Assembly (NCBI RefSeq): GCF_028867705.1
Contig: NZ_CP066171.1
Location: 558,001 to 622,000, forward strand
Reading direction: 5' to 3'
Origin: Thermoleophilum album
Lineage (GTDB): Bacteria; Actinomycetota; Thermoleophilia; Solirubrobacterales; Thermoleophilaceae
Length of the DNA stretch: 64,000 nucleotides
The position numbers and the translations under genes were made by a program. Of the stretch, positions 1-64,000 are shown piece after piece; within the stretch, counting starts at the first letter, position 1; each line of letters opens with the position of its first letter. The notes under the pieces were generated by a model, which worked only from the letters and a program-made list of their open reading frames with translations, searched no databases and was not told the origin of the DNA.

Positions 1-1
1 T

Positions 2-1288
2 CCGCGTTTGCGACTCGGCGCGCAGCTTGCCCGTACCGACCCGGGGCAGCCCCAGACGATCATGATCCTCGGCTCCGACCGGCGGCCGGCGAACTCCGGC
101 GAGGGCGGGGGCGGGGCGCGCTCGGACACGATCATGCTCGTTCGCCTCGACCCGTCGAAGAAGGCGATCGCGCTGATGTCGCTGCCGCGCGACCTCAAGG
201 TCCGCATTCCCGGGCACGGCATCGCCAAGATCAACGCCGCCTACGAGTACGGCGGGCCGAAGCTGACGCTCGAGACCGTCAAGCAGCTCACCGGACTACC
301 CATCAACCACGTCATCAACATCGACTTCCGTGGTTTCTGGGCGGCGGTCAATGCCGTTGGCTGCGTCTACGCGGAGGTCGACCGTCGCTACTACAACGCC
401 TCCGCCGCCTACTCGTACATCAACCTCCAGCCCGGCTACCAGCGCATGTGCGGGCGCGAGGCGCTCCAGTTCGTGCGCTTCCGCCACGAGGACAACGACC
501 TCGTCCGTTCCGCGCGCCAGCAGGAGTTCCTCCGTCAGGCCAAACAACAGATCGCGGTCTCAAAGCTGATCGAGGACCGCGACCGGCTGGTACGCATCTT
601 CGCCCGCTACACCACCTCGGACATTGACTCTCGGGCCGAGGTTTTGCGACTGCTCAAGCTCGCGCTGTTCAGCGTCGGTCAGCCGATCCGCGAGGTGCAC
701 TTCGAAGGCAAGATCGGCCCGAGCTTCGTTGAGGCCACGGACGCCCAGGTGCAAAAGCTCGTGCAGGAGTTTTTGGGCGTGGAAGAGACCCCCGGCCCGC
801 GCGGCACGCTGCGCCCGCGCGGTGCGCGGCGCGCGCCGAACGATCTCGGCCTCGAGCGCGCCGACGTTCCCGGCAAAGAGCAGGCGATCATGGCGGTGCG
901 GACGGGCGCCGGCGGCAAGCGGCTCCCCGTTTTCTTCCCGACGGTGCGCACACGCGGAGCGATGTACGCCGGGCCGCCGCGCGTCTACCGCCTGCGCGAC
1001 CCGGACGGACGGTTGCACCTCGCTTACAGGATGGTGATCAAGCGCGGCCTCGTCGGCGAGTACTACGGCCTCCAGGGTCTCACCTGGAAGAACCCGCCGA
1101 TCCTCGCCGGTCCCCACAAAGTCAAGCGCTACCGCGGCCGGGAGTTTCGCGTCTACTACGACGGCGACCGTGTCCGGCTAGTCGCTTGGCGCACCCGCAG
1201 CGCCGTCTACTGGATCTCCAACACCCTCCTGCTCACGTTGAGCGAGCGGCAGATGATGGCCATCGCCCGCTCGACACGGCTGCTCTGA
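2..1288 (+). CDS. LytR-CpsA-Psr (LCP) family ligase, 5'-truncated
   Basis: The reading frame is open to the left edge, so the N-terminus (normally a cytoplasmic tail and one membrane anchor) lies outside the window. The first 170 or so residues carry the LCP fold: LGSDRRP near the start, the SDTIMLVRLDP and SLPRDLKVRIPG segments with the conserved Asp and Arg, INAAYEYGG, and an RFRHEDND segment with the Arg/Asp cluster that binds lipid pyrophosphate. LCP enzymes move glycopolymers from undecaprenyl-phosphate carriers onto peptidoglycan outside the cell. About 150 C-terminal residues do not look like the usual LytR_C domain and are unassigned. The next gene is ugd, 67 bases away, followed by other sugar-activation genes, which fits a wall-polymer role. 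Family sure; substrate unknown. Confidence 0.88.
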   Translation, partial: PRLRLGAQLARTDPGQPQTIMILGSDRRPANSGEGGGGARSDTIMLVRLDPSKKAIALMSLPRDLKVRIPGHGIAKINAAYEYGGPKLTLETVKQLTGLPINHVINIDFRGFWAAVNAVGCVYAEVDRRYYNASAAYSYINLQPGYQRMCGREALQFVRFRHEDNDLVRSARQQEFLRQAKQQIAVSKLIEDRDRLVRIFARYTTSDIDSRAEVLRLLKLALFSVGQPIREVHFEGKIGPSFVEATDAQVQKLVQEFLGVEETPGPRGTLRPRGARRAPNDLGLERADVPGKEQAIMAVRTGAGGKRLPVFFPTVRTRGAMYAGPPRVYRLRDPDGRLHLAYRMVIKRGLVGEYYGLQGLTWKNPPILAGPHKVKRYRGREFRVYYDGDRVRLVAWRTRSAVYWISNTLLLTLSERQMMAIARSTRLL

Positions 1289-1337
1289 ATGGAGTGCCGC
1301 CGCTCGCGAACGGCGCTTTTCCGGCTGCGAGCTCGGT

Positions 1338-1343
1338 TAGGCT
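1338..1343 (+). promoter_or_regulatory. -10-like box (TAGGCT) before ugd
   Basis: TAGGCT sits 12 bases before the ugd ATG and there is no Shine-Dalgarno sequence between them. It is one of a series of TANNNT boxes placed just before start codons in this window, suggesting a transcript with almost no leader. Confidence 0.4.
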
Positions 1344-1355
1344 CTTGCGCTCCCC

Positions 1356-2636
1356 ATGCCCGAAGCGAAGGAACCGATAGGCGTAGTCGGCGTCGGCTGG
1401 GTCGGGCTCGTCACGGCGGCCTGCTTCGCCGAGCTCGGTCACGACGTGTGGGCGCGCGACATCGATCACGAGAAGGTCGCGCGCCTGACGCGCGGCGAAG
1501 TTCCGATCCACGAGCCGGGCTTGCCCGAGCTCGTCGCCCGCAACCGCGAGCGCCTGCACTTCACTACCGAGATGGCGCCGGTGCTCGAGCACGCTCGGCT
1601 GCTCTTCTGCTGCGTCGACACCCCGCCCACCTACTCCGGCGACGCCGACCTGTCGCGTGTCGAGGCGGTGGTGAGCGAGCTCGCCGACCCCGACGACCAC
1701 GCCCTTGTAATGAAAAGCACCGTTCCGGTCGGCACCGGCGCCTCGATCAAGCGTCGCCTGCCCGGCCTGCACTATGTCTCGAACCCCGAGTTCCTGAAAG
1801 AGGGCTCGGCGATCGAGGATTTCCTCCATCCCGATCGCGTCGTGATCGGCGCCGACAGCGACTCCGAGGCGTTCGCCGACCGCGTCGAAGCCCTATACGC
1901 GCCGCTCGGAGCGCCGGTCGTGCGTACCGACGTCGCCAGCGCCGAGATGATCAAGCTCGCCTCGAACGCCTTCCTCGCCACCAAGATCTCGTTCATCAAC
2001 GAGATCGCGAACGTCTGCGAGGAAGTCGGCGCCGACGTCGCCGAGGTGGCGCGCGGCATGGGCCTCGACGAGCGCATCGGCCCGCACTTTTTGCGCGCCG
2101 GCGCTGGCTACGGCGGCAGCTGCTTCCCAAAAGACGTGCAGGCGCTCAAACAGCTGGCGGGCAACAGCGGCTACCACTTCCAGCTCTTGACGGCGGTCAT
2201 CGACGTCAACGAGCTGCAGAAGCGCAGGCTCGTCGGCAAGCTCCAAAAGCACCTGGGATCGCTGGTCGGTAAAGAGGTCGCCCTGCTCGGCATCGCCTTC
2301 AAGCCCAACACCGACGACGTGCGCGAGGCGACGAGCCTGGTGCTGGCCGGCCGCCTGCAAAGCGAAGGCGCCACCGTGCGCGCCTACGACCCCGTCGCGC
2401 GCGAGCGGGCGCGGCCGCTACTCGCCAACGCGAAACTGTGTGACTCGGCGCTCGAGGCGCTCGAGGGCGCCGACGCCGCCGTGCTCGTCACCGAGTGGCA
2501 GGAGTTTCGCGAGCTCGACTGGGAAGGTACGGTGAAGCGCGTGATGCGCCGACCGATCATCGTCGATGGACGCAACTTCCTCGATCGCGACGCGCTGCGC
2601 GCCGCGGGCTTCGTTTACGAGGGGGTAGGCCGCTGA
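1356..2636 (+). CDS. ugd: UDP-glucose 6-dehydrogenase
   Basis: NAD-dependent two-step oxidation of UDP-glucose to UDP-glucuronate in the cytoplasm, a precursor for acidic surface polysaccharides. The 426-residue length is typical. The N-terminal Rossmann fold has GVGWVG at residues 12-17. The SNPEFLKEGSA motif is near residue 140, the KLASNAFLATKISF helix follows, and the catalytic cysteine is Cys256 in GGSCFPKD. The C-terminal third has the nucleotide-sugar part (GIAFKPNTDDVREA). The ATG follows a TAGGCT box with no ribosome binding site. The gene overlaps the start of the following nucleotidyltransferase by four bases, so the two are probably translationally coupled. A GDP-mannose dehydrogenase is the main alternative, but spacing and motifs favour Ugd. 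Confidence 0.93.
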   Translation: MPEAKEPIGVVGVGWVGLVTAACFAELGHDVWARDIDHEKVARLTRGEVPIHEPGLPELVARNRERLHFTTEMAPVLEHARLLFCCVDTPPTYSGDADLSRVEAVVSELADPDDHALVMKSTVPVGTGASIKRRLPGLHYVSNPEFLKEGSAIEDFLHPDRVVIGADSDSEAFADRVEALYAPLGAPVVRTDVASAEMIKLASNAFLATKISFINEIANVCEEVGADVAEVARGMGLDERIGPHFLRAGAGYGGSCFPKDVQALKQLAGNSGYHFQLLTAVIDVNELQKRRLVGKLQKHLGSLVGKEVALLGIAFKPNTDDVREATSLVLAGRLQSEGATVRAYDPVARERARPLLANAKLCDSALEALEGADAAVLVTEWQEFRELDWEGTVKRVMRRPIIVDGRNFLDRDALRAAGFVYEGVGR

Positions 2637-3721
2637 TCCGGCAGGCGGTCGTTCTCGCCGGTGGCGAGGGCACCCGCCTGCGGCCGCTGACGCGAACGGT
2701 TCCCAAACCGGTCGTGCCGCTCGCGGGCCGTCCCCACCTCGCGTGGATGCTCGACTGGCTCGAGCACCACGGCGTTCGCGAGGCTCTGCTGCTCTGCGGC
2801 TTCCTCGCCGAACGGGTGCGAGAGCACGTCGGCGACCGCCACGGCAACATCCAGCTGTCCTACGTCGTCGAGCCGGAACCGCTCGACACCGCCGGCCCGC
2901 TGCGGCTAGCGCTCGACCAGGGTCTTCTCGCCGAGCGCTTCTTCGTACTCAACGGCGACATCCTCACGGACCTCGACCTCGCGGCGCTCGAGCGTCGCCA
3001 CCGCGAGCGCTCGGCGAAAGCGACGATCGCGCTCGTCGAGGTCGCGGACGCGCGTAGCTACGGCAGCGTTCCGATCGACGAGCGCGGTGCCGTCGAGGCC
3101 TTCCTGGAAAAGATGGACGATCCGCCGACGAACCTCGTCAACGGCGGCGTCTACCTGCTCGAGCGAACGACCGTGGCGAGCGCGATCGCCGCTGGCCGGC
3201 CCGTCTCGTTCGAGCGCGAGGTCTTTCCCGGCCTAGTCGGCAAAGGGTTGTACGGGGTGGCCGCGGACTGCTATTGGATCGATATCGGAACGCTCGACCG
3301 CTATCTGGAAGCCACACGCGACCTCCTCGCCCGCCGACCGCGACCCCCGCTCGCGGTGGCGCCCGGCAACGACCCGCTAATCGCTGCAGGGGCGCGCGTC
3401 GAGGGCAGCGTTAGCGCCGGCAGCGTGATCGGTGCGGGTTGTGTTGTCGCTACAGGCGCCCGCGTCGAGCGCGCGGTGCTCTTCGACGGGGTGCGCGTCG
3501 AAGCGGGGGCGGCGGTAGTCGACTCGGTTACCGCCGAAGGCGCGGCGATCGGCGAGGGTGCGGAGGTCGGGCCTGGGGCGATCGTCGGCGCTGGCGCGCG
3601 CGTCGAAGCCGGCGCGCGAGTGGGAGCCGGCGCGCGGGTGGAACCGGGCGCGGTCGTCGCTGCAAGCCCGGACGGATCGGCGCCCGCAGCGCGCGCCGCG
3701 ACGGGGACGGCGGGGCAGTGA
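2633..3721 (+). CDS. NDP-sugar pyrophosphorylase with hexapeptide-repeat tail
   Basis: The N-terminal nucleotidyltransferase domain starts with LAGGEGTRLRPLT at residues 8-20, then FFVLNGDILTDLDL (metal-binding Asp) and FLEKMDDPP. The last 110 or so residues are a run of imperfect hexapeptide repeats (GAGCVV, GARVER, GEGAEV, GPGAIV and so on), expected to form a left-handed beta helix. Such enzymes make GDP-mannose, ADP/UDP/dTDP-glucose or similar from sugar-1-phosphate; the sugar cannot be told here. The only sensible start is CTG at 2633, whose last two bases plus the next base form the ugd stop (CTGA). A GTG at 2495 would add about 46 residues of ugd antiframe and is unlikely. The gene overlaps the next one by GTGA. 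Confidence 0.85.
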   Translation: MIRQAVVLAGGEGTRLRPLTRTVPKPVVPLAGRPHLAWMLDWLEHHGVREALLLCGFLAERVREHVGDRHGNIQLSYVVEPEPLDTAGPLRLALDQGLLAERFFVLNGDILTDLDLAALERRHRERSAKATIALVEVADARSYGSVPIDERGAVEAFLEKMDDPPTNLVNGGVYLLERTTVASAIAAGRPVSFEREVFPGLVGKGLYGVAADCYWIDIGTLDRYLEATRDLLARRPRPPLAVAPGNDPLIAAGARVEGSVSAGSVIGAGCVVATGARVERAVLFDGVRVEAGAAVVDSVTAEGAAIGEGAEVGPGAIVGAGARVEAGARVGAGARVEPGAVVAASPDGSAPAARAATGTAGQ

Positions 3722-4803
3722 CGAGAGCGGCCTCGCAGCTCGTAGTGGGGCTTGACGGCGCGCGCGTCCGCGCTGTCGACAGCTCGCGTCTCATCGACGA
3801 CGTGGTGCTCCTCGGTCACCAGCTCGAAGATGCGCTCTGGCGTGCCGAAGCGGCCGGCCTGCCGCAGCGGCGCGCTCCCGCGCTCGTCGTCTGCGGGATG
3901 GGCGGGTCGGCGATCGGTGCCGACCTCGCGCGCGCGATCGCCGGCGAGCGGCTCGGTGGGCCGCTCGTCACGGTGCGCGGCGACGATCCGCGGCCGTGGC
4001 TCGCCACAGGTGCGCTCGTGCTCTGCTCGAGCTACTCGGGCGCCACCGCCGAGACATTGGCGTGCTTCGACGCCGCCCGGCGTGCCGGCGCAGATCTCGT
4101 CGTGGCCACGACTGGCGGCCCCCTGGCCGAGCGGGCGCGTGCCAGTGGCGTGCCGGTGATCGGGATTCCCCAAGGTCTCGAACCGCGCTGCGCGGTCGCC
4201 TACGTGACCGTCGCCGCGCTCGCTGCGGCACAAAGCGCTGGTCTCGTGCCCGATCTCGCCGACGAGCTCGCCGCCGCCGCGCGCACGACCACAGCACTGG
4301 CTGCGCAGTGGGGAAGCGACTCCCCCCAAAACACCGGACCCAAGCGGCTCGCCGGCGACCTCGCCGGGCGCGTTCCGGTCTTCCACGGCATCGGTCTTAC
4401 CGCTGCGGCGGCGCGGCGCTTCAAGACGCAGTGGAACGAGAACGCCAAGCTGCCGGCGTTCTGGAGCGAGCTTCCCGAGCAGAACCACAACGAGATCTGT
4501 GCCTGGCTTGGGGAGGCGCAGACGGCCGGTCTCGCGCCCGTGCTCCTGGCGAGCGAACTTCTTGCCCCGCCGTCGCGTGTGCGCCTGCAAGCCACCGCCG
4601 AGGCGCTCGAACGGGCGGGTTTCAACCCGCTGCTGGTTGAAGGGGGCGGGGCGACGCGCGCCGAGCAGGTCCTCTCGCTCGTGCTGTTCGGGGATCTCGC
4701 GAGCGTGTACGCGGCTGTGCTGGCTGGGCGCGACCCGCGTCCCGTCGCAGCGATCACCGCTCTCAAGGAGCGGTTGGCGGCAGCGGACTCGGAGAGCAGC
4801 TAG
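3718..4803 (+). CDS. Bifunctional phosphoglucose/phosphomannose isomerase (SIS domain)
   Basis: Predicted to interconvert fructose-6-phosphate with glucose-6-phosphate and mannose-6-phosphate, feeding the neighbouring nucleotidyltransferase. At 361 residues it fits the PGI/PMI family. The first SIS domain shows VVCGMGGSAIGAD at about residue 57, SSYSGATAETL near 100, and the second half carries QWNENAKLPAFWSELPEQNH with the conserved Glu and His of the active site. The start is GTG 3718, overlapping the previous stop by four bases (GTGA); longer in-frame extensions lie within the upstream gene. It ends the first operon; 130 bases separate it from ahcY. Confidence 0.87.
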   Translation: MTRAASQLVVGLDGARVRAVDSSRLIDDVVLLGHQLEDALWRAEAAGLPQRRAPALVVCGMGGSAIGADLARAIAGERLGGPLVTVRGDDPRPWLATGALVLCSSYSGATAETLACFDAARRAGADLVVATTGGPLAERARASGVPVIGIPQGLEPRCAVAYVTVAALAAAQSAGLVPDLADELAAAARTTTALAAQWGSDSPQNTGPKRLAGDLAGRVPVFHGIGLTAAAARRFKTQWNENAKLPAFWSELPEQNHNEICAWLGEAQTAGLAPVLLASELLAPPSRVRLQATAEALERAGFNPLLVEGGGATRAEQVLSLVLFGDLASVYAAVLAGRDPRPVAAITALKERLAAADSESS

Positions 4804-4933
4804 CGCGCCGCCTGGGCGTCACGGTAACGTCTTTCTCGCGTGCGTTTAGCATTGCGGCGCGCGCGGCTCGACGCCGCCCCGTTGCATCGACGCCCGACTC
4901 GAGGAAGACGCCGAAAGAGGTTCGATCGAGACG

Positions 4934-6394
4934 ATGAGCACCAGCACTGCCGTACTGACCGACCGTGACTTCAAGGTCGCCGACCTGTCGCTGTACGAAC
5001 TCGGCCGCCACGAGATTCGGCTCGCCGAGCACGAGATGCCGGGTCTGATGGCGGTGCGCCGCGAGTACGCCGACCGCAAGCCGCTGGCCGGCGCGCGCAT
5101 CACCGGGTCTCTGCACATGACCGTGCAGACGGCGGTGCTGATCGAGACGCTGGTCGCCCTCGGCGCTGAGGTGCGGTGGGCGTCGTGCAACATCTTCTCC
5201 ACCCAGGACCACGCGGCGGCGGCGGTGGTCGTCGGTCCCGACGGCACCCCCGACGAGCCGCGCGGTGTCCCGGTGTTCGCCTGGAAGGGCGAGACGCTCG
5301 ACGAGTACTGGTGGTGCATCGACCAGACGTTCCGCTGGCCCGACGGCAAGGGGCCGAACATGCTGCTCGACGACGGTGGCGACGCCACGCTGATGGTCCA
5401 CAAGGGCGTCGAGTTCGAGCGCGCAGGGGCCGTGCCCGATCCCGAGGGCGCCGACTCCGAGGACTTCGCTGCGTTGCTGCGCATCCTGCGCGCCTCGCTC
5501 GCCGAGGACTCGAGCCGCTGGCAGCGCATCGCGGCCGAGATCAAGGGCGTCACCGAAGAGACCACCACCGGTGTCCACCGCCTGTACCAGCTCGCCGAGG
5601 CCGGTGAGCTTCTCTTCCCGGCGATCAACGTCAACGACTCGGTGACGAAGTCGAAGTTCGACAACATCTACGGCTGCCGGCACTCGCTGATCGACGGACT
5701 GAACCGGGCGACCGACGTCCTGATCGGCGGTAAGACCGCTGTCGTCTGCGGCTACGGCGACGTCGGCAAGGGGTGCGCCCAGTCGCTGCGCGGCCAGGGC
5801 GCACGCGTCATCGTCACCGAGATCGACCCGATCTGCGCGCTGCAGGCGGCGATGGACGGCTACCAGGTGACGACGCTCGAAGACGTCGTCGAGCACGCCG
5901 ACATCTTCATCACCGCCACCGGCTGCCGCGACGTCATCCGTGTCGAGCACATGCAGCGGATGAAAGACAAGGCGATCGTCGGCAACATCGGCCACTTCGA
6001 TCACGAGATCGACATGGCCGGGCTCGCCGCCGTTCCCGGCATCAAGCGCATCAACATCAAGCCGCAGGTCGACGAATGGGTCTTCCCCGACGGCCACTCG
6101 ATCATCGTCCTTTCCGAAGGGCGGCTGCTCAACCTCGGCAACGCCACCGGGCATCCGAGCTTCGTGATGTCGAACTCCTTCACCAACCAGGTGATCGCGC
6201 AGGTCGAGCTGTACAGCAACACCGACCGCTACGAGCGCAAGGTCTACCGTCTCCCGAAGCAGCTCGACGAGAAGGTGGCGCGCCTGCATCTCGACGCGCT
6301 CGGTGTGAAGCTCACCAAGCTGACGCCCGAGCAGGCCGCGTACCTCGGTGTCCCGGTCGAGGGGCCGTACAAGCCCGAGCACTACCGCTACTGA
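4934..6394 (+). CDS. ahcY: Adenosylhomocysteinase
   Basis: Hydrolyses S-adenosylhomocysteine to adenosine and homocysteine, relieving product inhibition of methyltransferases. The 486 residues include the roughly 40-residue insertion seen in many bacterial forms (around residues 150-195). Visible motifs are RITGSLHMT near the N-terminus, the catalytic KSKFDN region, NAD-binding [11 protein letters not shown], and the C-terminal KPEHYRY with the lysine and tyrosine that reach the partner subunit. An AGAGG purine stretch lies about 12 bases before the ATG. The 130-base leader was checked for a SAH riboswitch and no convincing match was found. Cytoplasmic tetramer by family knowledge. Confidence 0.96.
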
Positions 6395-6437
6395 GCGACC
6401 TGCGCAGCTCGGCAACCGGCGGCGGGCCGTTTTGCGC

Positions 6438-6443
6438 TAGGTT
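6438..6443 (+). promoter_or_regulatory. -10-like box (TAGGTT) before the second nucleotidyltransferase
   Basis: TAGGTT lies nine bases before the ATG at 6453, with no Shine-Dalgarno sequence in the gap. Spacing suits transcription starting at or next to the start codon. Confidence 0.42.
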
Positions 6444-6452
6444 CGGCGGCCG

Positions 6453-7475
6453 ATGAAAGCGATGGTTCTTGCCGCCGGTCTCGGCACGCGGCTGAAGCCG
6501 CTCACGTTCTTCGCGCCGAAACCGATGGTGCCGGTCCTCGACCGACCGGTGATGGCGCACATCGTGCGTCTGTTGGAGGCGCAGGGGTTCACCGAGCTAG
6601 TCGCCAACTTGCACTGGCACGCCGACGCCATCCGCTCCTACTTCGGCGACCGGCTCGAGTGGAGCTACGAGCCCGAGCTGCTCGGCACCGCTGGAGGGGT
6701 GCGCAAGGTGCGCGACTTCTTCGGCGACGATCCCGTAGTGGTGATCTCGGGCGACGCCCTCACCGACCTCGACCTGCGCGCGCTCGTCCAGCGCCACCGC
6801 GAAACCGGGGGTATCGCCACGCTCACCGTTAAGCGGGTACCCGATCCCAGCCAGTACGGCGTCGTCGTCTGCGACCGCGACGGTCGGATAACTGGCTTTC
6901 AGGAGAAACCCGACCCCGCCGAGGCTCTCACCGACCTCGCGAGCTGCGGGATCTACTGCTTCAGCCCCGAGATCTTCGACTACTTCCCCGAGCGGGAGTT
7001 CGTCGATTGGGCGCAGGACGTGTTCCCGGTGCTGCTCGACAACGACGTGCCGTTCTACGTGCACGAGATCGACGCCTACTGGAACGACATCGGGTCGCTG
7101 GCCGAGCTGCGCCAGGGTACCTGGGACGCGCTCGCCGGCCGGGCGCAGGTCGAGCGGCGCGGTCGCGAGATCGCCCCCGGCGTGATCGCCTGCGATGGGC
7201 AGCTGGCGCTCGACGGGGTCGAAGTCGTCTCTGGCCCGGTATGGATCGGTTCGGGGTGCGAGATCGGCGAGGGCGTGCGTCTGATCGGTCCGGTGGTGCT
7301 CGGCGACGGGACGAGCGTCGGCGCTGGTGCTGCTCTGCGCTCGACGATCGCCCTGCCGGGGTCGCGCATCGCGCCGTCGTCGATCCTGATTGACGCGATC
7401 GTTGCCGGCGACGATTTCGTCGACAAGCTGCCACCGCTGAGCGCGCTCGCGGGCAGCGCCACGCAAGCCGCCTGA
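6453..7475 (+). CDS. Sugar-phosphate nucleotidyltransferase (mannose-1-P guanylyltransferase-like)
   Basis: A second NDP-sugar pyrophosphorylase, 340 residues. MVLAAGLGTRLKPLT at residues 4-18 is the nucleotide-binding loop, VVISGDALTDLDL holds the metal Asp, and VPDPSQYGVV plus FQEKPDP are typical of the GDP-mannose/glucose-1-phosphate family. A short hexapeptide-repeat region (IGSGCEIGEGVRLIGPVVLG) closes the protein. It is a divergent paralogue of the enzyme at 2633-3721, with a shorter beta-helix tail. It stands alone between ahcY and the oppositely oriented ctaG-like gene, with its own -10-like box. Confidence 0.87.
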   Translation: MKAMVLAAGLGTRLKPLTFFAPKPMVPVLDRPVMAHIVRLLEAQGFTELVANLHWHADAIRSYFGDRLEWSYEPELLGTAGGVRKVRDFFGDDPVVVISGDALTDLDLRALVQRHRETGGIATLTVKRVPDPSQYGVVVCDRDGRITGFQEKPDPAEALTDLASCGIYCFSPEIFDYFPEREFVDWAQDVFPVLLDNDVPFYVHEIDAYWNDIGSLAELRQGTWDALAGRAQVERRGREIAPGVIACDGQLALDGVEVVSGPVWIGSGCEIGEGVRLIGPVVLGDGTSVGAGAALRSTIALPGSRIAPSSILIDAIVAGDDFVDKLPPLSALAGSATQAA

Positions 7476-7484
7476 CCGCAGCAG

Positions 7485-8312
7485 CTAAGCGAGCGGGCGA
7501 CCAGCCGCTTCGAGCCGCTCGCGCGTCCGTTGTTCGCGCTCGATGCGTGCGAGCGCACGCAGGAACAGAACGACGAGCGCGATAACGAAGGCGACCGACT
7601 GCTCGAGCATCATGATCGCCCCGCCGACGTTCTGGTCCTCGAGCGCCGAGAGCGACCAGATGCGTGGGACCGTCTCGTAGTAGCTGTAGAAGACGGTGTC
7701 GGACCAGATGAGCGCCACGCCGAGCAGCCCCAGGCCGACCTTCGCGACGGCCAGATACGGAACCACCCACAGGCCGCGCAGGCCGTGGCGCATCGGCACC
7801 GGTTGGATCAGCGGCCACCAGATGGCGATACCCGCGAAGAAGAATGTGACGTGCTCAAGCGCATGCACGGCCGAGTGTTCGAGCGCCGCGTCGTAGAGGC
7901 TCGGGACGTGCCAGAGGTACATCGTGCCGAGCCACACGACGAGCGCCGTGATCGGATGGAAGAAGACGCCCGCGTGCCGCTCGAGCTCGACGAACCGCCG
8001 CGTGAGCGGGCGCATCATCGCGCGCGACAGCGAGAGCAAAAGCAGTGCCGGCGCCACGTCGCCGAGCAGCAGATGCTGAAGCATGTGCGCAGAGAAGAGG
8101 TAGTCGCCGGCCAAACCGTCGATCGGCGACGCCAGCGCCGCCAGCAAGGCGACGACCGCACCCGCGAACGCTGCTGCCTGCCCGGCGCCGGCGCCGCGCG
8201 CGCCGGCGTGCGCGCGTGTGCGGCGAAAGGCGCGCGTCCACACGAACACCAAAAGCGCGATCGGCGCTAGGACCGTGGGATCGGGAAGCCAGTAGAGGCG
8301 CGGCTCGTTCAT
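7485..8312 (-). CDS. ctaG: Cytochrome c oxidase assembly factor, CtaG (caa3) family
   Basis: Polytopic membrane protein of 275 residues with about seven hydrophobic segments. The conserved pieces are SAHMLQHLLLGDVAP near residue 75, FFHPITALVVWLGTMYLWHVP near 115, HALEHVTFFFAGIAIWWPLI near 145, and a late GGAIMMLEQ segment. The His-rich HMLQH and LEH motifs are candidates for copper handling in this family, which helps assemble the CuA/CuB centres of aa3/caa3 oxidases. No oxidase subunits are in the window. It is transcribed away from the ComF-like gene; an inverted repeat lies between them. Family identification is firm, the exact function less so. Confidence 0.88.
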   Translation of the reverse strand: MNEPRLYWLPDPTVLAPIALLVFVWTRAFRRTRAHAGARGAGAGQAAAFAGAVVALLAALASPIDGLAGDYLFSAHMLQHLLLGDVAPALLLLSLSRAMMRPLTRRFVELERHAGVFFHPITALVVWLGTMYLWHVPSLYDAALEHSAVHALEHVTFFFAGIAIWWPLIQPVPMRHGLRGLWVVPYLAVAKVGLGLLGVALIWSDTVFYSYYETVPRIWSLSALEDQNVGGAIMMLEQSVAFVIALVVLFLRALARIEREQRTRERLEAAGRPLA

Positions 8313-8362
8313 CGTCGGCGACCGCTGGCAGAGAGCGCCGACCGGAACGATAGAGCGGCACC

Positions 8363-8387
8363 GTTGCGGCTGTAACCCAGCCGCAAC
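8363..8387. repeat. Perfect inverted repeat between divergent ctaG and comF-like genes
   Basis: Ten-base arms (8363-8372 and 8378-8387) separated by five bases, reading gttgcggctg and cagccgcaac. It lies 50 bases upstream of the minus-strand start at 8312 and 12 bases upstream of the plus-strand start at 8400. It could be an operator for both genes or a transcript hairpin. No regulator can be named. Confidence 0.6.
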
Positions 8388-8399
8388 GCGCGCCTGTCG

Positions 8400-9251
8400 A
8401 TGCTGCGCGGCGTGGTAGGGGCGGCCCTCCTCGCGCTCGGTTGGCGTCTTGCCGACGTTCTCGCGCCACCCGGCTGTGTCGGATGCGGACGGCTTCTAGC
8501 GGCTGGTGGCACGCTCCCCGGTGCGCTGCCGCTGTGCGACGCGTGCCGCCGCCGCTTCGCGCGCGAGTGCGCGCTGGCGGCGGTTGCCGATTGCGGGCGG
8601 CTGCCGATCGCTGCGGCTTGTGTCTACGGTCCCGTCGCCCGTGCGCTCGTTGCTCGCTTCAAGTTCGCCAGCGGCCACGCGCTGGCGCCCGCACTGGCGA
8701 GCGCGATGCTCCCCGCTGTGCGGGAGCTCACGACAGTGCTGCGATCGGACGGCGCCCGGTCGCGGATGGACGTGCGCTGCGCGCTCACGCCCGTGCCCAC
8801 GCACCCTTGGCGCAAACGCGCCCGCGGCTACGACCAGGCGGAGCTGCTGGTGCGCTCGCTTGCGGATATCGCGGGGCTGCCCGCGCTCGACCTGTTGCGC
8901 CGCCGCGGCCCGTTGCGTCCGCAGCGGCGGCGTGGCCGCCGCGACCGGCTCGCGCTCCCCGGTGACGTTTTCGTCGTCCGGCGACCGCCACCGCCACTGG
9001 CGCTCCTCCTGGTCGACGACGTCGCTACCACCGGCGCCACGCTTTCGGCCGCTGCGGCCGCGCTCGCCGCCCGCGGTGCGCTCGTCGCCGGCGCTGTCGT
9101 TTTCGCCCGCGCGCTACGGAGCCGGGATCGCACCGCCTCTCTCGGCGATCTTGCAAGCCGCCGTACCTTGGCGCCTTCCAGGCGCGCTTCTACCATCGCG
9201 TTTGAAGGCACTCACTCCGAGACGGGAGGTCCGGAATGCGGATCGAGGTGA
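8400..9251 (+). CDS. ComF family phosphoribosyltransferase-like protein
   Basis: The N-terminus has a zinc-ribbon of the ComF type (CVGCGR then CDACRRRF, residues 26-52), followed by RFKFASGHAL and a PRPP-binding loop, LLLVDDVATTGATL near residue 200. Family members are linked to DNA uptake in competent bacteria and often of unknown function elsewhere. No other competence genes are nearby. The reading frame runs 16 bases into hpf, and the last 40 residues lack recognisable structure because that DNA also contains the hpf promoter and ribosome binding site. The ATG at 8400 leaves a short hydrophobic N-terminus before the zinc ribbon, which is unusual, so the true start could be slightly later. 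Confidence 0.8.
   Translation: MLRGVVGAALLALGWRLADVLAPPGCVGCGRLLAAGGTLPGALPLCDACRRRFARECALAAVADCGRLPIAAACVYGPVARALVARFKFASGHALAPALASAMLPAVRELTTVLRSDGARSRMDVRCALTPVPTHPWRKRARGYDQAELLVRSLADIAGLPALDLLRRRGPLRPQRRRGRRDRLALPGDVFVVRRPPPPLALLLVDDVATTGATLSAAAAALAARGALVAGAVVFARALRSRDRTASLGDLASRRTLAPSRRASTIAFEGTHSETGGPECGSR
9168..9196 (+). promoter_or_regulatory. Predicted sigma-70 promoter of hpf
   Basis: TTGGCG at 9168-9173 and TACCAT at 9191-9196 are separated by exactly 17 bases. Transcription would start near 9203, giving a leader of about 30 bases that contains the GGGAGGT ribosome binding site of hpf. The promoter lies inside the 3' end of the ComF-like gene. Confidence 0.55.
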
Positions 9252-9640
9252 AGGGGCGCAACGTCGAGGTCACCGACGAATTGCGCGAGCGCGTCGAGCG
9301 AAAGTTCGAGAAGGTGTCGCGCCAGGTCTCGCCGCTCGCCGAGCTCGAGGTCGAGTTGGCTGAAGAGCGCAACCCAGCGATCCGCGAGTCGCAGCTCGCC
9401 GAAGCGACCCTCCACCTCAAGGGCGTCACGCTGCGCGCCAAAGAGCGGGCGATCGACATGGTGCATGCGATCAACCTCGTTGCCGACGAGCTTGCTCGGC
9501 AAGTCAAGCGCCACCGCGAGCAGCGGCGCGGTCGGCGTGAAGCAGAGCGCGAGCGTGAGCGCGAACGGCGCGCCGCATCCCGCGCCGCGACTGCCGGCGA
9601 GCTGCTAGGGGGAGCGAGCGCCGAGGGCCAGCCCGCCTAA
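9236..9640 (+). CDS. hpf: Ribosome hibernation promoting factor, short form (HPF/YfiA family)
   Basis: Binds the decoding region of the 30S subunit and blocks tRNA/mRNA binding in resting cells. The 134 residues cover the S30AE domain: IEVKGRNVEVTDELRERVE at the start, KFEKV, ATLHLKGVTLRAKE and a DMVHAINLVADEL helix. The C-terminal 40 residues are a charged Arg/Glu run ending in GQPA, not the folded dimerisation domain (about 55 residues) present in long HPF of most Gram-positive bacteria. GGGAGGT precedes the ATG at good spacing. A strong hairpin follows before secA. Confidence 0.9.
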   Translation: MRIEVKGRNVEVTDELRERVERKFEKVSRQVSPLAELEVELAEERNPAIRESQLAEATLHLKGVTLRAKERAIDMVHAINLVADELARQVKRHREQRRGRREAERERERERRAASRAATAGELLGGASAEGQPA

Positions 9641-9660
9641 CGACGAGCAGCCAAGACCGA

Positions 9661-9691
9661 GCGGGCTCGCCGCGCAGCGGGGCGAGCCCGC
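9661..9691 (+). terminator. Hairpin between hpf and secA
   Basis: A perfect 11-base inverted repeat (9661-9671 with 9681-9691, loop of nine) 20 bases after the hpf stop. No T-run follows, so it may act as a Rho-independent-like stop of the GC-rich type, or protect the hpf mRNA 3' end. The secA -10-like box begins ten bases later. Confidence 0.55.
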
Positions 9692-9700
9692 CGGCGTTGC

Positions 9701-9706
9701 TACTCT
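9701..9706 (+). promoter_or_regulatory. -10-like box (TACTCT) before secA
   Basis: TACTCT is nine bases before the secA ATG with no ribosome binding site between, so secA is probably transcribed with little or no leader from its own promoter. Confidence 0.42.
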
Positions 9707-9715
9707 CGCGCTGCG

Positions 9716-12571
<2,856 letters not shown>

Positions 12572-12594
12572 GCGGCGACTTCGAGCGCTAACCG

Positions 12595-13711
12595 ATGTCC
12601 CGCGACGTTCCTGCGCTCCAAGATCTCCGCGACCAGCTGAAGCTGCTCGCGGACTCTCTTTGACAGGGAAGCTCTCGAACGGCGCGCCGCGGAGCTCGAG
12701 AGACAGCTACAAGACCCGGACTTTTGGTCTGACCAAGGGCGAGCCGCGCGCGTCTCGGCCGAGCACGCCCGCCTGCGCCACAAGCTCGACGAGCTCGACG
12801 AGCTCGAGCGCGAGCTCGAGGACCTCGTCGAGCTCGAGCAGCTCGGCGCTGACGATCCCGACCTAGCGCGCGAAGTGGCCGACCAACGCGCGCGCCTCGC
12901 GCAGCGACTCGCACGGCTCAGCGAAGAGCGGCTCTTCTCGGGCAAGTACGACCGGGGCGACGCGGTCGTCACCGTCAACGCTGGCGCCGGCGGAACGGAC
13001 GCCCAGGACTGGGCCGAGATGGTCCTGCGCATGCTCGTGCGCTGGGCGGAGCGGCGCGGTTTCCAGGCCGAGCTCGTGGACCTCTCGCCCGGCGAAGAGG
13101 CGGGTATCAAGTCGGCGACGGTCATCGTCCGCGGCGAGAACGCCTATGGCTTGGCCTCGGCCGAACGCGGCGTCCACCGGCTCGTGCGGATCTCACCCTT
13201 CGACTCGCAGAAGCGCCGCCACACCGCCTTCGCGGGTGTCGACGTAGCGCCGCTCGTCGAGGAGGTGACCGACGTCGAGATTGACCCCGACGACCTGCAG
13301 ATCGACACCTACCGGGCGTCGGGAGCGGGCGGCCAGCACGTAAACAAAACCGACTCCGCGGTCCGGATCACGCACAAGCCGACGGGCATCGTCGTCCAGT
13401 GCCAGAACGAACGCTCGCAGTCGGCCAACAAAGAGACGGCGCTGCGGATTCTGCGTGCGCGCTTGCTCGAGCTCGAGGAGCGCCGCCGGCAAGAGGAGAT
13501 CCGCCGCGAACGGGGCGAGACGCAGGACGTCAACTTCGGCTCGCAGATTCGCTCCTACGTGCTGCACCCCTACCGGATGGTCAAAGACCACCGCACGGGA
13601 GTCGAGATCGGCGACGTCGATCGCGTCCTCGACGGCGATCTCGACGAGCTGATTGCTGCCGAACTCGCCCGTCGCGCCGGCGAGCGCGGGGCGGTCGCTG
13701 CGGGCAGCTGA
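12595..13711 (+). CDS. prfB: Peptide chain release factor 2, requires +1 programmed frameshift at 12661
   Basis: RF2 recognises UGA and UAA stop codons and releases the peptide. The zero frame starts at ATG 12595 and stops after 22 codons at an in-frame TGA (12661-12663) in the context CTT TGA C, the classic slippery site. Skipping the T at 12661 continues as GAC AGG GAA and gives the family hallmark DPDFWSDQ. The joined product (12595-12660 plus 12662-13711) is 371 residues. The anticodon-like SPF motif is in RISPFDS, and GGQ is at residues 245-247 in SGAGGQHVN. No strong Shine-Dalgarno-like stimulator precedes the slip site (only gcggac). An intrinsic terminator lies about 100 bases downstream. 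Confidence 0.93.
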
Positions 13712-13812
13712 CCTTCGTCACGAGACTCTCTCGCCGGGTCTTGTAGGCTCGCGGCTTTCGGCTTCTTCCGGTGAGCGTCGGTGAGCGCCAGACGTCGTGG
13801 GCGAGCTTGGAT

Positions 13813-13835
13813 CGGCTTTGTGCAGAGCCGTTTTT
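13813..13835 (+). terminator. Intrinsic terminator after prfB
   Basis: CGGCT at 13813-13817 pairs with AGCCG at 13826-13830, followed directly by five T residues (13831-13835). It sits between convergent prfB and the methyltransferase gene and ends plus-strand transcription. Confidence 0.6.
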
Positions 13836-13843
13836 GGCAGCGC

Positions 13844-14467
13844 TCACGCCGGCACCGCGCGTCCGACGACGAGCGGGGCGACGATCGGAAGCGCCTTGGG
13901 GATGCGGTCGTGCTCGATCTCGGCGATACGGAAACCGGCCTGCTCTATTGCGGTCGCGGTAGCACGGTTCGGATGGCATCCGCGGCCCACGCGCCGCCAC
14001 AGCCCGGCCAGGCGATCCTGCCAGCGTGCGAGCCGCGGATCGTCGGCGCGGACGTGCTCGAGGAAGAGCAGCTGGCCTTGGGGAGCGAGCACGCGCCGGA
14101 CCTCGGCGAGGGCACGGGCAGGGTCGTCGACCGTGCAGAGGACCAACGTGCAGACGACGGTGTCGAAGGCAGCGTCGGCGAACGGCAGGTCTTCGGCGCG
14201 CGCCTCGACGACGCGGGCGGCAGGTCCGTGTGCGCGCACGCGGCGGCGCAGGCGTGCCGCCATCGCCGTGTCCGGCTCGGCGAGCACGAGCTCGCCCACC
14301 TCCGCGGGGTAGTGGGCAAGGTTCAATCCCGTTCCGGCGCCGATCTCGAGCACACGCCCGCGGGCGCGCGCAAGCAAGGAGTGGCGCTTCGCCGCCAGAC
14401 CCGCACGCTCGGAGGAGGCCAGCAGGCGGTCGTAGAACGCGGCGAAGATGCAGCCGTAGAGGCTCAC
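13844..14467 (-). CDS. Class I SAM-dependent methyltransferase (METTL7-like)
   Basis: The 207 residues show motif I VLEIGAGTGLNLAHYP near residue 37, the acidic end of beta-2 (LAEPDTAM), AEDLPFADAAFDTVVCTLVLC, and RRVLAPQGQLLFLEHVRA. The FYDRLL segment before motif I and the CHPNRATATAIEQAGF piece resemble the UbiE/METTL7 branch, whose bacterial members mostly have unknown acceptors. The start is GTG 14467; the open frame runs farther upstream but into the hydrolase gene, where it is only a shadow. It lies 55 bases downstream of that hydrolase and is probably co-transcribed. Confidence 0.8.
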   Translation of the reverse strand: MSLYGCIFAAFYDRLLASSERAGLAAKRHSLLARARGRVLEIGAGTGLNLAHYPAEVGELVLAEPDTAMAARLRRRVRAHGPAARVVEARAEDLPFADAAFDTVVCTLVLCTVDDPARALAEVRRVLAPQGQLLFLEHVRADDPRLARWQDRLAGLWRRVGRGCHPNRATATAIEQAGFRIAEIEHDRIPKALPIVAPLVVGRAVPA

Positions 14468-14522
14468 GTAGGTCCCGTTACGTGGGCGACGACGCGACGT
14501 TTTGTAGCGCAGTACCCGGCCT

Positions 14523-15482
14523 TTAGCGCAGGAACGCGTTGACGCGGGCGACGAAGTCGCGCCGGTGCTGGAAGAGGAAGTTGTGGGCCGCGTCACGGTA
14601 GACGACGAGCCGAGCGCCGCGGATCGTGTGCGCGATGTGGCGCGCGTTCGCCACAGGCAGCAGCCGATCGAGAGCGCCGTGGGCGACCAAGACAGGCAGG
14701 CGGATCTTGCGCAGCTCGCGGCCTGACCGTTCACGGCCTGCGATCCAACGAGCGATGGCGGCGAGCTGCTGTTGGAAGATGTTCGCGGGTGCGCCCGGCT
14801 GCGCGTTCGGATAGGAGGTGATTTCGCGGCTCCACGCTGCCATCAGGTCGCCGCGATTGGGCGGAAAGAGCGCGGTTCCGAACTGAGTGCCGGGCTTGGG
14901 CGGCGTCGCCTTGCCGTCGCCCGGCGCGGTGGCACAGAGCACCAGGCGCCGCACGCGCTGCGGGTACAGCCGCGCCAGCGATTGGGCGATCATGCCGCCC
15001 ATCGACCAACCGAGCACGTCCGCACGACGCAGTCTGAGCGCACGAACAAGACTCGCCACCGTCCGCGCCATGCGCGGGATAGTGATCGGGCCTTTCAGCG
15101 TCGTGCGGCGTATTCCGAGGTTGTCGAAGGTAATGACGCGGCGGTGGCGCGCGAGCGCGTCGACGACGCTTGGTGCCCAGGCGTCCATCGTTCCGCCGAG
15201 CCCCATGATCAAGACGAGCGGTCGGCCGCGGCCGAAGCTGCGGTAGCCGATCCGTCCGTCGCCAGCGCGCACGGTACGGATCGGGACCTCGCGGATCGAG
15301 CGCGGTCGGGGGGACGCTGCGGTGGTGCGAGTGGCCGCCGTGGCGCGAGCGGTTGCGGTGGGGCGAGTGGCCGCCGTCGCGGCTTGCTCGAAGGCCGCGA
15401 CGGCGAGCGCGATCACTGCAAGCGCCGTCGGGACGAACAGGCGCCGACAAGGGCGGCTCACTGAGGTTTGGGCGTGGGGCAT
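14523..15482 (-). CDS. Secreted alpha/beta hydrolase
   Basis: An ATG at 15482 gives a 319-residue product with a signal sequence: basic start, then a hydrophobic stretch (LFVPTALAVIALAVAAFEQA) and an Ala/Thr-rich linker. The hydrolase core follows: LVLIMGLGGTMDAW (oxyanion HG-like region), the nucleophile in GWSMGGM, an acid in HGALDRLLPV and the catalytic His in DAAHNFLFQH. Substrate unknown; related proteins include esterases and C-C hydrolases. A longer frame starts at 15668 but adds low-complexity sequence antisense to the GH6 gene. The two genes are divergent, 96 bases apart. Confidence 0.78.
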   Translation of the reverse strand: MPHAQTSVSRPCRRLFVPTALAVIALAVAAFEQAATAATRPTATARATAATRTTAASPRPRSIREVPIRTVRAGDGRIGYRSFGRGRPLVLIMGLGGTMDAWAPSVVDALARHRRVITFDNLGIRRTTLKGPITIPRMARTVASLVRALRLRRADVLGWSMGGMIAQSLARLYPQRVRRLVLCATAPGDGKATPPKPGTQFGTALFPPNRGDLMAAWSREITSYPNAQPGAPANIFQQQLAAIARWIAGRERSGRELRKIRLPVLVAHGALDRLLPVANARHIAHTIRGARLVVYRDAAHNFLFQHRRDFVARVNAFLR

Positions 15483-15562
15483 CGCAGCGAGAGGGGGTTC
15501 CGGAGCGATCGGCGCTCCGAGAGCGTTACCGCAGCGTAAACGACCGCCGCTCTCGCTGCACG

Positions 15563-15568
15563 TACCAT
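15563..15568 (+). promoter_or_regulatory. -10-like box (TACCAT) before the GH6 gene
   Basis: TACCAT is ten bases before the ATG at 15579 and no ribosome binding site is present, matching the near-leaderless pattern seen at other genes here. Confidence 0.38.
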
Positions 15569-15578
15569 CGTCGCCACG

Positions 15579-16856
15579 ATGGCCGTGTCCGGGTCGCGCC
15601 CGACCGGGGGTATCTCGCCGTACGACGCAAGACCGGGTGCTGGTCGCGCGCGTCCCGGGCGCCCGCACGGCAGGGGCCGAAGCGTCCGGGTGGGGGCGGC
15701 GCTGGCGGCGAGCTTGGTGGCGCTCGCTGCCATTTGGATGGGTGCTCCCGGCGTGGTCCGTGCGGTCGGCGCCGAGCTCGCTGCTGCCGTCGGGGGGAAG
15801 CGCGCTACCGCGGTCGCGCTGCGGCCGGCAGGACCCCCGCCTTCGCTACCGCTGTGGGTCGACCCGGCGAGCTTGGCTGCCCGCGCGGCCGCCAAAATCG
15901 CCGCAAGCAGGCCGGGAGACGCGGCGATCCTGCGCTGGCTGGCTGCGAAGCCGCAGGCCTCCTGGGTGGGTCCGTGGTTGGGCGGGCCGGACGGTGTTCG
16001 TCGTCACGCGGCACGGGTCGTCGGCGGAGCTTGGGCCGCACGGTCGCTGCCCACACTCGTTCTCTACGCGCTCCCGCGCCGCAGCTGCCGTCGCGATCCG
16101 CGCGACCGCCAGCTCGCTCGCGACTATCGCGCCACCGTGCGGGCGCTCGCGCTCGCGATCGCCGCGCGCCCGGCGCTCGTGATCGTCGAACCGGACGCTG
16201 TCGCCGAATGGGGATGCCTCGACGCGCGGTCGCGCGATCAGCGCCAGGCACTGTTGCGCTACGCACTCGCGAAGCTCGCGTCGCTGCCGCGAGCGCGCGT
16301 TTACGTCGACGCCGGGCATCCACGCTGGCAACCGGCGCGCGTCGTCGCCTCGCGCCTCGCTCGGGTTTGGGTGCCCCGTCTACGGGGGGTTGCGCTGAAC
16401 GTCGCCAACTTTCAGCCGACGGGCGCAGTGGTCAGGTACGGCCGAGCGGTGTTGCAGCTTGTGGCGAAAGCGCATGGCGTACGCGAGTGTCGGCGCGCCC
16501 CGGCGCGTCGCTGCTGGCGCTGGGTGCGCGACCGGCTGGGGATGGTTGTCGACACCTCGCGCAACGGGATACCCGAGCCGCCGCGGCGCGCCACCTGCAA
16601 TCCGGCGGGTGTGGCGGTCGGCGAGCCGCCGCGGCTGCGACCTGCCGGGAGTGCCGGCGTGGACGCGCTGCTCTGGGTGAAAGGGCCGGGCGTATCCGAC
16701 GGTCCTTGCCGCGGCGGCCCTCCGGGCGGCGTTTTCTGGATCGACTACGCGCTCGAAATCGTGCGCCGCAGCCCGTGGTTTTCGCCCGGCGGAGGCGAAG
16801 TGACCGCTGCGTCGCCGCCCACTGCGTCGCCACCTGCAGCTGACGCGAGCGGCTGA
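15579..16856 (+). CDS. Glycoside hydrolase family 6 protein (cellulase-like)
   Basis: GH6 enzymes cleave beta-1,4-glucan with inversion. After a basic N-terminus and a signal/anchor segment (residues 36-58), the family landmarks appear in order: LVLYALPRRSC, ALVIVEPDAVAEW (catalytic-acid Asp region), VYVDAGHPRW, GVALNVANFQPT, MVVDTSRNG and LLWVKGPGVSDG, then the closing FWIDYALEI. This is 425 residues, with no carbohydrate-binding module, so secreted or membrane-anchored single-domain. The last 20 or so residues are Pro/Ala/Ser-rich. Its final 112 bases overlap the end of the convergent cellulose-synthase-like gene, suggesting the pair makes and trims one beta-glucan. Confidence 0.85.
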   Translation: MAVSGSRPTGGISPYDARPGAGRARPGRPHGRGRSVRVGAALAASLVALAAIWMGAPGVVRAVGAELAAAVGGKRATAVALRPAGPPPSLPLWVDPASLAARAAAKIAASRPGDAAILRWLAAKPQASWVGPWLGGPDGVRRHAARVVGGAWAARSLPTLVLYALPRRSCRRDPRDRQLARDYRATVRALALAIAARPALVIVEPDAVAEWGCLDARSRDQRQALLRYALAKLASLPRARVYVDAGHPRWQPARVVASRLARVWVPRLRGVALNVANFQPTGAVVRYGRAVLQLVAKAHGVRECRRAPARRCWRWVRDRLGMVVDTSRNGIPEPPRRATCNPAGVAVGEPPRLRPAGSAGVDALLWVKGPGVSDGPCRGGPPGGVFWIDYALEIVRRSPWFSPGGGEVTAASPPTASPPAADASG

Positions 16857-18628
16857 GCGAGCGGCTCGCGGCCGGCTGGTGCGGACAAACCGGCTGCTTC
16901 GGCGAGCGGTACGGGCGCGGTCGGGGGCGCTACGTCGCTGCGGCATGCGAGCGCCCGCGTCTGGCGCCACGCCATCCACACCCCGGTGGCGACGAGCGTG
17001 GCGCCGATCGCACCGAACGCCACGTTGTTCAGCTCGCCCGGGGTCAGACCGCCGCCGGCGGCGTGCAGCGCCGCCGCCACCAACAGCGACGGCCAAACGA
17101 CCGCCGGCGCCAGCAGCCGCACCGGTAGGTCAGCGCGCCCCTCCTTCGGCGTCACGCGGAACTTCAAGCCCCTTGCGACGAGCGCTCTGAGCGCCGCGAA
17201 CAGGTGGATCCACGCGGTCGACCAGGCGAGCGCCAGGGCGCGGAACGTGTACATCCCCTCCGAAAGGCGCCCCAGATTGACGACACAGGCCAGGAAGTAG
17301 GGAGCGAAGTGGGTGATGAAGCCCGCAGCGTCCTCCCCGATCGCCTGCCAGCCGAACGCCAGGCGCAGGATCGGCAGCGTCAGATAGACGAGGATTGTGC
17401 AGCCCGAAAGCCAATATGTGGTGGCCACCAAGAACTGCCAGCGCTGCGCCCAGCCGAGCCGCAGCCACAGACGCGGCCGCCGGAACAGCAGCTCGAGGCA
17501 GCCGGTCGCCCAGCGCAGCTGCTGCGAGACGTAGGAAGGCAGGTCCTCGGGCCCGAGCCCGATCGCCAGCGGCTCGTCAACGTAAACGGTGCGCAGACCG
17601 CGCGCGGCGAGGTCGGCGGAGAGGACGATGTCCTCGGTGAGCGAGTCCTCGGGGAAGCCACCTACTGCGACAACCGCGTCACGGCGCGCCACGAAGTTTG
17701 TGCCGCAACAGAACGAGGCGCCGAAGCGGTCGCGCCCGCGCGAGATCGGGCCGAAGAAAAGAGCCTGCTGTTCGGAAGCCGCCGCGGTGAGCGGCCCGAG
17801 ACCGGCGTTGCCGTAGACCTGCGGGGTCTGGACGATCGCGACGTCCGGGTCGGCTAGCTCGGGGAGTGTGCGCTCGAGAAAGTGCGGCGCTGGCACGTGG
17901 TCGCAGTCGAAGACGCAGAAGAAGGGGGCGCCGTCGGCGGCGGTTACGGCGAGCGCGGCGTTGAGGTTTCCCGCCTTCGCCCCCGCGCGGTCGCGGCGCG
18001 CGAGGTAGTCGATACCGAGACGCGCCGCCAGGGCGCGCACCTGCGGGCGGTTACCGTCGTCGAGCACGACCACGCGCACGCGCGCGCCGCGCATCGCCCG
18101 TGCCGCCCGCAACGTTCGCTCGACGATCGCAAGCGGCTCGTCGACGGTCGGGACGAAGACGTCGACGCGCGGCTCGCCGGGCAGCGGCTCGCGGCGCCGT
18201 TCGCGCCGCCTGTCGCGAGCGCAGGTGGCCCAGAACGACAGCGCGTGGAAAGCGTTGAAAAGGTCGGCCGCGACCAGCAGCGCATAGAGCGGGGCGACGC
18301 CGACGCGCTCGGGGCGTAGCAACCACTGCAGGTAGTAGACGAGCGACGCGACCCCGACCGCGACCCAGAGAGCCGTCACCCAGCGGCTCACCGGCGCCGG
18401 CGGCAGTGCGCTCGGGGCGGGCGCGAGTGCGCGCTCGCCGCGCGCAAGCTCGGGCCGGGGACGAGCGATGTCGAGCGTGCGACGCTCGAGCCCAGCGGCG
18501 AGGTCGACCCCTGCCGGCTGCAGCGAACGCTCGCCGCTCGCCGCCGGTGCGGCCGCAGCGGACGGTGCCGTGACTGCTGAACCAAGGTCGGCGGTCGGCG
18601 GTTCGGGCGGGAAGTTCTTAGGCGTCAA
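16745..18628 (-). CDS. Cellulose synthase-like glycosyltransferase 2 (membrane)
   Basis: Processive GT2 of 627 residues. Two membrane segments near residues 85-135 precede the catalytic domain: VDVFVPTVDEP, VVVLDDGN, VFDCDHVPAP (the DxD), FCCGTNF, SLTEDIVLSADL (catalytic-base Asp) and QQLRWATGCLELL (the Q-x-x-R-W motif). Several further membrane segments follow. The c-di-GMP-binding PilZ domain of BcsA is absent. The start is TTG 18628 with GGAGG six bases upstream, overlapping the preceding stop as TTGA. It is the last gene of a three-gene glycosyltransferase operon, and its 3' end overlaps the GH6 gene. Product probably cellulose or another beta-glucan. Confidence 0.87.
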   Translation of the reverse strand: MTPKNFPPEPPTADLGSAVTAPSAAAAPAASGERSLQPAGVDLAAGLERRTLDIARPRPELARGERALAPAPSALPPAPVSRWVTALWVAVGVASLVYYLQWLLRPERVGVAPLYALLVAADLFNAFHALSFWATCARDRRRERRREPLPGEPRVDVFVPTVDEPLAIVERTLRAARAMRGARVRVVVLDDGNRPQVRALAARLGIDYLARRDRAGAKAGNLNAALAVTAADGAPFFCVFDCDHVPAPHFLERTLPELADPDVAIVQTPQVYGNAGLGPLTAAASEQQALFFGPISRGRDRFGASFCCGTNFVARRDAVVAVGGFPEDSLTEDIVLSADLAARGLRTVYVDEPLAIGLGPEDLPSYVSQQLRWATGCLELLFRRPRLWLRLGWAQRWQFLVATTYWLSGCTILVYLTLPILRLAFGWQAIGEDAAGFITHFAPYFLACVVNLGRLSEGMYTFRALALAWSTAWIHLFAALRALVARGLKFRVTPKEGRADLPVRLLAPAVVWPSLLVAAALHAAGGGLTPGELNNVAFGAIGATLVATGVWMAWRQTRALACRSDVAPPTAPVPLAEAAGLSAPAGREPLAQPLASAAGGDAVGGDAAVTSPPPGENHGLRRTISSA

Positions 18629-21441
18629 ATCGCCTCCTTGCGGTCGGTCGTGCGGTGCGCGGCGCGCACACCTCGCCGGACGGGATGCGTTGCTGTGCGC
18701 TGCAGCGCGTAGACGCGCACTTGCACGCCAGCGAACGAGCGCTTCTCGAGCAGCGGTCCGTAGCTTCGGAACGCACGTACGAACCGCGACGGCGAGGCGA
18801 GCTGCTGTGCGAGGGCCTGACCCTCGAAGGTCGTGACGAGAGCGATTCGCCGACTCCCCGACCGCTGGGCGATCAGCCAGGCGTCGCGCGGTTTCCTGCC
18901 GGGGCCTTCGAGAGTGTCGATCACCCGGCGCGAGCGTGGGGGTCGGTAGTAGGCGAGCACCGGGTCGTAGCGCAGCTTCGTTACCTGAAACTGGGGTACC
19001 AGCGCTAGAGCGTCACCGGGTGCCGTCGCGCGGGCTGCCGCTCGCAGCGCCTCGCGCAACTGGAACAGGCGCGGGTTGCCGCGGTCGTGGCCCTGGATCA
19101 GGCTCAGTGCGACGAACAAGCCGGCGCACACGGCGGCGGCCGTCGCGCGCACACCTCCCGGCAGCTCGCGCTCGACCCGCGCGAGCAGTGCGCCGATGAG
19201 CAGGAACAGCGGTGGCGCGATGACGGTCAGGTAGCGCGGATCGAAAACCGAGTGCGGCCCGAGCCAGGAGGCTGCGACCAGCAGCGCTACGGGCAGCAGC
19301 ACGAGCGTCATCAAGGCGCCGACCGACACCGGTACGCGCGCGAGTCGTGGCACCGCCACGAGCAGCGCCAACAGCGCTAGCGGCCACGTCGCGGCGGCCA
19401 GTCCGACGGCTCGATAGTCGTGGAAGCCGCCGACGAGCTCGACGATCGCGATGATCACCGCGAAGGGGTCGGGTCGGTTGTAGGGGGGAAGCTGGGAGGT
19501 GGCGTCGCGACCCAGGAACGCCACGAGCACCCAGGGCACGAGCGACAGAGCGGCGAGCGCGAGACAGGCGAGCACCGCGAGCGCGCGCTTGCGCAGATCG
19601 GCCCGTGTCGCCGCGAGCACGGCCGCGACGAGCCCGAGCGCTGCGGCGAAGAGCGCTCCGAAGTAGTGGGTGTAGGCGAGCGCGCACATGGTCAGTGCGA
19701 GCGCTGTCGCGCGCAACCAGCCGCCGCGCTCGAGCAAGCGCCAGGCGAGGGCGCCGGCCAGTGCCACGAGCGCGAACACCTGCGCGTACATCCGCGCTTC
19801 GCTGCCGTACCAGACAGCGAACGGGGCGATCGCTGCGAGCAGCGCCGCCCAGCGCGCGGCACGGCGGGAGAGGGCGGCGCGTGCCCACCACCACACAGCG
19901 ACGACGCCGACGAGCGACCAGGCGATCGACGGGGTACGCAGCGCAAGCTCGCTGCTCCCGAGTAGCGAGACGGTAAGCCCGGCCTGGAGGTGGTAAAGGG
20001 GCGGGTGCACGCCCGCTAGCTGCAGCTTCACGATCTCGCCCGGCGAACGCGCTACCTGCGCGTAGGTGATGGTCTCGTCGAGCCAGAGGCTGCGCCGCGC
20101 GAGCACTAGGCGCAGTGCGAGTCCGCCGACGAGCAGTGCGGCGAGAAAGAGCGCGTCGCGCCTGGCCGGGGTGATTGGACGGCGAACTCTGCGCCCGACG
20201 GGAAGAAGGCGGCGGTCGGCGAGCAACCCCGGTAGCCAGGAAAAGCGCAGCAGCGGAAGGCGCGGGCGGGCGGCACTCGTTGTCGCTCGTTTGGGTGTCC
20301 CTAACGCTGGCAGCGCTCCGACGAGCGCAGAGGTAGCGAGCAGCGCGCCGAAGGCGATTCCGAGCGCGACCGCGTCGTGCGTAGCCACACCGAGCGGGGC
20401 GAGGGCGGCGACGAACCCTGCCTCACGCGTACCCACCCCGCCGATAGCGACCGGGAGCGCCATCGCCACCCCGGTTACAGCGACCACCGTCGGCACCGCC
20501 GCCGGCGCGAGGTCGACGCCGAGCGCACGAGCGAGCAGTGCGGTCGCGAGAGACCACACGAGCACGTAGATCAGGCTGAGAACGACGGCCAGGCGCCAGT
20601 ATGGGGCACGACCGAGACCGGCGACAGCGCTGCTGCTGCTGCTGCGCCGCTGACGCCACCAGCGAGCGCCCTGGCGCGGTGCGAACGTCGCTGCAGCGAG
20701 CGCCACGATGCCGAGCCCGGCAGCGGTCCACGTGAGCGGCGCCGGCAGACCGTAGCCGCTCGCCGGCAGGGAGATAGCGGCGACAGCTGTGAGCGCCAGA
20801 AAGCCGAGGGCGCGGTCGAGGGCGACGCTCGCTGCCGCAGTTCGCATCCCGGACCGCGGTGCGAGCCAAGCGACCTTCACTGCGTCGCCGCCGTAGCCGC
20901 TCGGCAGAACGTTGTTCCACAGGCAGCCGCGCAGATAGGCGTGCACGAACGCGCGGCCGGCGCCCGCCCTGTCGGGCATGCCGAGCGCCAGCGCGAGCTG
21001 GTGCCAGCGCAGGCCGCACAAAGCCTGACCCGCCGTGGCTGTTGCGACCGCGAGCGCGGCGAGTGCCGGATCGATCCGTCCGATGCGCTGCGCGACGCTG
21101 GCGGGATCGAGCAGGTGAATCGCGGCCGCGACGAGCGCCAAGCTCACGAGCAAACGTAGCCAGAGCGGCGGCCGCCGCAGCAGTCGCGCCGCGCGCGTGC
21201 TGAGCGAACGAGCTAGCCGACTTCCTCGCGCCGCCAGCTGCCGCGGCCACCCGAGGTGTCGCCCGCACACCTGCGCGGCGTCCGCGGCGGCCGGCGCGCG
21301 CGAGGCGTCACGCCCGGTCACAGCGAAAGCGGAATCGACGCTCCCGGCCTGCGGTGCGTGCGCTTCGGCCGTTGGCTTGCCGTCCTCAGGGCGTGGCGCG
21401 TTCGTGGCCACTCCCGGGGGGAGCGCGGGCGTGGCGGTCAC
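18625..21441 (-). CDS. Fusion of flippase-like (LPG_synthase_TM/AglD-type) domain and GT39/ArnT-like glycosyltransferase
   Basis: A 938-residue polytopic membrane protein. After about 85 Ala/Pro-rich residues comes a YbhN/AglD-like module with FVHAYLRGCLWNNVLPSGYG, the GGDAVKVAW motif and a late GVGTREAGFV segment, about eight membrane spans. From about residue 430 begins a PMT_2/GT39 module: the first outer loop has RRSLWLDETITYAQ (Asp-Glu pair typical of polyprenyl-phosphate sugar users) and AGVHPPLYH, then YGSEARMYAQ, and 10 or so more spans and a soluble tail. GTG 21441 overlaps the preceding stop (GTGA); longer frames are antisense shadows. Predicted to handle a lipid-linked sugar made by the upstream DPM-like enzyme. 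Confidence 0.85.
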   Translation of the reverse strand: MTATPALPPGVATNAPRPEDGKPTAEAHAPQAGSVDSAFAVTGRDASRAPAAADAAQVCGRHLGWPRQLAARGSRLARSLSTRAARLLRRPPLWLRLLVSLALVAAAIHLLDPASVAQRIGRIDPALAALAVATATAGQALCGLRWHQLALALGMPDRAGAGRAFVHAYLRGCLWNNVLPSGYGGDAVKVAWLAPRSGMRTAAASVALDRALGFLALTAVAAISLPASGYGLPAPLTWTAAGLGIVALAAATFAPRQGARWWRQRRSSSSSAVAGLGRAPYWRLAVVLSLIYVLVWSLATALLARALGVDLAPAAVPTVVAVTGVAMALPVAIGGVGTREAGFVAALAPLGVATHDAVALGIAFGALLATSALVGALPALGTPKRATTSAARPRLPLLRFSWLPGLLADRRLLPVGRRVRRPITPARRDALFLAALLVGGLALRLVLARRSLWLDETITYAQVARSPGEIVKLQLAGVHPPLYHLQAGLTVSLLGSSELALRTPSIAWSLVGVVAVWWWARAALSRRAARWAALLAAIAPFAVWYGSEARMYAQVFALVALAGALAWRLLERGGWLRATALALTMCALAYTHYFGALFAAALGLVAAVLAATRADLRKRALAVLACLALAALSLVPWVLVAFLGRDATSQLPPYNRPDPFAVIIAIVELVGGFHDYRAVGLAAATWPLALLALLVAVPRLARVPVSVGALMTLVLLPVALLVAASWLGPHSVFDPRYLTVIAPPLFLLIGALLARVERELPGGVRATAAAVCAGLFVALSLIQGHDRGNPRLFQLREALRAAARATAPGDALALVPQFQVTKLRYDPVLAYYRPPRSRRVIDTLEGPGRKPRDAWLIAQRSGSRRIALVTTFEGQALAQQLASPSRFVRAFRSYGPLLEKRSFAGVQVRVYALQRTATHPVRRGVRAAHRTTDRKEAI

Positions 21442-22562
21442 GCGCCCTTCGCCTCGGCGATGGTCTTTGTGCCGTCGTCGGCCACAGCGAGCGCCGGTAC
21501 GTTCGCTGCCGCTGGGTCGACGAGGTCGGCGTCGAGGCGTCCGCTCGCGTCGTGACTGGCGTGCCGGGGACTGGCACCGCCACCGCGCCCGTGGACGACT
21601 AGTTCCGCCACGAACCCGGCCGAGAACAGGGCTGCCGGAACCACCATCGCCACGGGGACCGCGGCCAGCGCGGTGCGCGTGCCGCCGACGAGTGCGAGAG
21701 GTAGCGCGGCGAGGCCGCCGAGCGCGGCGGCGACGACGGCGACCGAGCCGAAGGCGTGCGCCGGGCGCTCGCGGTAGCGGGTGAGCAGCAGCACGGTCAC
21801 GAGATCGCAGGCGCCCGCGAGCCAGCGTGCAAGGCCGTACTTGGAACGGCCGTGGCGACGGGGGTGGTGGCGGACGGCAAGCTCCGTGATCGTGAAGCCG
21901 GCAGCGCTCGCGAACACCGGCACGTAACGGTGCAGCTCGCCCTTGAGGTAGGGGTAGACCGCCTCCGCCGCCTCCCGCCGCAGCGCCTTGAAACCGCAGT
22001 TCATGTCGTGCAGCTCGAGCCCGAAGACGCGCCGGCAGACGGCGTTGAAGATCCGCGACGCGACCCTCTTGCCGAGCGGGTCCTGGCGCTCGCGCTTCCA
22101 TCCGCAGACGACGTCGAAACGCTCGAGCTCGTTCAGGAAGCGCGGCAGCTCGGTGGGGTCGTCCTGGAGGTCGGCGTCCATCAACACGATCCGGTCGCCG
22201 CGGGCCATGCGGATCCCGGTCGCGAGCGCCGCCGCTTTGCCGAGACCGCGGGGGTGGCGGACCCCGCACACCGAGCGGTCGCGCTCAGCCGCGCGCTCGA
22301 TCTCGCCCCAGGTCCCATCACGCGAGCCGTCGTCGACGATGACGATCTCGTAGCCCCCCTGCCAGCCGCGCTCCGCCAGTTGCGCGGTAAGTTCGCGGCC
22401 GAGCGCCTCGGTCAACGGACCGATCGTCAGCTCCTCGTCGCGCGCGGGCACGACGACCGACACCTCGACACGCTCGCCCTGCTCGTGCGCACGCCCTGTC
22501 GGCACGCCGCGCACACCGAGTGGGCGGATCGCTTGCAGGTTGGCTCGCTGGCTCGAGCGCAT
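21438..22562 (-). CDS. Dolichol-phosphate-mannose-synthase-like glycosyltransferase 2
   Basis: Transfers a sugar from an NDP-sugar to polyprenyl phosphate at the inner membrane face. The 374 residues start with a 35-residue leader, then VSVVVPARDEELTI, IVIVDDGSRDGTW, LGKAAALATGIRMARGD, VLMDADLQDDP (metal site) and DMNCGFKALRREA. Two to three hydrophobic segments and a variable tail close the protein. The start is ATG 22562, chosen because AGGAGG lies about nine bases upstream; an ATG at 22640 has no such site. First gene of the glycosyltransferase operon; its product would supply the lipid-linked donor for the GT39 half of the next protein. Confidence 0.88.
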   Translation of the reverse strand: MRSSQRANLQAIRPLGVRGVPTGRAHEQGERVEVSVVVPARDEELTIGPLTEALGRELTAQLAERGWQGGYEIVIVDDGSRDGTWGEIERAAERDRSVCGVRHPRGLGKAAALATGIRMARGDRIVLMDADLQDDPTELPRFLNELERFDVVCGWKRERQDPLGKRVASRIFNAVCRRVFGLELHDMNCGFKALRREAAEAVYPYLKGELHRYVPVFASAAGFTITELAVRHHPRRHGRSKYGLARWLAGACDLVTVLLLTRYRERPAHAFGSVAVVAAALGGLAALPLALVGGTRTALAAVPVAMVVPAALFSAGFVAELVVHGRGGGASPRHASHDASGRLDADLVDPAAANVPALAVADDGTKTIAEAKGA

Positions 22563-22731
22563 CGGCGTGTTACCTCCTTGGGTCAGTCGCAACAACAGGG
22601 GGCTGCTTGTGTTTTCGCCCGTCCGACCGTGCGAGGCCACTCGGGGAAGACGTCGGCTGGCGGCGCCACGGGTCGGGTCCTCGCACCGTCACGGGGGGCT
22701 TCGACGGTCCTGGCTCGGGAGGCCGGGACTT

Positions 22732-22743
22732 GTTGTCGACAAC
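22732..22743. promoter_or_regulatory. 12-base palindrome (possible operator)
   Basis: GTTGTCGACAAC is a perfect palindrome about 115 bases before ftsH and 170 bases before the glycosyltransferase operon. A transcription-factor site is plausible; no regulator can be assigned. Confidence 0.35.
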
Positions 22744-22845
22744 GTTCACGTCGTCGACGGTACGGAGACTCTGACAGCGTTCCGCTGCGCCCTTTGTACG
22801 TCCTGTTAACGGTGTGCTTCGACTTCGTGGCGAAGACGCCCGCTC

Positions 22846-22851
22846 TACGCT
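22846..22851 (+). promoter_or_regulatory. -10-like box (TACGCT) before ftsH
   Basis: TACGCT ends seven bases before ATG 22859, so transcription should begin about at the start codon. This supports ATG 22859 over GTG 22814 and ATG 22904. Confidence 0.45.
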
Positions 22852-22858
22852 TCGGCCG

Positions 22859-24957
<2,099 letters not shown>

Positions 24958-24961
<4 letters not shown>

Positions 24962-25851
24962 GAGCACACCGCGACCCGACCGGCCAACCAACGGCCCGCG
25001 CGCACGCCGCGCAACGCCGCGGGCTTGCGCTCGAAGAGCTCGTCGAGCTTGGGCTCGGCGAAGACGTCGGGCACGGCGACCTCACCGCCAACTCTGTGGT
25101 GCCCGCTGGAGTCCGCTGCGTGGCTCGTATCGAGCAGCGACGCGAGGGCGTGCTGGCAGGGATCGACGCGGCGGCACTGTGTTTCGCGCGCCTCGATCCG
25201 CAGGTGAAGTTCGAACGTATGGCTCCGGCCGGCGAGTGGCGTGAGCCGGGACTAGTCGCGCGGGTCGAGGGCGACGCGCGCGCGATCTTGGCCGCTGAGC
25301 GCGTTGCCCTGAACCTGCTCGGTCGCTTGTCGGGAATCGCGACGCTCACAGCGCGGTTCGTGCGCGCTGTGGCAGGCACCGGTGTGCGCATCCTCGATAC
25401 GCGCAAGACCACACCGGGCTGGCGGCGGCTCGAGCGCGAAGCGGTGCGCCTCGGCGGCGGTCACAACCACCGCTTCGCTCTCGACGACGCGATCCTCATC
25501 AAAGAGAACCACGTCACGTTGGCTGGCGGTGTCGGCGAGGCGGTGCGGCGGGCACGTGCGGCGGCGCCGTCAGGCGTGTGGGTTGAAGTCGAGTGTCGCA
25601 CGTTGGCGGAGGTCGAGGAGGCGCTTTCGGCTGGTGCCGATCGGATCTTGCTCGACAACATGGGGCCCGACGAGCTGCGCGCGGCTGTGCGTCTAGTCGC
25701 CGGGCGGGCGCGCCTCGAGGCCAGCGGCGGCGTCACGCTCGACAACGTGCGCGAGATCGCCGCGACCGGTGTCGACGACATCAGCGTCGGGGCGCTCACG
25801 CACTCGGCGCCGGCGCTCGACGTGAGTCTGATCGTCGAGCGCGCGCTCTGA
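24958..25851 (+). CDS. nadC: Nicotinate-nucleotide pyrophosphorylase (carboxylating)
   Basis: Quinolinate phosphoribosyltransferase: quinolinate plus PRPP gives nicotinate mononucleotide, the third step of de novo NAD synthesis. The 297 residues show EDVGHGDLT, ERVALNLLGRLSGIAT, the DTRKTTPGWR signature, GGGHNHRFAL, IKENH, EVECRTLAE, LDNMGPDELR and a closing EASGGVTLDNV...TGVDDISVG. GTG 24958 overlaps the ftsH stop, giving a coupled pair unrelated in pathway. nadA lies 1.8 kb downstream; nadB is not in the window. Confidence 0.95.
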
Positions 25852-25921
25852 CGCTGCGCGACCCCCCGCGCGCCGTTGCGGGCGCGGGCTAGCAGAATTC
25901 CACGCCCGCTTGACGGAATAC

Positions 25922-25937
25922 GTTAGGCTTCCCTAAC
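25922..25937. promoter_or_regulatory. DtxR/IdeR-like inverted repeat
   Basis: GTTAGG and CCTAAC flank a four-base centre. The core TTAGGCTTCCCTAA matches 12 of 14 positions of the right-hand part of the actinobacterial IdeR/DtxR box as I recall it. It lies four bases before the GTG at 25941 and near a ferritin gene, which fits metal control, but which gene it serves is unclear. Confidence 0.4.
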
Positions 25938-25940
25938 AGA

Positions 25941-26213
25941 GTGGCGAGTAGAGCTGTACCGAGTTCTCCCACGCGGGCAACCCGCTGCTGCCGCTCGTCG
26001 CCTCGCTGTCGCGACTGCCCTGCGCTTGCCCAGCTCGAGCTGCGCGATTTCGTCCGCTCGCTGGTTCCCGACGAAGAGGTCGTCCCCGAGCACCTCCGCG
26101 GCGTGCCGCGCTGCCTGCACCGCTACGAGCCGCTGCTGCGCGCGGCGTTCGAGCGCACGTCCGGCGCTCCCCGCGTTCAGGGCGCTGTTGCGGCTGTCGA
26201 GCCTGCGCCCTAG
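25941..26213 (+). CDS. Uncertain small ORF, possibly frameshifted
   Basis: A 90-codon frame starting at GTG just after the DtxR-like repeat. From about residue 32 (LELRDFVRSLVPDEEVVPEH) the codons have the strong third-position G/C of real genes here, and the peptide looks folded and acidic. The first 30 residues are Cys/Arg-rich and look out of frame; a neighbouring frame reads TEFSHAGNPLLPLVASL and is more protein-like. This suggests one gene with a single-base indel around 26020-26030, or a sequencing error. I do not recognise the family. The region 25852-26226 otherwise contains nothing I can name. Confidence 0.3.
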   Translation: MASRAVPSSPTRATRCCRSSPRCRDCPALAQLELRDFVRSLVPDEEVVPEHLRGVPRCLHRYEPLLRAAFERTSGAPRVQGAVAAVEPAP

Positions 26214-26226
26214 GCCGACGCCGCCC

Positions 26227-26724
26227 CTACTCGTCGCGCAGCTTGTCGCCCTCGCGCGCGAGGAACTCCTCGAGCATCATCGGGAAGTCCCGGACGCGCT
26301 CCGCTACCTGCAGCAGGTCGCCCATCACGCGCTCTTCTTCGACTTGCTCGGTGATGAACCAGTGCATGAACACCTCGGAGGCGTGGTCGCGCGTCTCGCG
26401 CGCGATCTCGAAAAGTTTCGAGATCTCGACGGTGTTCTGCCGCTCCTGCTCGAGGCCGGTACGGATCGGTTCGACGTGGTCGGCGAAGTCGCAGCGCGGT
26501 GCGGGCACCGCGCCGATGCGGACCGGCGCACCGGTGTCGAGCAGGTACTGGATCATCTTGCGCGCGTGGCCGCGCTCCTCTTCGGCCTGCTCGTTGAAGA
26601 ACTCGGCCAGCCGCGGCAGGGTTTGCGACTCGTACCAAGCGCCGATCGCCGTGTACTGCTGCGCGGCGGCGAACTCGCGCGCAATCTGTTCGTTGAGTGC
26701 ATCGACGAAACGCTCCGAGGGCAT
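26227..26724 (-). CDS. Ferritin (non-haem, FtnA/BfrB-like)
   Basis: Iron-storage cage subunit of 165 residues. The four-helix bundle carries the ferroxidase ligands: Glu in NEQIAREF, the EEERGHARKM helix (Glu and His), and the ITEQVEEERV helix with its Gln and Glu. The internal HVEPIRTGLEQER helix is typical of bacterial ferritins; no Met haem ligand pattern of bacterioferritin is evident. The ATG follows AGAAGGGAGA. It lies 36 bases downstream of the NrtR-like gene on the same strand. Stores and detoxifies ferrous iron; FetAB elsewhere in the window may also act in iron balance. Confidence 0.92.
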   Translation of the reverse strand: MPSERFVDALNEQIAREFAAAQQYTAIGAWYESQTLPRLAEFFNEQAEEERGHARKMIQYLLDTGAPVRIGAVPAPRCDFADHVEPIRTGLEQERQNTVEISKLFEIARETRDHASEVFMHWFITEQVEEERVMGDLLQVAERVRDFPMMLEEFLAREGDKLRDE

Positions 26725-26760
26725 CGCCCCAGAATCTCCCTTCTGTCGCCTTCGAACCGC

Positions 26761-27486
26761 TTAGCTGACCTTACCCGTTTGGGGGGCGGAGCGATGCGGG
26801 GGCCTGAAGATGGCGAACGGGTCGGTGACAGCCAGCGAGCGACTCGAGAACCGCCAGAGGGAAGCTGGGCGACCGCCGCCCGGCCCGGGTGGACGCATCG
26901 CGCCGGTCGGCTCGATCGCGCGGCGGCGCTCAAGCACCCGGCGCAGGTTGGTTTGTGACACCCGGTAACCGAGCGCCGCCGAATAGTGCTCGGCGAGCTC
27001 GGCGATCGTGAACTCGCGCGGGGCGAGGGCGAACCCGAGGTTCGTGTAGGAGAGTTTCGCGCGCAGGCGCTCGCGGGCCTCGACGATTATGCGGCCGTGG
27101 TCGAAGGCGGTGGGGGGCAAGCGGTCGACGGGGTGCCAGCGGGTGTCGGCGGGCAGTGATGGCTCGACGTCGCTCGGCACGAGGCCGAGGTAGGCGGTCG
27201 CGAGCTCCCAGCGCTCAGGGTGGCGATCGGGCTCGCTCAGGGTCGCAAGCTGCTCGAGCCACGACAGCTCGCGCACGTCGACCTTCATCGCCAGGTGTCG
27301 GCGCATCGTCTGCTCGAGGGGTTCAGGGCGATCGAGACGGCCCCCCGGTAGCGACCAGCGGCCGGCGTGCGGCTCACGCGCCCGCTGCCACAAAAGAACG
27401 TGAAGGCGCCGGTCGCGGACGCGGAAGACGCACGCCAGGACGGCGTGCGTTGGCTGTGGCGAGGGGTCGTGCGCGGGTTCGGCCAT
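26761..27486 (-). CDS. nrtR: NrtR-like transcriptional regulator (degenerate Nudix domain plus winged helix)
   Basis: Two parts in 241 residues. Residues 12-150 form a Nudix fold: AVLACVFRVRDRRLHVLLWQR, then a Nudix box reading GGRLDRPEPLEQTMRRHLAM. The catalytic REUxEE is replaced by RHLAMK, so hydrolysis is unlikely. Residues 160-230 form the winged helix (REFTIAELAEHYSAALGYRV, TNLRRVLERR) of NrtR proteins, which sense ADP-ribose and repress NAD genes. It is divergent from nadA, with nadC nearby, exactly the expected regulon. ATG 27486 is chosen; a frame to 27747 is an antisense extension. COG4111-type naming is an alternative. Confidence 0.82.
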   Translation of the reverse strand: MAEPAHDPSPQPTHAVLACVFRVRDRRLHVLLWQRAREPHAGRWSLPGGRLDRPEPLEQTMRRHLAMKVDVRELSWLEQLATLSEPDRHPERWELATAYLGLVPSDVEPSLPADTRWHPVDRLPPTAFDHGRIIVEARERLRAKLSYTNLGFALAPREFTIAELAEHYSAALGYRVSQTNLRRVLERRRAIEPTGAMRPPGPGGGRPASLWRFSSRSLAVTDPFAIFRPPHRSAPQTGKVS

Positions 27487-27510
27487 GCCTGGGCTCTTGC
27501 ATCGCTCTGC

Positions 27511-27653
27511 TACGCTCTTTGCACCAGGTTTTTGATCATAAGGCGAAAACCTTCGGAGGCGGGGCAAAGCAGCGATGGCGGCCGGCGCGAGCGCGCCCGC
27601 CACAGCGAGCGCGGCGACGCCCGGGGCTTGCAACGGCACGAGGAGACGAGAAG
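27511..27653 (+). promoter_or_regulatory. nadA promoter and structured leader (candidate)
   Basis: TACGCT at 27511-27516 could be the -10 element, leaving a leader of about 130 bases. In it CTTTGC pairs with a later GCAAAG (about 27517 and 27570), enclosing an AAGG-CGAAAA-CCTT hairpin and a CCT-TCGG-AGG hairpin. The ggttttt...gaaaacc pair inside the same stretch could instead be the NrtR operator. The ribosome binding site gaggag lies 10-15 bases before the ATG. Confidence 0.35.
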
Positions 27654-28670
27654 ATGGCGACCGCCCTACGGACGATCCCACCGCGACCGGTGATCGAGCG
27701 ACTCGACCCGGCTGAAAAGTCGCGCCTGCAGGAAGAAGTGCGGGCACTCGCTCGCGAGCGCGACGCGGTGATCCTGGCCCACAACTACCAGCTCCCGCAA
27801 ATTCAGGAGGTCGCCGACTTCGTCGGCGACTCGCTCGAGCTGTCGCGCAAGGCTGCTGCCACGGACGCTGCCGTGATCGCCTTCTGCGGCGTCCACTTCA
27901 TGGCCGAGACGGCCTCGATCCTCTGCCGGGACAAGAAGGTGCTGTTGCCCGACCTCGGCGCCGGTTGCTCGCTCGCTGAGTCGATCACAGCCGAAGAGCT
28001 GCGCGCTTGGAAGCGCAAGCACCCGGGTGCGATCGTCGTGATGTACGTCAACACCAGCGCCGAGGTCAAAGCCGAAAGCGACTACTGCTGTACCTCCTCG
28101 AACGCCGTCCAGGTGGTGGAACACGTCCGCCGCGAGCACGGCGACGACGTCGAGATCCTCTTCGGCCCCGACATGTGGCTGGGCGCCTACGTCGAGCGGA
28201 TGACCGGGCGCAAGATGCACGTTTGGACCGGCGAGTGCCACGTCCATGCTGGTATTCGCCCCCAGGACATCGCGCGCGTGCGCGCCGAGCATCCCGAGGC
28301 CGAGTTCCTGATCCATCCCGAGTGCGGTTGTTCGACCCAGGTGATGGAGTACGCCGCTTGCGGCGACGTCGATCCCGAGCGCACTTTCATGCTCTCGACG
28401 AGTGGGATGATCCGCCACGCTCGTGAATCGAAGGCGCGCGAGTTCGTTGTCGCCACCGAGACCGGCCTGCTCTACGGGCTCGAGAAGGCCAATCCGGGCA
28501 AGCGGTTCTACCCTGCGAACCCCGATGCGATCTGCCCGTACATGAAGATGATCACGCTCCGCAAGCTGCGCGACACGCTGCGCGACCTCGCCCCCGAGGT
28601 GCGCGTTCCCGACGACATCGCCGAGCGCGCCCGTGTGCCGATCGAGCGGATGGTCGCGATCGGGCGGTGA
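27654..28670 (+). CDS. nadA: Quinolinate synthase
   Basis: [4Fe-4S] enzyme that condenses iminoaspartate with dihydroxyacetone phosphate to quinolinate. The 338 residues show ILAHNYQLPQIQEVADFVGDS, the cluster cysteines in FCGVHFMAE, YCCTSSNA and HPECGCSTQV, FGPDMWLGAYVERMTGR, and the closing NPDAICPYMKMITL. ATG 27654 has gaggag upstream; a longer open frame back to 27156 is the antisense of nrtR. Together with nadC this gives two of the three de novo steps. The partner L-aspartate oxidase or dehydrogenase is not in the window. Confidence 0.96.
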   Translation: MATALRTIPPRPVIERLDPAEKSRLQEEVRALARERDAVILAHNYQLPQIQEVADFVGDSLELSRKAAATDAAVIAFCGVHFMAETASILCRDKKVLLPDLGAGCSLAESITAEELRAWKRKHPGAIVVMYVNTSAEVKAESDYCCTSSNAVQVVEHVRREHGDDVEILFGPDMWLGAYVERMTGRKMHVWTGECHVHAGIRPQDIARVRAEHPEAEFLIHPECGCSTQVMEYAACGDVDPERTFMLSTSGMIRHARESKAREFVVATETGLLYGLEKANPGKRFYPANPDAICPYMKMITLRKLRDTLRDLAPEVRVPDDIAERARVPIERMVAIGR

Positions 28671-28700
28671 CAAGGCCTGCCGCTGATCGCCTCGTCTGCG

Positions 28701-28737
28701 AAAAAGCGGTGGCCGGCACGTCCACGCCGGCCACCGC
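28701..28737 (-). terminator. Intrinsic terminator (minus strand, possibly bidirectional)
   Basis: A perfect 12-base inverted repeat (28706-28717 with 28726-28737, loop of eight). On the minus strand it is followed by five U residues (28705-28701), so it is a good terminator for the decayed gene ending at 28847. It is also 36 bases past nadA and could stop that transcript. Confidence 0.65.
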
Positions 28738-28846
28738 GCCTAACACCTTGTCACGCGCGTCGCGACCGTGCGCCGCGAAGAGCTGACGCTGCTTGCGTGG
28801 TGTTCGCGTCGCTCTGCGCGGCAAGCGCGCGATCGCGATCGATCTA

Positions 28847-29292
28847 CTAGCGCGTGACGAGCTTCACGCTCGTGAACTCGAACCCGTCCGGGCCGAGCCG
28901 GCCTTCGGCCTCCCGCACTGCCGCGCCTGCGCGCAGGGCAGAGGGCGAGCAGCGGTCGCTCGACTCGTCGTCCGAAGATGCCTGTACCTCGGCTTTACCG
29001 TTCGTGTCGTCACTCCGGTGGAGTCGGACACCAGACCCTCGACGGTCTTTCCCCGCGCGAGCCGGATCGTGAGCACGTTTCCATCGATGGAGACGATGCG
29101 GCCGGCCAACTCCTGGCCGTCCTTGACGCCATCGTTGTCGGTGTCCGAATCGGCAGGATCGTTGCCGGCGCGGTCCTCGGCGGGCTTGTTCAGGCCGTCG
29201 TGGTCGTCACTCTCGCGCCCGCCCGCAACGCCGTCGCGGTCGCGATCGCGCGGCTTCGCGCTCGCGCTTGCGGTTCCGAAAACCGCGAACAC
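28847..29292 (-). pseudogene. Frameshifted secreted Asp-rich / DUF5666-like protein
   Basis: From GTG 29292 the frame reads a short hydrophobic start (VFAVFGTASASA), then an Asp-rich calcium-loop-like stretch (DPADSDTDNDGVKDGQE), then GRIVSIDGNVLTIRL and GKTVEGLVSD, a beta-barrel pattern like DUF5666. At about 29005-29015 the sensible sequence jumps to another frame, continuing DDTNGKAEVQASSDDESSD and GAAVREAEGRLGPDGFEFT to a TAG at 28847-28849. The change equals a net loss of one base or gain of two. The signal peptide is also incomplete, merging with the sigma remnant upstream. Pseudogene likely; sequencing error would explain only the shift. Confidence 0.6.
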
Positions 29293-29700
29293 GAGCGACG
29301 ATGGCGCTGTACGACGCGCCCTTGAGTGCGCGCATCGCTAACGCCTGCCGCTGGCGCGGCGGCAGCTGTGCGCTGCCGGACACGAGCGCTCGTACTCGCT
29401 CGCGTGCGATCACCTCTTCCCCGGCTCTGCGCCCGGTGCGAGGAGCGATCGTGCGAGCCTCGCGCGCGGGTGGTGCGGACGCACGCCGCGCTCAAGCGCC
29501 TAGCAGGCACGCGTAAGCGTCTCTTGGCAGACGTCCTCCGCTAGGTCGGGACCGCAGATTCCACGACATACGCCGAGCACGAAGGCGCGTTCCGCGGCCA
29601 GCCAGCCGTCCGCGCGACTGTCTCCGTTCTCCGCCCCACGACCGCCCCTAAGTGCGCGATCGAACGCTCCCGCCGCGCCCTTGAACGGCAGCGCCGACCG
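29283..29700 (-). pseudogene. ECF-type sigma factor remnant
   Basis: One frame gives region 2: AERAFVLGVCRGICGPDLA then EDVCQETLTRAC, matching the helix ending in DVVQEVFLRAW of ECF factors, with an in-frame TAG at 29500-29502 where a Trp or other residue is expected. After the TAG it continues ALERG. Region 4 lies in a different frame: SGSAQLPPRQRQALAMRALK then GASYSAIVARV, matching the LPPRQREAL...SYxEIA pattern, and the recognition helix that should follow is lost. No valid start codon is evident. So the gene has at least one nonsense and one frameshift lesion and a lost 3' end. Confidence 0.65.
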
Positions 29701-29726
29701 CCGAGAGCAAGGCCGCGCCGGTGTCG

Positions 29727-30029
29727 TCAGGCGCGATCGGCGCTACTACGCGGGTGCTCGCGCGCCCAGCGCTCGATCTCGCGCGAACCGGTGATCACAT
29801 CACCGTCGTCGGTGACGAGCACCGGTACCCATTGCTGTCCCGTCAGCTCGCGGACCTCGCGGCGACCGCGCGTGAAGTTGAGGAAGCTGGGCAGGAACCC
29901 GAGGCCGTAAGCCTTGACGACCTCGGGTTCGTAGCCCGCCTCGCGCAGCGCGTGGTAGGCCCGTCCGCACGGGTGGCCGCCCGGTCGCGGGCCGGGCCGC
30001 CACGTGCCCCAACAGACGTACAGCTTCAT
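29727..30029 (-). CDS. Glutaredoxin/GST N-terminal-like thioredoxin-fold protein
   Basis: 100 residues: MKLYVCWGTW, then PGGHPCGRAYHALREAGYEP with a single Cys in the position of the redox motif, VVKAYGLGFLP, and WVPVLVTDDGDVITGSREIE, where the cis-Pro and GS pair are the usual thiol-binding features. This resembles stand-alone GST N-terminal-domain proteins of actinobacteria. Electron donor unknown (mycothiol is possible). It follows the SDR gene by 30 bases on the same strand and is probably co-transcribed. Confidence 0.75.
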   Translation of the reverse strand: MKLYVCWGTWRPGPRPGGHPCGRAYHALREAGYEPEVVKAYGLGFLPSFLNFTRGRREVRELTGQQWVPVLVTDDGDVITGSREIERWAREHPRSSADRA

Positions 30030-30059
30030 CGCCGTAGCGCCCCGTTCACGAACCCGCGC

Positions 30060-30992
30060 TCACGAGCGCGCCTCGCTTTTCTGCTTCGCGTGCTCGCTTT
30101 CCGGCAGACGCACACCCGTACCCGCGGGCAGCGCAGCGCGATGCGACCGGGACGGCTCCGACGCCGCCGCGCGCCGCTCGTACTCCTGGCGACGGCCGAT
30201 CGCGTCGAGCAGCAGACGATCGGTGCCGAAGAGCTTGGCGCTGAGCCGCTGCGCCCGCTCGGGTAGGAGCTGGATGAGCTTGCCGACGACTCCCACCGAG
30301 CGCGGTACGTGCACGTTGAAGCGCGGACGCTCGAGCGCAGAGACGATCTCAGCAGCCACATCATCGGGCTTGATCTTCTTGAAGCCGCGCGCGTCGCGGA
30401 TACCCTGGCCGAGCTCGGTGTCGACGACGATCGGCATAACGCAGCTGACCTGAAGGCCGTGCTCTTCGTACTCGAGCGCCAGCGCCTGGCTCAGCCCGAC
30501 CACCGCGTGCTTGGTGGCACAGTAGGTAGCGATCCCGGGGAACCCCGATTTGCCGGCCTGCGAAGCGATGTTCACGAGATGGCCGCCGCGCCCGCGATCG
30601 AGCACCCGGCGCACGAACAGCTTCGATCCGGTGAGCACGCCACGTAGGTTGATGTCGACCTGGCGATCCTCCGCCCCCTCGTCCTCCTCGTGGAAGCGGT
30701 TGACGTGCATGATCCCGGCGTTGTTGATGAGCACGTCGAGCTCGCCGAGATCGCGCTCGACATCGGAGAGGAAGCGCTCGAACGCAGCGCGATCGGTGAC
30801 GTCGACGTAGTAGGCGCGCGTCCCGCCACCGAGCTCCTCGGCGGTGCGGCGTGCGAGCTCGAGGTCGATGTCGCCGATCGCCACCCGTGCCCCGCGGCGC
30901 ACGAGCGCCCTCGCCGTCGCTTTGCCGATTCCCCGTGCGCCACCGGTGATCGCTACCACCTTGCCAGCGATCGGTTGCGTCGCCTTGGCCAT
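30060..30992 (-). CDS. Short-chain dehydrogenase/reductase
   Basis: Classical SDR of 310 residues: cofactor loop TGGARGIG at 16-23, Asp in GDIDLEL suggesting NAD(H) preference, NNAGIMH, Ser in LVNIASQAGKSG and the YCATKHAV catalytic Tyr/Lys. The C-terminal 60 residues after LLPERAQRLSAKLFG are longer than the minimal SDR and rich in charged residues. This branch often acts on lipids or alcohols; substrate not deducible. A purine-rich site (gaggggcga) precedes the ATG. Confidence 0.87.
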   Translation of the reverse strand: MAKATQPIAGKVVAITGGARGIGKATARALVRRGARVAIGDIDLELARRTAEELGGGTRAYYVDVTDRAAFERFLSDVERDLGELDVLINNAGIMHVNRFHEEDEGAEDRQVDINLRGVLTGSKLFVRRVLDRGRGGHLVNIASQAGKSGFPGIATYCATKHAVVGLSQALALEYEEHGLQVSCVMPIVVDTELGQGIRDARGFKKIKPDDVAAEIVSALERPRFNVHVPRSVGVVGKLIQLLPERAQRLSAKLFGTDRLLLDAIGRRQEYERRAAASEPSRSHRAALPAGTGVRLPESEHAKQKSEARS

Positions 30993-31145
30993 CTCGCCCC
31001 TCCTCGTTGCTCCTTACGCCACGTCAAATGGCTAAGCAGATTGTGCACGCCGCCGAGCCGTTTTGCTGTACAGCCAACCAGCCACGGTCACCTGGCAGCG
31101 AACGGTCGTGTGGTTTCGCGTGCCCAAACCGCGATCGGGTTCGGA

Positions 31146-31151
31146 TAGCGT
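31146..31151 (+). promoter_or_regulatory. -10-like box (TAGCGT) before the RibD-like gene
   Basis: TAGCGT ends eight bases before GTG 31160 with no ribosome binding site, supporting that GTG as the start. Confidence 0.4.
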
Positions 31152-31159
31152 GCGGCGAC

Positions 31160-31897
31160 GTGGCAACCGAGTTCCTCTATCCGGTTCGGCGCAGCGGCGA
31201 GTTGGAAGAGCTCGCGAACGCGGTCCGACCGTGGGAGCTCGCGCCACGCGAGCGGCCGTGGCTCGGTCTCAACATGGTCGCAAGCGTCGACGGCAAAGCC
31301 ACCCTCGGCGGCCTTTCGGGCGGGCTTTCGAGCGACGCCGACCGCGAGCTTTTTCACCTTTTGCGCACGCGCGTCGACGCGGTGATGGTCGGCGCCGGCA
31401 CCTTGCGCGCCGAGCGCTACGGGCGGCTCATAAAAAGCGACGAGCTGCGCGCCCGCCGCGAGCGCGAGGGGCTCGATCCCGACCCGTGGGCGGTGGTCGT
31501 ATCGGCACGGCTCGACATTCCCCACGACCTACCGCTGCTGCACACCCCGGGGCAGCGCGTGATCGTGGCTACGGCCAGCGAGCGCGAGCTCCCTTCCTGC
31601 CCCGCCGACGTCGAGTACCTGCGCGTCGGTGACGACCTGCCGCTGCTCTGCGCCCACCTGCGCGAGCGCTACGGAATCCGCGCGGTGCTCTGCGAGGGCG
31701 GGCCGACGCTCAACTCCTACCTGTTCGCGGCCGGCCTCGTCGACGAGCTGTTTGTGACCGTCAGCCCGCTCGTCGTCGGCGGCAGCGGGCTGACGATCGT
31801 CGCCGGGCGCGAGCTCGTCGCCGAGGTACAGCTCGAGCCGCTGGCGCTGGCGCTGGCCGACGGTGCCCTTCTTTCGCGCTGGCGCGTCGTGCGCTGA
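31160..31897 (+). CDS. Pyrimidine reductase / RibD C-terminal domain protein
   Basis: Dihydrofolate-reductase-fold enzyme of 245 residues, with LGLNMVASVDGKATLGGLSG, the RTRVDAVMVGAGTLRAERYG NADPH region, CEGGPTLNSYL and VSPLVVGG. Stand-alone RibD_C proteins may reduce the riboflavin intermediate or act on other substrates; no deaminase domain or other rib genes are present, so the pathway is open. The start is GTG 31160, downstream of a TAGCGT box; a longer frame from 31007 contains Cys-rich noise. Confidence 0.82.
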   Translation: MATEFLYPVRRSGELEELANAVRPWELAPRERPWLGLNMVASVDGKATLGGLSGGLSSDADRELFHLLRTRVDAVMVGAGTLRAERYGRLIKSDELRARREREGLDPDPWAVVVSARLDIPHDLPLLHTPGQRVIVATASERELPSCPADVEYLRVGDDLPLLCAHLRERYGIRAVLCEGGPTLNSYLFAAGLVDELFVTVSPLVVGGSGLTIVAGRELVAEVQLEPLALALADGALLSRWRVVR

Positions 31898-31916
31898 CCG
31901 GCGCCGGTCGCTACGG

Positions 31917-32504
31917 CTAGAGGTCGAAGACCCGTCCGTCGGGGCCGAGGTTGGCGACGAGCGTGCCGTCGACGCGCGACTCCTGGCCCCAGCACTGGTG
32001 GATGTGACCGCACACGCACAGGGGCGGGCGCTTGCTCTCGATCGCGCGCAGGATCGCGCGACTGCCGAGACCGTCGTCGCAGTGGCCGTAAGGCGGCGAG
32101 TGGACGACGAGAACCGCGCCCTCAGGCATCGCGGCGAGCAAGGCCTCGGCCTCCTGCTCGGAGAGGTCGTGGCTCCAATCCCACGGCGTCTCGGGGATCC
32201 CGCCGCCGAGGCCGAAGAACACCCGCCCCGCGAGCTCCACCTGCTCGCCGTGGAGGACGTGAGCGTGCGGCCACTCGGCGCACGCTGCTCGCAGCGCTTG
32301 GTCGGTCTCGTTGTTGCCGGGAACGAGCACCGTCGGCGTCTCGATCGCGGCCAGCGCAGCGATCGTCTCCTCGAGGCCGCGGTGGACGCGAGCGAAATCG
32401 CCGGCGCCGACGACCACGTCGACCTCGCGCGCCCGCTCGACGAGCCGTCGCGCACGGTCGGTGTCGCAGTGGATGTCGCTGAAGGCGAGAATCCGCACGT
32501 CCAC
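31917..32504 (-). CDS. Metallophosphoesterase (calcineurin-like)
   Basis: 195 residues with the dimetal signature in order: FSDIHCD, GAGDFARV, PGNNETD, VVHSPPYGHCD and CGHIHQCWG. Small single-domain members hydrolyse phosphodiesters or cyclic nucleotides; the substrate here is unknown. It converges on the RibD-like gene 20 bases away and is divergent from ftsE. No signal peptide, so cytoplasmic. Confidence 0.87.
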   Translation of the reverse strand: MDVRILAFSDIHCDTDRARRLVERAREVDVVVGAGDFARVHRGLEETIAALAAIETPTVLVPGNNETDQALRAACAEWPHAHVLHGEQVELAGRVFFGLGGGIPETPWDWSHDLSEQEAEALLAAMPEGAVLVVHSPPYGHCDDGLGSRAILRAIESKRPPLCVCGHIHQCWGQESRVDGTLVANLGPDGRVFDL

Positions 32505-32668
32505 GCGATCCTAGCCGCCGCGCCCCGGCTCGCTCCCGCCTGGCGCGGTGGGGGAGACGTTGCAGGGCGCGCAAGCACGGTTGCAGAACGGGTCGAGCGG
32601 CGCGCGGTGCGGTAACGGTTGGCGGCCGTGGCCACCGTTAGCACCGTTCGCCGTGTGTCGCGTTCGCG

Positions 32669-32674
32669 TACGCT
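32669..32674 (+). promoter_or_regulatory. -10-like box (TACGCT) before ftsE
   Basis: TACGCT ends seven bases before ATG 32682 with no ribosome binding site, consistent with a leaderless ftsE transcript. Confidence 0.45.
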
Positions 32675-32681
32675 CGCTGCG

Positions 32682-33490
<809 letters not shown>

Positions 33491-33494
<4 letters not shown>

Positions 33495-34396
33495 GTTTTG
33501 GCTTCTTCCTGCAAGAGGCGCTTCGCAGCCTGGCGCGCACACGCGCGCCGGCGCTGGCGGCGGCGCTGACCGTGCTCTTGACGACGCTCGTGCTCGGCGT
33601 GTTCATCCCGGTCGTACAGGCCACCACGGGAACGGCGAACGAGGTGCGGGGACGGATCGTCGTCGACGTCTACCTCGAGGACGCCATCACGGCCGCCGAC
33701 CGCGAGGCGGTGCGCCGCGCGATCGCCCGCACCCCCAACGTCAAGTCGGTCACCTACATCTCAAAAGACGAGGCGCTGAGGATCGCCGAGCGGCGCAACC
33801 CCGACGCGTTCCGCGAAGGCGTCAAGCTGCTCGGTCGCAACCCGCTGCCGGCCTCGTTCCGCGTCGTCCCCCGCGACCCCGGGCGCGTCGGCGAGCTCGT
33901 CGACCGTCTCGCCCCGCGCGACGCCCGCGGCGTGCGCAAGCCCGACCTGCCCGGCGTGCAAGAGGTGCGCAACCGCGAAGACGACACCGAGCGCATCCTC
34001 ACCGCCACCTCGGTAGTGAAGGCGGCAACGGGTCTTTTGGCGGCACTCCTCGCCTTCGCCGCTGTCGCTCTGGTGGCGAACACGATCCGGCTGTCGATCT
34101 TCGCGCGCCGGCGCGAGGTCGAGGTGATGCGGCTCGTCGGCGCCACGAACTGGTCGATCCGCTGGCCGTTCGTGATCGAGGGGGTGATCGTCGGGCTTGT
34201 CGGGGCGCTCGCCGCCGTGGCGCTCCTCTTCGTGACCAAACAGGCGGTGCTCGACCCGCTCGCCGACCGCTTCGCGCTGATCGCAGCCCCGCAGACGATG
34301 CCGTTCCCGGCGCTAGCGGCGCTGCTGTTGCTGGCCGCCGCCGCGGTATCGGCGGCCGGAAGCGCCCTCACCTTGCGCCGCTTCCTGCGCGTCTAG
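33491..34396 (+). CDS. ftsX: Cell division protein FtsX
   Basis: Membrane partner of FtsE, 301 residues. One membrane span at 25-45, then an outside domain with [16 protein letters not shown] and YISKDEALR, then three spans. The conserved [24 protein letters not shown] loop and the [13 protein letters not shown] span identify FtsX. GTG 33491 overlaps the ftsE stop. A repeated 21-base element spans its stop codon and a GC-rich hairpin follows. The usual extracellular coiled-coil/M23 hydrolase partner gene is not found directly after it. Confidence 0.94.
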
Positions 34397-34437
34397 CGAA
34401 CGTCGCTCGTCGCGTGGCGTCTAGCGGACGTCGCTCG
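34389..34437 (+). repeat. Two near-identical 21-base direct repeats at the ftsX 3' end
   Basis: Copies at 34389-34409 and 34417-34437 differ by one base (gcgtctagcg, A or G, acgtcgctcg). The first contains the ftsX stop codon. Period 28 bases; probably a small tandem duplication. Confidence 0.7.
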
Positions 34438-34439
34438 CT

Positions 34440-34460
34440 CCGCGGCGGCGGGCGCCGCGG
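34440..34460 (+). terminator. GC hairpin downstream of ftsX
   Basis: A perfect eight-base inverted repeat (34440-34447 with 34453-34460, loop of five) with no T-run. It may end or attenuate ftsEX transcripts. The rest of 34461-34642 shows no convincing gene. Confidence 0.45.
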
Positions 34461-34642
34461 GGGCAGTCCAACCGCCAGCGCGGCGAGGCGGGTCGCGCGC
34501 GAGCGCAGAAGCCATCGCCGTCGTCCGTCTGCCCGACTGCGTCGAGGCGCCCCCACCCGACGGCGCGCGCGGCTGCTCGACCGGCGCGTGGCCGCGCGCT
34601 CACGCTCGCGCGGGCCGGCCCGGCGATCTGCTAAACAGCCCC

Positions 34643-34744
34643 ATGTGGATTTCGGCGTGCGCAGGGGGAGGCGGCTCTTTCCGTCGGCTGTGTCCGCGTT
34701 GCCGTGCAACGCAGCGATCGGTTCGCGCCTCGGCCTGTGAGTAG
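34643..34744 (+). CDS. Possible 33-residue leader ORF before the S41 protease
   Basis: ATG 34643 to TAG 34742, ending six bases before the protease GTG. The peptide begins MWISACAGGG and contains CPRC. Upstream is TGCTAAACAG, which could be a -10 element for a leaderless start. No homologue is known to me; chance remains likely. Confidence 0.2.
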   Translation: MWISACAGGGGSFRRLCPRCRATQRSVRASACE

Positions 34745-34750
34745 CGGGGC

Positions 34751-35935
34751 GTGAGGCGGCGACGGCGCACGACCTCCCTGGCCGCGCTCTTGGCGCTCGG
34801 CGTGGTCGCGCTCGTGTGCGGGATCTGGCTCGGCGGGCACCCGGAAACACTGCCCGGTCCCGTGCGCGACACCCTGGTGCGCGACGACCGTGCGCTGCAA
34901 GCCGAGATCGTCGACAAGGTGCTCGACCACTACTACCGGCCGGTGTCGCGAGCGCGGCTCGAGCGCGGCGCGCTCGACGGGATCGTGCGAGCGTTGCGCG
35001 ATCCCTACTCGCACTACTTCTCGCCGGACGAGGCGCGGCGACTGCGGGAATCGGTTGCTGGGCGCTTCCAAGGGGTCGGGATGAGCGTTCTGCGCGATCG
35101 CCGTGGTCTCCGCGTGATCCGTGTCTTCCCCGGGTCGCCCGCCGCCCGTGGCGGCGTCCGGGCGGGCGACGTCGTGACGGCGGTCAACGGCCGCAGCATC
35201 GCCGGGCTCAGCGCCGAGCGCGCCACCGCCCTCATCAAGGGGCCGGCCGGGACGCGCGTGCGGCTCACGGTGGAGCGTGCGGGGTCGGGGCGGCGCACCC
35301 TCACGCTGGTGCGCCGCGAGATCCGCGTCCCGCTCGTCGAAGCGAAACTGGAGCGGGCCGGCGGGGTGCCGGTAGGGGTGGTGGAGCTGGCGGCGTTCAG
35401 CGACGGTGCCCACGGCCAGGTGGCGCGTGCCGTGCGGAGGCTCGCCGCCCGCGGGGCGCGCGCTTGGGTGCTCGATCTGCGCGGTAACGGCGGCGGCCTG
35501 CTGAACGAGGCGGTGTTGGTGGCGAGCGTTTTTCTGCGCGACGGCGAGGTCGTAAGCGTCAAGGGCCGTGCCGAGCCCGAGCGCAAGCGCAACGTCACTG
35601 GCCGCCCGCTGGTGCCGTCGGCGCCGCTGGTAGTGCTCGTCGACCGCGGCAGCGCGAGCGCTTCCGAGATCGTCGCCGGCGCTCTGCGCGCCCGCGACCG
35701 CGCCCGCCTCGTCGGCACGCGCACGTTCGGGAAGGGACTCGTCCAGGAGCTCTTCCCGCTCTCCAACGGCGGCATCCTCGACCTGACCGTCGCCTACTAC
35801 GAGCTGCCCGACGGTCGTCGCATCGGGCACGGCGGGCTGCGGCCCGACGTCGCCGCTCGCGACGACCCGCGCACCGGAGCTGACGAGGCGCTGGCGCGGG
35901 CAGCGGCGCTCGTCGCCCGACAGGTCGCGCGGTGA
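34751..35935 (+). CDS. C-terminal processing peptidase, S41 family (CtpA-like)
   Basis: Serine protease of 394 residues. A single N-terminal membrane segment (residues 8-27) exports it. Then come an N-terminal helical domain with ALDGIVRALRDPYSHYFSP, a PDZ domain (GVGMSVLRDRRGLRVIRVFP, PAARGGVRAGDVVTAVNG), and the S41 core with LDLRGNGGGLLNEAV, the nucleophile in DRGSASASEIVAGAL and the catalytic Lys in GTRTFGKGLVQ. Such proteases control peptidoglycan hydrolases; location after ftsEX fits that. GTG start; its stop overlaps rnr (GTGA). Confidence 0.92.
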   Translation: MRRRRRTTSLAALLALGVVALVCGIWLGGHPETLPGPVRDTLVRDDRALQAEIVDKVLDHYYRPVSRARLERGALDGIVRALRDPYSHYFSPDEARRLRESVAGRFQGVGMSVLRDRRGLRVIRVFPGSPAARGGVRAGDVVTAVNGRSIAGLSAERATALIKGPAGTRVRLTVERAGSGRRTLTLVRREIRVPLVEAKLERAGGVPVGVVELAAFSDGAHGQVARAVRRLAARGARAWVLDLRGNGGGLLNEAVLVASVFLRDGEVVSVKGRAEPERKRNVTGRPLVPSAPLVVLVDRGSASASEIVAGALRARDRARLVGTRTFGKGLVQELFPLSNGGILDLTVAYYELPDGRRIGHGGLRPDVAARDDPRTGADEALARAAALVARQVAR

Positions 35936-37899
35936 AGGGGCGCCGCCGAGCGGGCAAAGCGGGCGGCCGCAGCCGTCGGGCCGCGCCGCGTCCGCGACGC
36001 AGCCAGGGCTCAGGCCGGGGCCGGGCCGGGGCTCAGGAAGCTCCCCCCGACGGTATGCGCCCGGGCGGTCGGCGAGCCGACACACCCCGCGTCGGCCACC
36101 GCCGCGGCGACGGGCGCCGCGGCGACGCCGGGACGGCCGCACGCGGCAGCGCCCGCGGACGCGACCGCCCGTTCGTCGGTGTGGTCAGGCGACGCGGCCG
36201 CTTTCTCGTGCTCGAGCCTTTGTTCGAACGCAGCCCAAGCGCGCTGATCGCGCCCGGCGGCCGGGTGCGCGCCAGCGAGGACGAGCTCGTCGCGGCGGTC
36301 CCGACCGCCAAAGGTCTGCGTCCGGTGCGGCGCATCGGGCGTCCCGACGTCGCCCGCGACGTCGTCGAGGCGCTGCTCGTTGAGCGCGGTCTCGCCCGCC
36401 GCTACCCGCGCGCCGCGGAACGCGAGGCAAGGGCGGTGGCGAACGACCCGCCCGACGGCGCTGCTGCTCGCGTCGACCTGCGCGACCTGCCGACTTTCAC
36501 GATCGACCCGACCGAGGCCAAAGATTTCGACGACGCGATCTCGGCGCGCGTCGAGAACGACGGCACGGTGCGGGTGTGGGTGCACGTCGCCGATGTCACG
36601 GCCTTCGTGCGCCCGGGCACGAGCCTTGACGCCGAGGCGCGCGAACGAGCGACGTCGGTCTACGCGCCCGGCACCGTCGAGCCGATGCTGCCGCACGCCC
36701 TCTCCTCGGACGCCTGCAGCTTGCGGCCGGGAGTCGACCGGCTCGCGGTGACCGTCGAGATGGTCGTCGACGGCGCCCAGGTGCGCAAGGTGCGCTTCGT
36801 GCGCTCGCTGATCCGCTCCGATGCGCGCCTCACCTACGACCAGGTCGATCGCATCTTCGCCGGCCGCGAGCGCGCCGAGGAACCCTGGGCGCAAGCGCTT
36901 GCCGCGGCACGACGTGTGGCGCGCGCGCTGCGCGAGCGGCGGCGGCGCCGCGGCAGTCTCGAGATCGACTCCTCGGAACCGCGTTTCAACTTCGCCGCCG
37001 ACGGTCGTGTCGACGCCGTGCACCGCGAGCGCCAGACCGAGTCCCACTGGCTGATAGAGCAGCTGATGGTGCTCGCGAACGAACAGGTCGCGGCCTACCT
37101 CGAGGACCATCGAGTGCCGACGATCTACCGCGTGCACGAGCGTCCCGACCCGGACTCGATCGAGCGCCTCGTCGAGCAGCTCGCGAGCCTCGACGTGCCG
37201 ACGCCGCCGCTGCCCGACAAGCTCAGCCCCCAGCAGGCAGAGGCAGCCGCCGGAGCGATCTCGCGGCGGGTGGCGAGCTATGCGCGGCGCGCCGGCCGCG
37301 GCCGCGAGGCTTTCCCGGGGCTGGTTTTGCGGGCGCTCAAGCAGGCGGTCTACTCGCCCCGCAACGTCGGTCACTCGGGGCTTGCCAGCGCCCGCTACTG
37401 CCACTTCACGTCGCCAATCCGGCGCTACCCCGACATCGTCGTTCACCGTGCGCTGCTTCAGGCGCTGGGGCTCGACAACGCCGCTCACCCCGCCAGCGAA
37501 CTGCACGATCTGGCCGTGCACTGCTCGGCCCGCGAGCGCGAGGCGATGGAGATCGAGCGCGACGCCGACGACATCTGCCTCGCCTTCAGGCTGGAAGAGC
37601 TGGTGCGCGAGGAGTGGGCGCGGCCGGGCACGCGCGGCGGCCACGGCCCGCGCTTCACCGGCGAGGTGGTGGGTCTTATCGAGCGCGGTGCGTTCGTGCG
37701 TTTCGGCGATGAGGGGTTCGACGGGCTGCTGCCGGTGCGGCGACTCCCGGGCTGGTACCAGCTCAACGAGCTTTCCACCGTGCTGCTCGGCTCCGGCGCG
37801 GGCGCGCGGGCGCTGCGTCTCGGCGACGTCGTCGAGGTCGAGGTCGAGCGCGTCGACCCGCCGCGCGGCCACGTCGACCTGTTGCCCGGTTGGGTGTAG
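35932..37899 (+). CDS. rnr: Ribonuclease R (RNB family 3'-5' exoribonuclease)
   Basis: Processive exoribonuclease that degrades structured RNA and, with tmRNA-SmpB, faulty mRNAs. The 655 residues are shorter than the 813 of E. coli: the N-terminus is about 80 residues of Arg/Gly-rich sequence and one partial cold-shock domain. The RNB core has the metal Asp cluster DPTEAKDFDDAIS near residue 195, HVADVTAFV, ESHWLIEQLMVLANEQVA and the CHFTSPIRRYPDIVVHR motif. A C-terminal S1 domain (FTGEVVGLIERGAFVRF) ends the protein. Adjacent to smpB and close to ssrA, so the trans-translation set is clustered. Confidence 0.93.
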   Translation: MKGRRRAGKAGGRSRRAAPRPRRSQGSGRGRAGAQEAPPDGMRPGGRRADTPRVGHRRGDGRRGDAGTAARGSARGRDRPFVGVVRRRGRFLVLEPLFERSPSALIAPGGRVRASEDELVAAVPTAKGLRPVRRIGRPDVARDVVEALLVERGLARRYPRAAEREARAVANDPPDGAAARVDLRDLPTFTIDPTEAKDFDDAISARVENDGTVRVWVHVADVTAFVRPGTSLDAEARERATSVYAPGTVEPMLPHALSSDACSLRPGVDRLAVTVEMVVDGAQVRKVRFVRSLIRSDARLTYDQVDRIFAGRERAEEPWAQALAAARRVARALRERRRRRGSLEIDSSEPRFNFAADGRVDAVHRERQTESHWLIEQLMVLANEQVAAYLEDHRVPTIYRVHERPDPDSIERLVEQLASLDVPTPPLPDKLSPQQAEAAAGAISRRVASYARRAGRGREAFPGLVLRALKQAVYSPRNVGHSGLASARYCHFTSPIRRYPDIVVHRALLQALGLDNAAHPASELHDLAVHCSAREREAMEIERDADDICLAFRLEELVREEWARPGTRGGHGPRFTGEVVGLIERGAFVRFGDEGFDGLLPVRRLPGWYQLNELSTVLLGSGAGARALRLGDVVEVEVERVDPPRGHVDLLPGWV

Positions 37900-37959
37900 T
37901 GCCGCGACGGCGCAGAGCGGCGGGGCAGGCCGCTACGTGCTATTTCCCGTGAGAAGACG

Positions 37960-38442
37960 ATGGCGAAGGGAGGGAAAAAGCGCAAGGCCGCTCCCGGCGA
38001 CGTGGCTACGAACCGCAAGGCCGGCCACCGCTACCACCTACTTGAGCGGATCGAGGCGGGGATCCAGCTGGCCGGCCCCGAGGTGAAGTCTTTGCGTGCC
38101 GGCAAGGTCCAGATCGCCGACGGCTGGGCGGAGGTTCGCGACGGCGAGGTCTGGCTGCACGGTGTCCACATCGCTCCCTACGGCCCTGCAGCGCGCGAGA
38201 ACCTCCCACCCGAGCGGCCGCGCAAGCTGCTCCTCCACCGCCGCGAGATCGAGCGCCTGCTCGGTCGCACGAGCGAGCGGGGGCTGACGCTAGTGCCTAC
38301 CCGCATCTACTTCAAGGGGCCGTGGGCGAAGGTGGAGCTGGCGCTCGCGCGCGGCAAGGAGCAGCGCGACCGCCGTCGCGAACTGAAAGAGCGCGACGCC
38401 CGCCGCGAGATCGAGCGCGCGCTGGCCGATCGCCGGCGCTGA
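37960..38442 (+). CDS. smpB: SsrA-binding protein SmpB
   Basis: Brings tmRNA to stalled ribosomes. The 160 residues match the family length: NRKAGHRYHLLERIEAGIQL, GPEVKSLRAGKVQIADGWAE, LHGVHIAPYG, RKLLLHRREIERL, VPTRIYFKGPWAKVELALARG, and a basic tail of about 30 residues that enters the mRNA channel. The ATG follows gaagacg. Its RNA partner ssrA is 1.7 kb downstream, beyond the HD-GYP gene. Confidence 0.96.
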   Translation: MAKGGKKRKAAPGDVATNRKAGHRYHLLERIEAGIQLAGPEVKSLRAGKVQIADGWAEVRDGEVWLHGVHIAPYGPAARENLPPERPRKLLLHRREIERLLGRTSERGLTLVPTRIYFKGPWAKVELALARGKEQRDRRRELKERDARREIERALADRRR

Positions 38443-38478
38443 CAGCGTTCGCGTCCGCGGCGCATCTAGCACAGCGAT

Positions 38479-38513
38479 CGGACGTATGTCCGCTTCGCTC
38501 AAAAACGAGCGAG
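38479..38513 (+). terminator. Two small hairpins after smpB
   Basis: CGGAC-gtat-GTCCG (38479-38492) and TTCGCTC-aaaaac-GAGCGAG (38494-38513) are adjacent, about 40 bases after the smpB stop. Neither has a T-run; transcript-end stabilisation or termination is plausible. Confidence 0.35.
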
Positions 38514-38530
38514 ACACGCCGAGATAATGC

Positions 38531-38650
38531 ATACTGAGAACCCAGGGAGAGAGTCGATGCCCGCCTTGTCAGCCGCGCAGCGCGAGGAAGGAAGTCCGGC
38601 AGCAGGCGGGTAAGGCTCGTTGCCGCTTCACAAGGCCGAACAGTGACAAG
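38531..38650 (+). promoter_or_regulatory. Candidate structured leader of the HD-GYP gene with an 18-residue upstream ORF
   Basis: A possible -10 (CATACT, 38530-38535) precedes an ATG at 38557 with AGGGAGAG upstream; it encodes MPALSAAQREEGSPAAGG and stops at 38613. In the RNA CCCGCC (38560-38565) pairs with GGCGGG (38605-38610), and CTTGTCA (38565-38571) is perfectly complementary to TGACAAG (38644-38650), which overlaps the GTG start of the next gene. The two pairings interlock like a pseudoknot or switch. The middle contains GAGGAAGGAAGTCCGG, which resembles the conserved J3/4 segment of RNase P RNA, but the rest does not. Confidence 0.4.
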
Positions 38651-40010
38651 CCCCACACCGCCCGACAGCCCCAAAACGCACCCGGACCGGCTCGGGCCAG
38701 CGCAGGGATCGGACAAGGGCGGTAACCACGCACCCACCGCCGGGGGCACCGCCGCGACAAATGGAAACGGCTCGAGCCGCAGGGGCGACCGTTCGCGAGC
38801 CGATGTCGTCGCGGCGGCACTCGACCATGGGGGCGGTGTTCTGAACTATCGCGCGGTCGGTGGGCACGATCGCAACGGCAACGGCTACGGGAACGGGCTG
38901 GGTACCTTCGCCCGAACCGCCGAGTCGATGCTCGCGACGGCGTCGCGTCTCTGCGAGGAACTGGCCCCGCTCAACGACCAGACCGATATCGCCCAAGCCG
39001 CGGTGTCGGCGCTGTACGACGACTTCGAGCTGTTGATCGCCGCGATCTTGCGGCTCGACGAGTCCAGCCGGAGGCTACGCCTTGTCGCCGCAACGGGCCG
39101 CCTCGTCGACGAGTACCGGCGCGCGGGCAGGCCGGTCGCGTGGGAGCAGTCGATCGAGGAAGGCGTGAACGGTCGCGTCGCGCGCACCGGGGAGCCGGCG
39201 CTCCTCGTCGACACCGACGGCGACCCAGACTTCATCTTCGTGCCCGGGGCACTGCGCGCCCGGTCGGCGGTCGCGGTGCCGATCCGCGTCGAGGGGCGCG
39301 TCTGGGGCGTGCTCGACCTCGAGTCGGCCGAGAAAGGCGCCTTCGGCAAGGCCGACCTGCTGCTCGCCGAGACGGTCGCCTCGCAGGTCGGGGCGGCGCT
39401 CCACTACGCAGAGCTCTTCGAGCGCTTCGAGCGCACCCTGACGAGCACGATCGCGGTGCTCTGTGACGCGCTCGAGGCCAAAGACCCCTACACCGCTGAG
39501 CACGCGCGCGACGTGGCCGACCTTGCCGAGGCGGTGGGCGAGGAGCTTGGCATCCGCGGCGACGAGATGCGCTGGCTGCGTTACGCGGCGCTCCTGCACG
39601 ACGTCGGGAAGATCGGCATCCGCGAGGAGATCCTGCGCAAGCCCGGCCGCCTCACCGAAGAGGAGTTCGAGGAGATGAAAAAGCACTCCGAGATCGGGGC
39701 CCGCATGCTCGAGCGGATCCCGGGCTTCGGTCCGGTGCTGATCCTCGTGCGCGCGGCGCACGAGCGTTGGGATGGGCGCGGTTATCCCGACGGACTCGTC
39801 GGCGAGGACATTCCGCTCGGCGCCCGCGTCATCGCCGTCTGCGACGCCTTCCACGCGATGACCTCCGACCGCCCCTATCGCAAGGCGCTCTCCGAGGAAG
39901 AAGCAAAAGCCGAGATGCGCCGCTGCGCCGGCACCCAGTTCGACCCGCGCGTCGTCGACGCGTTGCTGGCGGTGCTGGAGCGCGAGGCGGTCGCGGGCTC
40001 CACGCTCTGA
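38643..40010 (+). CDS. GAF and HD-GYP domain protein (probable cyclic-di-GMP phosphodiesterase)
   Basis: 455 residues. About 95 residues of Gly/Asn-rich, probably disordered sequence lead to a GAF domain at about 110-255 (AAILRLDESSRRLRLVAATG, VPIRVEGRVWGVLDLES). The HD-GYP domain follows: AHARDVADL-like region (EHARDVADLAEAV), metal HD in LLHDVGKIGIREE near 318, KKHSEIGARML, HERWDGRGYPDGL near 380, and VCDAFHAMTSDRPYR. The GYP triad is intact, so hydrolysis of c-di-GMP is likely. No membrane segments; a cytosolic sensor. GTG 38643 lies at the end of a structured leader; a later start is possible. Confidence 0.86.
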   Translation: MTSPTPPDSPKTHPDRLGPAQGSDKGGNHAPTAGGTAATNGNGSSRRGDRSRADVVAAALDHGGGVLNYRAVGGHDRNGNGYGNGLGTFARTAESMLATASRLCEELAPLNDQTDIAQAAVSALYDDFELLIAAILRLDESSRRLRLVAATGRLVDEYRRAGRPVAWEQSIEEGVNGRVARTGEPALLVDTDGDPDFIFVPGALRARSAVAVPIRVEGRVWGVLDLESAEKGAFGKADLLLAETVASQVGAALHYAELFERFERTLTSTIAVLCDALEAKDPYTAEHARDVADLAEAVGEELGIRGDEMRWLRYAALLHDVGKIGIREEILRKPGRLTEEEFEEMKKHSEIGARMLERIPGFGPVLILVRAAHERWDGRGYPDGLVGEDIPLGARVIAVCDAFHAMTSDRPYRKALSEEEAKAEMRRCAGTQFDPRVVDALLAVLEREAVAGSTL

Positions 40011-40108
40011 GCTGCTCTGACGTGAGATCGAGCGCCGCGCGAGCGTGCGACGCCCGCCCGGGGTCGTAGCGGGCGCCTTCGCTCGCCGCTACCATCGACC
40101 GTGCCTCT

Positions 40109-40469
40109 GGGGACGACTGGCTTCGACGTGGGCGTCCGTGGGGGCAGTTGCGAGCCGAGGTTCCCGGTCGGCCTCGTAAAACAACCGGGGAAAAAGCAAG
40201 TGCGGACCGTAACCACGAGTTCGCCCTCGCCGCTTAGTTAGACGGTGAGGTGTCGACCCGGCGCTCGGCCCGTGGCGCCGGGGTCGGCATCAGCTAACGG
40301 GCTCGCCCGCCCCGGGCGCCTCCGGCGGGGCGGGGACACGAAACGGGGGCTGGTCCCGCGCAAGCCGGCCGGCGCGGCGAGCGCGGGGCGAGAGCGAAGC
40401 GCCGGCTACGCTCGTAGACGCTGCCCTGTCACGCGTCCGCGGACCCGGGTTCGACTCCCGGCGTCTCCA
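40109..40469 (+). ncRNA. ssrA: Transfer-messenger RNA (tmRNA)
   Basis: The 5' end GGGGACGACTGGCTTCGACG and the 3' T-arm GGACCCGGGTTCGACTCCCG followed by gcgtctcc are the hallmark tRNA-like ends; GGGGACG pairs with CGTCTCC through seven bases with one G-U. The tag reading frame resumes at GCA after a GAAAAA stretch (about 40193) and reads ASADRNHEFALAA then TAG, ending with the usual ALAA degradation signal. CCA is not encoded. The total is about 361 nucleotides, normal for one-piece tmRNA. A TACCAT box lies at 40090-40095. It rescues stalled ribosomes with SmpB. Confidence 0.95.
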
Positions 40470-40470
40470 C

Positions 40471-41292
40471 TTGTCTCGGCGCGGCGCGGCCACTCGCTCC
40501 TTCGAACTGCGGAACGTCGTCGTCGAGCGGGCTGGGCGCCCCGTACTGCACGACGTAAGCGCGACGCTGCCGGCCGGCAGCGTCGCGGTGTTCGGCCCGT
40601 CCGGCGCCGGCAAGTCGACGCTGCTGCGACTCCTCAACCGGCTGCTCGAACCGTCGCGCGGCGCGGTCCTCTACGCCGGCCGCGACGTCCGCGAGCTCGA
40701 CCCGCGCGCGCTTCGCCGCCGCGTCGCGCTCGTTCCGCAACTGCCCGCGCTCGAGCCGACGACCGTCGCCGAAAACCTCTTGCTCGGTTTGCGGTTCGCC
40801 GACGCCGGCGGTCGGCTCGGGCGCAGGCGGTGGGCGCCCCTGCGCGAGCTCGTGCCGGCCCTTCGGGCGCGGCGGCACCCCGGCGTGCGCACACGCGCCG
40901 CGACGAGCGGAGCCGCAGCGCAAACAAACGGTGCGCCGGCGCCGCTGCTGGAGGCACTGCTCGAAAGCGTCGGCCTCGATCCTGCCTACCTGTGGCGGTC
41001 GGCCGAGCAGCTGTCGGTGGGACAGCAGCAGCGTGTGATGATCGCCCGCGCACTGGCGCTCGAGCCGGAAGTGCTGCTGCTCGACGAACCGACAGCCGCG
41101 CTCGACGCCGAAGCGCGCAACCTCGTCGAGGAGACGCTTGTGCGACTGCGCGCGGAGCGCGGCATCGCGCTCGTGCTCGTCAGCCACGACCGCGCCCAGG
41201 TCGAGCGTCTCTGCGACTGGGTGGTAGCGCTCGCGGACGGCGCCGTCGTCGCAGAGGGGCCCGTCGGTACGGTCCTTCCGAGCAGCGCTTGA
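40471..41292 (+). CDS. fetA: ABC transporter ATPase, FetA/YbbL-like
   Basis: 273 residues with Walker A FGPSGAGKST, VPQLPALEPTTVAENLLLGL, signature QLSVGQQQRVMIARAL, Walker B LLLDEPTAALDAEA and VSHDRAQVE. A Gly/Ala/Arg-rich insert of about 40 residues (from about 118) interrupts the helical domain. The partner gene directly downstream encodes FetB, so the pair is a FetAB-type exporter (iron in E. coli). The start is TTG 40471, one base after the mature tmRNA 3' region, so it may be expressed from the ssrA transcript after processing. Alternatives within frame are poor. Confidence 0.82.
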   Translation: MSRRGAATRSFELRNVVVERAGRPVLHDVSATLPAGSVAVFGPSGAGKSTLLRLLNRLLEPSRGAVLYAGRDVRELDPRALRRRVALVPQLPALEPTTVAENLLLGLRFADAGGRLGRRRWAPLRELVPALRARRHPGVRTRAATSGAAAQTNGAPAPLLEALLESVGLDPAYLWRSAEQLSVGQQQRVMIARALALEPEVLLLDEPTAALDAEARNLVEETLVRLRAERGIALVLVSHDRAQVERLCDWVVALADGAVVAEGPVGTVLPSSA

Positions 41293-41310
41293 AGCCGCGA
41301 TCATCCCGGC

Positions 41311-42141
41311 ATGTCCGCGCCAGTGCTAGGCGGTCCGCTCACGGCTGTCGTCGGCGGTCACATCGGGTTCGAGCGCGTGCTGGCCGCACTCGCGCTGGTC
41401 GCGCTCGCCGCCGCTGTGTCGCGCTGGCAGCAGGCGGCGCTCGAGCGCGAGATCGCCGTCGCGGTGTTGCGTGCGTTCGTGCAGCTGACGGCGATCGGCT
41501 TCGTCATCCACCTCATCTTCGGCTCGCGCAGCCTGCTCTTCGTCGCTGCGCTGCTGTGTGTGATGGTCGCTTTCGGTGCGCTCACAGCGAGGCGACGAGC
41601 GCGCGCCCTCCCCGGCGTGCTGCCCGATCTTCTGTTGGCGCTCGCTGTCAGTGCGGCGTCGACGCTAGGCGCGGCGCTCGCGCTTGGCATCTTCCCGTCT
41701 GACGCGCGTGCGCTCGTGCCGGTCGGCGGGATGGTCGTGGGGAACGCGATGACCGCAGCAGCGGTAGCGCTCGACCGGCTCGCGGCCGAGGTCGCGGCGC
41801 AGCGCGCGCGGCTCGAAGCGCGCCTCGCGCTTGGCGCGTCCGCGACCGTAGCGCTGCGCCCGGCCGTCCGCGCGGCTCTGCGGGCAGGGATGATCCCGCT
41901 CGTCGACTCGACCAAGACCACCGGCTTGATCTTCTTCCCGGGGACGATGGTCGGGATGCTCGTCGCCGGTGCCGAGCCGCTCGACGCCGTGCGCCTGCAG
42001 CTGATCCTGCTCTATCTCGTGCTCGGGGCGGTGGCCACGAGCTCGCTCCTCGCGCTCGTGCTTGTGCGCCGGCGCCTCATACAGCCCGGCGAGCGGATCC
42101 GCGAGCTCGCCGGGCGTCCCTGGACGCCGTCCGTGCGCTAA
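41311..42141 (+). CDS. fetB: FetB/YbbM (UPF0014) membrane permease
   Basis: 276 residues with six to seven membrane spans. The family core is clear: LRAFVQLTAIGFVIHLIF, the PVGGMVVGNAMTAAAVALDRL segment, and VDSTKTTGLIFFPGTMVGMLVAGAEP, which is the signature of this family. ATG 41311 is 18 bases after fetA. It forms the membrane part of the FetAB exporter; in E. coli loss raises sensitivity to oxidative stress through excess iron. The next gene starts three bases after the stop. Confidence 0.92.
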   Translation: MSAPVLGGPLTAVVGGHIGFERVLAALALVALAAAVSRWQQAALEREIAVAVLRAFVQLTAIGFVIHLIFGSRSLLFVAALLCVMVAFGALTARRRARALPGVLPDLLLALAVSAASTLGAALALGIFPSDARALVPVGGMVVGNAMTAAAVALDRLAAEVAAQRARLEARLALGASATVALRPAVRAALRAGMIPLVDSTKTTGLIFFPGTMVGMLVAGAEPLDAVRLQLILLYLVLGAVATSSLLALVLVRRRLIQPGERIRELAGRPWTPSVR

Positions 42142-42143
42142 AC

Positions 42144-43112
42144 GTGGCGGGCATGAAAGCGGCGATCGTCGAGAGCTACAGAGAGCGACCGCGCCTGCGC
42201 GACGACTGGCCCGAACCGTCGGGCGACGGCGAGCGCCAAGTGCTAGCGGTGCGCGCAGCCGGCCTCAACCCTGTCGACCTGCACATCGCCAGCGGCCGCT
42301 TCTACGCCGGCGCGCCGCCGACTCCGTACGTTCCCGGCCGCGAAGGCGTGGTCGAGCTGCCCGACGGCGGTTTGGCCTGGAGCGACCAGCTCGACCAGCG
42401 CTTCGGCTCCCTCGCCGAGCGCACCCTCGTCGATCCCGCCCTCACCGTTCCGCTGCCCCGCGGCTTGGGCGAAGCACAAGCGCTCTGCTTCGGGATCGCC
42501 GGGATCGCCGCGTGGTGCGCGCTCGAGCGGCGCGCGCAGCTGCGGCCCGGGGAGCGGGTGCTGGTGCTCGGCGCCGGTGGGCTGGTAGGACAGATCGGCG
42601 TGCAGGCGGCGCGCCTCCTCGGTGCCGGTCGCGTCGTCGCCGCCAGCAGACGCACGGCCGCGCTCGAGCGGGCGCGCGCGCTCGGTGCTGACGCCGGCGT
42701 GGCGATCCCCGCCGCCGATGACTGGGAGAGTTTCGCCGCCGCCCTGCGCCAGGCGGAGCCCGACGGTTTCGATGTCGTGCTCGATCCGGTGTGGGGGGCG
42801 CCCGCTCGCGCTGCGCTCGAGAACCTCGCCAGCGGCGGCCGCCTCGTCCAGGTCGGCAACGCCGCGGCGCCCGAGCAGCCGATCGCTGCCGGCACGTTGC
42901 GCGGGCGCGTAGCGGATGTGCTCGGCTACACGAACTTCGCGCTGCCTTGGCCCGTCAAGCGCGGCGCCTTCCTGCGCATGTGCGCCGAGCACCTCGCCGG
43001 CAACCTCGAGGCGCCCTACGAGGAAGTGCCCCTGGACCGGATAGGCGAGGCGTGGGATCGCCAGCGCCAAGGACCGGCCGTCAAACTCGTCGTGCGACCC
43101 CACGCCAGCTAG
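42144..43112 (+). CDS. Zinc-independent MDR-type alcohol dehydrogenase / quinone oxidoreductase
   Basis: Medium-chain dehydrogenase fold of 322 residues: GroES-like N-terminus with VRAAGLNPVDLHIASGRFY and PYVPGREGVVEL, then VLVLGAGGLVGQIGVQAARLLGA as the NADPH-binding loop, ALGADAGVA and GRLVQVGNAA. It lacks the structural Cys4 zinc site and the catalytic zinc ligands, so it belongs with quinone or enone reductases. GTG 42144 is three bases after the fetB stop. Substrate unknown. Confidence 0.84.
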   Translation: MAGMKAAIVESYRERPRLRDDWPEPSGDGERQVLAVRAAGLNPVDLHIASGRFYAGAPPTPYVPGREGVVELPDGGLAWSDQLDQRFGSLAERTLVDPALTVPLPRGLGEAQALCFGIAGIAAWCALERRAQLRPGERVLVLGAGGLVGQIGVQAARLLGAGRVVAASRRTAALERARALGADAGVAIPAADDWESFAAALRQAEPDGFDVVLDPVWGAPARAALENLASGGRLVQVGNAAAPEQPIAAGTLRGRVADVLGYTNFALPWPVKRGAFLRMCAEHLAGNLEAPYEEVPLDRIGEAWDRQRQGPAVKLVVRPHAS

Positions 43113-43156
43113 GGAAAGCTCGCCGGCTGCGCGCGGTTACACGACAGCGACTGGTG

Positions 43157-43162
43157 TAACGT
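43157..43162 (+). promoter_or_regulatory. -10-like box (TAACGT) before the hydrolase
   Basis: TAACGT ends seven bases before GTG 43170, no ribosome binding site; a leaderless start is likely. Confidence 0.42.
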
Positions 43163-43169
43163 TCCGCTC

Positions 43170-44060
43170 GTGGCGGAGAGCTTCGCCAAGATCGGCTCGA
43201 TCGAGCTTTGTTACGAGGACCTCGGTCCCGCCGACGGCGAGCCGCTGCTGCTCGTCATGGGGCTCGGCTTGCAGCTCGTCCACTGGGAGGACGGCTTCTG
43301 CGAGCTGCTGCGCGAGCGTGGCTTTCGCGTCGTCCGCTTCGACAACCGCGACGCCGGCCGCTCGTCGAAGATCAAGGGCGGACCGCGACCGAACATCGCG
43401 CGGGCGCTAGTCGGCGACCGCCGCGTCGCCGCCTACAGCCTCTCGGACATGGCGCGCGACGCCGTCGGTCTGCTCGACCACCTCGGCATCGAGCGTGCCC
43501 ACGTCGTCGGTGCTTCGATGGGCGGGATGATCGGACAGCTGATGGCGATCGAGCACCCGCAACGTGTCGCGTCGCTGTGTTCGATCATGTCGAGCGCCGG
43601 CCGCCGCACCGACCTGCCGCGCCTGCGCGCGCTCGGCGCGCTGCTGGCGCGCCCGCCGCGCGAGCGCGACCGCTTCGTAGCGCACATGGAGCGGATCTTC
43701 AGGGTGATCGGATCGCCGGCCTACCCGACACCGCGCGAACGGCTGCGCGAGCTGGCCGCGATCGCCTACGACCGCGGCCACAGCACGGCCGGCACCGCCC
43801 GCCAGCTGGTCGCGATCCTCACGGCGCCGTCGCGGGTGCGGCGGCTGCGCGCCGTGCAGGTGCCCACGCTCGTGGTGCACGGCGGCGCCGACCCGCTCGT
43901 GCCGCCACGGGCCGGGCGCGCTGTCGCTGTCGCCGTGCCGGGCGCGCGCTACGTCGAGTTCGCCGGCATGGGTCACGACCTGCCGCGCGAGCTCTGGCCC
44001 GAGATCGTCGACCACATTGCCGCCAACACCCGGCGCGCGACCGCCTCCGCGGCAGCCTAG
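43170..44060 (+). CDS. Alpha/beta hydrolase
   Basis: 296 residues: LLLVMGLGLQLVHW (oxyanion loop), RFDNRDAGRSSK, nucleophile in VVGASMGGMIGQLMA, acid in VHGGADPLVPP and His in EFAGMGHDLPRELW. The RFDNRD pattern is typical of the esterase/aclacinomycin-methylesterase branch of this superfamily. No signal peptide. It is separately transcribed from the upstream oxidoreductase gene. Confidence 0.88.
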   Translation: MAESFAKIGSIELCYEDLGPADGEPLLLVMGLGLQLVHWEDGFCELLRERGFRVVRFDNRDAGRSSKIKGGPRPNIARALVGDRRVAAYSLSDMARDAVGLLDHLGIERAHVVGASMGGMIGQLMAIEHPQRVASLCSIMSSAGRRTDLPRLRALGALLARPPRERDRFVAHMERIFRVIGSPAYPTPRERLRELAAIAYDRGHSTAGTARQLVAILTAPSRVRRLRAVQVPTLVVHGGADPLVPPRAGRAVAVAVPGARYVEFAGMGHDLPRELWPEIVDHIAANTRRATASAAA

Positions 44061-44103
44061 CTCTCGAGACAGGGGACGCAACCGCCCGCGGCCAGCGCAG
44101 GTC

Positions 44104-44139
44104 CAAGCCCCGCAGGGGGTCCGAGCCCCGCAGGGCTTG
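44104..44139. terminator. Repeat-built hairpin between convergent genes
   Basis: CAAGCCC (44104-44110) pairs with GGGCTTG (44133-44139); between them is an 18-19-base direct duplication (gtccaagccccgcaggg, gtccgagccccgcaggg). It lies between the hydrolase and the convergent sigma factor and may terminate both. Confidence 0.45.
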
Positions 44140-44165
44140 TCCCGAACGCCGTTGCCGGGCGGGCT

Positions 44166-45341
44166 CTAGGCCGCGTCGCGCAGCTCGGCGAGCGCCTTGT
44201 CGTCGGCGAGGCGCTGCAGCGCGCGCCGTTCGAGTTCGCGCACCTTGCGCTCCGAGAGCCCCAAGCGCCGGCCGGTCTCGGCGATCGAGCCCGGCTGGTC
44301 GCGACCGATACCGAAGCGCAGCGTCACCACCTTGCGCTCGGCTTCCGGAAGCTCGGCGACCTTGCGCCGCAGAAGCTCGTGCGAGAGGCGCGAGGCGACG
44401 ACCTCGTCGGGACCCTCTTCGTCGCGCGCGATGAGCTCGCCGAGAGAGGTGTCGCCGTCCTCGCCGACGCCCTGGTCGAGGCTCGTCGGCGTGCGGTCGG
44501 CGCGCAGGATCTCTTCCACCTCCTCGAGCGGCAGCCCGACCTCGTCGGCAATCTCCTCGAGCCGCGGCGAGCGACCGAGCTGGGCGGAGAGCTTGCGCTC
44601 GGCCTCGACGATCTTGCGCGCCTGGGCGCCGATGTGTACCGGCAAGCGCACGGTGCGGGAGGAGTTGGCGAGCCCGCGCCCGATCGCCTGCCGGATCCAC
44701 AGCGTGCCGTAGGTCGAGAACTTGAAGCCCTTGCGCCAGTCGAACTTCTCGACGGCGCGGATCAAGCCGAGCATGCCCTCCTGGATCAGGTCGGGGAGTG
44801 GCAGCCCCTGACCCTGGTAGCGGCGGGCGACCGAGATCACCAGCCGCAGGTTCGAGTTGATCATCCGCTCCTTGGCGGCGAGGTCGCCGCGCTCGATCCG
44901 CTTCGCCAGCTCGATCTCCTCCTCGGCTGTGAGCAGCGGATACTTGCGCGCCTCGGCGAAGAAGAGCTGGAGCGTGTCGGTGGTGTCGGGCGTCTCGGCC
45001 TGTGCGGCCTGCAGCAGGCGCTCGAGCGCCGTCGCTCCGGTTTCGTCCTCGTCCTCGCCTTCGGCACCCGACTCGTCCTCGCCGAGCAGGTCGTCGTCGA
45101 CCTCGTCGGGGCTGTCGAGCTCGGCGGCTACGGGTGCGAGCTCGAGCTCGTCGACAGTCAGCTCCTCGTCGTCTTCGTAGCGGCTGACCGAAACGGCCGC
45201 TTCGTCGTCGAGTTCGTAGGAACGATCGATAGCGACCGTTTCCCGGTCGAGCGTGAACGTGTCGTCGCGGATGTCGTACTCCTCTTGTTCGATGGTTCGA
45301 TTCACGTCGAAGTGTAGCGGATGTGCGGTACCCCTGCTCAC
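44166..45341 (-). CDS. RNA polymerase sigma-70 family factor (RpoD/group 1-2 type)
   Basis: 391 residues. The first 120 are highly acidic (runs of Asp/Glu) in place of a recognisable region 1.1. Region 1.2 begins TLQLFFAEARKYPLLTAEEE; region 2 has INSNLRLVISVARRYQGQGL, PDLIQEGMLGLIRAVEKFDW and FKFSTYGTLWIRQAIGRGLA; region 3 PVHIGAQARKIVEAER; region 4 ELPEAERKVVTLRFGIG and ETGRRLGLSERKVRELERRA. It may be the housekeeping factor or a close paralogue. The start is uncertain: GTG 45341, or GTG 45305, which follows a TACACT box by five bases. Convergent with the upstream hydrolase. Confidence 0.9.
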   Translation of the reverse strand: MSRGTAHPLHFDVNRTIEQEEYDIRDDTFTLDRETVAIDRSYELDDEAAVSVSRYEDDEELTVDELELAPVAAELDSPDEVDDDLLGEDESGAEGEDEDETGATALERLLQAAQAETPDTTDTLQLFFAEARKYPLLTAEEEIELAKRIERGDLAAKERMINSNLRLVISVARRYQGQGLPLPDLIQEGMLGLIRAVEKFDWRKGFKFSTYGTLWIRQAIGRGLANSSRTVRLPVHIGAQARKIVEAERKLSAQLGRSPRLEEIADEVGLPLEEVEEILRADRTPTSLDQGVGEDGDTSLGELIARDEEGPDEVVASRLSHELLRRKVAELPEAERKVVTLRFGIGRDQPGSIAETGRRLGLSERKVRELERRALQRLADDKALAELRDAA

Positions 45342-45654
45342 CTTCCGTAAGTGACGCTATAGGTTACGAAACGTACGTTCGAGCGTCAGGTTGCGATCAC
45401 CTGCTCCGCGCCTTCACCGAGTCGCCAAATCACGACGCCACACGAACGCGGTCGAGCGAACAGCGAGCTGGGTCCGCGCGGGCAGGGCGCCCGGTCCTGA
45501 GCTCCCCGACACCTACCATCGGCAGCCGCGCGCGAAACTCGAGCCCCGCTGCACGCCTTTCGTAGGCGTGGTCGCGGACAGTCAAGCGAGCGCGCCGCCG
45601 TCCCGAGGAATACACTGACACCAGGTTCGGGAACGGACCGGAGGTCCCCCAAAG
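45342..45654. other. Divergent control region, sigma factor / HesB-like gene
   Basis: About 310 bases without a convincing gene. It contains a TATAGC box reading toward the sigma factor (45356-45361 on the minus strand), a near-palindrome with an ACGTACGT core at 45367-45381, a TACACT box at 45611-45616 and the ccggaggt ribosome binding site for the HesB-like gene. Confidence 0.5.
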
Positions 45655-45936
45655 ATGCTCACCATTACCGGCAGCGCGGCGGAAGCGATCAGGGGCGTAC
45701 TGGCCACAGTCAACGCCCAGAACCGCGCGGTCATGCGCGTCTGTTCGCGCGGCGACGGGTGGGATCTGGCACTCGCGCCACCCGCCCCCGACGACGCGGT
45801 CGTTCGGGAGCGCGGCGTCGAGGTCTACATCGAGCGAGCGGTCGAACCGCAGCTGCGCGACAAGGTTCTGGACGCCTGCATCCACTGCGGCACGGTGCGC
45901 TTCTCGTTTGCCGACAAGCGCGCCAAAGCGGCATAG
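45655..45936 (+). CDS. HesB/IscA-like fold protein lacking the usual cysteines
   Basis: 93 residues. MLTITGSAAEAIRGVL at the start and GVEVYIERAVEPQLRDKVLD follow the A-type iron-sulfur carrier pattern, but the conserved single Cys and the C-terminal Cys-x-Cys are absent; only CIHCG remains in that area. This matches a cysteine-poor HesB-like group common in actinobacteria whose role is unknown. The ATG has gaccggaggt upstream. Cytoplasmic by composition. Confidence 0.6.
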   Translation: MLTITGSAAEAIRGVLATVNAQNRAVMRVCSRGDGWDLALAPPAPDDAVVRERGVEVYIERAVEPQLRDKVLDACIHCGTVRFSFADKRAKAA

Positions 45937-46046
45937 GAAGGCCATCCAGCGACGGGACGGGCGTCGCTCGTCGGCGGCGACGGCCGCCACCAAGTGGTCG
46001 CCGCGTCGCAGCGCCTACCCAGCCGCGCGCACGACGCTGCTCGCAC

Positions 46047-46052
46047 TACGCT
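46047..46052 (+). promoter_or_regulatory. -10-like box (TACGCT) before the PRTase-archease gene
   Basis: TACGCT ends six bases before GTG 46059 with no ribosome binding site. It supports this start over the much longer open frame. Confidence 0.45.
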
Positions 46053-46058
46053 CGCTAC

Positions 46059-47261
46059 GTGTACAGCCGTAGCGATCGCGACCCGGGGAACGTTCCGTTC
46101 GTCGATCGCCGGGACGCCGGTCGGCGCCTTGCGCAGGCGCTGCGCGCTCTAGATCTCGACGGCCGCGACACCGTCGTCTACGGCCTGCCACGCGGCGGTG
46201 TGGTCGTAGCGCGCGAGGTGGCCGACACGCTCGCCGCGCCGCTCGCGGTTCTGGTCGTGCGCAAGCTCGGCGTGCCCGGGCACGAAGAGCTCGCCTTCGG
46301 TGCCGTCGCGAGCGGCGGCGTGCAAGTGATCGACGAGCGGATCGTCGCGAGCATCGGGCTCGACGACGAGACGGTCGCAGCCGTCGCGCGGCGCGAGCTC
46401 GCCGAGGTCGAGCGGCGTGAGCGGCTCTACGGCGGCACCGGCTGGGTTTCGCCCGCGGGGCGCACGGCGGTGCTGGTCGACGACGGGCTCGCGACCGGGT
46501 CGACGATGCGCGCGGCAATACACGCCGTGCGCGCCGCCGCGCCGCGCGCCGTCGTTGTGGCCGTGCCGGTGGCGCCACCCGACACCGTACGGGCGCTCGA
46601 GCATGAGGCCGACCGTGTGGTCGCGCTGCTCACGCCGGAGCCCTTCTACGCCGTCGGCGTCTGGTACCAGGACTTCCGTCAAGTCGACGATGACACGGTT
46701 CGCGCGCTGCTCGCGGAAGCGTCAGCACGCGCGCGCACCGTGGGTGTCGACGCGGGCGACGCGGTTAGGGGTGCCGACGAAGAAGGAGGCTGCGGAGATG
46801 GCACCGATGGCGCCGCGAGCGGCGGTGAGGGTGACGTTACAGCCGCTTCTGGCTACCGCTTCGTCGAGCACACAGGCGAGGTCGCCCTCGAGATCACCGC
46901 TCCTACGCTCGAGCGAGTCTTCGAGCTCGCGCTCGCCGCGCTCGCCGAGCTCCTCGCCGGCGACGCGAGCGCGGCGAGCGGCGCCAAGCCCCCGTCGATC
47001 ACCCGCGAGGTCGAGGTGCGCGCCAGTGACCTGCCGGCGCTGCTCGCCGAGTGGATGGCGGAGCTCCTCTACCTAGCCGACAGCACAGGGTTCGTCCCCT
47101 GCGCGGTAGAGCGGTTGGAGATCGAGGGCACGCGAGTGTGGGCGCGGGTGCGCGGTCGCTTCGACACTCCGTCGGCGCTGGTGAAAGCGGTCACCTATCA
47201 CCAGCTCGAGCTGGCGCGCAACGACACGGGCTGGCGAGCGCGCGTGGTGCTCGACGTCTGA
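46059..47261 (+). CDS. Phosphoribosyltransferase-archease fusion protein
   Basis: 400 residues. The first 220 form a type I PRTase: VVYGLPRGGVVVAREVADTL, LGVPGHEELAFGAVASGG and the PRPP loop VLVDDGLATGSTMRAA near residue 147. A Gly/Asp-rich linker of about 30 residues leads to an archease domain from about 263: YRFVEHTGEVALEITAPTLE, LLAEWMAELLYLAD, LVKAVTYHQLEL and the closing VVLDV. Archease activates RtcB by promoting guanylylation of its active site; the usual metal Asp of HTAD is Glu here (HTGE), the C-terminal Asp is kept. rtcB is 79 bases downstream. The frame is unbroken, so this is a genuine fusion as assembled. Confidence 0.85.
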   Translation: MYSRSDRDPGNVPFVDRRDAGRRLAQALRALDLDGRDTVVYGLPRGGVVVAREVADTLAAPLAVLVVRKLGVPGHEELAFGAVASGGVQVIDERIVASIGLDDETVAAVARRELAEVERRERLYGGTGWVSPAGRTAVLVDDGLATGSTMRAAIHAVRAAAPRAVVVAVPVAPPDTVRALEHEADRVVALLTPEPFYAVGVWYQDFRQVDDDTVRALLAEASARARTVGVDAGDAVRGADEEGGCGDGTDGAASGGEGDVTAASGYRFVEHTGEVALEITAPTLERVFELALAALAELLAGDASAASGAKPPSITREVEVRASDLPALLAEWMAELLYLADSTGFVPCAVERLEIEGTRVWARVRGRFDTPSALVKAVTYHQLELARNDTGWRARVVLDV

Positions 47262-47340
47262 AACTCGACGTCTGAAGCGCGCGGTCGGACGGTCGGCTCT
47301 GCCCTGCCAGCGTGAGCCGCTGCTAGACGTCTTGTCTGCG

Positions 47341-48783
47341 ATGGGCGCCTCCGAGCCGAGCCTGCGCCGGATCGATCCGACGACCTGGGAGATACCGCGC
47401 GACCCGCGCCGCGGCATGCGCGTTCCCGCACGCGTGATCGCCGACGGCGAGCTGCTTGCCGAGATCCGCGGCGACGAGTCGCTCGAACAGCTTCGCAACG
47501 TCGCGACGCTGCCCGGCATCGTCGAGGCGGCGATCGCCATGCCCGACATCCACCAGGGCTACGGCTTTCCCGTCGGTGGCGTCGCGGCGATGGACGTCGA
47601 CGATGGAGTGGTGTCGCCCGGTGGTGTCGGCTACGACATCAACTGCGGCGTGCGGCTGCTCGCGTTGCCGCTCGCCGCCGACGAGCTCGACGCGCCGACC
47701 AAGGAACGGCTGATGGACGAGCTCTTTCGGACGGTGCCGGTCGGGACGGGCTCGGGCGGCGGGATCGACCTGGGCGCTGCGCAGCTCGATCGCGTGCTGC
47801 GCGAAGGGCCGCGCGCTCTCCTCGCGCGCGGCGTCGGCGTCGAGGCCGACGTCGAGTGCTGCGAGTCGAACGGTCGGCTCGACGGCGCCGACCCCGCCGC
47901 GGTTTCGCCCCGTGCCCGCCAGCGTGGGGCCGGGCAGCTGGGGACGGTCGGCTCGGGCAACCACTTCGTCGAGCTGCAGAGCGTGGAGCGCATCGTGGCG
48001 CCCGAAGCGGCGCGCGCGCTCGGGCTCGCCGAAGGCCAACTGACGGTCTTGATTCACTCGGGATCGCGCGGCTTGGGACACCAGGTGTGCAGCGACTACG
48101 TGCGCACGATGGACAGCGTCATCGCCCGCTACGGCATCCGACTGCCCGACCGCCAGCTGGCGTGCGCGCCGATCTCCTCGCCCGAAGGCCGCGCCTACCT
48201 GGCCGCGATGGCCGCCGCCGCGAACTTCGCCTGGGCGAACCGGCACGCGATCGCGCACCGCGTGCGATCGGCGCTGCGACGCGTGCTCGGTGCCGGGGTG
48301 GCCGAAGGCACGACCACGATCTACGACGTGGCGCACAACGTCGCCAAGTTCGAGCGCTACCGCGGCCGGCGGCTGCTCGTTCACCGCAAGGGCGCGACCC
48401 GCGCCTTTCCTGCCGGCTCGAGCGAGATCCCGAGCCGCTACCGCAGCTGCGGCCAGCCGGTCTTCATCCCCGGCAGCATGGGCACCGCGAGCTGGGTGCT
48501 GGTCGGGGCGCCGGGCGCAGTCCAGCGCACCTTCGGAACCACCTGCCACGGCGCCGGCCGCCGGCTCAGCCGCACCCGCGCCCGCCGTCAGATCCACGGT
48601 CGCGAGCTCGCGCGCCAGCTCGGCGAACGCGGCATCGCCGTGCGCGCCGCCTCGGCGCGCGGTCTCGCCGAGGAGGCGCCCTTCGCCTACAAGGAGGTCG
48701 ATAGGGTCGTAGAGGTAGTCGAACGCGCCGGGATCGCGCGCCGTGTCGCGCGGCTCGTGCCGATCGGCGTCGTGAAAGGGTGA
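47341..48783 (+). CDS. rtcB: RNA-splicing ligase RtcB
   Basis: Joins 2',3'-cyclic-phosphate or 3'-phosphate RNA ends to 5'-OH using GTP and two Mn2+. The 480 residues show MPDIHQGYGFPVGGVAAMD, GVGYDINCGVR (metal Asp/Cys), TVGSGNHFVE, IHSGSRGLGHQV, YDVAHNVAKFE, VHRKGATRAFP, PGSMGTASWVL and TTCHGAGRRLSR with the His that is guanylylated. ATG 47341 is used; an in-frame start three codons earlier is possible. It follows the PRTase-archease fusion and precedes a degenerate PRTase-like gene. A host role in tRNA or rRNA repair is likely. Confidence 0.94.
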   Translation: MGASEPSLRRIDPTTWEIPRDPRRGMRVPARVIADGELLAEIRGDESLEQLRNVATLPGIVEAAIAMPDIHQGYGFPVGGVAAMDVDDGVVSPGGVGYDINCGVRLLALPLAADELDAPTKERLMDELFRTVPVGTGSGGGIDLGAAQLDRVLREGPRALLARGVGVEADVECCESNGRLDGADPAAVSPRARQRGAGQLGTVGSGNHFVELQSVERIVAPEAARALGLAEGQLTVLIHSGSRGLGHQVCSDYVRTMDSVIARYGIRLPDRQLACAPISSPEGRAYLAAMAAAANFAWANRHAIAHRVRSALRRVLGAGVAEGTTTIYDVAHNVAKFERYRGRRLLVHRKGATRAFPAGSSEIPSRYRSCGQPVFIPGSMGTASWVLVGAPGAVQRTFGTTCHGAGRRLSRTRARRQIHGRELARQLGERGIAVRAASARGLAEEAPFAYKEVDRVVEVVERAGIARRVARLVPIGVVKG

Positions 48784-48817
48784 ACTACCCCAACGCGAGC
48801 AGGGAGGGGGAGCCTCG

Positions 48818-49339
48818 ATGGCAAAGGCGAAGTTCGCCGACCGTTTCGAAGCCGGGCGTCGGCTCGCCGTTCTCCTGGACGGCCTCGACGGCGACGTGGT
48901 GGTGCTCGCGGTCACCCGTCAGGCGTTGCCCGTGGCGTTCGAGGTGGCGCGCGCCCTCGACGCGCGCTTGGACGGCGTGCCCGGCGACGCCCGCGCCTGG
49001 CGCGGTGAGCCGCCACGGATCGAGCTCGCCGGGCGCGAAGTGCTGCTTGTCGACGACGGCACCTGCAAGCCGGCCCGCTTCGCCGAGGCCGCGGCGGCCG
49101 TCCGGGCGCTCGGCGCGCGGCGGCTGACCGCTGCCTTCCCTGCCACGACCCGCGAGCTCGAAGAGGAGGCGGCGCGCACGGTCGAAGAGATCCACGTCGC
49201 CGAACCAGGCGACCCGAGCTACGGCGACGATTCTCCGGTGACCGGCGAGCTTGCTGCGGAACTGCTCGAGCGCGCCCTCGAGCTGTACGCCACCGGCCCG
49301 CGCGTCGAGCTGCGCACGCACGGCGTCCACGACGCCTGA
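48818..49339 (+). CDS. Phosphoribosyltransferase-like protein with altered PRPP loop
   Basis: 173 residues. FADRFEAGRRLAVLLDGL at the start and VVVLAVTRQALPVAFEVARALD are type I PRTase features. The PRPP loop reads VLLVDDGTCKPARFAEA: the acidic pair is kept, but the TGxT that binds PRPP phosphate is gone, so enzyme activity is doubtful. gggaggggga precedes the ATG. It lies 34 bases after rtcB on the same strand and probably belongs to the same transcript. Confidence 0.7.
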   Translation: MAKAKFADRFEAGRRLAVLLDGLDGDVVVLAVTRQALPVAFEVARALDARLDGVPGDARAWRGEPPRIELAGREVLLVDDGTCKPARFAEAAAAVRALGARRLTAAFPATTRELEEEAARTVEEIHVAEPGDPSYGDDSPVTGELAAELLERALELYATGPRVELRTHGVHDA

Positions 49340-49349
49340 CAGCGCAGCG

Positions 49350-50267
49350 CTAGCCGGCCCGAGCTAGCCGCCGTCGCACGTCGTCGAGAGTCGCCGGGCG
49401 CGCTTCGATCTGCACCCAGACGTCGCCCAACCGCGCAAGCCGGCGCCAGACGTTGCCGATGTCGAACCGGTCGGGACGTGTGCGCCGCTGTCCGAGCTCG
49501 CTCGGACGCAGCGGAACGGCGACGGTGGCGCGCGGCGTCGCTCGAACCGCGTACGGCGGCACCGCCGTCTGGGCGTACCCGTTGCGCGCGACGTCGATGT
49601 AGACGCGTTCACCGCGCGACGCCCGCCGCTGCGCGACGGTGAAATCGTCGGGGTGGCGGCGAGCCAACCGTTCGGCCAGGTCGTGGGCGAGTGCGCGCAC
49701 GGCGTCGAAATCGCTGTCGGGTTCGATCGCCGCGACGACGTGAAAGCCACGCTTGCCGGTCGCGAGCACATGCGGCGCCAACCCGACGCGCGCAAGCGCG
49801 CGGACGACGGTGCGAGTGGCGGCGCGTACCCGGGCGACCGGGGCAGCGGGTGGGGGATCGAGATCGAAGATCAGCCGGTCAGGATTGGCGAGGCGGGGGG
49901 TGCGTGACGTCCACACGTGCGGTGTGATGCACGCCTGGTCGGCTAGGTACACGAGCGTCGCGGCGCGCTCGATGACGGCGTAGGTCGTCTCGCCGCCTGC
50001 CTTGCGGGGCACGGTGACGCGGTCGATCCAACCGGGAAAGTGCGCCGGCACCTCCTTCTGTACGAAACCCTCTTGCTCGATTCCGTCGGGGTAGCGCTCC
50101 ATGCTGACGGGGCGCCCGCGCAGGTGCGGGAGCATCAGCGGCGCGACGCGCAGGTAGTAGCGGGCTAGATCCAGCTTCGTGATGCCCGCTGCGGGGAACA
50201 GCACCTTCTCGGGTCGCGCGATGCGCAGCTCGCGACCGTCGACCGTCAGCCTGGCAGGGTCGCTCAC
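49350..50267 (-). CDS. LigD polymerase-domain protein (stand-alone)
   Basis: Archaeo-eukaryotic primase-type polymerase of 305 residues: LTVDGRELRIARPEKVLFP at the start, YYLRVAPLMLPHLRGRPVSM, the metal pair in RLIFDLDPPP, GKRGFHVVAAIEPDSD, and the core YIDVARNGYAQTAVPPYAVR. In bacteria this domain fills gaps in non-homologous end joining beside Ku and a ligase; neither is in the window. GTG 50267 overlaps the stop of the cation-efflux gene (GTGA). A longer frame to 51344 is the shadow of that gene. Confidence 0.86.
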   Translation of the reverse strand: MSDPARLTVDGRELRIARPEKVLFPAAGITKLDLARYYLRVAPLMLPHLRGRPVSMERYPDGIEQEGFVQKEVPAHFPGWIDRVTVPRKAGGETTYAVIERAATLVYLADQACITPHVWTSRTPRLANPDRLIFDLDPPPAAPVARVRAATRTVVRALARVGLAPHVLATGKRGFHVVAAIEPDSDFDAVRALAHDLAERLARRHPDDFTVAQRRASRGERVYIDVARNGYAQTAVPPYAVRATPRATVAVPLRPSELGQRRTRPDRFDIGNVWRRLARLGDVWVQIEARPATLDDVRRRLARAG

Positions 50268-51337
50268 CGCGCGTTCGGGCGCTTGGCGTGGTCGCCGTTT
50301 CGCGGCTCGCCGCCGGAAGCGAGCGACAGGTTGCGTCCCGGGGCGATCGCGTGCTCGACCTGGAACGTGGTGTGCTCGATCCCGAAACGGGAGCGCGCCA
50401 CCTCGGCGAGTCGGCGCCGTGCGGCGTGGCAGTCGGAACCGGGGCGGACGATCACGTGCGCCGAAAGGGCCGGGAACCCCGACGTCACCTCCCAAACGTG
50501 GAGATCGTGAACATCGACGACCTCGGGGTCGGCGGCGAGCTCGGCCACCAACCGGCTGGGGTCGACTCCCCGTGGCGCGCCCTCGAGCAGCACGTGGGTC
50601 GCTTCGCGCACTAGCGCCCAGCCCGAGCGCAGCATCAAGAGCGCGACCAGCGCCGCGGCGACGCCGTCGGCGCGCGGCGAGCCGCCCGCCCACACGATCG
50701 CTCCGGCGACGGCGGTCGCGATGAACGCGAAGAGGTCGGTGAGGACGTGCTGGAAAGCGCCCTCGACGTTCAAGCTGCGGCGCTCGGCACCGGCGAGGAT
50801 CCGCACGCACGCCAGGTTCACGGCGATCCCGGCGAGGGCTGTGGCGACAACGATCGGCCCGTCGACCGTCGGCGGCGTGACGAAACGGCGCGCCGCCTCG
50901 TACAGGATCACGAGGCCGAAAACGATCAGGGTGAGGCCGTTCGCCTGGGCGGAGATTACCTCCGCTCGCCGCAAGCCGTAGGTGTAGCCGCCCGCCGGCG
51001 GGCGCGCGGCGAGCCGTGCTGCGACGAGCGCGAGCGCGAGCGCGCCGGCGTCGGTGAGCATGTGCGCGGCGTCGGACAGCAGCGCCAGCGAACCCGAGAC
51101 GATGGCGGCGACCACCTCGGCGACAAGGAAGGCGACCAGTAGCGCCAGGGCGGCGGCGAGGCGGCGCCGCGACCCGCTTCGTGCCGTTTCGTGCCAGTGG
51201 TGGTGGCCGTGTGCGTGGGGATGGCCGTGACCGTGACCGTGACCGTGGCCTCGCCCCGGCTCTCCGCCGCTTCCAAGCTCGTCGCCAGGGTGTACCCGAG
51301 CGCCAGCGGCCGTTTTTCGGGCCCTGTCCGAGCTCAC
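50264..51337 (-). CDS. Cation diffusion facilitator (CzcD-like, zinc/cobalt efflux)
   Basis: 357 residues. An N-terminal His-rich stretch (repeated GHGH, HPHAHGHHHWH, residues 30-50) suggests metal buffering. Six membrane spans follow; the transport site residues are in SLALLSDAAHMLTD (span 2) and FQHVLTDLFAFIATA (span 5). The C-terminal cytoplasmic domain has VDVHDLHVWEVTSGFPALSAHV and a HTTFQVEH end. GTG start at 51337. It is coupled by GTGA overlap to the polymerase gene, with no functional link known. Confidence 0.92.
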   Translation of the reverse strand: MSSDRARKTAAGARVHPGDELGSGGEPGRGHGHGHGHGHPHAHGHHHWHETARSGSRRRLAAALALLVAFLVAEVVAAIVSGSLALLSDAAHMLTDAGALALALVAARLAARPPAGGYTYGLRRAEVISAQANGLTLIVFGLVILYEAARRFVTPPTVDGPIVVATALAGIAVNLACVRILAGAERRSLNVEGAFQHVLTDLFAFIATAVAGAIVWAGGSPRADGVAAALVALLMLRSGWALVREATHVLLEGAPRGVDPSRLVAELAADPEVVDVHDLHVWEVTSGFPALSAHVIVRPGSDCHAARRRLAEVARSRFGIEHTTFQVEHAIAPGRNLSLASGGEPRNGDHAKRPNAR

Positions 51338-51446
51338 GCGTCAATGCTCGCAGAGCGGGAGGGTTCGCGCACGCCGCGCGAGAGCTGTGCGGCGGCTCGC
51401 CGAATGCTCGCGAGCGGGGCCACGCAGGGCGCGGCAGGCGGTCGGG

Positions 51447-52118
51447 TCACTGGCCAGCGGAGCCGTCGGAAGGCGGCGACTGCGGCGTCGCTTGGGGAGC
51501 GGTGTGCGTCGGTGCGGTGGGCCCGCCGGCCGGCGGCTGCTCGGCGGGCGGCGTGGTCGGCGTGGTGCGCGGCGTCTGCGCCTCGTTGTCGTCCGGCGTC
51601 GTCCCTTGGGGTGCCGGTGCCGAGTTCGCGCCACCGACTGTCTTGGTCGGCGCTGTCGTGGTGCGCGCTGGCTCACGCTCTTCGCTGCCCGCCCCGCCGA
51701 AGATCGTCGTGCGACGGCCGCGGTCGGCCAACGACCGCCCCGCCACGAGTTCGGACGCAGTGAGTAGGGCGCCGCCGACAACAAAGCCCGCGATTCCCGT
51801 CGCGAGCGCGGCGAGGAGAATGCGCCGGCGGAGCCGTTCGGCAGCCGCCCGGTAGACGCGAATCCCCGGTCCGCTTGCGGTACGAGCGGCGGCTCCGCGG
51901 CGGCGCACGCGCGGCTCTAGCCGCGCGAGCGGACGCTCGAGCAGCTCGCTGACAAGCGCGACGATTATCGGCGTCACGGCTGCCGCTACGGGCGTGCCCG
52001 GCCGCCACACGTGCGAGGTGACGACAGCCGCCGTCGCCGACGACACGCTGGCGACCGCGAGCGTGCGCAGCGACAACCGTCCGCCGTGCGCCCTCCTGCC
52101 ATCGGCGCCTGCGGACAT
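51447..52118 (-). CDS. Hypothetical membrane protein with Thr/Pro-rich tail
   Basis: 223 residues with no family I recognise. Two hydrophobic segments lie at about 20-60 (VSSATAAVVTSHVW, AVTPIIVALVSELL) and 98-120 (ILLAALATGIAGFVVGGALL), followed by about 90 residues of Thr/Pro/Gln-rich, probably disordered sequence that would lie outside or inside the wall. Arg-rich loops sit between the spans. Divergent from the amine oxidase gene. Similar two-span proteins with Pro/Thr tails occur in Solirubrobacterales, but no function is known to me. Confidence 0.65.
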   Translation of the reverse strand: MSAGADGRRAHGGRLSLRTLAVASVSSATAAVVTSHVWRPGTPVAAAVTPIIVALVSELLERPLARLEPRVRRRGAAARTASGPGIRVYRAAAERLRRRILLAALATGIAGFVVGGALLTASELVAGRSLADRGRRTTIFGGAGSEEREPARTTTAPTKTVGGANSAPAPQGTTPDDNEAQTPRTTPTTPPAEQPPAGGPTAPTHTAPQATPQSPPSDGSAGQ

Positions 52119-52236
52119 CGCGGCCGCAGGCTAGCGTTCGGCCCGCAGTGACGGGACGTCCTGGCGCAGCTCGGCGCGAAGCGCTCGCCGGAGCGAAGCG
52201 TCGGCGCGCATGTGCGCGCGGAAAGGGGGAGCGGGA

Positions 52237-53601
52237 GTGGCAAGCGCAGCGCTCGAGACCGACGTAGTCGTCGTCGGAGCGGGACTTGCGGGGCTCGCCT
52301 GCGCGCGTGAGCTCGAGCGTGCCGGTCTGGCAGCGGCCGTGCTCGAGGCTCGCGACCGCGTGGGCGGGCGCATCCTCGGTCGCGAGATCGCCCCCGACAC
52401 CGTCGTCGAGCTCGGGGCGCAGTGGGTCGGGCCCGGTCAGGACCGCGTGCTCGCGCTGGCGACCGAACTCGGAGTCGACACATACCCCACTTACCGCGAG
52501 GGCATGCGACTTTTCGAGCACGGCGACAAGGTCACGCGCTACCGCGGCACGATCCCACGCCTCAACCCGCTCGTGCTGGCCGAGGTCCAGGTCGCGCTCT
52601 GGCGGATCGATCGCCTCGCTCGGCGCGTGCCCTGCGAGGCACCCTGGGAGGCTCCGCGCGCGCACCGGCTCGATGCGGAAACGGCTGCCAGCTGGATCCG
52701 GCGCTCCGTGCGGTCCGCCACCGCCCGCAAGCTGCTGGCGCTGGCGGTCGAGGCGGTCTGGGCGTGCGAGCCCGAGGACCTCTCCTTTCTGCACATGCTC
52801 TTCTACGTCCGTTCCGCCGGAGGCTTCGAGCGTCTTCTGGAAACTGAGGGCGGCGCCCAGGAGCGCCGCTTCGTCGGCGGTTCGCAGCTCTTGCCGCACC
52901 GTCTTGCGGCCGAGCTGGCGTCGCCACCGGTACTCCGCTCGCCGGTACGCCGGATCGAGTGGGGCGACGATCGCGTCACCGTGATCGCCGATCGCGCCCG
53001 TTTCCGTGCCCGCCGCTGTGTGGTGGCGCTGCCGCCACCGCTGGCCTGCCGGATCGAGTACGACCCGCCGCTGCCGGCGCTGCGCGACCAGCTCGCCCAG
53101 CGCACCCCGCTCGGGACGGTGATCAAGTGCATGGCCGTCTACGACGAGCCGTTCTGGCGCGACGAGGGGCTGAGCGGCGAGGCGACGAGCACTGTCGGCC
53201 CGGTGGGCGTGACCTTCGACAACTCGCCCCCGCAGGGTCGGCCGGGCGTTCTGCTCGGGTTCCTCGAGGGGCGGGCGGCACGGACGCTCGCCGGGGCGAC
53301 GGTCGCACAGCGGCGGGAGGCGGTACTTGCCTGTTTCGCCCGCCTCTTCGGGCCGCGCGCCGCTCGCCCTCGCGACTTCGTGGAACACAGCTGGGCCGAC
53401 GATCCCTGGTCGCGCGGGTGTTACGGCTGTCACTTCACGCCCGGCACGTGGACCGCGTACGGCAGCGCCTGGCGCCGGCCGGTGGGGCCGATCCACTGGG
53501 CGGGCGCCGAGTACGCGACGCGCTGGAACGGCTACATGGACGGCGCCGTGCGCTCCGGCGAGGAGACCGCGCGCACGCTCGCGGCCGAGCTCGCCGGTTG
53601 A
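52237..53601 (+). CDS. Flavin monoamine oxidase family protein
   Basis: FAD-dependent amine oxidase of 454 residues. The dinucleotide-binding loop VVVVGAGLAGLACARELE and RDRVGGRILGREI (FAD) are N-terminal; VELGAQWVGPGQDR, VKCMAVYDEPFW-like IKCMAVYDEPFWR, and the C-terminal GCYGCHFTPG and IHWAGAEYATRWNGYMDGA (FAD) follow. These enzymes oxidise primary or polyamines, making H2O2. GTG 52237 is preferred because AAAGGGGGAG precedes it; ATG 52210 would add nine residues. Cytoplasmic, no signal peptide. Confidence 0.87.
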   Translation: MASAALETDVVVVGAGLAGLACARELERAGLAAAVLEARDRVGGRILGREIAPDTVVELGAQWVGPGQDRVLALATELGVDTYPTYREGMRLFEHGDKVTRYRGTIPRLNPLVLAEVQVALWRIDRLARRVPCEAPWEAPRAHRLDAETAASWIRRSVRSATARKLLALAVEAVWACEPEDLSFLHMLFYVRSAGGFERLLETEGGAQERRFVGGSQLLPHRLAAELASPPVLRSPVRRIEWGDDRVTVIADRARFRARRCVVALPPPLACRIEYDPPLPALRDQLAQRTPLGTVIKCMAVYDEPFWRDEGLSGEATSTVGPVGVTFDNSPPQGRPGVLLGFLEGRAARTLAGATVAQRREAVLACFARLFGPRAARPRDFVEHSWADDPWSRGCYGCHFTPGTWTAYGSAWRRPVGPIHWAGAEYATRWNGYMDGAVRSGEETARTLAAELAG

Positions 53602-53642
53602 GTTGGTCGGGACCCTTTAGGGGTTAGCGGCCGGGGCGGGCG

Positions 53643-53891
53643 TCAGACCGCGCCCGCTTCGACGTGGTCGCGCAAACCGCGTATCCCTTCCTGCTGCGCA
53701 CAGGCGGCGCAACAGAAGATCATCTCGCCGGCCTCGACGCCGTGCCCGATCACCCGGCAGCCGCAGTGTTCGCAGCGTGGCGCCAGCGCGTGGATCGCGC
53801 ACTCGAAGCAGTCGAAGGTGTGGCGCTCGCTGGCGACGACGATCTCCATCGTGCGCTCGTAATCGTTGCCGCAGACCTCGCAGCGTCCCAT
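53643..53891 (-). CDS. Small zinc-binding protein with multiple CxxC
   Basis: 82 residues with CEVCGNDY, FDCFECAIHAL, CEHCGCRVIGHGVE and FCCAACAQQ: about ten cysteines arranged as three to four Cys-x-x-Cys pairs. The protein resembles short treble-clef or metallothionein-like proteins found in many actinobacteria; function unknown. The ATG follows gaggaggaagcg. It converges on the amine oxidase gene 42 bases away. No other frame is competitive. Confidence 0.72.
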   Translation of the reverse strand: MGRCEVCGNDYERTMEIVVASERHTFDCFECAIHALAPRCEHCGCRVIGHGVEAGEMIFCCAACAQQEGIRGLRDHVEAGAV

Positions 53892-54000
53892 CGCTTCCTC
53901 CTCGTTCGACGGCAGTGGTCGCTTGCGTCTACACGCTCGCGCTTACCCGTTCCGTTGCTGCGGCTACCGCCGCCCGCCCGCACCACCCGCCTACGCCGCG

Positions 54001-54072
54001 CACCGGTGCGCACCGCTGCGCAACGGCGCGCACCGCTGCGCACCGGCGCGCATCGCTGCGCACCGTCGCACG
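54001..54072 (+). repeat. Tandem 20-base repeats, 3.6 copies
   Basis: Units of consensus CACCGGCGCGCACCGCTGCG with one to three differences, in the otherwise empty 53892-54107 interval between the small zinc protein and YjbQ genes. No coding function apparent. Confidence 0.75.
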
Positions 54073-54107
54073 CTTGTCGCCCACCCCCGCGTGCTGCCGC
54101 TCGCCCT

Positions 54108-54569
54108 CTACTCGCCGAGGACCTTGATCACCATCCGCTTCGGGCGCTGGCCGTCGAACTCGCAGTAGAAGATCTGCTGCCAGGGCCCGAGATCGAGGCG
54201 GCCGTCGGTGATCGGAACGATCACCTGGTGGTGGACGAGGAGGTTCTTGAGGTGGGCGTCGCCGTTGTCCTCGCCACCGGCGTGGTGGCGGTAGTCGCCC
54301 GGGTCGGGGAGCAGCTGGCGAGCGACTTCGTTGCTCGGCGCCCGCCAGCTCGGCGGCGCGATCTTGTCGAGCCACTCCATCACATCGGCGTGCAACCCCG
54401 GCTCGTCGTCGTTGATCCAGACCGCGGCCGTGATGTGCATCGCGCAGACGACAGCGATCCCCTCGCTTACCCCCGCCTCGTCGACCGCTTGCTGGACGTC
54501 CTCGGTGATGCGCACGAACTCGCGGCGCTCGCGGGTGTGGTAAGTGCGGTAGACGGTATGGGACTTCAC
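54108..54569 (-). CDS. YjbQ family (UPF0047) protein
   Basis: 153 residues matching the family closely: [52 protein letters not shown] and [19 protein letters not shown]. The three conserved histidines (MHIT, HHAG, AHLKN) line a pocket that binds metal in known structures. Thiamine-phosphate synthase activity has been reported for E. coli YjbQ, weakly; the biological role is open. ggaggtgag lies about 15 bases before the ATG. Divergent from the SDR gene (17 bases). Confidence 0.88.
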
Positions 54570-54586
54570 CGGCGAATCTCACCTCC

Positions 54587-55399
54587 GTGGATCTCGGCTT
54601 GCAGGGAAAGGTTTGCGTCGTCGCCGGCGGCAGCCGCGGGATCGGTCACGCGTGCGCTGCGACGCTGGCTGCCGAGGGCGCGCAGGTGATCGTCGTCGGG
54701 CGCGACCGCGCGCGTCTCGAACGTGCAGCGGGCGAGGTAGCGCGGCACGCAGCTGACGCCGAGCGCGCGGTGCTGCCGCTCGCCTGCGACCTCACCGCCC
54801 CCGACGCGCCGGCGCGGATCGCTCAGGCCGTCGCCCAGACGGGAGCCGGCGCTCCCTGGGGGCTGGTGGTCGCCGCCGGTGCGACGCGGGCGCGGCCGCT
54901 CGACGAGCTCCCCGACGAGGTGTGGGAAGAGCAGTGGCGACTGCACGTGATCGCGCCGCTCCGCCTCTTGCGCTCGGTGTGCCCCGCGATGGCGGAGGAG
55001 GGGGGCGGCCGCGTCGTCGTGGTCGGCTCGTCGGCCGGTAGGCGCCCCTCGGCGACCCTCGACCCGAGCTACTCGGTCACCAAGGCGGCCCAGCACGCGC
55101 TAGCGCGCACCTTCGCCGACCGCTACGCCGCCCGCGGCGTCAACGTCAACGTGGTCGCGCCCGGCCCGGTCGAGGGCGAGCTGTGGGCGGGGCCCGGTGG
55201 GCTCGCCGAGGAGATCGCCCGCCGGCAAGGCACAAGCGTCGACGCTGTGCTCGAAGCCACCCGCCGGCGGTCCCCGACGGGGCGTATGACGAGTGCCGAC
55301 GAGGTCGCTGCTCTCTGCGCGCTGCTGCTCTCGCCGCGCGTCACGAACGCCACTGGCGCCGTCTACGCGCTCGACGGCGGGGCCGTCGCCGCCTTCTAG
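54587..55399 (+). CDS. Short-chain dehydrogenase/reductase
   Basis: 270 residues: VVAGGSRGIGHACAAT as the cofactor loop, VGRDRARL suggesting NADPH (Arg after the Gly-Arg), a VVAAGATRARP segment in the NNAG position, VVGSSAGRRPSA, and YSVTKAAQ with catalytic Tyr/Lys. The C-terminal ATGAVYALDGGAV is typical of FabG-like members. GTG 54587. Its start lies only 17 bases from the divergent YjbQ start, so the promoters overlap. Substrate unknown. Confidence 0.87.
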   Translation: MDLGLQGKVCVVAGGSRGIGHACAATLAAEGAQVIVVGRDRARLERAAGEVARHAADAERAVLPLACDLTAPDAPARIAQAVAQTGAGAPWGLVVAAGATRARPLDELPDEVWEEQWRLHVIAPLRLLRSVCPAMAEEGGGRVVVVGSSAGRRPSATLDPSYSVTKAAQHALARTFADRYAARGVNVNVVAPGPVEGELWAGPGGLAEEIARRQGTSVDAVLEATRRRSPTGRMTSADEVAALCALLLSPRVTNATGAVYALDGGAVAAF

Positions 55400-55449
55400 C
55401 TCGCACCGGCCGACGTGCGAACGAGCTGCGCGCGACTATCGCTTCGCGC

Positions 55450-56859
55450 TCAGCGGCGCTTCGGCCGCCAGCGCAAGGTGGCGCGGGCGCGACGGCTGTT
55501 GCCCGCCAGGTCGCGCGCGGTCACCCAGACGCGCAGCGTCAGCGTGCGTCCGCGTCGCGCCTCGCGGCGCGCGATCGTCGCCCAGCGCTTGCCGAGCGAC
55601 AGCCGCACGCGGCGTGTGCGGTTCGCCTGCAATTGGAGTCTGCGCGGCTTCGGGCGAGTTATGCGCACGCTGCGCTTGCCGTACGAGAACGTCGCTGTCA
55701 AGGTCGCGCGGGCGTTCTCGTCGGCGCGCACCGACAGCAGCGGCGCGCGCCCACGAGCGACGCTCGTCGCCCCGCTGAGCTTGACCCTGAGCGCAGGGGG
55801 GCGCCTGTCGCTCGCCGCAGGTGTGCAGATTGCAAAGTCCTCGGCCTGGGCGGCACGGAGCGCCGCGCGCGGCAAGCGGCCGAGCGCGATCGCGCCGCGG
55901 ACGGTGCGCCGGTTGCCGGCGGCGTCGCGCGCGCTCACCGCGATCACCGCGCCGACAGCGCGCCGGCGCGCGAGGCGTGACCGTACGAAGCTGCGCGCAC
56001 GCCGACCGAGCGCTATGCGCAAGCGCACGGTGCGGTTGGCGCGCAAACGCAAGCGCTTGCCGCGCGCGCCGAGCAAGCGCAAGCGCCGCTTGCCGTCCGT
56101 CAGCGCGGCGGTGACCGTTCCCGAGGCAGGCTCGTCGGTGCGCACCCACACCGTGAGCGGCCGCCCGCGGCGCAACGCGCTGCGGCTCTGCAGGCGCAAA
56201 CGCACGATCGGCGGGCGGCGGTCGCCCGCTGCCAGCGGCGGAGCGCATGCGGGGGGCGGGGAGGCGCCGGCACCAGCGTCGGCACGCCAGACCAGGTCGA
56301 ACGCGACTCGCGACCCCTGGAAGCGGTTGTCGAGCGTCGCGGGAACCGTGGCGCGCAGTCGGAAAACGCGACCGCTCTGCGGCGCCAAATTGCCTAGTGG
56401 CACCGCTTGCATGCCTGTCAGAGAGCCGCGGTAGACGAGCGCCGCGCGCTGCGGGTCGGTGCGGTCCCACAGCTCGATGGCGACACTTCCGGCGAGATCA
56501 CCGCCGCTGGTGCGCATGTTCGCCGCGCTGGCGCGAAGGGCACCCGCCACCGTGCCGGTGTTGCGAACCGTCACCGTGCCTTCGGCGCTGCCGCCCGGCG
56601 CCAGCTTGGCGGTGCGCAGCACCGGGGCGTTGCCCACCGAGGTCGCGAGCCCGAGCGAGCCGCCGCTGGCGGTCAAGGCGAGCGGCACGCCGGCGGAGCG
56701 CGGTGGCGCCGGGGCGACGAGCGCCGCCGCAGCGGTCGCCAGCGCCGCGGTCGCGACCGCGAGGTGCCGCGCAGCACCTCGCTTCCATCGCGCTCCGTTC
56801 GGCGCCCGCTGCCGCCGGCGGCTAAGCGCGCCCGATCGCTGTCGTCTCAGAACTCGCAA
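55450..56859 (-). CDS. Secreted TasA/CalY-like protein with two Arg-rich repeat domains
   Basis: 469 residues. A basic N-terminus and signal segment (HLAVATAALATAAAALVAP, about 32-50) are followed by a TasA/CalY-like domain to about 195: KLAPGGSAEGTVTVRNTG, AIELWDRTD, and GSRVAFDLVWRADAG. The rest is two tandem repeats of about 115 residues, each starting DRRPP and ending near ARDAAGNRRT or ARDLAGNSRR, an Ig-like pattern very rich in Arg. TTG 56859 overlaps the previous gene by 13 bases. Last gene of the SipW-type operon; a wall- or DNA-binding anchor is possible. Not a known named protein. Confidence 0.68.
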   Translation of the reverse strand: MRVLRRQRSGALSRRRQRAPNGARWKRGAARHLAVATAALATAAAALVAPAPPRSAGVPLALTASGGSLGLATSVGNAPVLRTAKLAPGGSAEGTVTVRNTGTVAGALRASAANMRTSGGDLAGSVAIELWDRTDPQRAALVYRGSLTGMQAVPLGNLAPQSGRVFRLRATVPATLDNRFQGSRVAFDLVWRADAGAGASPPPACAPPLAAGDRRPPIVRLRLQSRSALRRGRPLTVWVRTDEPASGTVTAALTDGKRRLRLLGARGKRLRLRANRTVRLRIALGRRARSFVRSRLARRRAVGAVIAVSARDAAGNRRTVRGAIALGRLPRAALRAAQAEDFAICTPAASDRRPPALRVKLSGATSVARGRAPLLSVRADENARATLTATFSYGKRSVRITRPKPRRLQLQANRTRRVRLSLGKRWATIARREARRGRTLTLRVWVTARDLAGNSRRARATLRWRPKRR

Positions 56860-57821
56860 TCCGCAGCCCCGCTCTCGTTCACGTTGCCGGTGGCGATCGC
56901 GTTACCGGCGCGGTCGTAGGCGCCAGCGGGCACTGTCCAGGTCATGTTTCCGTTCCCGCCCGCTGTGTTGACGCCTCCGTTCGGAGTGCCGAGCGTCACG
57001 ACGATCGCGTTGCCGGTCCGCTGCATCGTCGAGCCCGTGAAGTTGCGGCTGGCGCCGACGTAGTCGCTGCGGCCCAGCGACAGCGGGTTGGCGACCGGCA
57101 GCTGCGTCGTGTTGGCGGCGTTCCGAACGGTCAGGCGGTCGTCCAGCAACAGGCCGTCGACGATCCGCACGGTCACCGTCGTCGGACTGCCATCCCAGCC
57201 GGCGAGGATCGACTGCGGGTCGATCGGCTCCGAGTAGGTGAAGGTGACGGTGTCGCCGCTCTCGGGCCGGCAGGCTGTCGCGCCACCGTTCTGCGTTTGC
57301 ACGTCGACGCCCTGGGGAGCGGTGTTGTCGACGTTGGCGGTGTAGGGGCCGAACGTCCCGGCGTTGCCAGCGTTGTCGGTGGTGGCGATCGAGAAGCTGT
57401 AGACGCCCGCGGCTAGCGGGTTCTGGGCGGTGAGCGCTGCCGAGCGGTAGTTGTAGGTCTGACCGCCAACCGTGTAGCTGCCTGCGACGAGCGTCACCGC
57501 CGTCTGGCCGCTCGTGAGCGAGGAGACGTTGGCGGTCACGGTGGCGATTCCGCTCGGCGGGTTGCCGGAATCGGCGATCTGCGCGTAGACGTAGTACTGG
57601 CCGCCCTGGCGCACCCAGTCGGGGTCGAAGCCGCTCGTCTTGGCGATCGCCGCGCGCACCACCTGGGGCGGCTTGAAGTCGGGGAGCGTTGCGATCACGT
57701 TGCCGCTGCTCGTCGCCTGTGCCGAGAACGCCCCGAACGCGTGCGCGCCGGCGAGCGCGCCCAGCGTTGCGCATGCTGCCGCGCAGACCGCGAGGGCGCG
57801 TGCGGCCCGTCGCGAGCTCAT
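56847..57821 (-). CDS. Secreted Ig-like protein with SipW-type signal peptide
   Basis: 324 residues from ATG 57821, which overlaps the peptidase stop (ATGA). The signal segment LGALAGAHAFGAFSAQATSS has the AF(x)AFS...TSSGN form of SipW-dependent precursors (SSGNVIATL follows). The mature part has beta-rich Ig-like modules: GGQYYVYAQIADSGNPPSG, SFSIATTDNAGNAGTFGPY, NVDNTAPQGVDV, then a second domain with GDTVTFTYSEPIDPQSI and a closing YDRAGNAIATG. A predicted surface fibre or adhesin component. A longer frame from 58016 is antisense to the peptidase. Confidence 0.75.
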   Translation of the reverse strand: MSSRRAARALAVCAAACATLGALAGAHAFGAFSAQATSSGNVIATLPDFKPPQVVRAAIAKTSGFDPDWVRQGGQYYVYAQIADSGNPPSGIATVTANVSSLTSGQTAVTLVAGSYTVGGQTYNYRSAALTAQNPLAAGVYSFSIATTDNAGNAGTFGPYTANVDNTAPQGVDVQTQNGGATACRPESGDTVTFTYSEPIDPQSILAGWDGSPTTVTVRIVDGLLLDDRLTVRNAANTTQLPVANPLSLGRSDYVGASRNFTGSTMQRTGNAIVVTLGTPNGGVNTAGGNGNMTWTVPAGAYDRAGNAIATGNVNESGAADCEF

Positions 57822-58366
57822 GCCGCCGCTCCTTCGCGCGGGGGTTCGCGCTCCGGGCGCCAGATCTGCCACAGCTCGAGCAAGCACAGCAGCGCTAGCG
57901 GCAGCGCAACGAGCAGGAGCCTCCCGACACGGCCCGCGAGCGGTTGCAGCACCAGGCCGATGCGCGGCAGCCGGAAAACGACGCGCCCGATTCGGCCGTC
58001 GCTCGCGACCGTCCAACGCTCGGCGGCGCTATTGGCATCGCCGCGCGTGACGAAGTGAAGGCGGCCGTCGCGCTCGCGAACCGTGATCACACGGTGGGTG
58101 ATCGTGCGCCCGCTGCCGAGCGGGTCGGCGAAGGCGACGACATCGCCGGGACCGGCGGCACGCGCCGCGATCGGCGCGACGACGACGACGTCGCCTCTGC
58201 GCAAAAGCGGGCGCATGCTGTCGCTCATCTCGGTCATCGGGCGCCACCCGACGACGAGCGGCCCGCCGAGCACCAGCACGAGGCCGACGAGCGCACCCGC
58301 CGCCGACCAGAAGACGAGTCCGAGCGCGGCGGTGGCGGTGGCGAGGAGGCGCCGTGCTGCTCTCAT
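57818..58366 (-). CDS. Signal peptidase I, SipW/ER type
   Basis: 182 residues with an N-terminal membrane segment (about 10-40) and one C-terminal (about 148-168). The active-site Ser is in MSDSMRPLLRRGD; the general base is His in RTITHRVITV rather than Lys, and FVTRGDANSA carries the family Asp. The Ser-His form is that of SipW and eukaryotic/archaeal signal peptidases, which process TasA and related precursors. It overlaps both neighbours by ATGA, so it is cotranscribed with its likely substrates. Not the housekeeping LepB type. Confidence 0.87.
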   Translation of the reverse strand: MRAARRLLATATAALGLVFWSAAGALVGLVLVLGGPLVVGWRPMTEMSDSMRPLLRRGDVVVVAPIAARAAGPGDVVAFADPLGSGRTITHRVITVRERDGRLHFVTRGDANSAAERWTVASDGRIGRVVFRLPRIGLVLQPLAGRVGRLLLVALPLALLCLLELWQIWRPEREPPREGAAA

Positions 58367-58947
58367 CGCGCGCCTCCCGGCTGCTGGCTGCCCCGCCGAC
58401 CACCGTGGGCCGTGGCTGCCCGCCCGCTGCGGCGGACAGGGCGGGTCGCGAGGTCGAGCCGCACGTCGAGCGCACGCGCGGCGAAGCGACGCGCCCGCGG
58501 CCTGGCTTGCAGCTCGAGCACGTACACGCGACGTGCACCTGCCGCCAGGGGAGCCTTGTCGACGAGGGGGCGTCGCGCCGCGCCGAGCGACCGGCGACGC
58601 GCGATCGTGCGGCCCTCGCTGTACACGGCGAACGAGACAGCGCGCGCCAGGGTGCGGTCAGATGCGCTCAGGTGCAGCACGACCATGCGCGGCCGACCGG
58701 AGGCGTTGCGCACGGCTAGGTGCGCCGGAAGCGTGCGACCGGGCTGCAGGGTCCCGGACGCCACGTTTCGCGCCCCGGGCGGCTCGAGCTCTCCCGGAAC
58801 CGTCGCGGTGACCTGTGCGAACGGAGCGGGCGGCTGGCCACGGGGCACCTGTCCGGCGCTAGCGGCTGCAAGCGTCGCCGCGAGACCGGCGGCGAATGCC
58901 AGCGCGCGGGTGGTGCGGCTACGGAGAGGGAGAGCGACCCTGGCCAT
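58363..58947 (-). CDS. Secreted TasA/CalY-like minor protein
   Basis: 194 residues. A signal sequence (ALAFAAGLAATLAAASAG, about 13-30) precedes a beta-rich domain with QVTATVPGELEPPG, ASGTLQPGRTLPAHLAVRNA and MVVLHLSASD, the pattern of the TasA/CalY family in weak form. The C-terminal 40 residues are Arg-rich and basic. gaggag precedes the ATG and its stop overlaps the signal peptidase start. The signal peptide lacks the clear AFS...SSGN motif of its neighbours, so whether SipW or LepB processes it is open. Confidence 0.6.
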   Translation of the reverse strand: MARVALPLRSRTTRALAFAAGLAATLAAASAGQVPRGQPPAPFAQVTATVPGELEPPGARNVASGTLQPGRTLPAHLAVRNASGRPRMVVLHLSASDRTLARAVSFAVYSEGRTIARRRSLGAARRPLVDKAPLAAGARRVYVLELQARPRARRFAARALDVRLDLATRPVRRSGRAATAHGGRRGSQQPGGAR

Positions 58948-59007
58948 CTGCGTGCTCCTCGCCGTGGTTCCCGGCGGTTAGCGCCGGGCACCGCGCCGTC
59001 CCTCGGC

Positions 59008-59043
59008 CATCGCCCGGCCGACGCTGCGGTCGGCCGGGCGATG
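59008..59043 (-). terminator. Fifteen-base perfect hairpin after the first fibre gene
   Basis: Arms at 59008-59022 and 59029-59043 with a six-base loop and no U-run, 22 bases after the stop of the gene at 59065. It may act as partial terminator or mRNA stabiliser so that the first protein is made in excess of those downstream. Confidence 0.6.
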
Positions 59044-59064
59044 CTGTGGCGGGGGACCGGCGGT

Positions 59065-59646
59065 TCAGTTGTTACGCGCTTCCCAGACGAAGGAGTGCGA
59101 GCCGGTGGTCAGGCCCTGCGCGTTGTTGTCGTCCTGCACCGACACCGTCACGCGGAAGACGAGCTCGTCGCTCGGGTTCCACTGCGTCTGCGAGCCGGGG
59201 TTGACGGCAAGGCCGTTAGCCCAACCGCTGTAGCTCGACGCGAAGTTCTGCAGGCTGCCCGTGTACACCGTCGCTTGTGGGGTGAAGCCGGTGCAGCTCG
59301 GGAACGACGGGCTTGCCTGCGTGCCCTTCTCGACCGTCAGGTTCACGTAGGGGGCAAGGGAACCGACGGTGCCGCTCAGGTACATCTTGACACCGGCGGG
59401 TAGCGAGCCCGTGTAGCTGACGCGGATGCAGCGCTGCACGGTGTTGTTCGGCGCCTGGTTGGTGAGGTTGTAGAGCGCTGCGCCGGCGTCGTTATCGGAA
59501 ATGACGACGGTACCGGTGGAGACGCTGTTGCCGGGGTTCGTCGTCGAGCTCGAGAACGCCGAGAAGGCGGCGTAGCCGGCGAGCGACCCGAGCACACCGA
59601 CTGTTGCGACCGTGGCGAGGACCTTCCTTGAACGCGAGCGAGCCAT
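59065..59646 (-). CDS. TasA/CalY-like secreted fibre protein with SipW-type signal peptide
   Basis: 193 residues. The signal VLATVATVGVLGSLAGYAAF runs into SAFSSSTTNPGNSVSTGTV, the SipW-dependent AF-S-S...GN form. The mature part shows VISDNDAGAALYNLTNQ, CIRVSYTGSLPAGVKMYLS, PSFPSCTGFTPQATVYTG, and a closing VFRVTVSVQDDN and SFVWEARNN, matching the TasA/CalY beta-sandwich outline. Two Cys may bond. AGGAGG is 11 bases before the ATG. It is first in the five-gene operon, has a long leader and a strong hairpin after it, as expected for an abundant structural subunit. Confidence 0.78.
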   Translation of the reverse strand: MARSRSRKVLATVATVGVLGSLAGYAAFSAFSSSTTNPGNSVSTGTVVISDNDAGAALYNLTNQAPNNTVQRCIRVSYTGSLPAGVKMYLSGTVGSLAPYVNLTVEKGTQASPSFPSCTGFTPQATVYTGSLQNFASSYSGWANGLAVNPGSQTQWNPSDELVFRVTVSVQDDNNAQGLTTGSHSFVWEARNN

Positions 59647-59685
59647 CGTGGCGGTTCCTCCTGCTGGCGGGATTCGGTTTCGGGG

Positions 59686-59768
59686 GCGCCACCTCCCGAC
59701 GTGACGGTCCGGGGTGGCGCTGTTGGCAAGTTGTCCGACCCCGGTCGCCGCTTCCGTCGGGCGACCGG
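59686..59768 (-). promoter_or_regulatory. Two hairpins in the fibre operon leader
   Basis: Arms 59686-59693/59713-59720 (eight bases, loop 19) and 59741-59749/59760-59768 (nine bases, loop ten), both perfect. They would lie in the 5' leader of the gene starting at 59646, between 40 and 120 bases upstream. Candidate attenuator or mRNA-stability elements. Confidence 0.4.
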
Positions 59769-59959
59769 CGCGAGCGGGTTCCTGACTGTTGAGGTCGATC
59801 GGCGTTAGGCGCGAGGGCCATTAGTCGAACATCCGTCGAAGGGGGAGGGCTGGCTGCTATGGGCGCCGGTGCGCGGGCCGTCGAGCAACGCGTGGAGCGT
59901 GCTCGCGCGCGCCGGCCCGCGCGCCTGCCGCTCTCAAGACCCCACGCGCAGCTACCGAT

Positions 59960-59990
59960 CCCACGATCGTGGGGCGCTCGCGGCGAGCGC
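59960..59990. promoter_or_regulatory. Palindrome and hairpin before the GGDEF gene
   Basis: CCCACGATCGTGGG (59960-59973) is a perfect palindrome, followed at once by GCGCTCG-cgg-CGAGCGC (59974-59990). It lies about 60-85 bases before GTG 60047, close to TACCGAT (59953-59959), which could be a -10 element; an operator is plausible. Confidence 0.42.
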
Positions 59991-60046
59991 TCGACGGCGA
60001 AGAGGGGACGACCGAGGGGTAGGGACGCGAAAGGACGGGGACACCG

Positions 60047-61195
60047 GTGTCGAGCGCAAGCGAAGACGCTCCAGCAGCAGCCCACCATGGCCTGCTCAGC
60101 CCCCCTGCACTCGCCGACGAGAAGCGGTTGGCGATGCGCGTCGCGGGTGCGCTCTGGACGGTCGGCGGCGCGACGATCGTAGCGGTCGGCCTTTTCGCCT
60201 ATGCCGATCCGGTGGTGCACCGCGTGGTGCTTGCGGTCGGCGGCGGGGCGCTCGGCTGGGGCTGCCTGTGCCTTGTGTTTTTGCGCGGCGAGCGTGTCGC
60301 CGATTGGGTTTGGCACACGCCGGCGGTCGCGGGAGTCGTGGCGAGCACCTATGCGAGCCTCGTCGTCGGCGCCGGCTCGCCCTTCCGCTTCTACCCGCTC
60401 TTCATCCTCCTCTACTGCTCCTTCTTCTTTCCCTGGCACCAGGCGCGGCGCTACTTCCCCCTCGCGACGTTTGGCTACCTGCTCGCCACGCTCGGGCCGA
60501 CGATCGACCCGTTGCGCGCGCTCGCTGCGGTGGGCGCCGCCGGCGCCGGCCGACGCGCGCTGCTCGGCGAGGCGTTCGTGCTGGTGCCGATGTTCTGGAC
60601 CTGGTCGCTATTGGCGGCGCGTGCGCGCGAGGCGGCGCGTCGGTGGCGTGAGCGTGAGCGCCGCCGGGCGCTGACCGACCAGCTCACCGGGCTCGCCAAC
60701 CGGCGCGCTTTGCTCGCTCGTCTCGAGACCGAACTTGCCCGGTCCGATGGGGCTGGCACGGGTCTCGTGGTCGTCGACCTCGACGGCTTTAAACAGTTCA
60801 ACACCAAGTTCGGCTATCTCGTCGGCGACCGCGTGATCGTGGCGGTCGCGCGGCGTCTGCGGCGAGTCGTGCGCGACCAGGACCTGTTGGTGCGTCTCGG
60901 TGGCGACGAGTTCGCGATCGTCGTCGGCGAAGCCGACGCCAGCGTCGTCGATCAGGTGGCGCAACGCGCGGTCGCTGCGGTGCCGTGCAGCGCGGGCGAG
61001 CTCGGTTTGAGGGAAGCGCCCGACCAGCCGCTCGGCGCCAGCGCCGGAGCGGCGATCGCACCCCGCGACGGCGCCACGGCCGACGAGCTGATCGCCGCGG
61101 CCGACGCGCGCGTGCGGGCGGCGAAACAGAACGGCAAGGGGATCGCTCTCGGCGTCGGGCTGGCGCGGGCGGACGCTAGCCTGGCGCGCCCGTGA
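60047..61195 (+). CDS. Diguanylate cyclase (membrane, GGDEF)
   Basis: Makes c-di-GMP from two GTP. The 382 residues have about five or six membrane segments in the first 180 (e.g. WTVGGATIVAVGLFAYAD, FILLYCSFFFPW), no named sensor domain, then a short helix and the GGDEF domain: DQLTGLANRRALLARLE, GLVVVDLDGFKQFN, and LGGDEFAIVV near 285. An RxxD inhibitory site (RDQD) lies five residues before GGDEF, so product feedback is likely. It is divergent from the SipW/TasA-like operon and overlaps the GT4 gene (GTGA). Confidence 0.92.
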   Translation: MSSASEDAPAAAHHGLLSPPALADEKRLAMRVAGALWTVGGATIVAVGLFAYADPVVHRVVLAVGGGALGWGCLCLVFLRGERVADWVWHTPAVAGVVASTYASLVVGAGSPFRFYPLFILLYCSFFFPWHQARRYFPLATFGYLLATLGPTIDPLRALAAVGAAGAGRRALLGEAFVLVPMFWTWSLLAARAREAARRWRERERRRALTDQLTGLANRRALLARLETELARSDGAGTGLVVVDLDGFKQFNTKFGYLVGDRVIVAVARRLRRVVRDQDLLVRLGGDEFAIVVGEADASVVDQVAQRAVAAVPCSAGELGLREAPDQPLGASAGAAIAPRDGATADELIAAADARVRAAKQNGKGIALGVGLARADASLARP

Positions 61196-62676
61196 ACGCC
61201 GACGGCCACGTCACCGGCGCGACCGGCGCCGAGCCTACGAGCGAGCCCACAGCAGCTCGCCGGCGCGTGGTGATGGCGCTCGCCTTCTTCCCGCGCGGTG
61301 GCTCGGCCCAGGTCGCCCGCTACCTCGCCCGCGGTCTCGGGCCCGCCGGCTGGGACACGACGATCGTCTGCGGCTCGCTCGGCCGCGCCGGGGAACCTTC
61401 GCACGCAGCCAGCTTCTACGCCGGCCTCGACGTGCACGCGGTCGACTTCACCGCTGCGGCGCAGGCGCCCGACCCGCTCGCTGCCGACCCGCCTTTTCAA
61501 CCCTCGTTCGAGGACCGTCCGGGCGCGCCCGACCGCGTTTACGCGAGCGTCGACGACGCCACGTTCGAGCGCCTGGTGGCGCTGTGGGCGGAAGCGCTCG
61601 ACGCGGCCGGTGCGGCCCGCGCGGACCTTCTCCACCTCCACCACCTCACACCGATCCACGAGGCGGCGTTGCGCCACTTCCCGCACGTGCCGCGCGTTGG
61701 CCACATCCACGGCACCGAGCTCGCGATGCTCGATCGCATCCGCGCCGGCGCCCCAGCCGGCTGGCGCTACGCCGACCGTTGGGCCGAGCGGATGCGCCGC
61801 TGGGCGCAGTCGTGCGACCGGCTGCTCGTGCTCTCGCCGGAGGCGGTCGCTCGCGTGCCCGCCGAGCTCGGGGTCGATCCGGACAGGGTCGTCTGGGCTC
61901 CGAACGGTTTCGATCCGCAGGCTTTCGACCGGCGTCCGGCGGCGCCCCCCGAGCGCCGGGCGCTGTGGCAGCGCTGGCTGGTGGAGGAGCCGCGCGGCTG
62001 GGACGAGAGCGGGCGACCCGGGACCGTCGCCTACCGGCCCGAGGACCTCGAGTGTTTTGCCGGCGACGCTGTCACGTTCGTCTTCGTCGGCCGCTTCACG
62101 GCGATGAAACGGGTGCCGCTCCTCGTCCGCGCGCATGCGCGCGCGCTGCGCGAGCTCGACGTGCCGGCACCGCTCGTGATCGTCGGCGGTTTCCCCGGCG
62201 AGTGGGAGGGCGAACATCCGTTGGCGGCGATCCGTGCGACTAGCAACCGCTACGCGTTCCTCGCCGGCTGGCACGGCCACGACGAGCTGCCGCAGGCGCT
62301 CAACGCCGCCGACGTCTTCGTGCTGCCCTCGGTGCGCGAGGAGTTCGGCGCGGTGATCGTCGAGGCGATGGCCTGCGGGCTCCCGGCGATCGTCGTGAAC
62401 GCCTACGGTCCGGCCGAGATCGTCGCCGACGGCGAGACCGGTTGGCTCGTGCCGCCCGATGACGAGCAGGCACTGGCTCGCGCGCTCGTCGAGGCCGCTA
62501 GCGACAGCGAAGGGCGGCGCGCCCGCGGCGAGCGCGCCTACGCCGAGGCGCGCCGCCGCTACGGCTGGCCGGCGCTGGCGCGCGGCTTGGCGGCGGTCTA
62601 CGACGACGTGGTGACAGGGCGCCCGCCGCGCGAGGGCAGCCACACGCTGGTGGCTAGCGACCATCCCGGCCGCTAA
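61192..62676 (+). CDS. Glycosyltransferase family 4
   Basis: 494 residues, GT-B fold. The N-terminal half has FFPRGGSAQVARYLARGL and HLHHLTPIHEAALRHFP; the C-terminal half VGRFTAMKRVPLLVRAHARA, FLAGWHGHDELPQALNAADV, the donor-binding PSVREEFGAVIVEAMACGLP and GPAEIVADGETGWLVPP. An extra loop of about 60 residues (around 250-310) is unusual. GTG 61192 overlaps the diguanylate cyclase stop, so surface glycan work and c-di-GMP signalling are coupled in expression. Acceptor unknown. Confidence 0.9.
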   Translation: MNADGHVTGATGAEPTSEPTAARRRVVMALAFFPRGGSAQVARYLARGLGPAGWDTTIVCGSLGRAGEPSHAASFYAGLDVHAVDFTAAAQAPDPLAADPPFQPSFEDRPGAPDRVYASVDDATFERLVALWAEALDAAGAARADLLHLHHLTPIHEAALRHFPHVPRVGHIHGTELAMLDRIRAGAPAGWRYADRWAERMRRWAQSCDRLLVLSPEAVARVPAELGVDPDRVVWAPNGFDPQAFDRRPAAPPERRALWQRWLVEEPRGWDESGRPGTVAYRPEDLECFAGDAVTFVFVGRFTAMKRVPLLVRAHARALRELDVPAPLVIVGGFPGEWEGEHPLAAIRATSNRYAFLAGWHGHDELPQALNAADVFVLPSVREEFGAVIVEAMACGLPAIVVNAYGPAEIVADGETGWLVPPDDEQALARALVEAASDSEGRRARGERAYAEARRRYGWPALARGLAAVYDDVVTGRPPREGSHTLVASDHPGR

Positions 62677-62708
62677 CCGCCGTGCGCGCTCGGCGCGCGG
62701 GCGGCCCG

Positions 62709-63485
62709 CTACAGCGACGGCGTGCCCGGCACGCCCTGGCCGTGGCGTCCCTCTCCGCGCGCAAAGCGCTGGGCGCCCGCCGCTGCGTCGGCGAGCGTCT
62801 CGCGGCCGAGCCGGCGCTCGAGCTCGAGACCCTCGGCCAGCGGCAAGTCAAGGGCGCTGAGTGCAGCGCGGCGGTCGGCGAGGAGGGTTCGGCGGGGGTA
62901 GGAGGCGATCCGCTCGGCGAGCGCCAGCGCCCGCTCGAGGTGCTCGCCGGGCGGCACGACCTCGCTCACGAGCCCGAGCGCGAAGGCGCGTGCGGCGTCG
63001 ATGACGCGCCCTGTGAGGATCAGGTCGAGCGCTGGGCCGAGACCGACGATCCGCGGCAGACGCTGGGTGCCACCGTCGACGAGCGGGACGCCGAAACGCC
63101 GTTCAGTGCAACCGAAGCGAGCCGTGCTCGTGGCGATACGCAGGTCGCACCACAGCGCCAGCTCGAGTCCACCGGCCACGCACCAGCCCGAGATCGCTGC
63201 GATCGTCGGTTTTCGCGCCGGCCGGCGGGTGAAACCGAGCGGCCCGCCGGGATCGTCGATGCGGCCGGCGAGCGTGTCGATCGCCTTGAGGTCGGCGCCG
63301 GCGCAGAAAGCTTCGTCGCCGGCCCCGGTGAGCACGAGAACGGCGGCGTTGTCGTCGGCTTCGAAGCGCTCGAGGGCGTCGGCGAGGGCGGCTGCCGTCG
63401 CGCCGTCGATCGCGTTGCGGCGCTCGCGGCGGTCGATCGTCACCACCGCGGACGCGCCGCGACGCTCGTAGCGCACCGAGCTCAT
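62709..63485 (-). CDS. Enoyl-CoA hydratase/isomerase family protein
   Basis: Crotonase-fold protein of 258 residues: VVTIDRRERRNAIDGATAAA, the oxyanion loops FCAGADLKAID and ISGWCVAGGLELALWCDLRI, and FGCTERRFGVPLVDGGTQRL. The second catalytic Glu position reads DGG in LVDGGTQ, where many hydratases have Glu, so activity other than simple hydration is possible. ATG 63485. Convergent with the GT4 gene. Likely in fatty-acid or branched acid metabolism; no partner genes nearby. Confidence 0.85.
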   Translation of the reverse strand: MSSVRYERRGASAVVTIDRRERRNAIDGATAAALADALERFEADDNAAVLVLTGAGDEAFCAGADLKAIDTLAGRIDDPGGPLGFTRRPARKPTIAAISGWCVAGGLELALWCDLRIATSTARFGCTERRFGVPLVDGGTQRLPRIVGLGPALDLILTGRVIDAARAFALGLVSEVVPPGEHLERALALAERIASYPRRTLLADRRAALSALDLPLAEGLELERRLGRETLADAAAGAQRFARGEGRHGQGVPGTPSL

Positions 63486-63576
63486 CGCCGCCGGCGCGAA
63501 TCCTCTGGTCGCTGGGCCGGCAGCACGGCTTCGGGTCGTGCGCGCCGCTGCCGGGACATCGCCGGCCCCGCTTCGG

Positions 63577-63846
63577 CTACCAACCGATACGCCGCCGCAG
63601 GTGGAGCGCCTTCTGCCGCTCTTTGCGCTGCTCTAGGAGCGCCTGGGCGATCGACGCCAGCACGACGACGAGCACGAAGAAACCAAGGACGCCGAGAGCG
63701 AAGAACGTGACGAGCTTGTCGGTGGTCTCGCCCAAGAGTCCCTCGCCGTTGTCGCTGGCGAAGGCCGCGGGGGCCGCCCAAGCGACGAGGAGGACGGCCA
63801 CGGCCGCTCCGACCAGTGCCCGCTTTTTGTCGCTGGCCCGCTGCAT
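63577..63846 (-). CDS. Small membrane protein with signal peptide
   Basis: 89 residues from ATG 63846: a signal segment (ALVGAAVAVLLVAWAAPAA, about 9-27), an outside stretch (SDNGEGLLGETTDKL), a second span (TFFALGVLGFFVLVVVLASI) and a basic tail LLEQRKERQKALHLRRRI. No family recognised. A longer frame from 63996 is unsupported. A short conserved-looking two-part layout suggests a small membrane accessory protein. Confidence 0.6.
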   Translation of the reverse strand: MQRASDKKRALVGAAVAVLLVAWAAPAAFASDNGEGLLGETTDKLVTFFALGVLGFFVLVVVLASIAQALLEQRKERQKALHLRRRIGW

Positions 63847-63989
63847 CGTGCCGGGAACTGTAACCGCCCGGCCCGTGGGACGGCGCGACGCCGCCGGCCG
63901 GTCCGCCACGGCACCACCTACTAGGGTTCGCCGCCGCGCGGCTTGACGCACGGTCCCCCCGCCTCGATCGACCACGCGAAGAGGTTCAC

Positions 63990-64000
63990 ATGTCACTGCT
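63990..64000 (+). CDS. Start of a plus-strand gene cut by the window edge
   Basis: ATG 63990 with gaagagg eight bases upstream. Only three full codons (Met-Ser-Leu) are visible, so no function can be named. Confidence 0.35.

What the first reader, a model, noticed from the sequence alone, without database searches (positions are those of the whole stretch)
55450..59646. SipW-type signal peptidase operon with TasA/CalY-like fibre proteins
Five genes in coupled order encode a TasA-like subunit, a minor TasA-like protein, a Ser-His signal peptidase, an Ig-like protein with the same signal form, and a TasA-like protein with Arg-rich repeats. TasA-SipW fibres are well known in Bacillus; this version with Ig-like and basic partners in a Thermoleophilia-like genome looks undescribed. 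It likely builds surface or matrix fibres.
Basis: partly seen in the sequence, partly recalled or inferred. Interest (0 to 1): 0.75.

Follow-up and report, generated by a model that had tools for sequence, protein, structure and literature searches.

The report
TasA-type surface filament operon
An actinobacterium carries a five-gene operon that very probably makes and secretes surface filaments like the TasA biofilm fibres of Bacillus, together with an Ig-like protein that looks like the filament starter; the same gene set recurs in many relatives, so this fibre system reaches well beyond Bacillus and its assembly can be tested there.

Summary
The operon is real. Five minus-strand genes (55450-59646) encode a TasA/camelysin-family subunit (g1), a small TasA-like-domain protein (g2), an ER-type Ser-His signal peptidase of the SipW group (g3), an Ig-like protein (g4) and a TasA-like domain with a basic C-terminal extension (g5). 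Profile comparisons tie g1 to TasA, g5 to g1, and g2 to g5. The order tasA(1-3)-g2-sipW-g4(-g5) recurs in ten other sampled genomes of the class and, mostly without g5, in several outside it. Only g1 and g4 carry the SipW-type cleavage site (aromatic-x|x-Phe), followed by a shared AFxxxTxNxGN segment at the position of the TasA donor strand; that N-terminal part is all of g4 that resembles TasA. Across 17 genomes, mature residues 3-15 of g1 and g4 are more alike within a genome than between genomes (p about 2e-5, register-specific; no effect in the signal-peptide core). Best reading: a donor-strand TasA-type filament whose starter or cap is g4, a counterpart of Bacillus TapA. Filaments are not shown, and structure prediction failed for lack of alignment depth. 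A new variant of a known kind. The Arg-rich tail of g5 is not conserved.

The parts
59065..59646 (-). g1: TasA/camelysin-family subunit, 193 aa, predicted major filament subunit
   Evidence: A1 profile: best PDB hits TasA 5of1/8aur, E 0.008-0.009; 23/28 homologues hit PF12389 at E<=0.1 (best 5.9e-11) and 10/28 hit NCBIfam TasA NF046066; a 56%-identical orthologue passes the PF12389 cut-off (34.7 vs 22.5 bits). The window copy itself is below cut-off (14.9 bits).
59512..59559 (-). g1 residues 30-45, AFSSSTTNPGNSVSTG: predicted mature N-terminus and donor strand
   Evidence: Predicted cleavage A27-F28-S29|A30-F31; P2' aromatic in 27/28 homologues, P2 and P2' both aromatic in 22/28; N37 27/28, N40 26/28, G45 28/28. 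Aligned by eye with the TasA mature N-terminus (recalled sequence), whose residues 28-38 are the donor strand (PMC9674648).
59008..59043 (-). Perfect 15-bp inverted repeat (6-nt loop) between g1 and g2
   Evidence: also in L033, and in L034 with 12-bp arms and a compensatory change; strong hairpins at the equivalent place in L067, L072, L039 and the second gap of L040, not in L036 or L037. No terminator-like site with a T run was found here.
58363..58947 (-). g2: small TasA-like-domain protein, 194 aa, no SipW-type cleavage site
   Evidence: A4 vs A5 hhalign 97.1%, E 6.7e-11 (shuffle control); direct A1 vs A4 only 5.5%; orthologues between tasA and sipW in most loci of the class and in L066-L069 and L072.
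57818..58366 (-). g3: SipW-type (ER-type) signal peptidase, 182 aa; predicted catalytic Ser50 (codon 58217-58219) and His91 (codon 58094-58096)
   Evidence: TIGR02228 72.8 bits over cut-off; NF046067 SipW 56.9 bits, below its cut-off of 190; A2 profile hits SEC11C/SEC11A, E about 1e-20; S50, H91, D110 invariant.
56847..57821 (-). g4: Ig-like protein, 324 aa, with the g1-type signal peptide and N-terminal segment; predicted filament starter or cap
   Evidence: Big_13 in 11/11 orthologues, distant PDB hit 2yn3; 58% mean column identity against 45% for g1; A1 vs A3 homology limited to residues 4-45 of g1.
57684..57731 (-). g4 residues 31-46, AFSAQATSSGNVIATL: predicted mature N-terminus and donor strand
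   Evidence: F at P2' in 11/11 orthologues; covaries with the g1 segment within genomes, p about 2e-5, specific to this register.
55450..56859 (-). g5: N-terminal TasA-like domain plus two basic Ig-like repeats (pI about 12), 469 aa, TTG start
   Evidence: A1 vs A5 hhalign 98.5% over 137 columns, E 1.6e-15 (shuffles); orthologues in L033-L035 and L038-L042 with different C-termini, RTX repeats in two.
60047..61195 (+). Divergent neighbour: GGDEF diguanylate cyclase (possible regulator, not shown)
   Evidence: PF00990 123 bits; same place in L033 and L034.
61192..62676 (+). Neighbour: GT4-type glycosyltransferase (context, not shown to belong)
   Evidence: PF00534 119 bits; kept next to the operon in L034, L035 and L039.

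Best explanation
The operon secretes and builds a TasA-type surface or matrix filament. g1 (main subunit) and g4 are exported by Sec and cut by the dedicated Ser-His signal peptidase g3 at an aromatic-x|x-Phe site, which exposes an extended N-terminal segment (AFxxxTxNxGN...). In g1 this segment inserts as a donor strand into the groove of the next g1 subunit, giving a linear filament. g4 carries the same donor segment on a separate Ig-like body without a TasA-like groove, so it can give a strand but not take one: it sits at one end and starts or caps the filament, as TapA does in Bacillus subtilis. g2 and g5 have TasA-like domains but lack the SipW site and the donor motif; they probably sit at the other end or on the cell surface, with the variable g5 tail as attachment module. 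Shown here: gene order, conservation, homologies, cleavage motif, covariation. Inferred: export, cleavage, donor-strand assembly, end positions, attachment, biofilm role.
For: TasA family links. ER-type peptidase with invariant Ser-His. SipW-type cleavage motif in g1 (27/28) and g4 (11/11), none in g2 (0/12) or g5 (0/9). g1-g4 homology limited to signal peptide plus donor segment, well above shuffled columns (55.3 vs at most 18.8). Within-genome likeness of the g1 and g4 mature N-termini in 17 genomes (p about 2e-5; signal core p 0.14; none of 26 far offsets below 0.01). A g1-profile search of the whole 2.1-Mb genome finds only g1, g5 and g4. The operon is conserved in other genomes. TapA precedent: complete Ig fold, N-terminus AFHDI like TasA's AFNDI, gives a strand but cannot receive one (PMC10151520).
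Against: No structure or filament is shown. AlphaFold models were poor (g1 pLDDT 55, g4 34) and Foldseek did not list TasA among the top matches of the g1 model. The window g1 alone is below the Pfam cut-off and the profile's PDB match is weak. The shared N-terminal segment could in part serve SipW recognition: positions -3 to -1 covary too (p about 0.001). The g2 link to TasA is indirect, through g5. Some loci have tasA-g2-sipW without a detected g4 (L044, L046), so g4 is not needed everywhere.
Confidence: 0.6

Rival explanations
1. TasA-type filament, but g4 is an ordinary co-secreted Ig-like adhesin or matrix protein; its N-terminal likeness to g1 serves only recognition and cleavage by SipW.
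For: Cleavage positions -3 to -1 also covary; published work shows that residues P3 to P4' of TasA affect processing by LepB (PMC10269814).
Against: The likeness reaches mature residue 15, and residues 12-15 covary most (p about 2e-5), well beyond P4'; this stretch includes the position I align by eye with TasA F39, a donor-strand contact residue (PMC9674648).
Confidence: 0.22
2. The gene products coat the cell or the matrix as monomers or small assemblies without forming long filaments.
For: No filament has been seen; TasA homology alone does not prove polymerisation.
Against: The N-terminal donor motif in g1 is nearly invariant, and TasA filaments polymerise through that segment (PMC9674648).
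Confidence: 0.13
3. A secreted camelysin-like metalloprotease system, as the Pfam name Peptidase_M73 would suggest.
For: The Pfam family is named Camelysin metallo-endopeptidase.
Against: No HExxH zinc motif can be read in the g1 sequence or alignment; the solved relatives found are TasA matrix proteins.
Confidence: 0.02

Closest known systems
Bacillus subtilis tapA-sipW-tasA operon
   Same: TasA-family subunit, dedicated ER-type SipW-group peptidase with an overlapping neighbour gene, aromatic P2/P2' cleavage site, and an Ig-type partner whose mature N-terminus mimics that of the subunit
   Different: The partner g4 is a Big_13-type protein encoded after sipW and conserved across families and beyond the class, whereas TapA is not conserved even within Bacillus (PMC10151520); two additional TasA-like-domain proteins, g2 and g5; two nearly invariant cysteines in g1
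Bacillus cereus sipW-tasA / calY / capP region
   Same: Dedicated SipW, paralogous TasA-type subunits (as in many relatives here), and a separate assembly helper (CapP)
   Different: CapP has a DUF4047 region and a repetitive C-terminal domain (PMC13082335); DUF4047 was not among the Pfam matches here
[quoted passage not shown]
   Same: TasA-related donor-strand filaments outside Bacillus (as cited in PMC9674648 and PMC10151520)
   Different: Not compared directly: the original paper is not held, and no such structure was found by the profile search

Membership tests
TasA/camelysin family (PF12389) | Sequence match to the family profile | tested here: met
   Met for the orthologous family: 34.7, 29.1, 35.8 and 29.4 bits against a cut-off of 22.5 in four homologues, 23/28 at E<=0.1. 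The window copy alone is below cut-off (14.9 bits).
TasA/camelysin family (PF12389) | Relation to solved TasA structures by sequence profile | tested here: met
   The A1 profile's two best PDB hits are TasA, E 0.008-0.009, over the first strands of the mature domain; weak but top-ranked.
TasA/camelysin family (PF12389) | Jelly-roll / beta-sandwich fold | tested here: inconclusive
   Two-row AlphaFold model, pLDDT 55, pTM 0.59, mostly beta; Foldseek gave only generic low-score hits.
TasA/camelysin family (PF12389) | N-terminal donor strand and filament formation | not testable with these tools
   The motif is conserved; polymerisation needs experiment.
SipW-type signal peptidase (ER type) | Ser-His dyad and ER/archaeal-type profile | tested here: met
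   TIGR02228 over cut-off; S50 and H91 invariant in 19; SEC11 hits E about 1e-20.
Bacillus SipW equivalog NF046067 | Score over the curated cut-off of 190 bits | tested here: not met
   56.9 bits: a SipW-type peptidase, but not the Bacillus equivalog.
SipW-cognate signal peptide model TIGR04088 | Match to the signal model | tested here: not met
   No match in the own genome; 9 of 28 g1 homologues match at E<=0.1. The aromatic P2/P2' site is present all the same.
TapA (for g4 the claim is analogy, not membership) | Ig-type body, TasA-like mature N-terminus, SipW-type cleavage site, operon with sipW | tested here: met
   Big_13 in all 11, N-terminal homology to g1, cleavage motif, adjacency to sipW.
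TapA (for g4 the claim is analogy, not membership) | Sequence homology of the body to TapA | tested here: not met
   The A3 profile search of the PDB sequences at E<=1 returned only 2yn3, no TapA chain. So g4 is not filed as a TapA homologue.

The most novel reading that the evidence does not exclude
A widespread filament system of Actinomycetota in which an Ig-like protein (g4) co-evolves with the TasA-type donor strand and serves as a conserved filament starter or cap, while two further TasA-like proteins (g2, g5) without a donor motif sit at the opposite, cell-facing end, giving a complete start-shaft-anchor set in one operon.
Probability: 0.4. Interest if true: 0.68.

Novelty: new variant of a known kind. 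Interest (0 to 1): 0.55.

Why it matters
TasA filaments are known in detail mainly from Bacillus, where the starter TapA is not conserved even within the genus, so how such filaments begin and end elsewhere is open. Here one operon keeps a candidate starter with a mirrored donor strand across many genomes, plus two acceptor-like partners with swappable tails. That makes starter, shaft and anchor roles directly testable, and the g1-g4 covariation supplies a sequence signal for predicting which proteins share a donor groove.

Tried and rejected
Foldseek on the g1 model: generic beta-sandwich hits only, not used. The search for related loci in viral contigs with A1: not conserved enough to search. 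PDB search with g1 alone: no hits. PDB searches with the g2 and g5 profiles: chance-level hits only. Rfam: nothing in the region. Promoter scan: nothing. Protease reading of Peptidase_M73: rejected, no zinc motif seen. The 209/299 figure for SipW-profile matches in the class is not used as a count of SipW genes, since many matches are short or weak and may be other S26/S24-type proteins.
Full report
What is there. The window lies at 558001-622000 of a single-contig 2.11-Mb genome. On its minus strand, from 59646 down to 55450, are five consecutive genes: g1 (193 aa), g2 (194 aa), g3 (182 aa), g4 (324 aa) and g5 (469 aa, TTG start). g2-g3 and g3-g4 overlap by 4 nt and g4-g5 by 13 nt. g1 and g2 are 117 nt apart, with a perfect 15-bp inverted repeat at 59008-59043. 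In L034 it is kept with a compensatory change, and several other relatives have a strong hairpin between the subunit gene and the next gene, though not all. A step-down in expression from main subunit to minor partners is a natural reading, but that is inference.

Identity. g3 is an ER-type signal peptidase: TIGR02228 at 72.8 bits (cut-off 51.85), Bacillus SipW equivalog NF046067 only 56.9 of 190, PDB profile hits to SEC11 at E about 1e-20, and Ser50, His91 and Asp110 invariant in 19 homologues. g1 is TasA/camelysin family: alone it is below the PF12389 cut-off and finds nothing in the PDB, but the 28-row family alignment puts TasA structures 5of1 and 8aur first (E 0.008-0.009), 23 of 28 members match PF12389 and 10 match NCBIfam TasA, and an orthologue 56% identical to g1 passes the curated cut-off. 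g5 has a TasA-like domain (hhalign 98.5%, 137 columns). g2 is related to that domain of g5 (97.1%) though not detectably to g1 directly (5.5%). Column-shuffled controls give scores of at most 16-19 against 109, 83 and 55 for the three accepted links. g4 has a Big_13-like Ig domain in all 11 orthologues followed by a conserved second part.

Distribution. With g1 as query, 36 of 299 genomes of the class match. Ten sampled genomes besides the window's own (L034-L043) have tasA and sipW followed by g4, with g2 next to tasA upstream of sipW in nearly all (no g2 detected in L041) and g5 after g4 in seven (L034, L035, L038-L042); the HR41 contig (L033) has the same five genes. The g4 profile also finds full-length relatives outside the class, and L066, L067, L068, L069 and L072 have loci with tasA, g2, sipW and g4, some with a second tasA. 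L044 and L046 have tasA-g2-sipW without a detected g4, and L045, L047 and L051 have sipW followed by a long TasA-like protein. Within the family the flanks are partly kept: a GT4 glycosyltransferase on one side (L034, L035, L039) and, from sequence likeness, a short-chain dehydrogenase on the other. In the genus a GGDEF diguanylate cyclase is divergent from g1. g4 appears the best conserved of the extracellular proteins (mean column identity 58%, against 45% for g1, 34% for g2 and 37% for g5), a rough comparison since the samples differ.

Signal and donor segment. TasA has a tryptophan at P2 and a phenylalanine at P2', and both hinder LepB (PMC10269814). g1 has F28-S29|A30-F31; 27 of 28 homologues have an aromatic P2' and 22 both. 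g4 has F29-G30|A31-F32, with F at P2' in all 11. None of 12 g2 or 9 g5 sequences has the motif in its first 75 residues. The conserved part continues past the predicted cleavage site as AFxxxTxNxGN in both g1 and g4, over the length of the TasA donor strand (residues 28-38, PMC9674648). hhalign finds g1-g4 homology only over this N-terminal part. A g1-profile search of the own genome finds three places, all in this operon: g1, g5 and the g4 N-terminus.

Covariation. I paired the g1 and g4 segments from 17 genomes and asked whether those of one genome resemble each other more than those of different genomes (BLOSUM62, permutation). Mature residues 3-15: within 30.6, between 22.1, p about 2e-5; residues 12-15 alone p about 2e-5; residues 3-11 p about 0.001; positions -3 to -1 p about 0.001; signal-peptide core p 0.14. 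Dropping near relatives and outliers leaves p about 1e-4 for residues 3-15. Sliding the g4 segment removes the effect: offset 1 p 0.04, offsets 2-3 none, and none of 26 offsets of 16-116 residues is below 0.01. The segments were picked by hand and the test was devised after the sequences had been seen (a first, automatic version with 11 genomes gave p 0.0005), so it should be repeated on an independent set. Selection for the same groove explains it best; SipW specificity may explain part, and gene conversion is not excluded.

Mechanism. In B. subtilis TapA has a complete V-set Ig fold and a mature N-terminus (AFHDI) nearly identical to that of TasA (AFNDI); it gives a strand but cannot receive one, and starts filaments (PMC10151520). 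g4 has the same combination by sequence: an Ig-like body without detectable TasA likeness, a g1-like donor segment, a SipW-type cleavage site, and overlap with sipW. I therefore read g4 as the functional counterpart of TapA, not as its homologue. g2 and g5, TasA-like but without donor motif or SipW site, would fit the acceptor end or the cell surface; g5 orthologues swap tails (RTX repeats in two of nine; basic Ig-like repeats in the window), as expected of an attachment module. These last points are inference.

Limits. Structure prediction was attempted only on two near-identical sequences per protein and gave no usable models. No expression, cleavage or filament data exist.

Noticed in passing
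window 60047-62676: A GGDEF diguanylate cyclase and a GT4-type glycosyltransferase are divergently oriented from the filament operon, suggesting a c-di-GMP-linked matrix locus; GGDEF also in L033 and L034, GT4 in L034, L035 and L039.
   Followed up: partly
window 59008-59043: Perfect 15-bp inverted repeat without a detected T run between the main subunit gene and the rest of the operon; kept in L033 and, with a compensatory change, in L034.
   Followed up: partly
L038:3738-4757 and L040:9537-10427: g5 orthologues that end in glycine/aspartate-rich RTX-type calcium-binding repeats instead of basic Ig-like repeats (two of nine g5 sequences match HemolysinCabind).
   Followed up: partly
L050:6151-8181: A SipW-like domain forms the N-terminus of a 677-aa open reading frame next to a tasA-like gene.
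   Followed up: no
L039:10497-11786 and L072:6160-7434: The g4 profile matches in two overlapping stretches of one frame in these loci (residues around 49-175 matched twice), so g4 seems to carry an extra copy of its Ig-like module there.
   Followed up: no
window 59065-59646 (g1 residues 73 and 118): Two nearly invariant cysteines in the g1 family (Cys73 replaced in L052 and L053), suggesting a conserved disulfide.
   Followed up: no
G000:C1:876830-877015 (locus L002): A second, sub-cut-off TIGR02228 match (26.9 bits) elsewhere in the genome; the g1 profile finds no TasA-like gene there.
   Followed up: no
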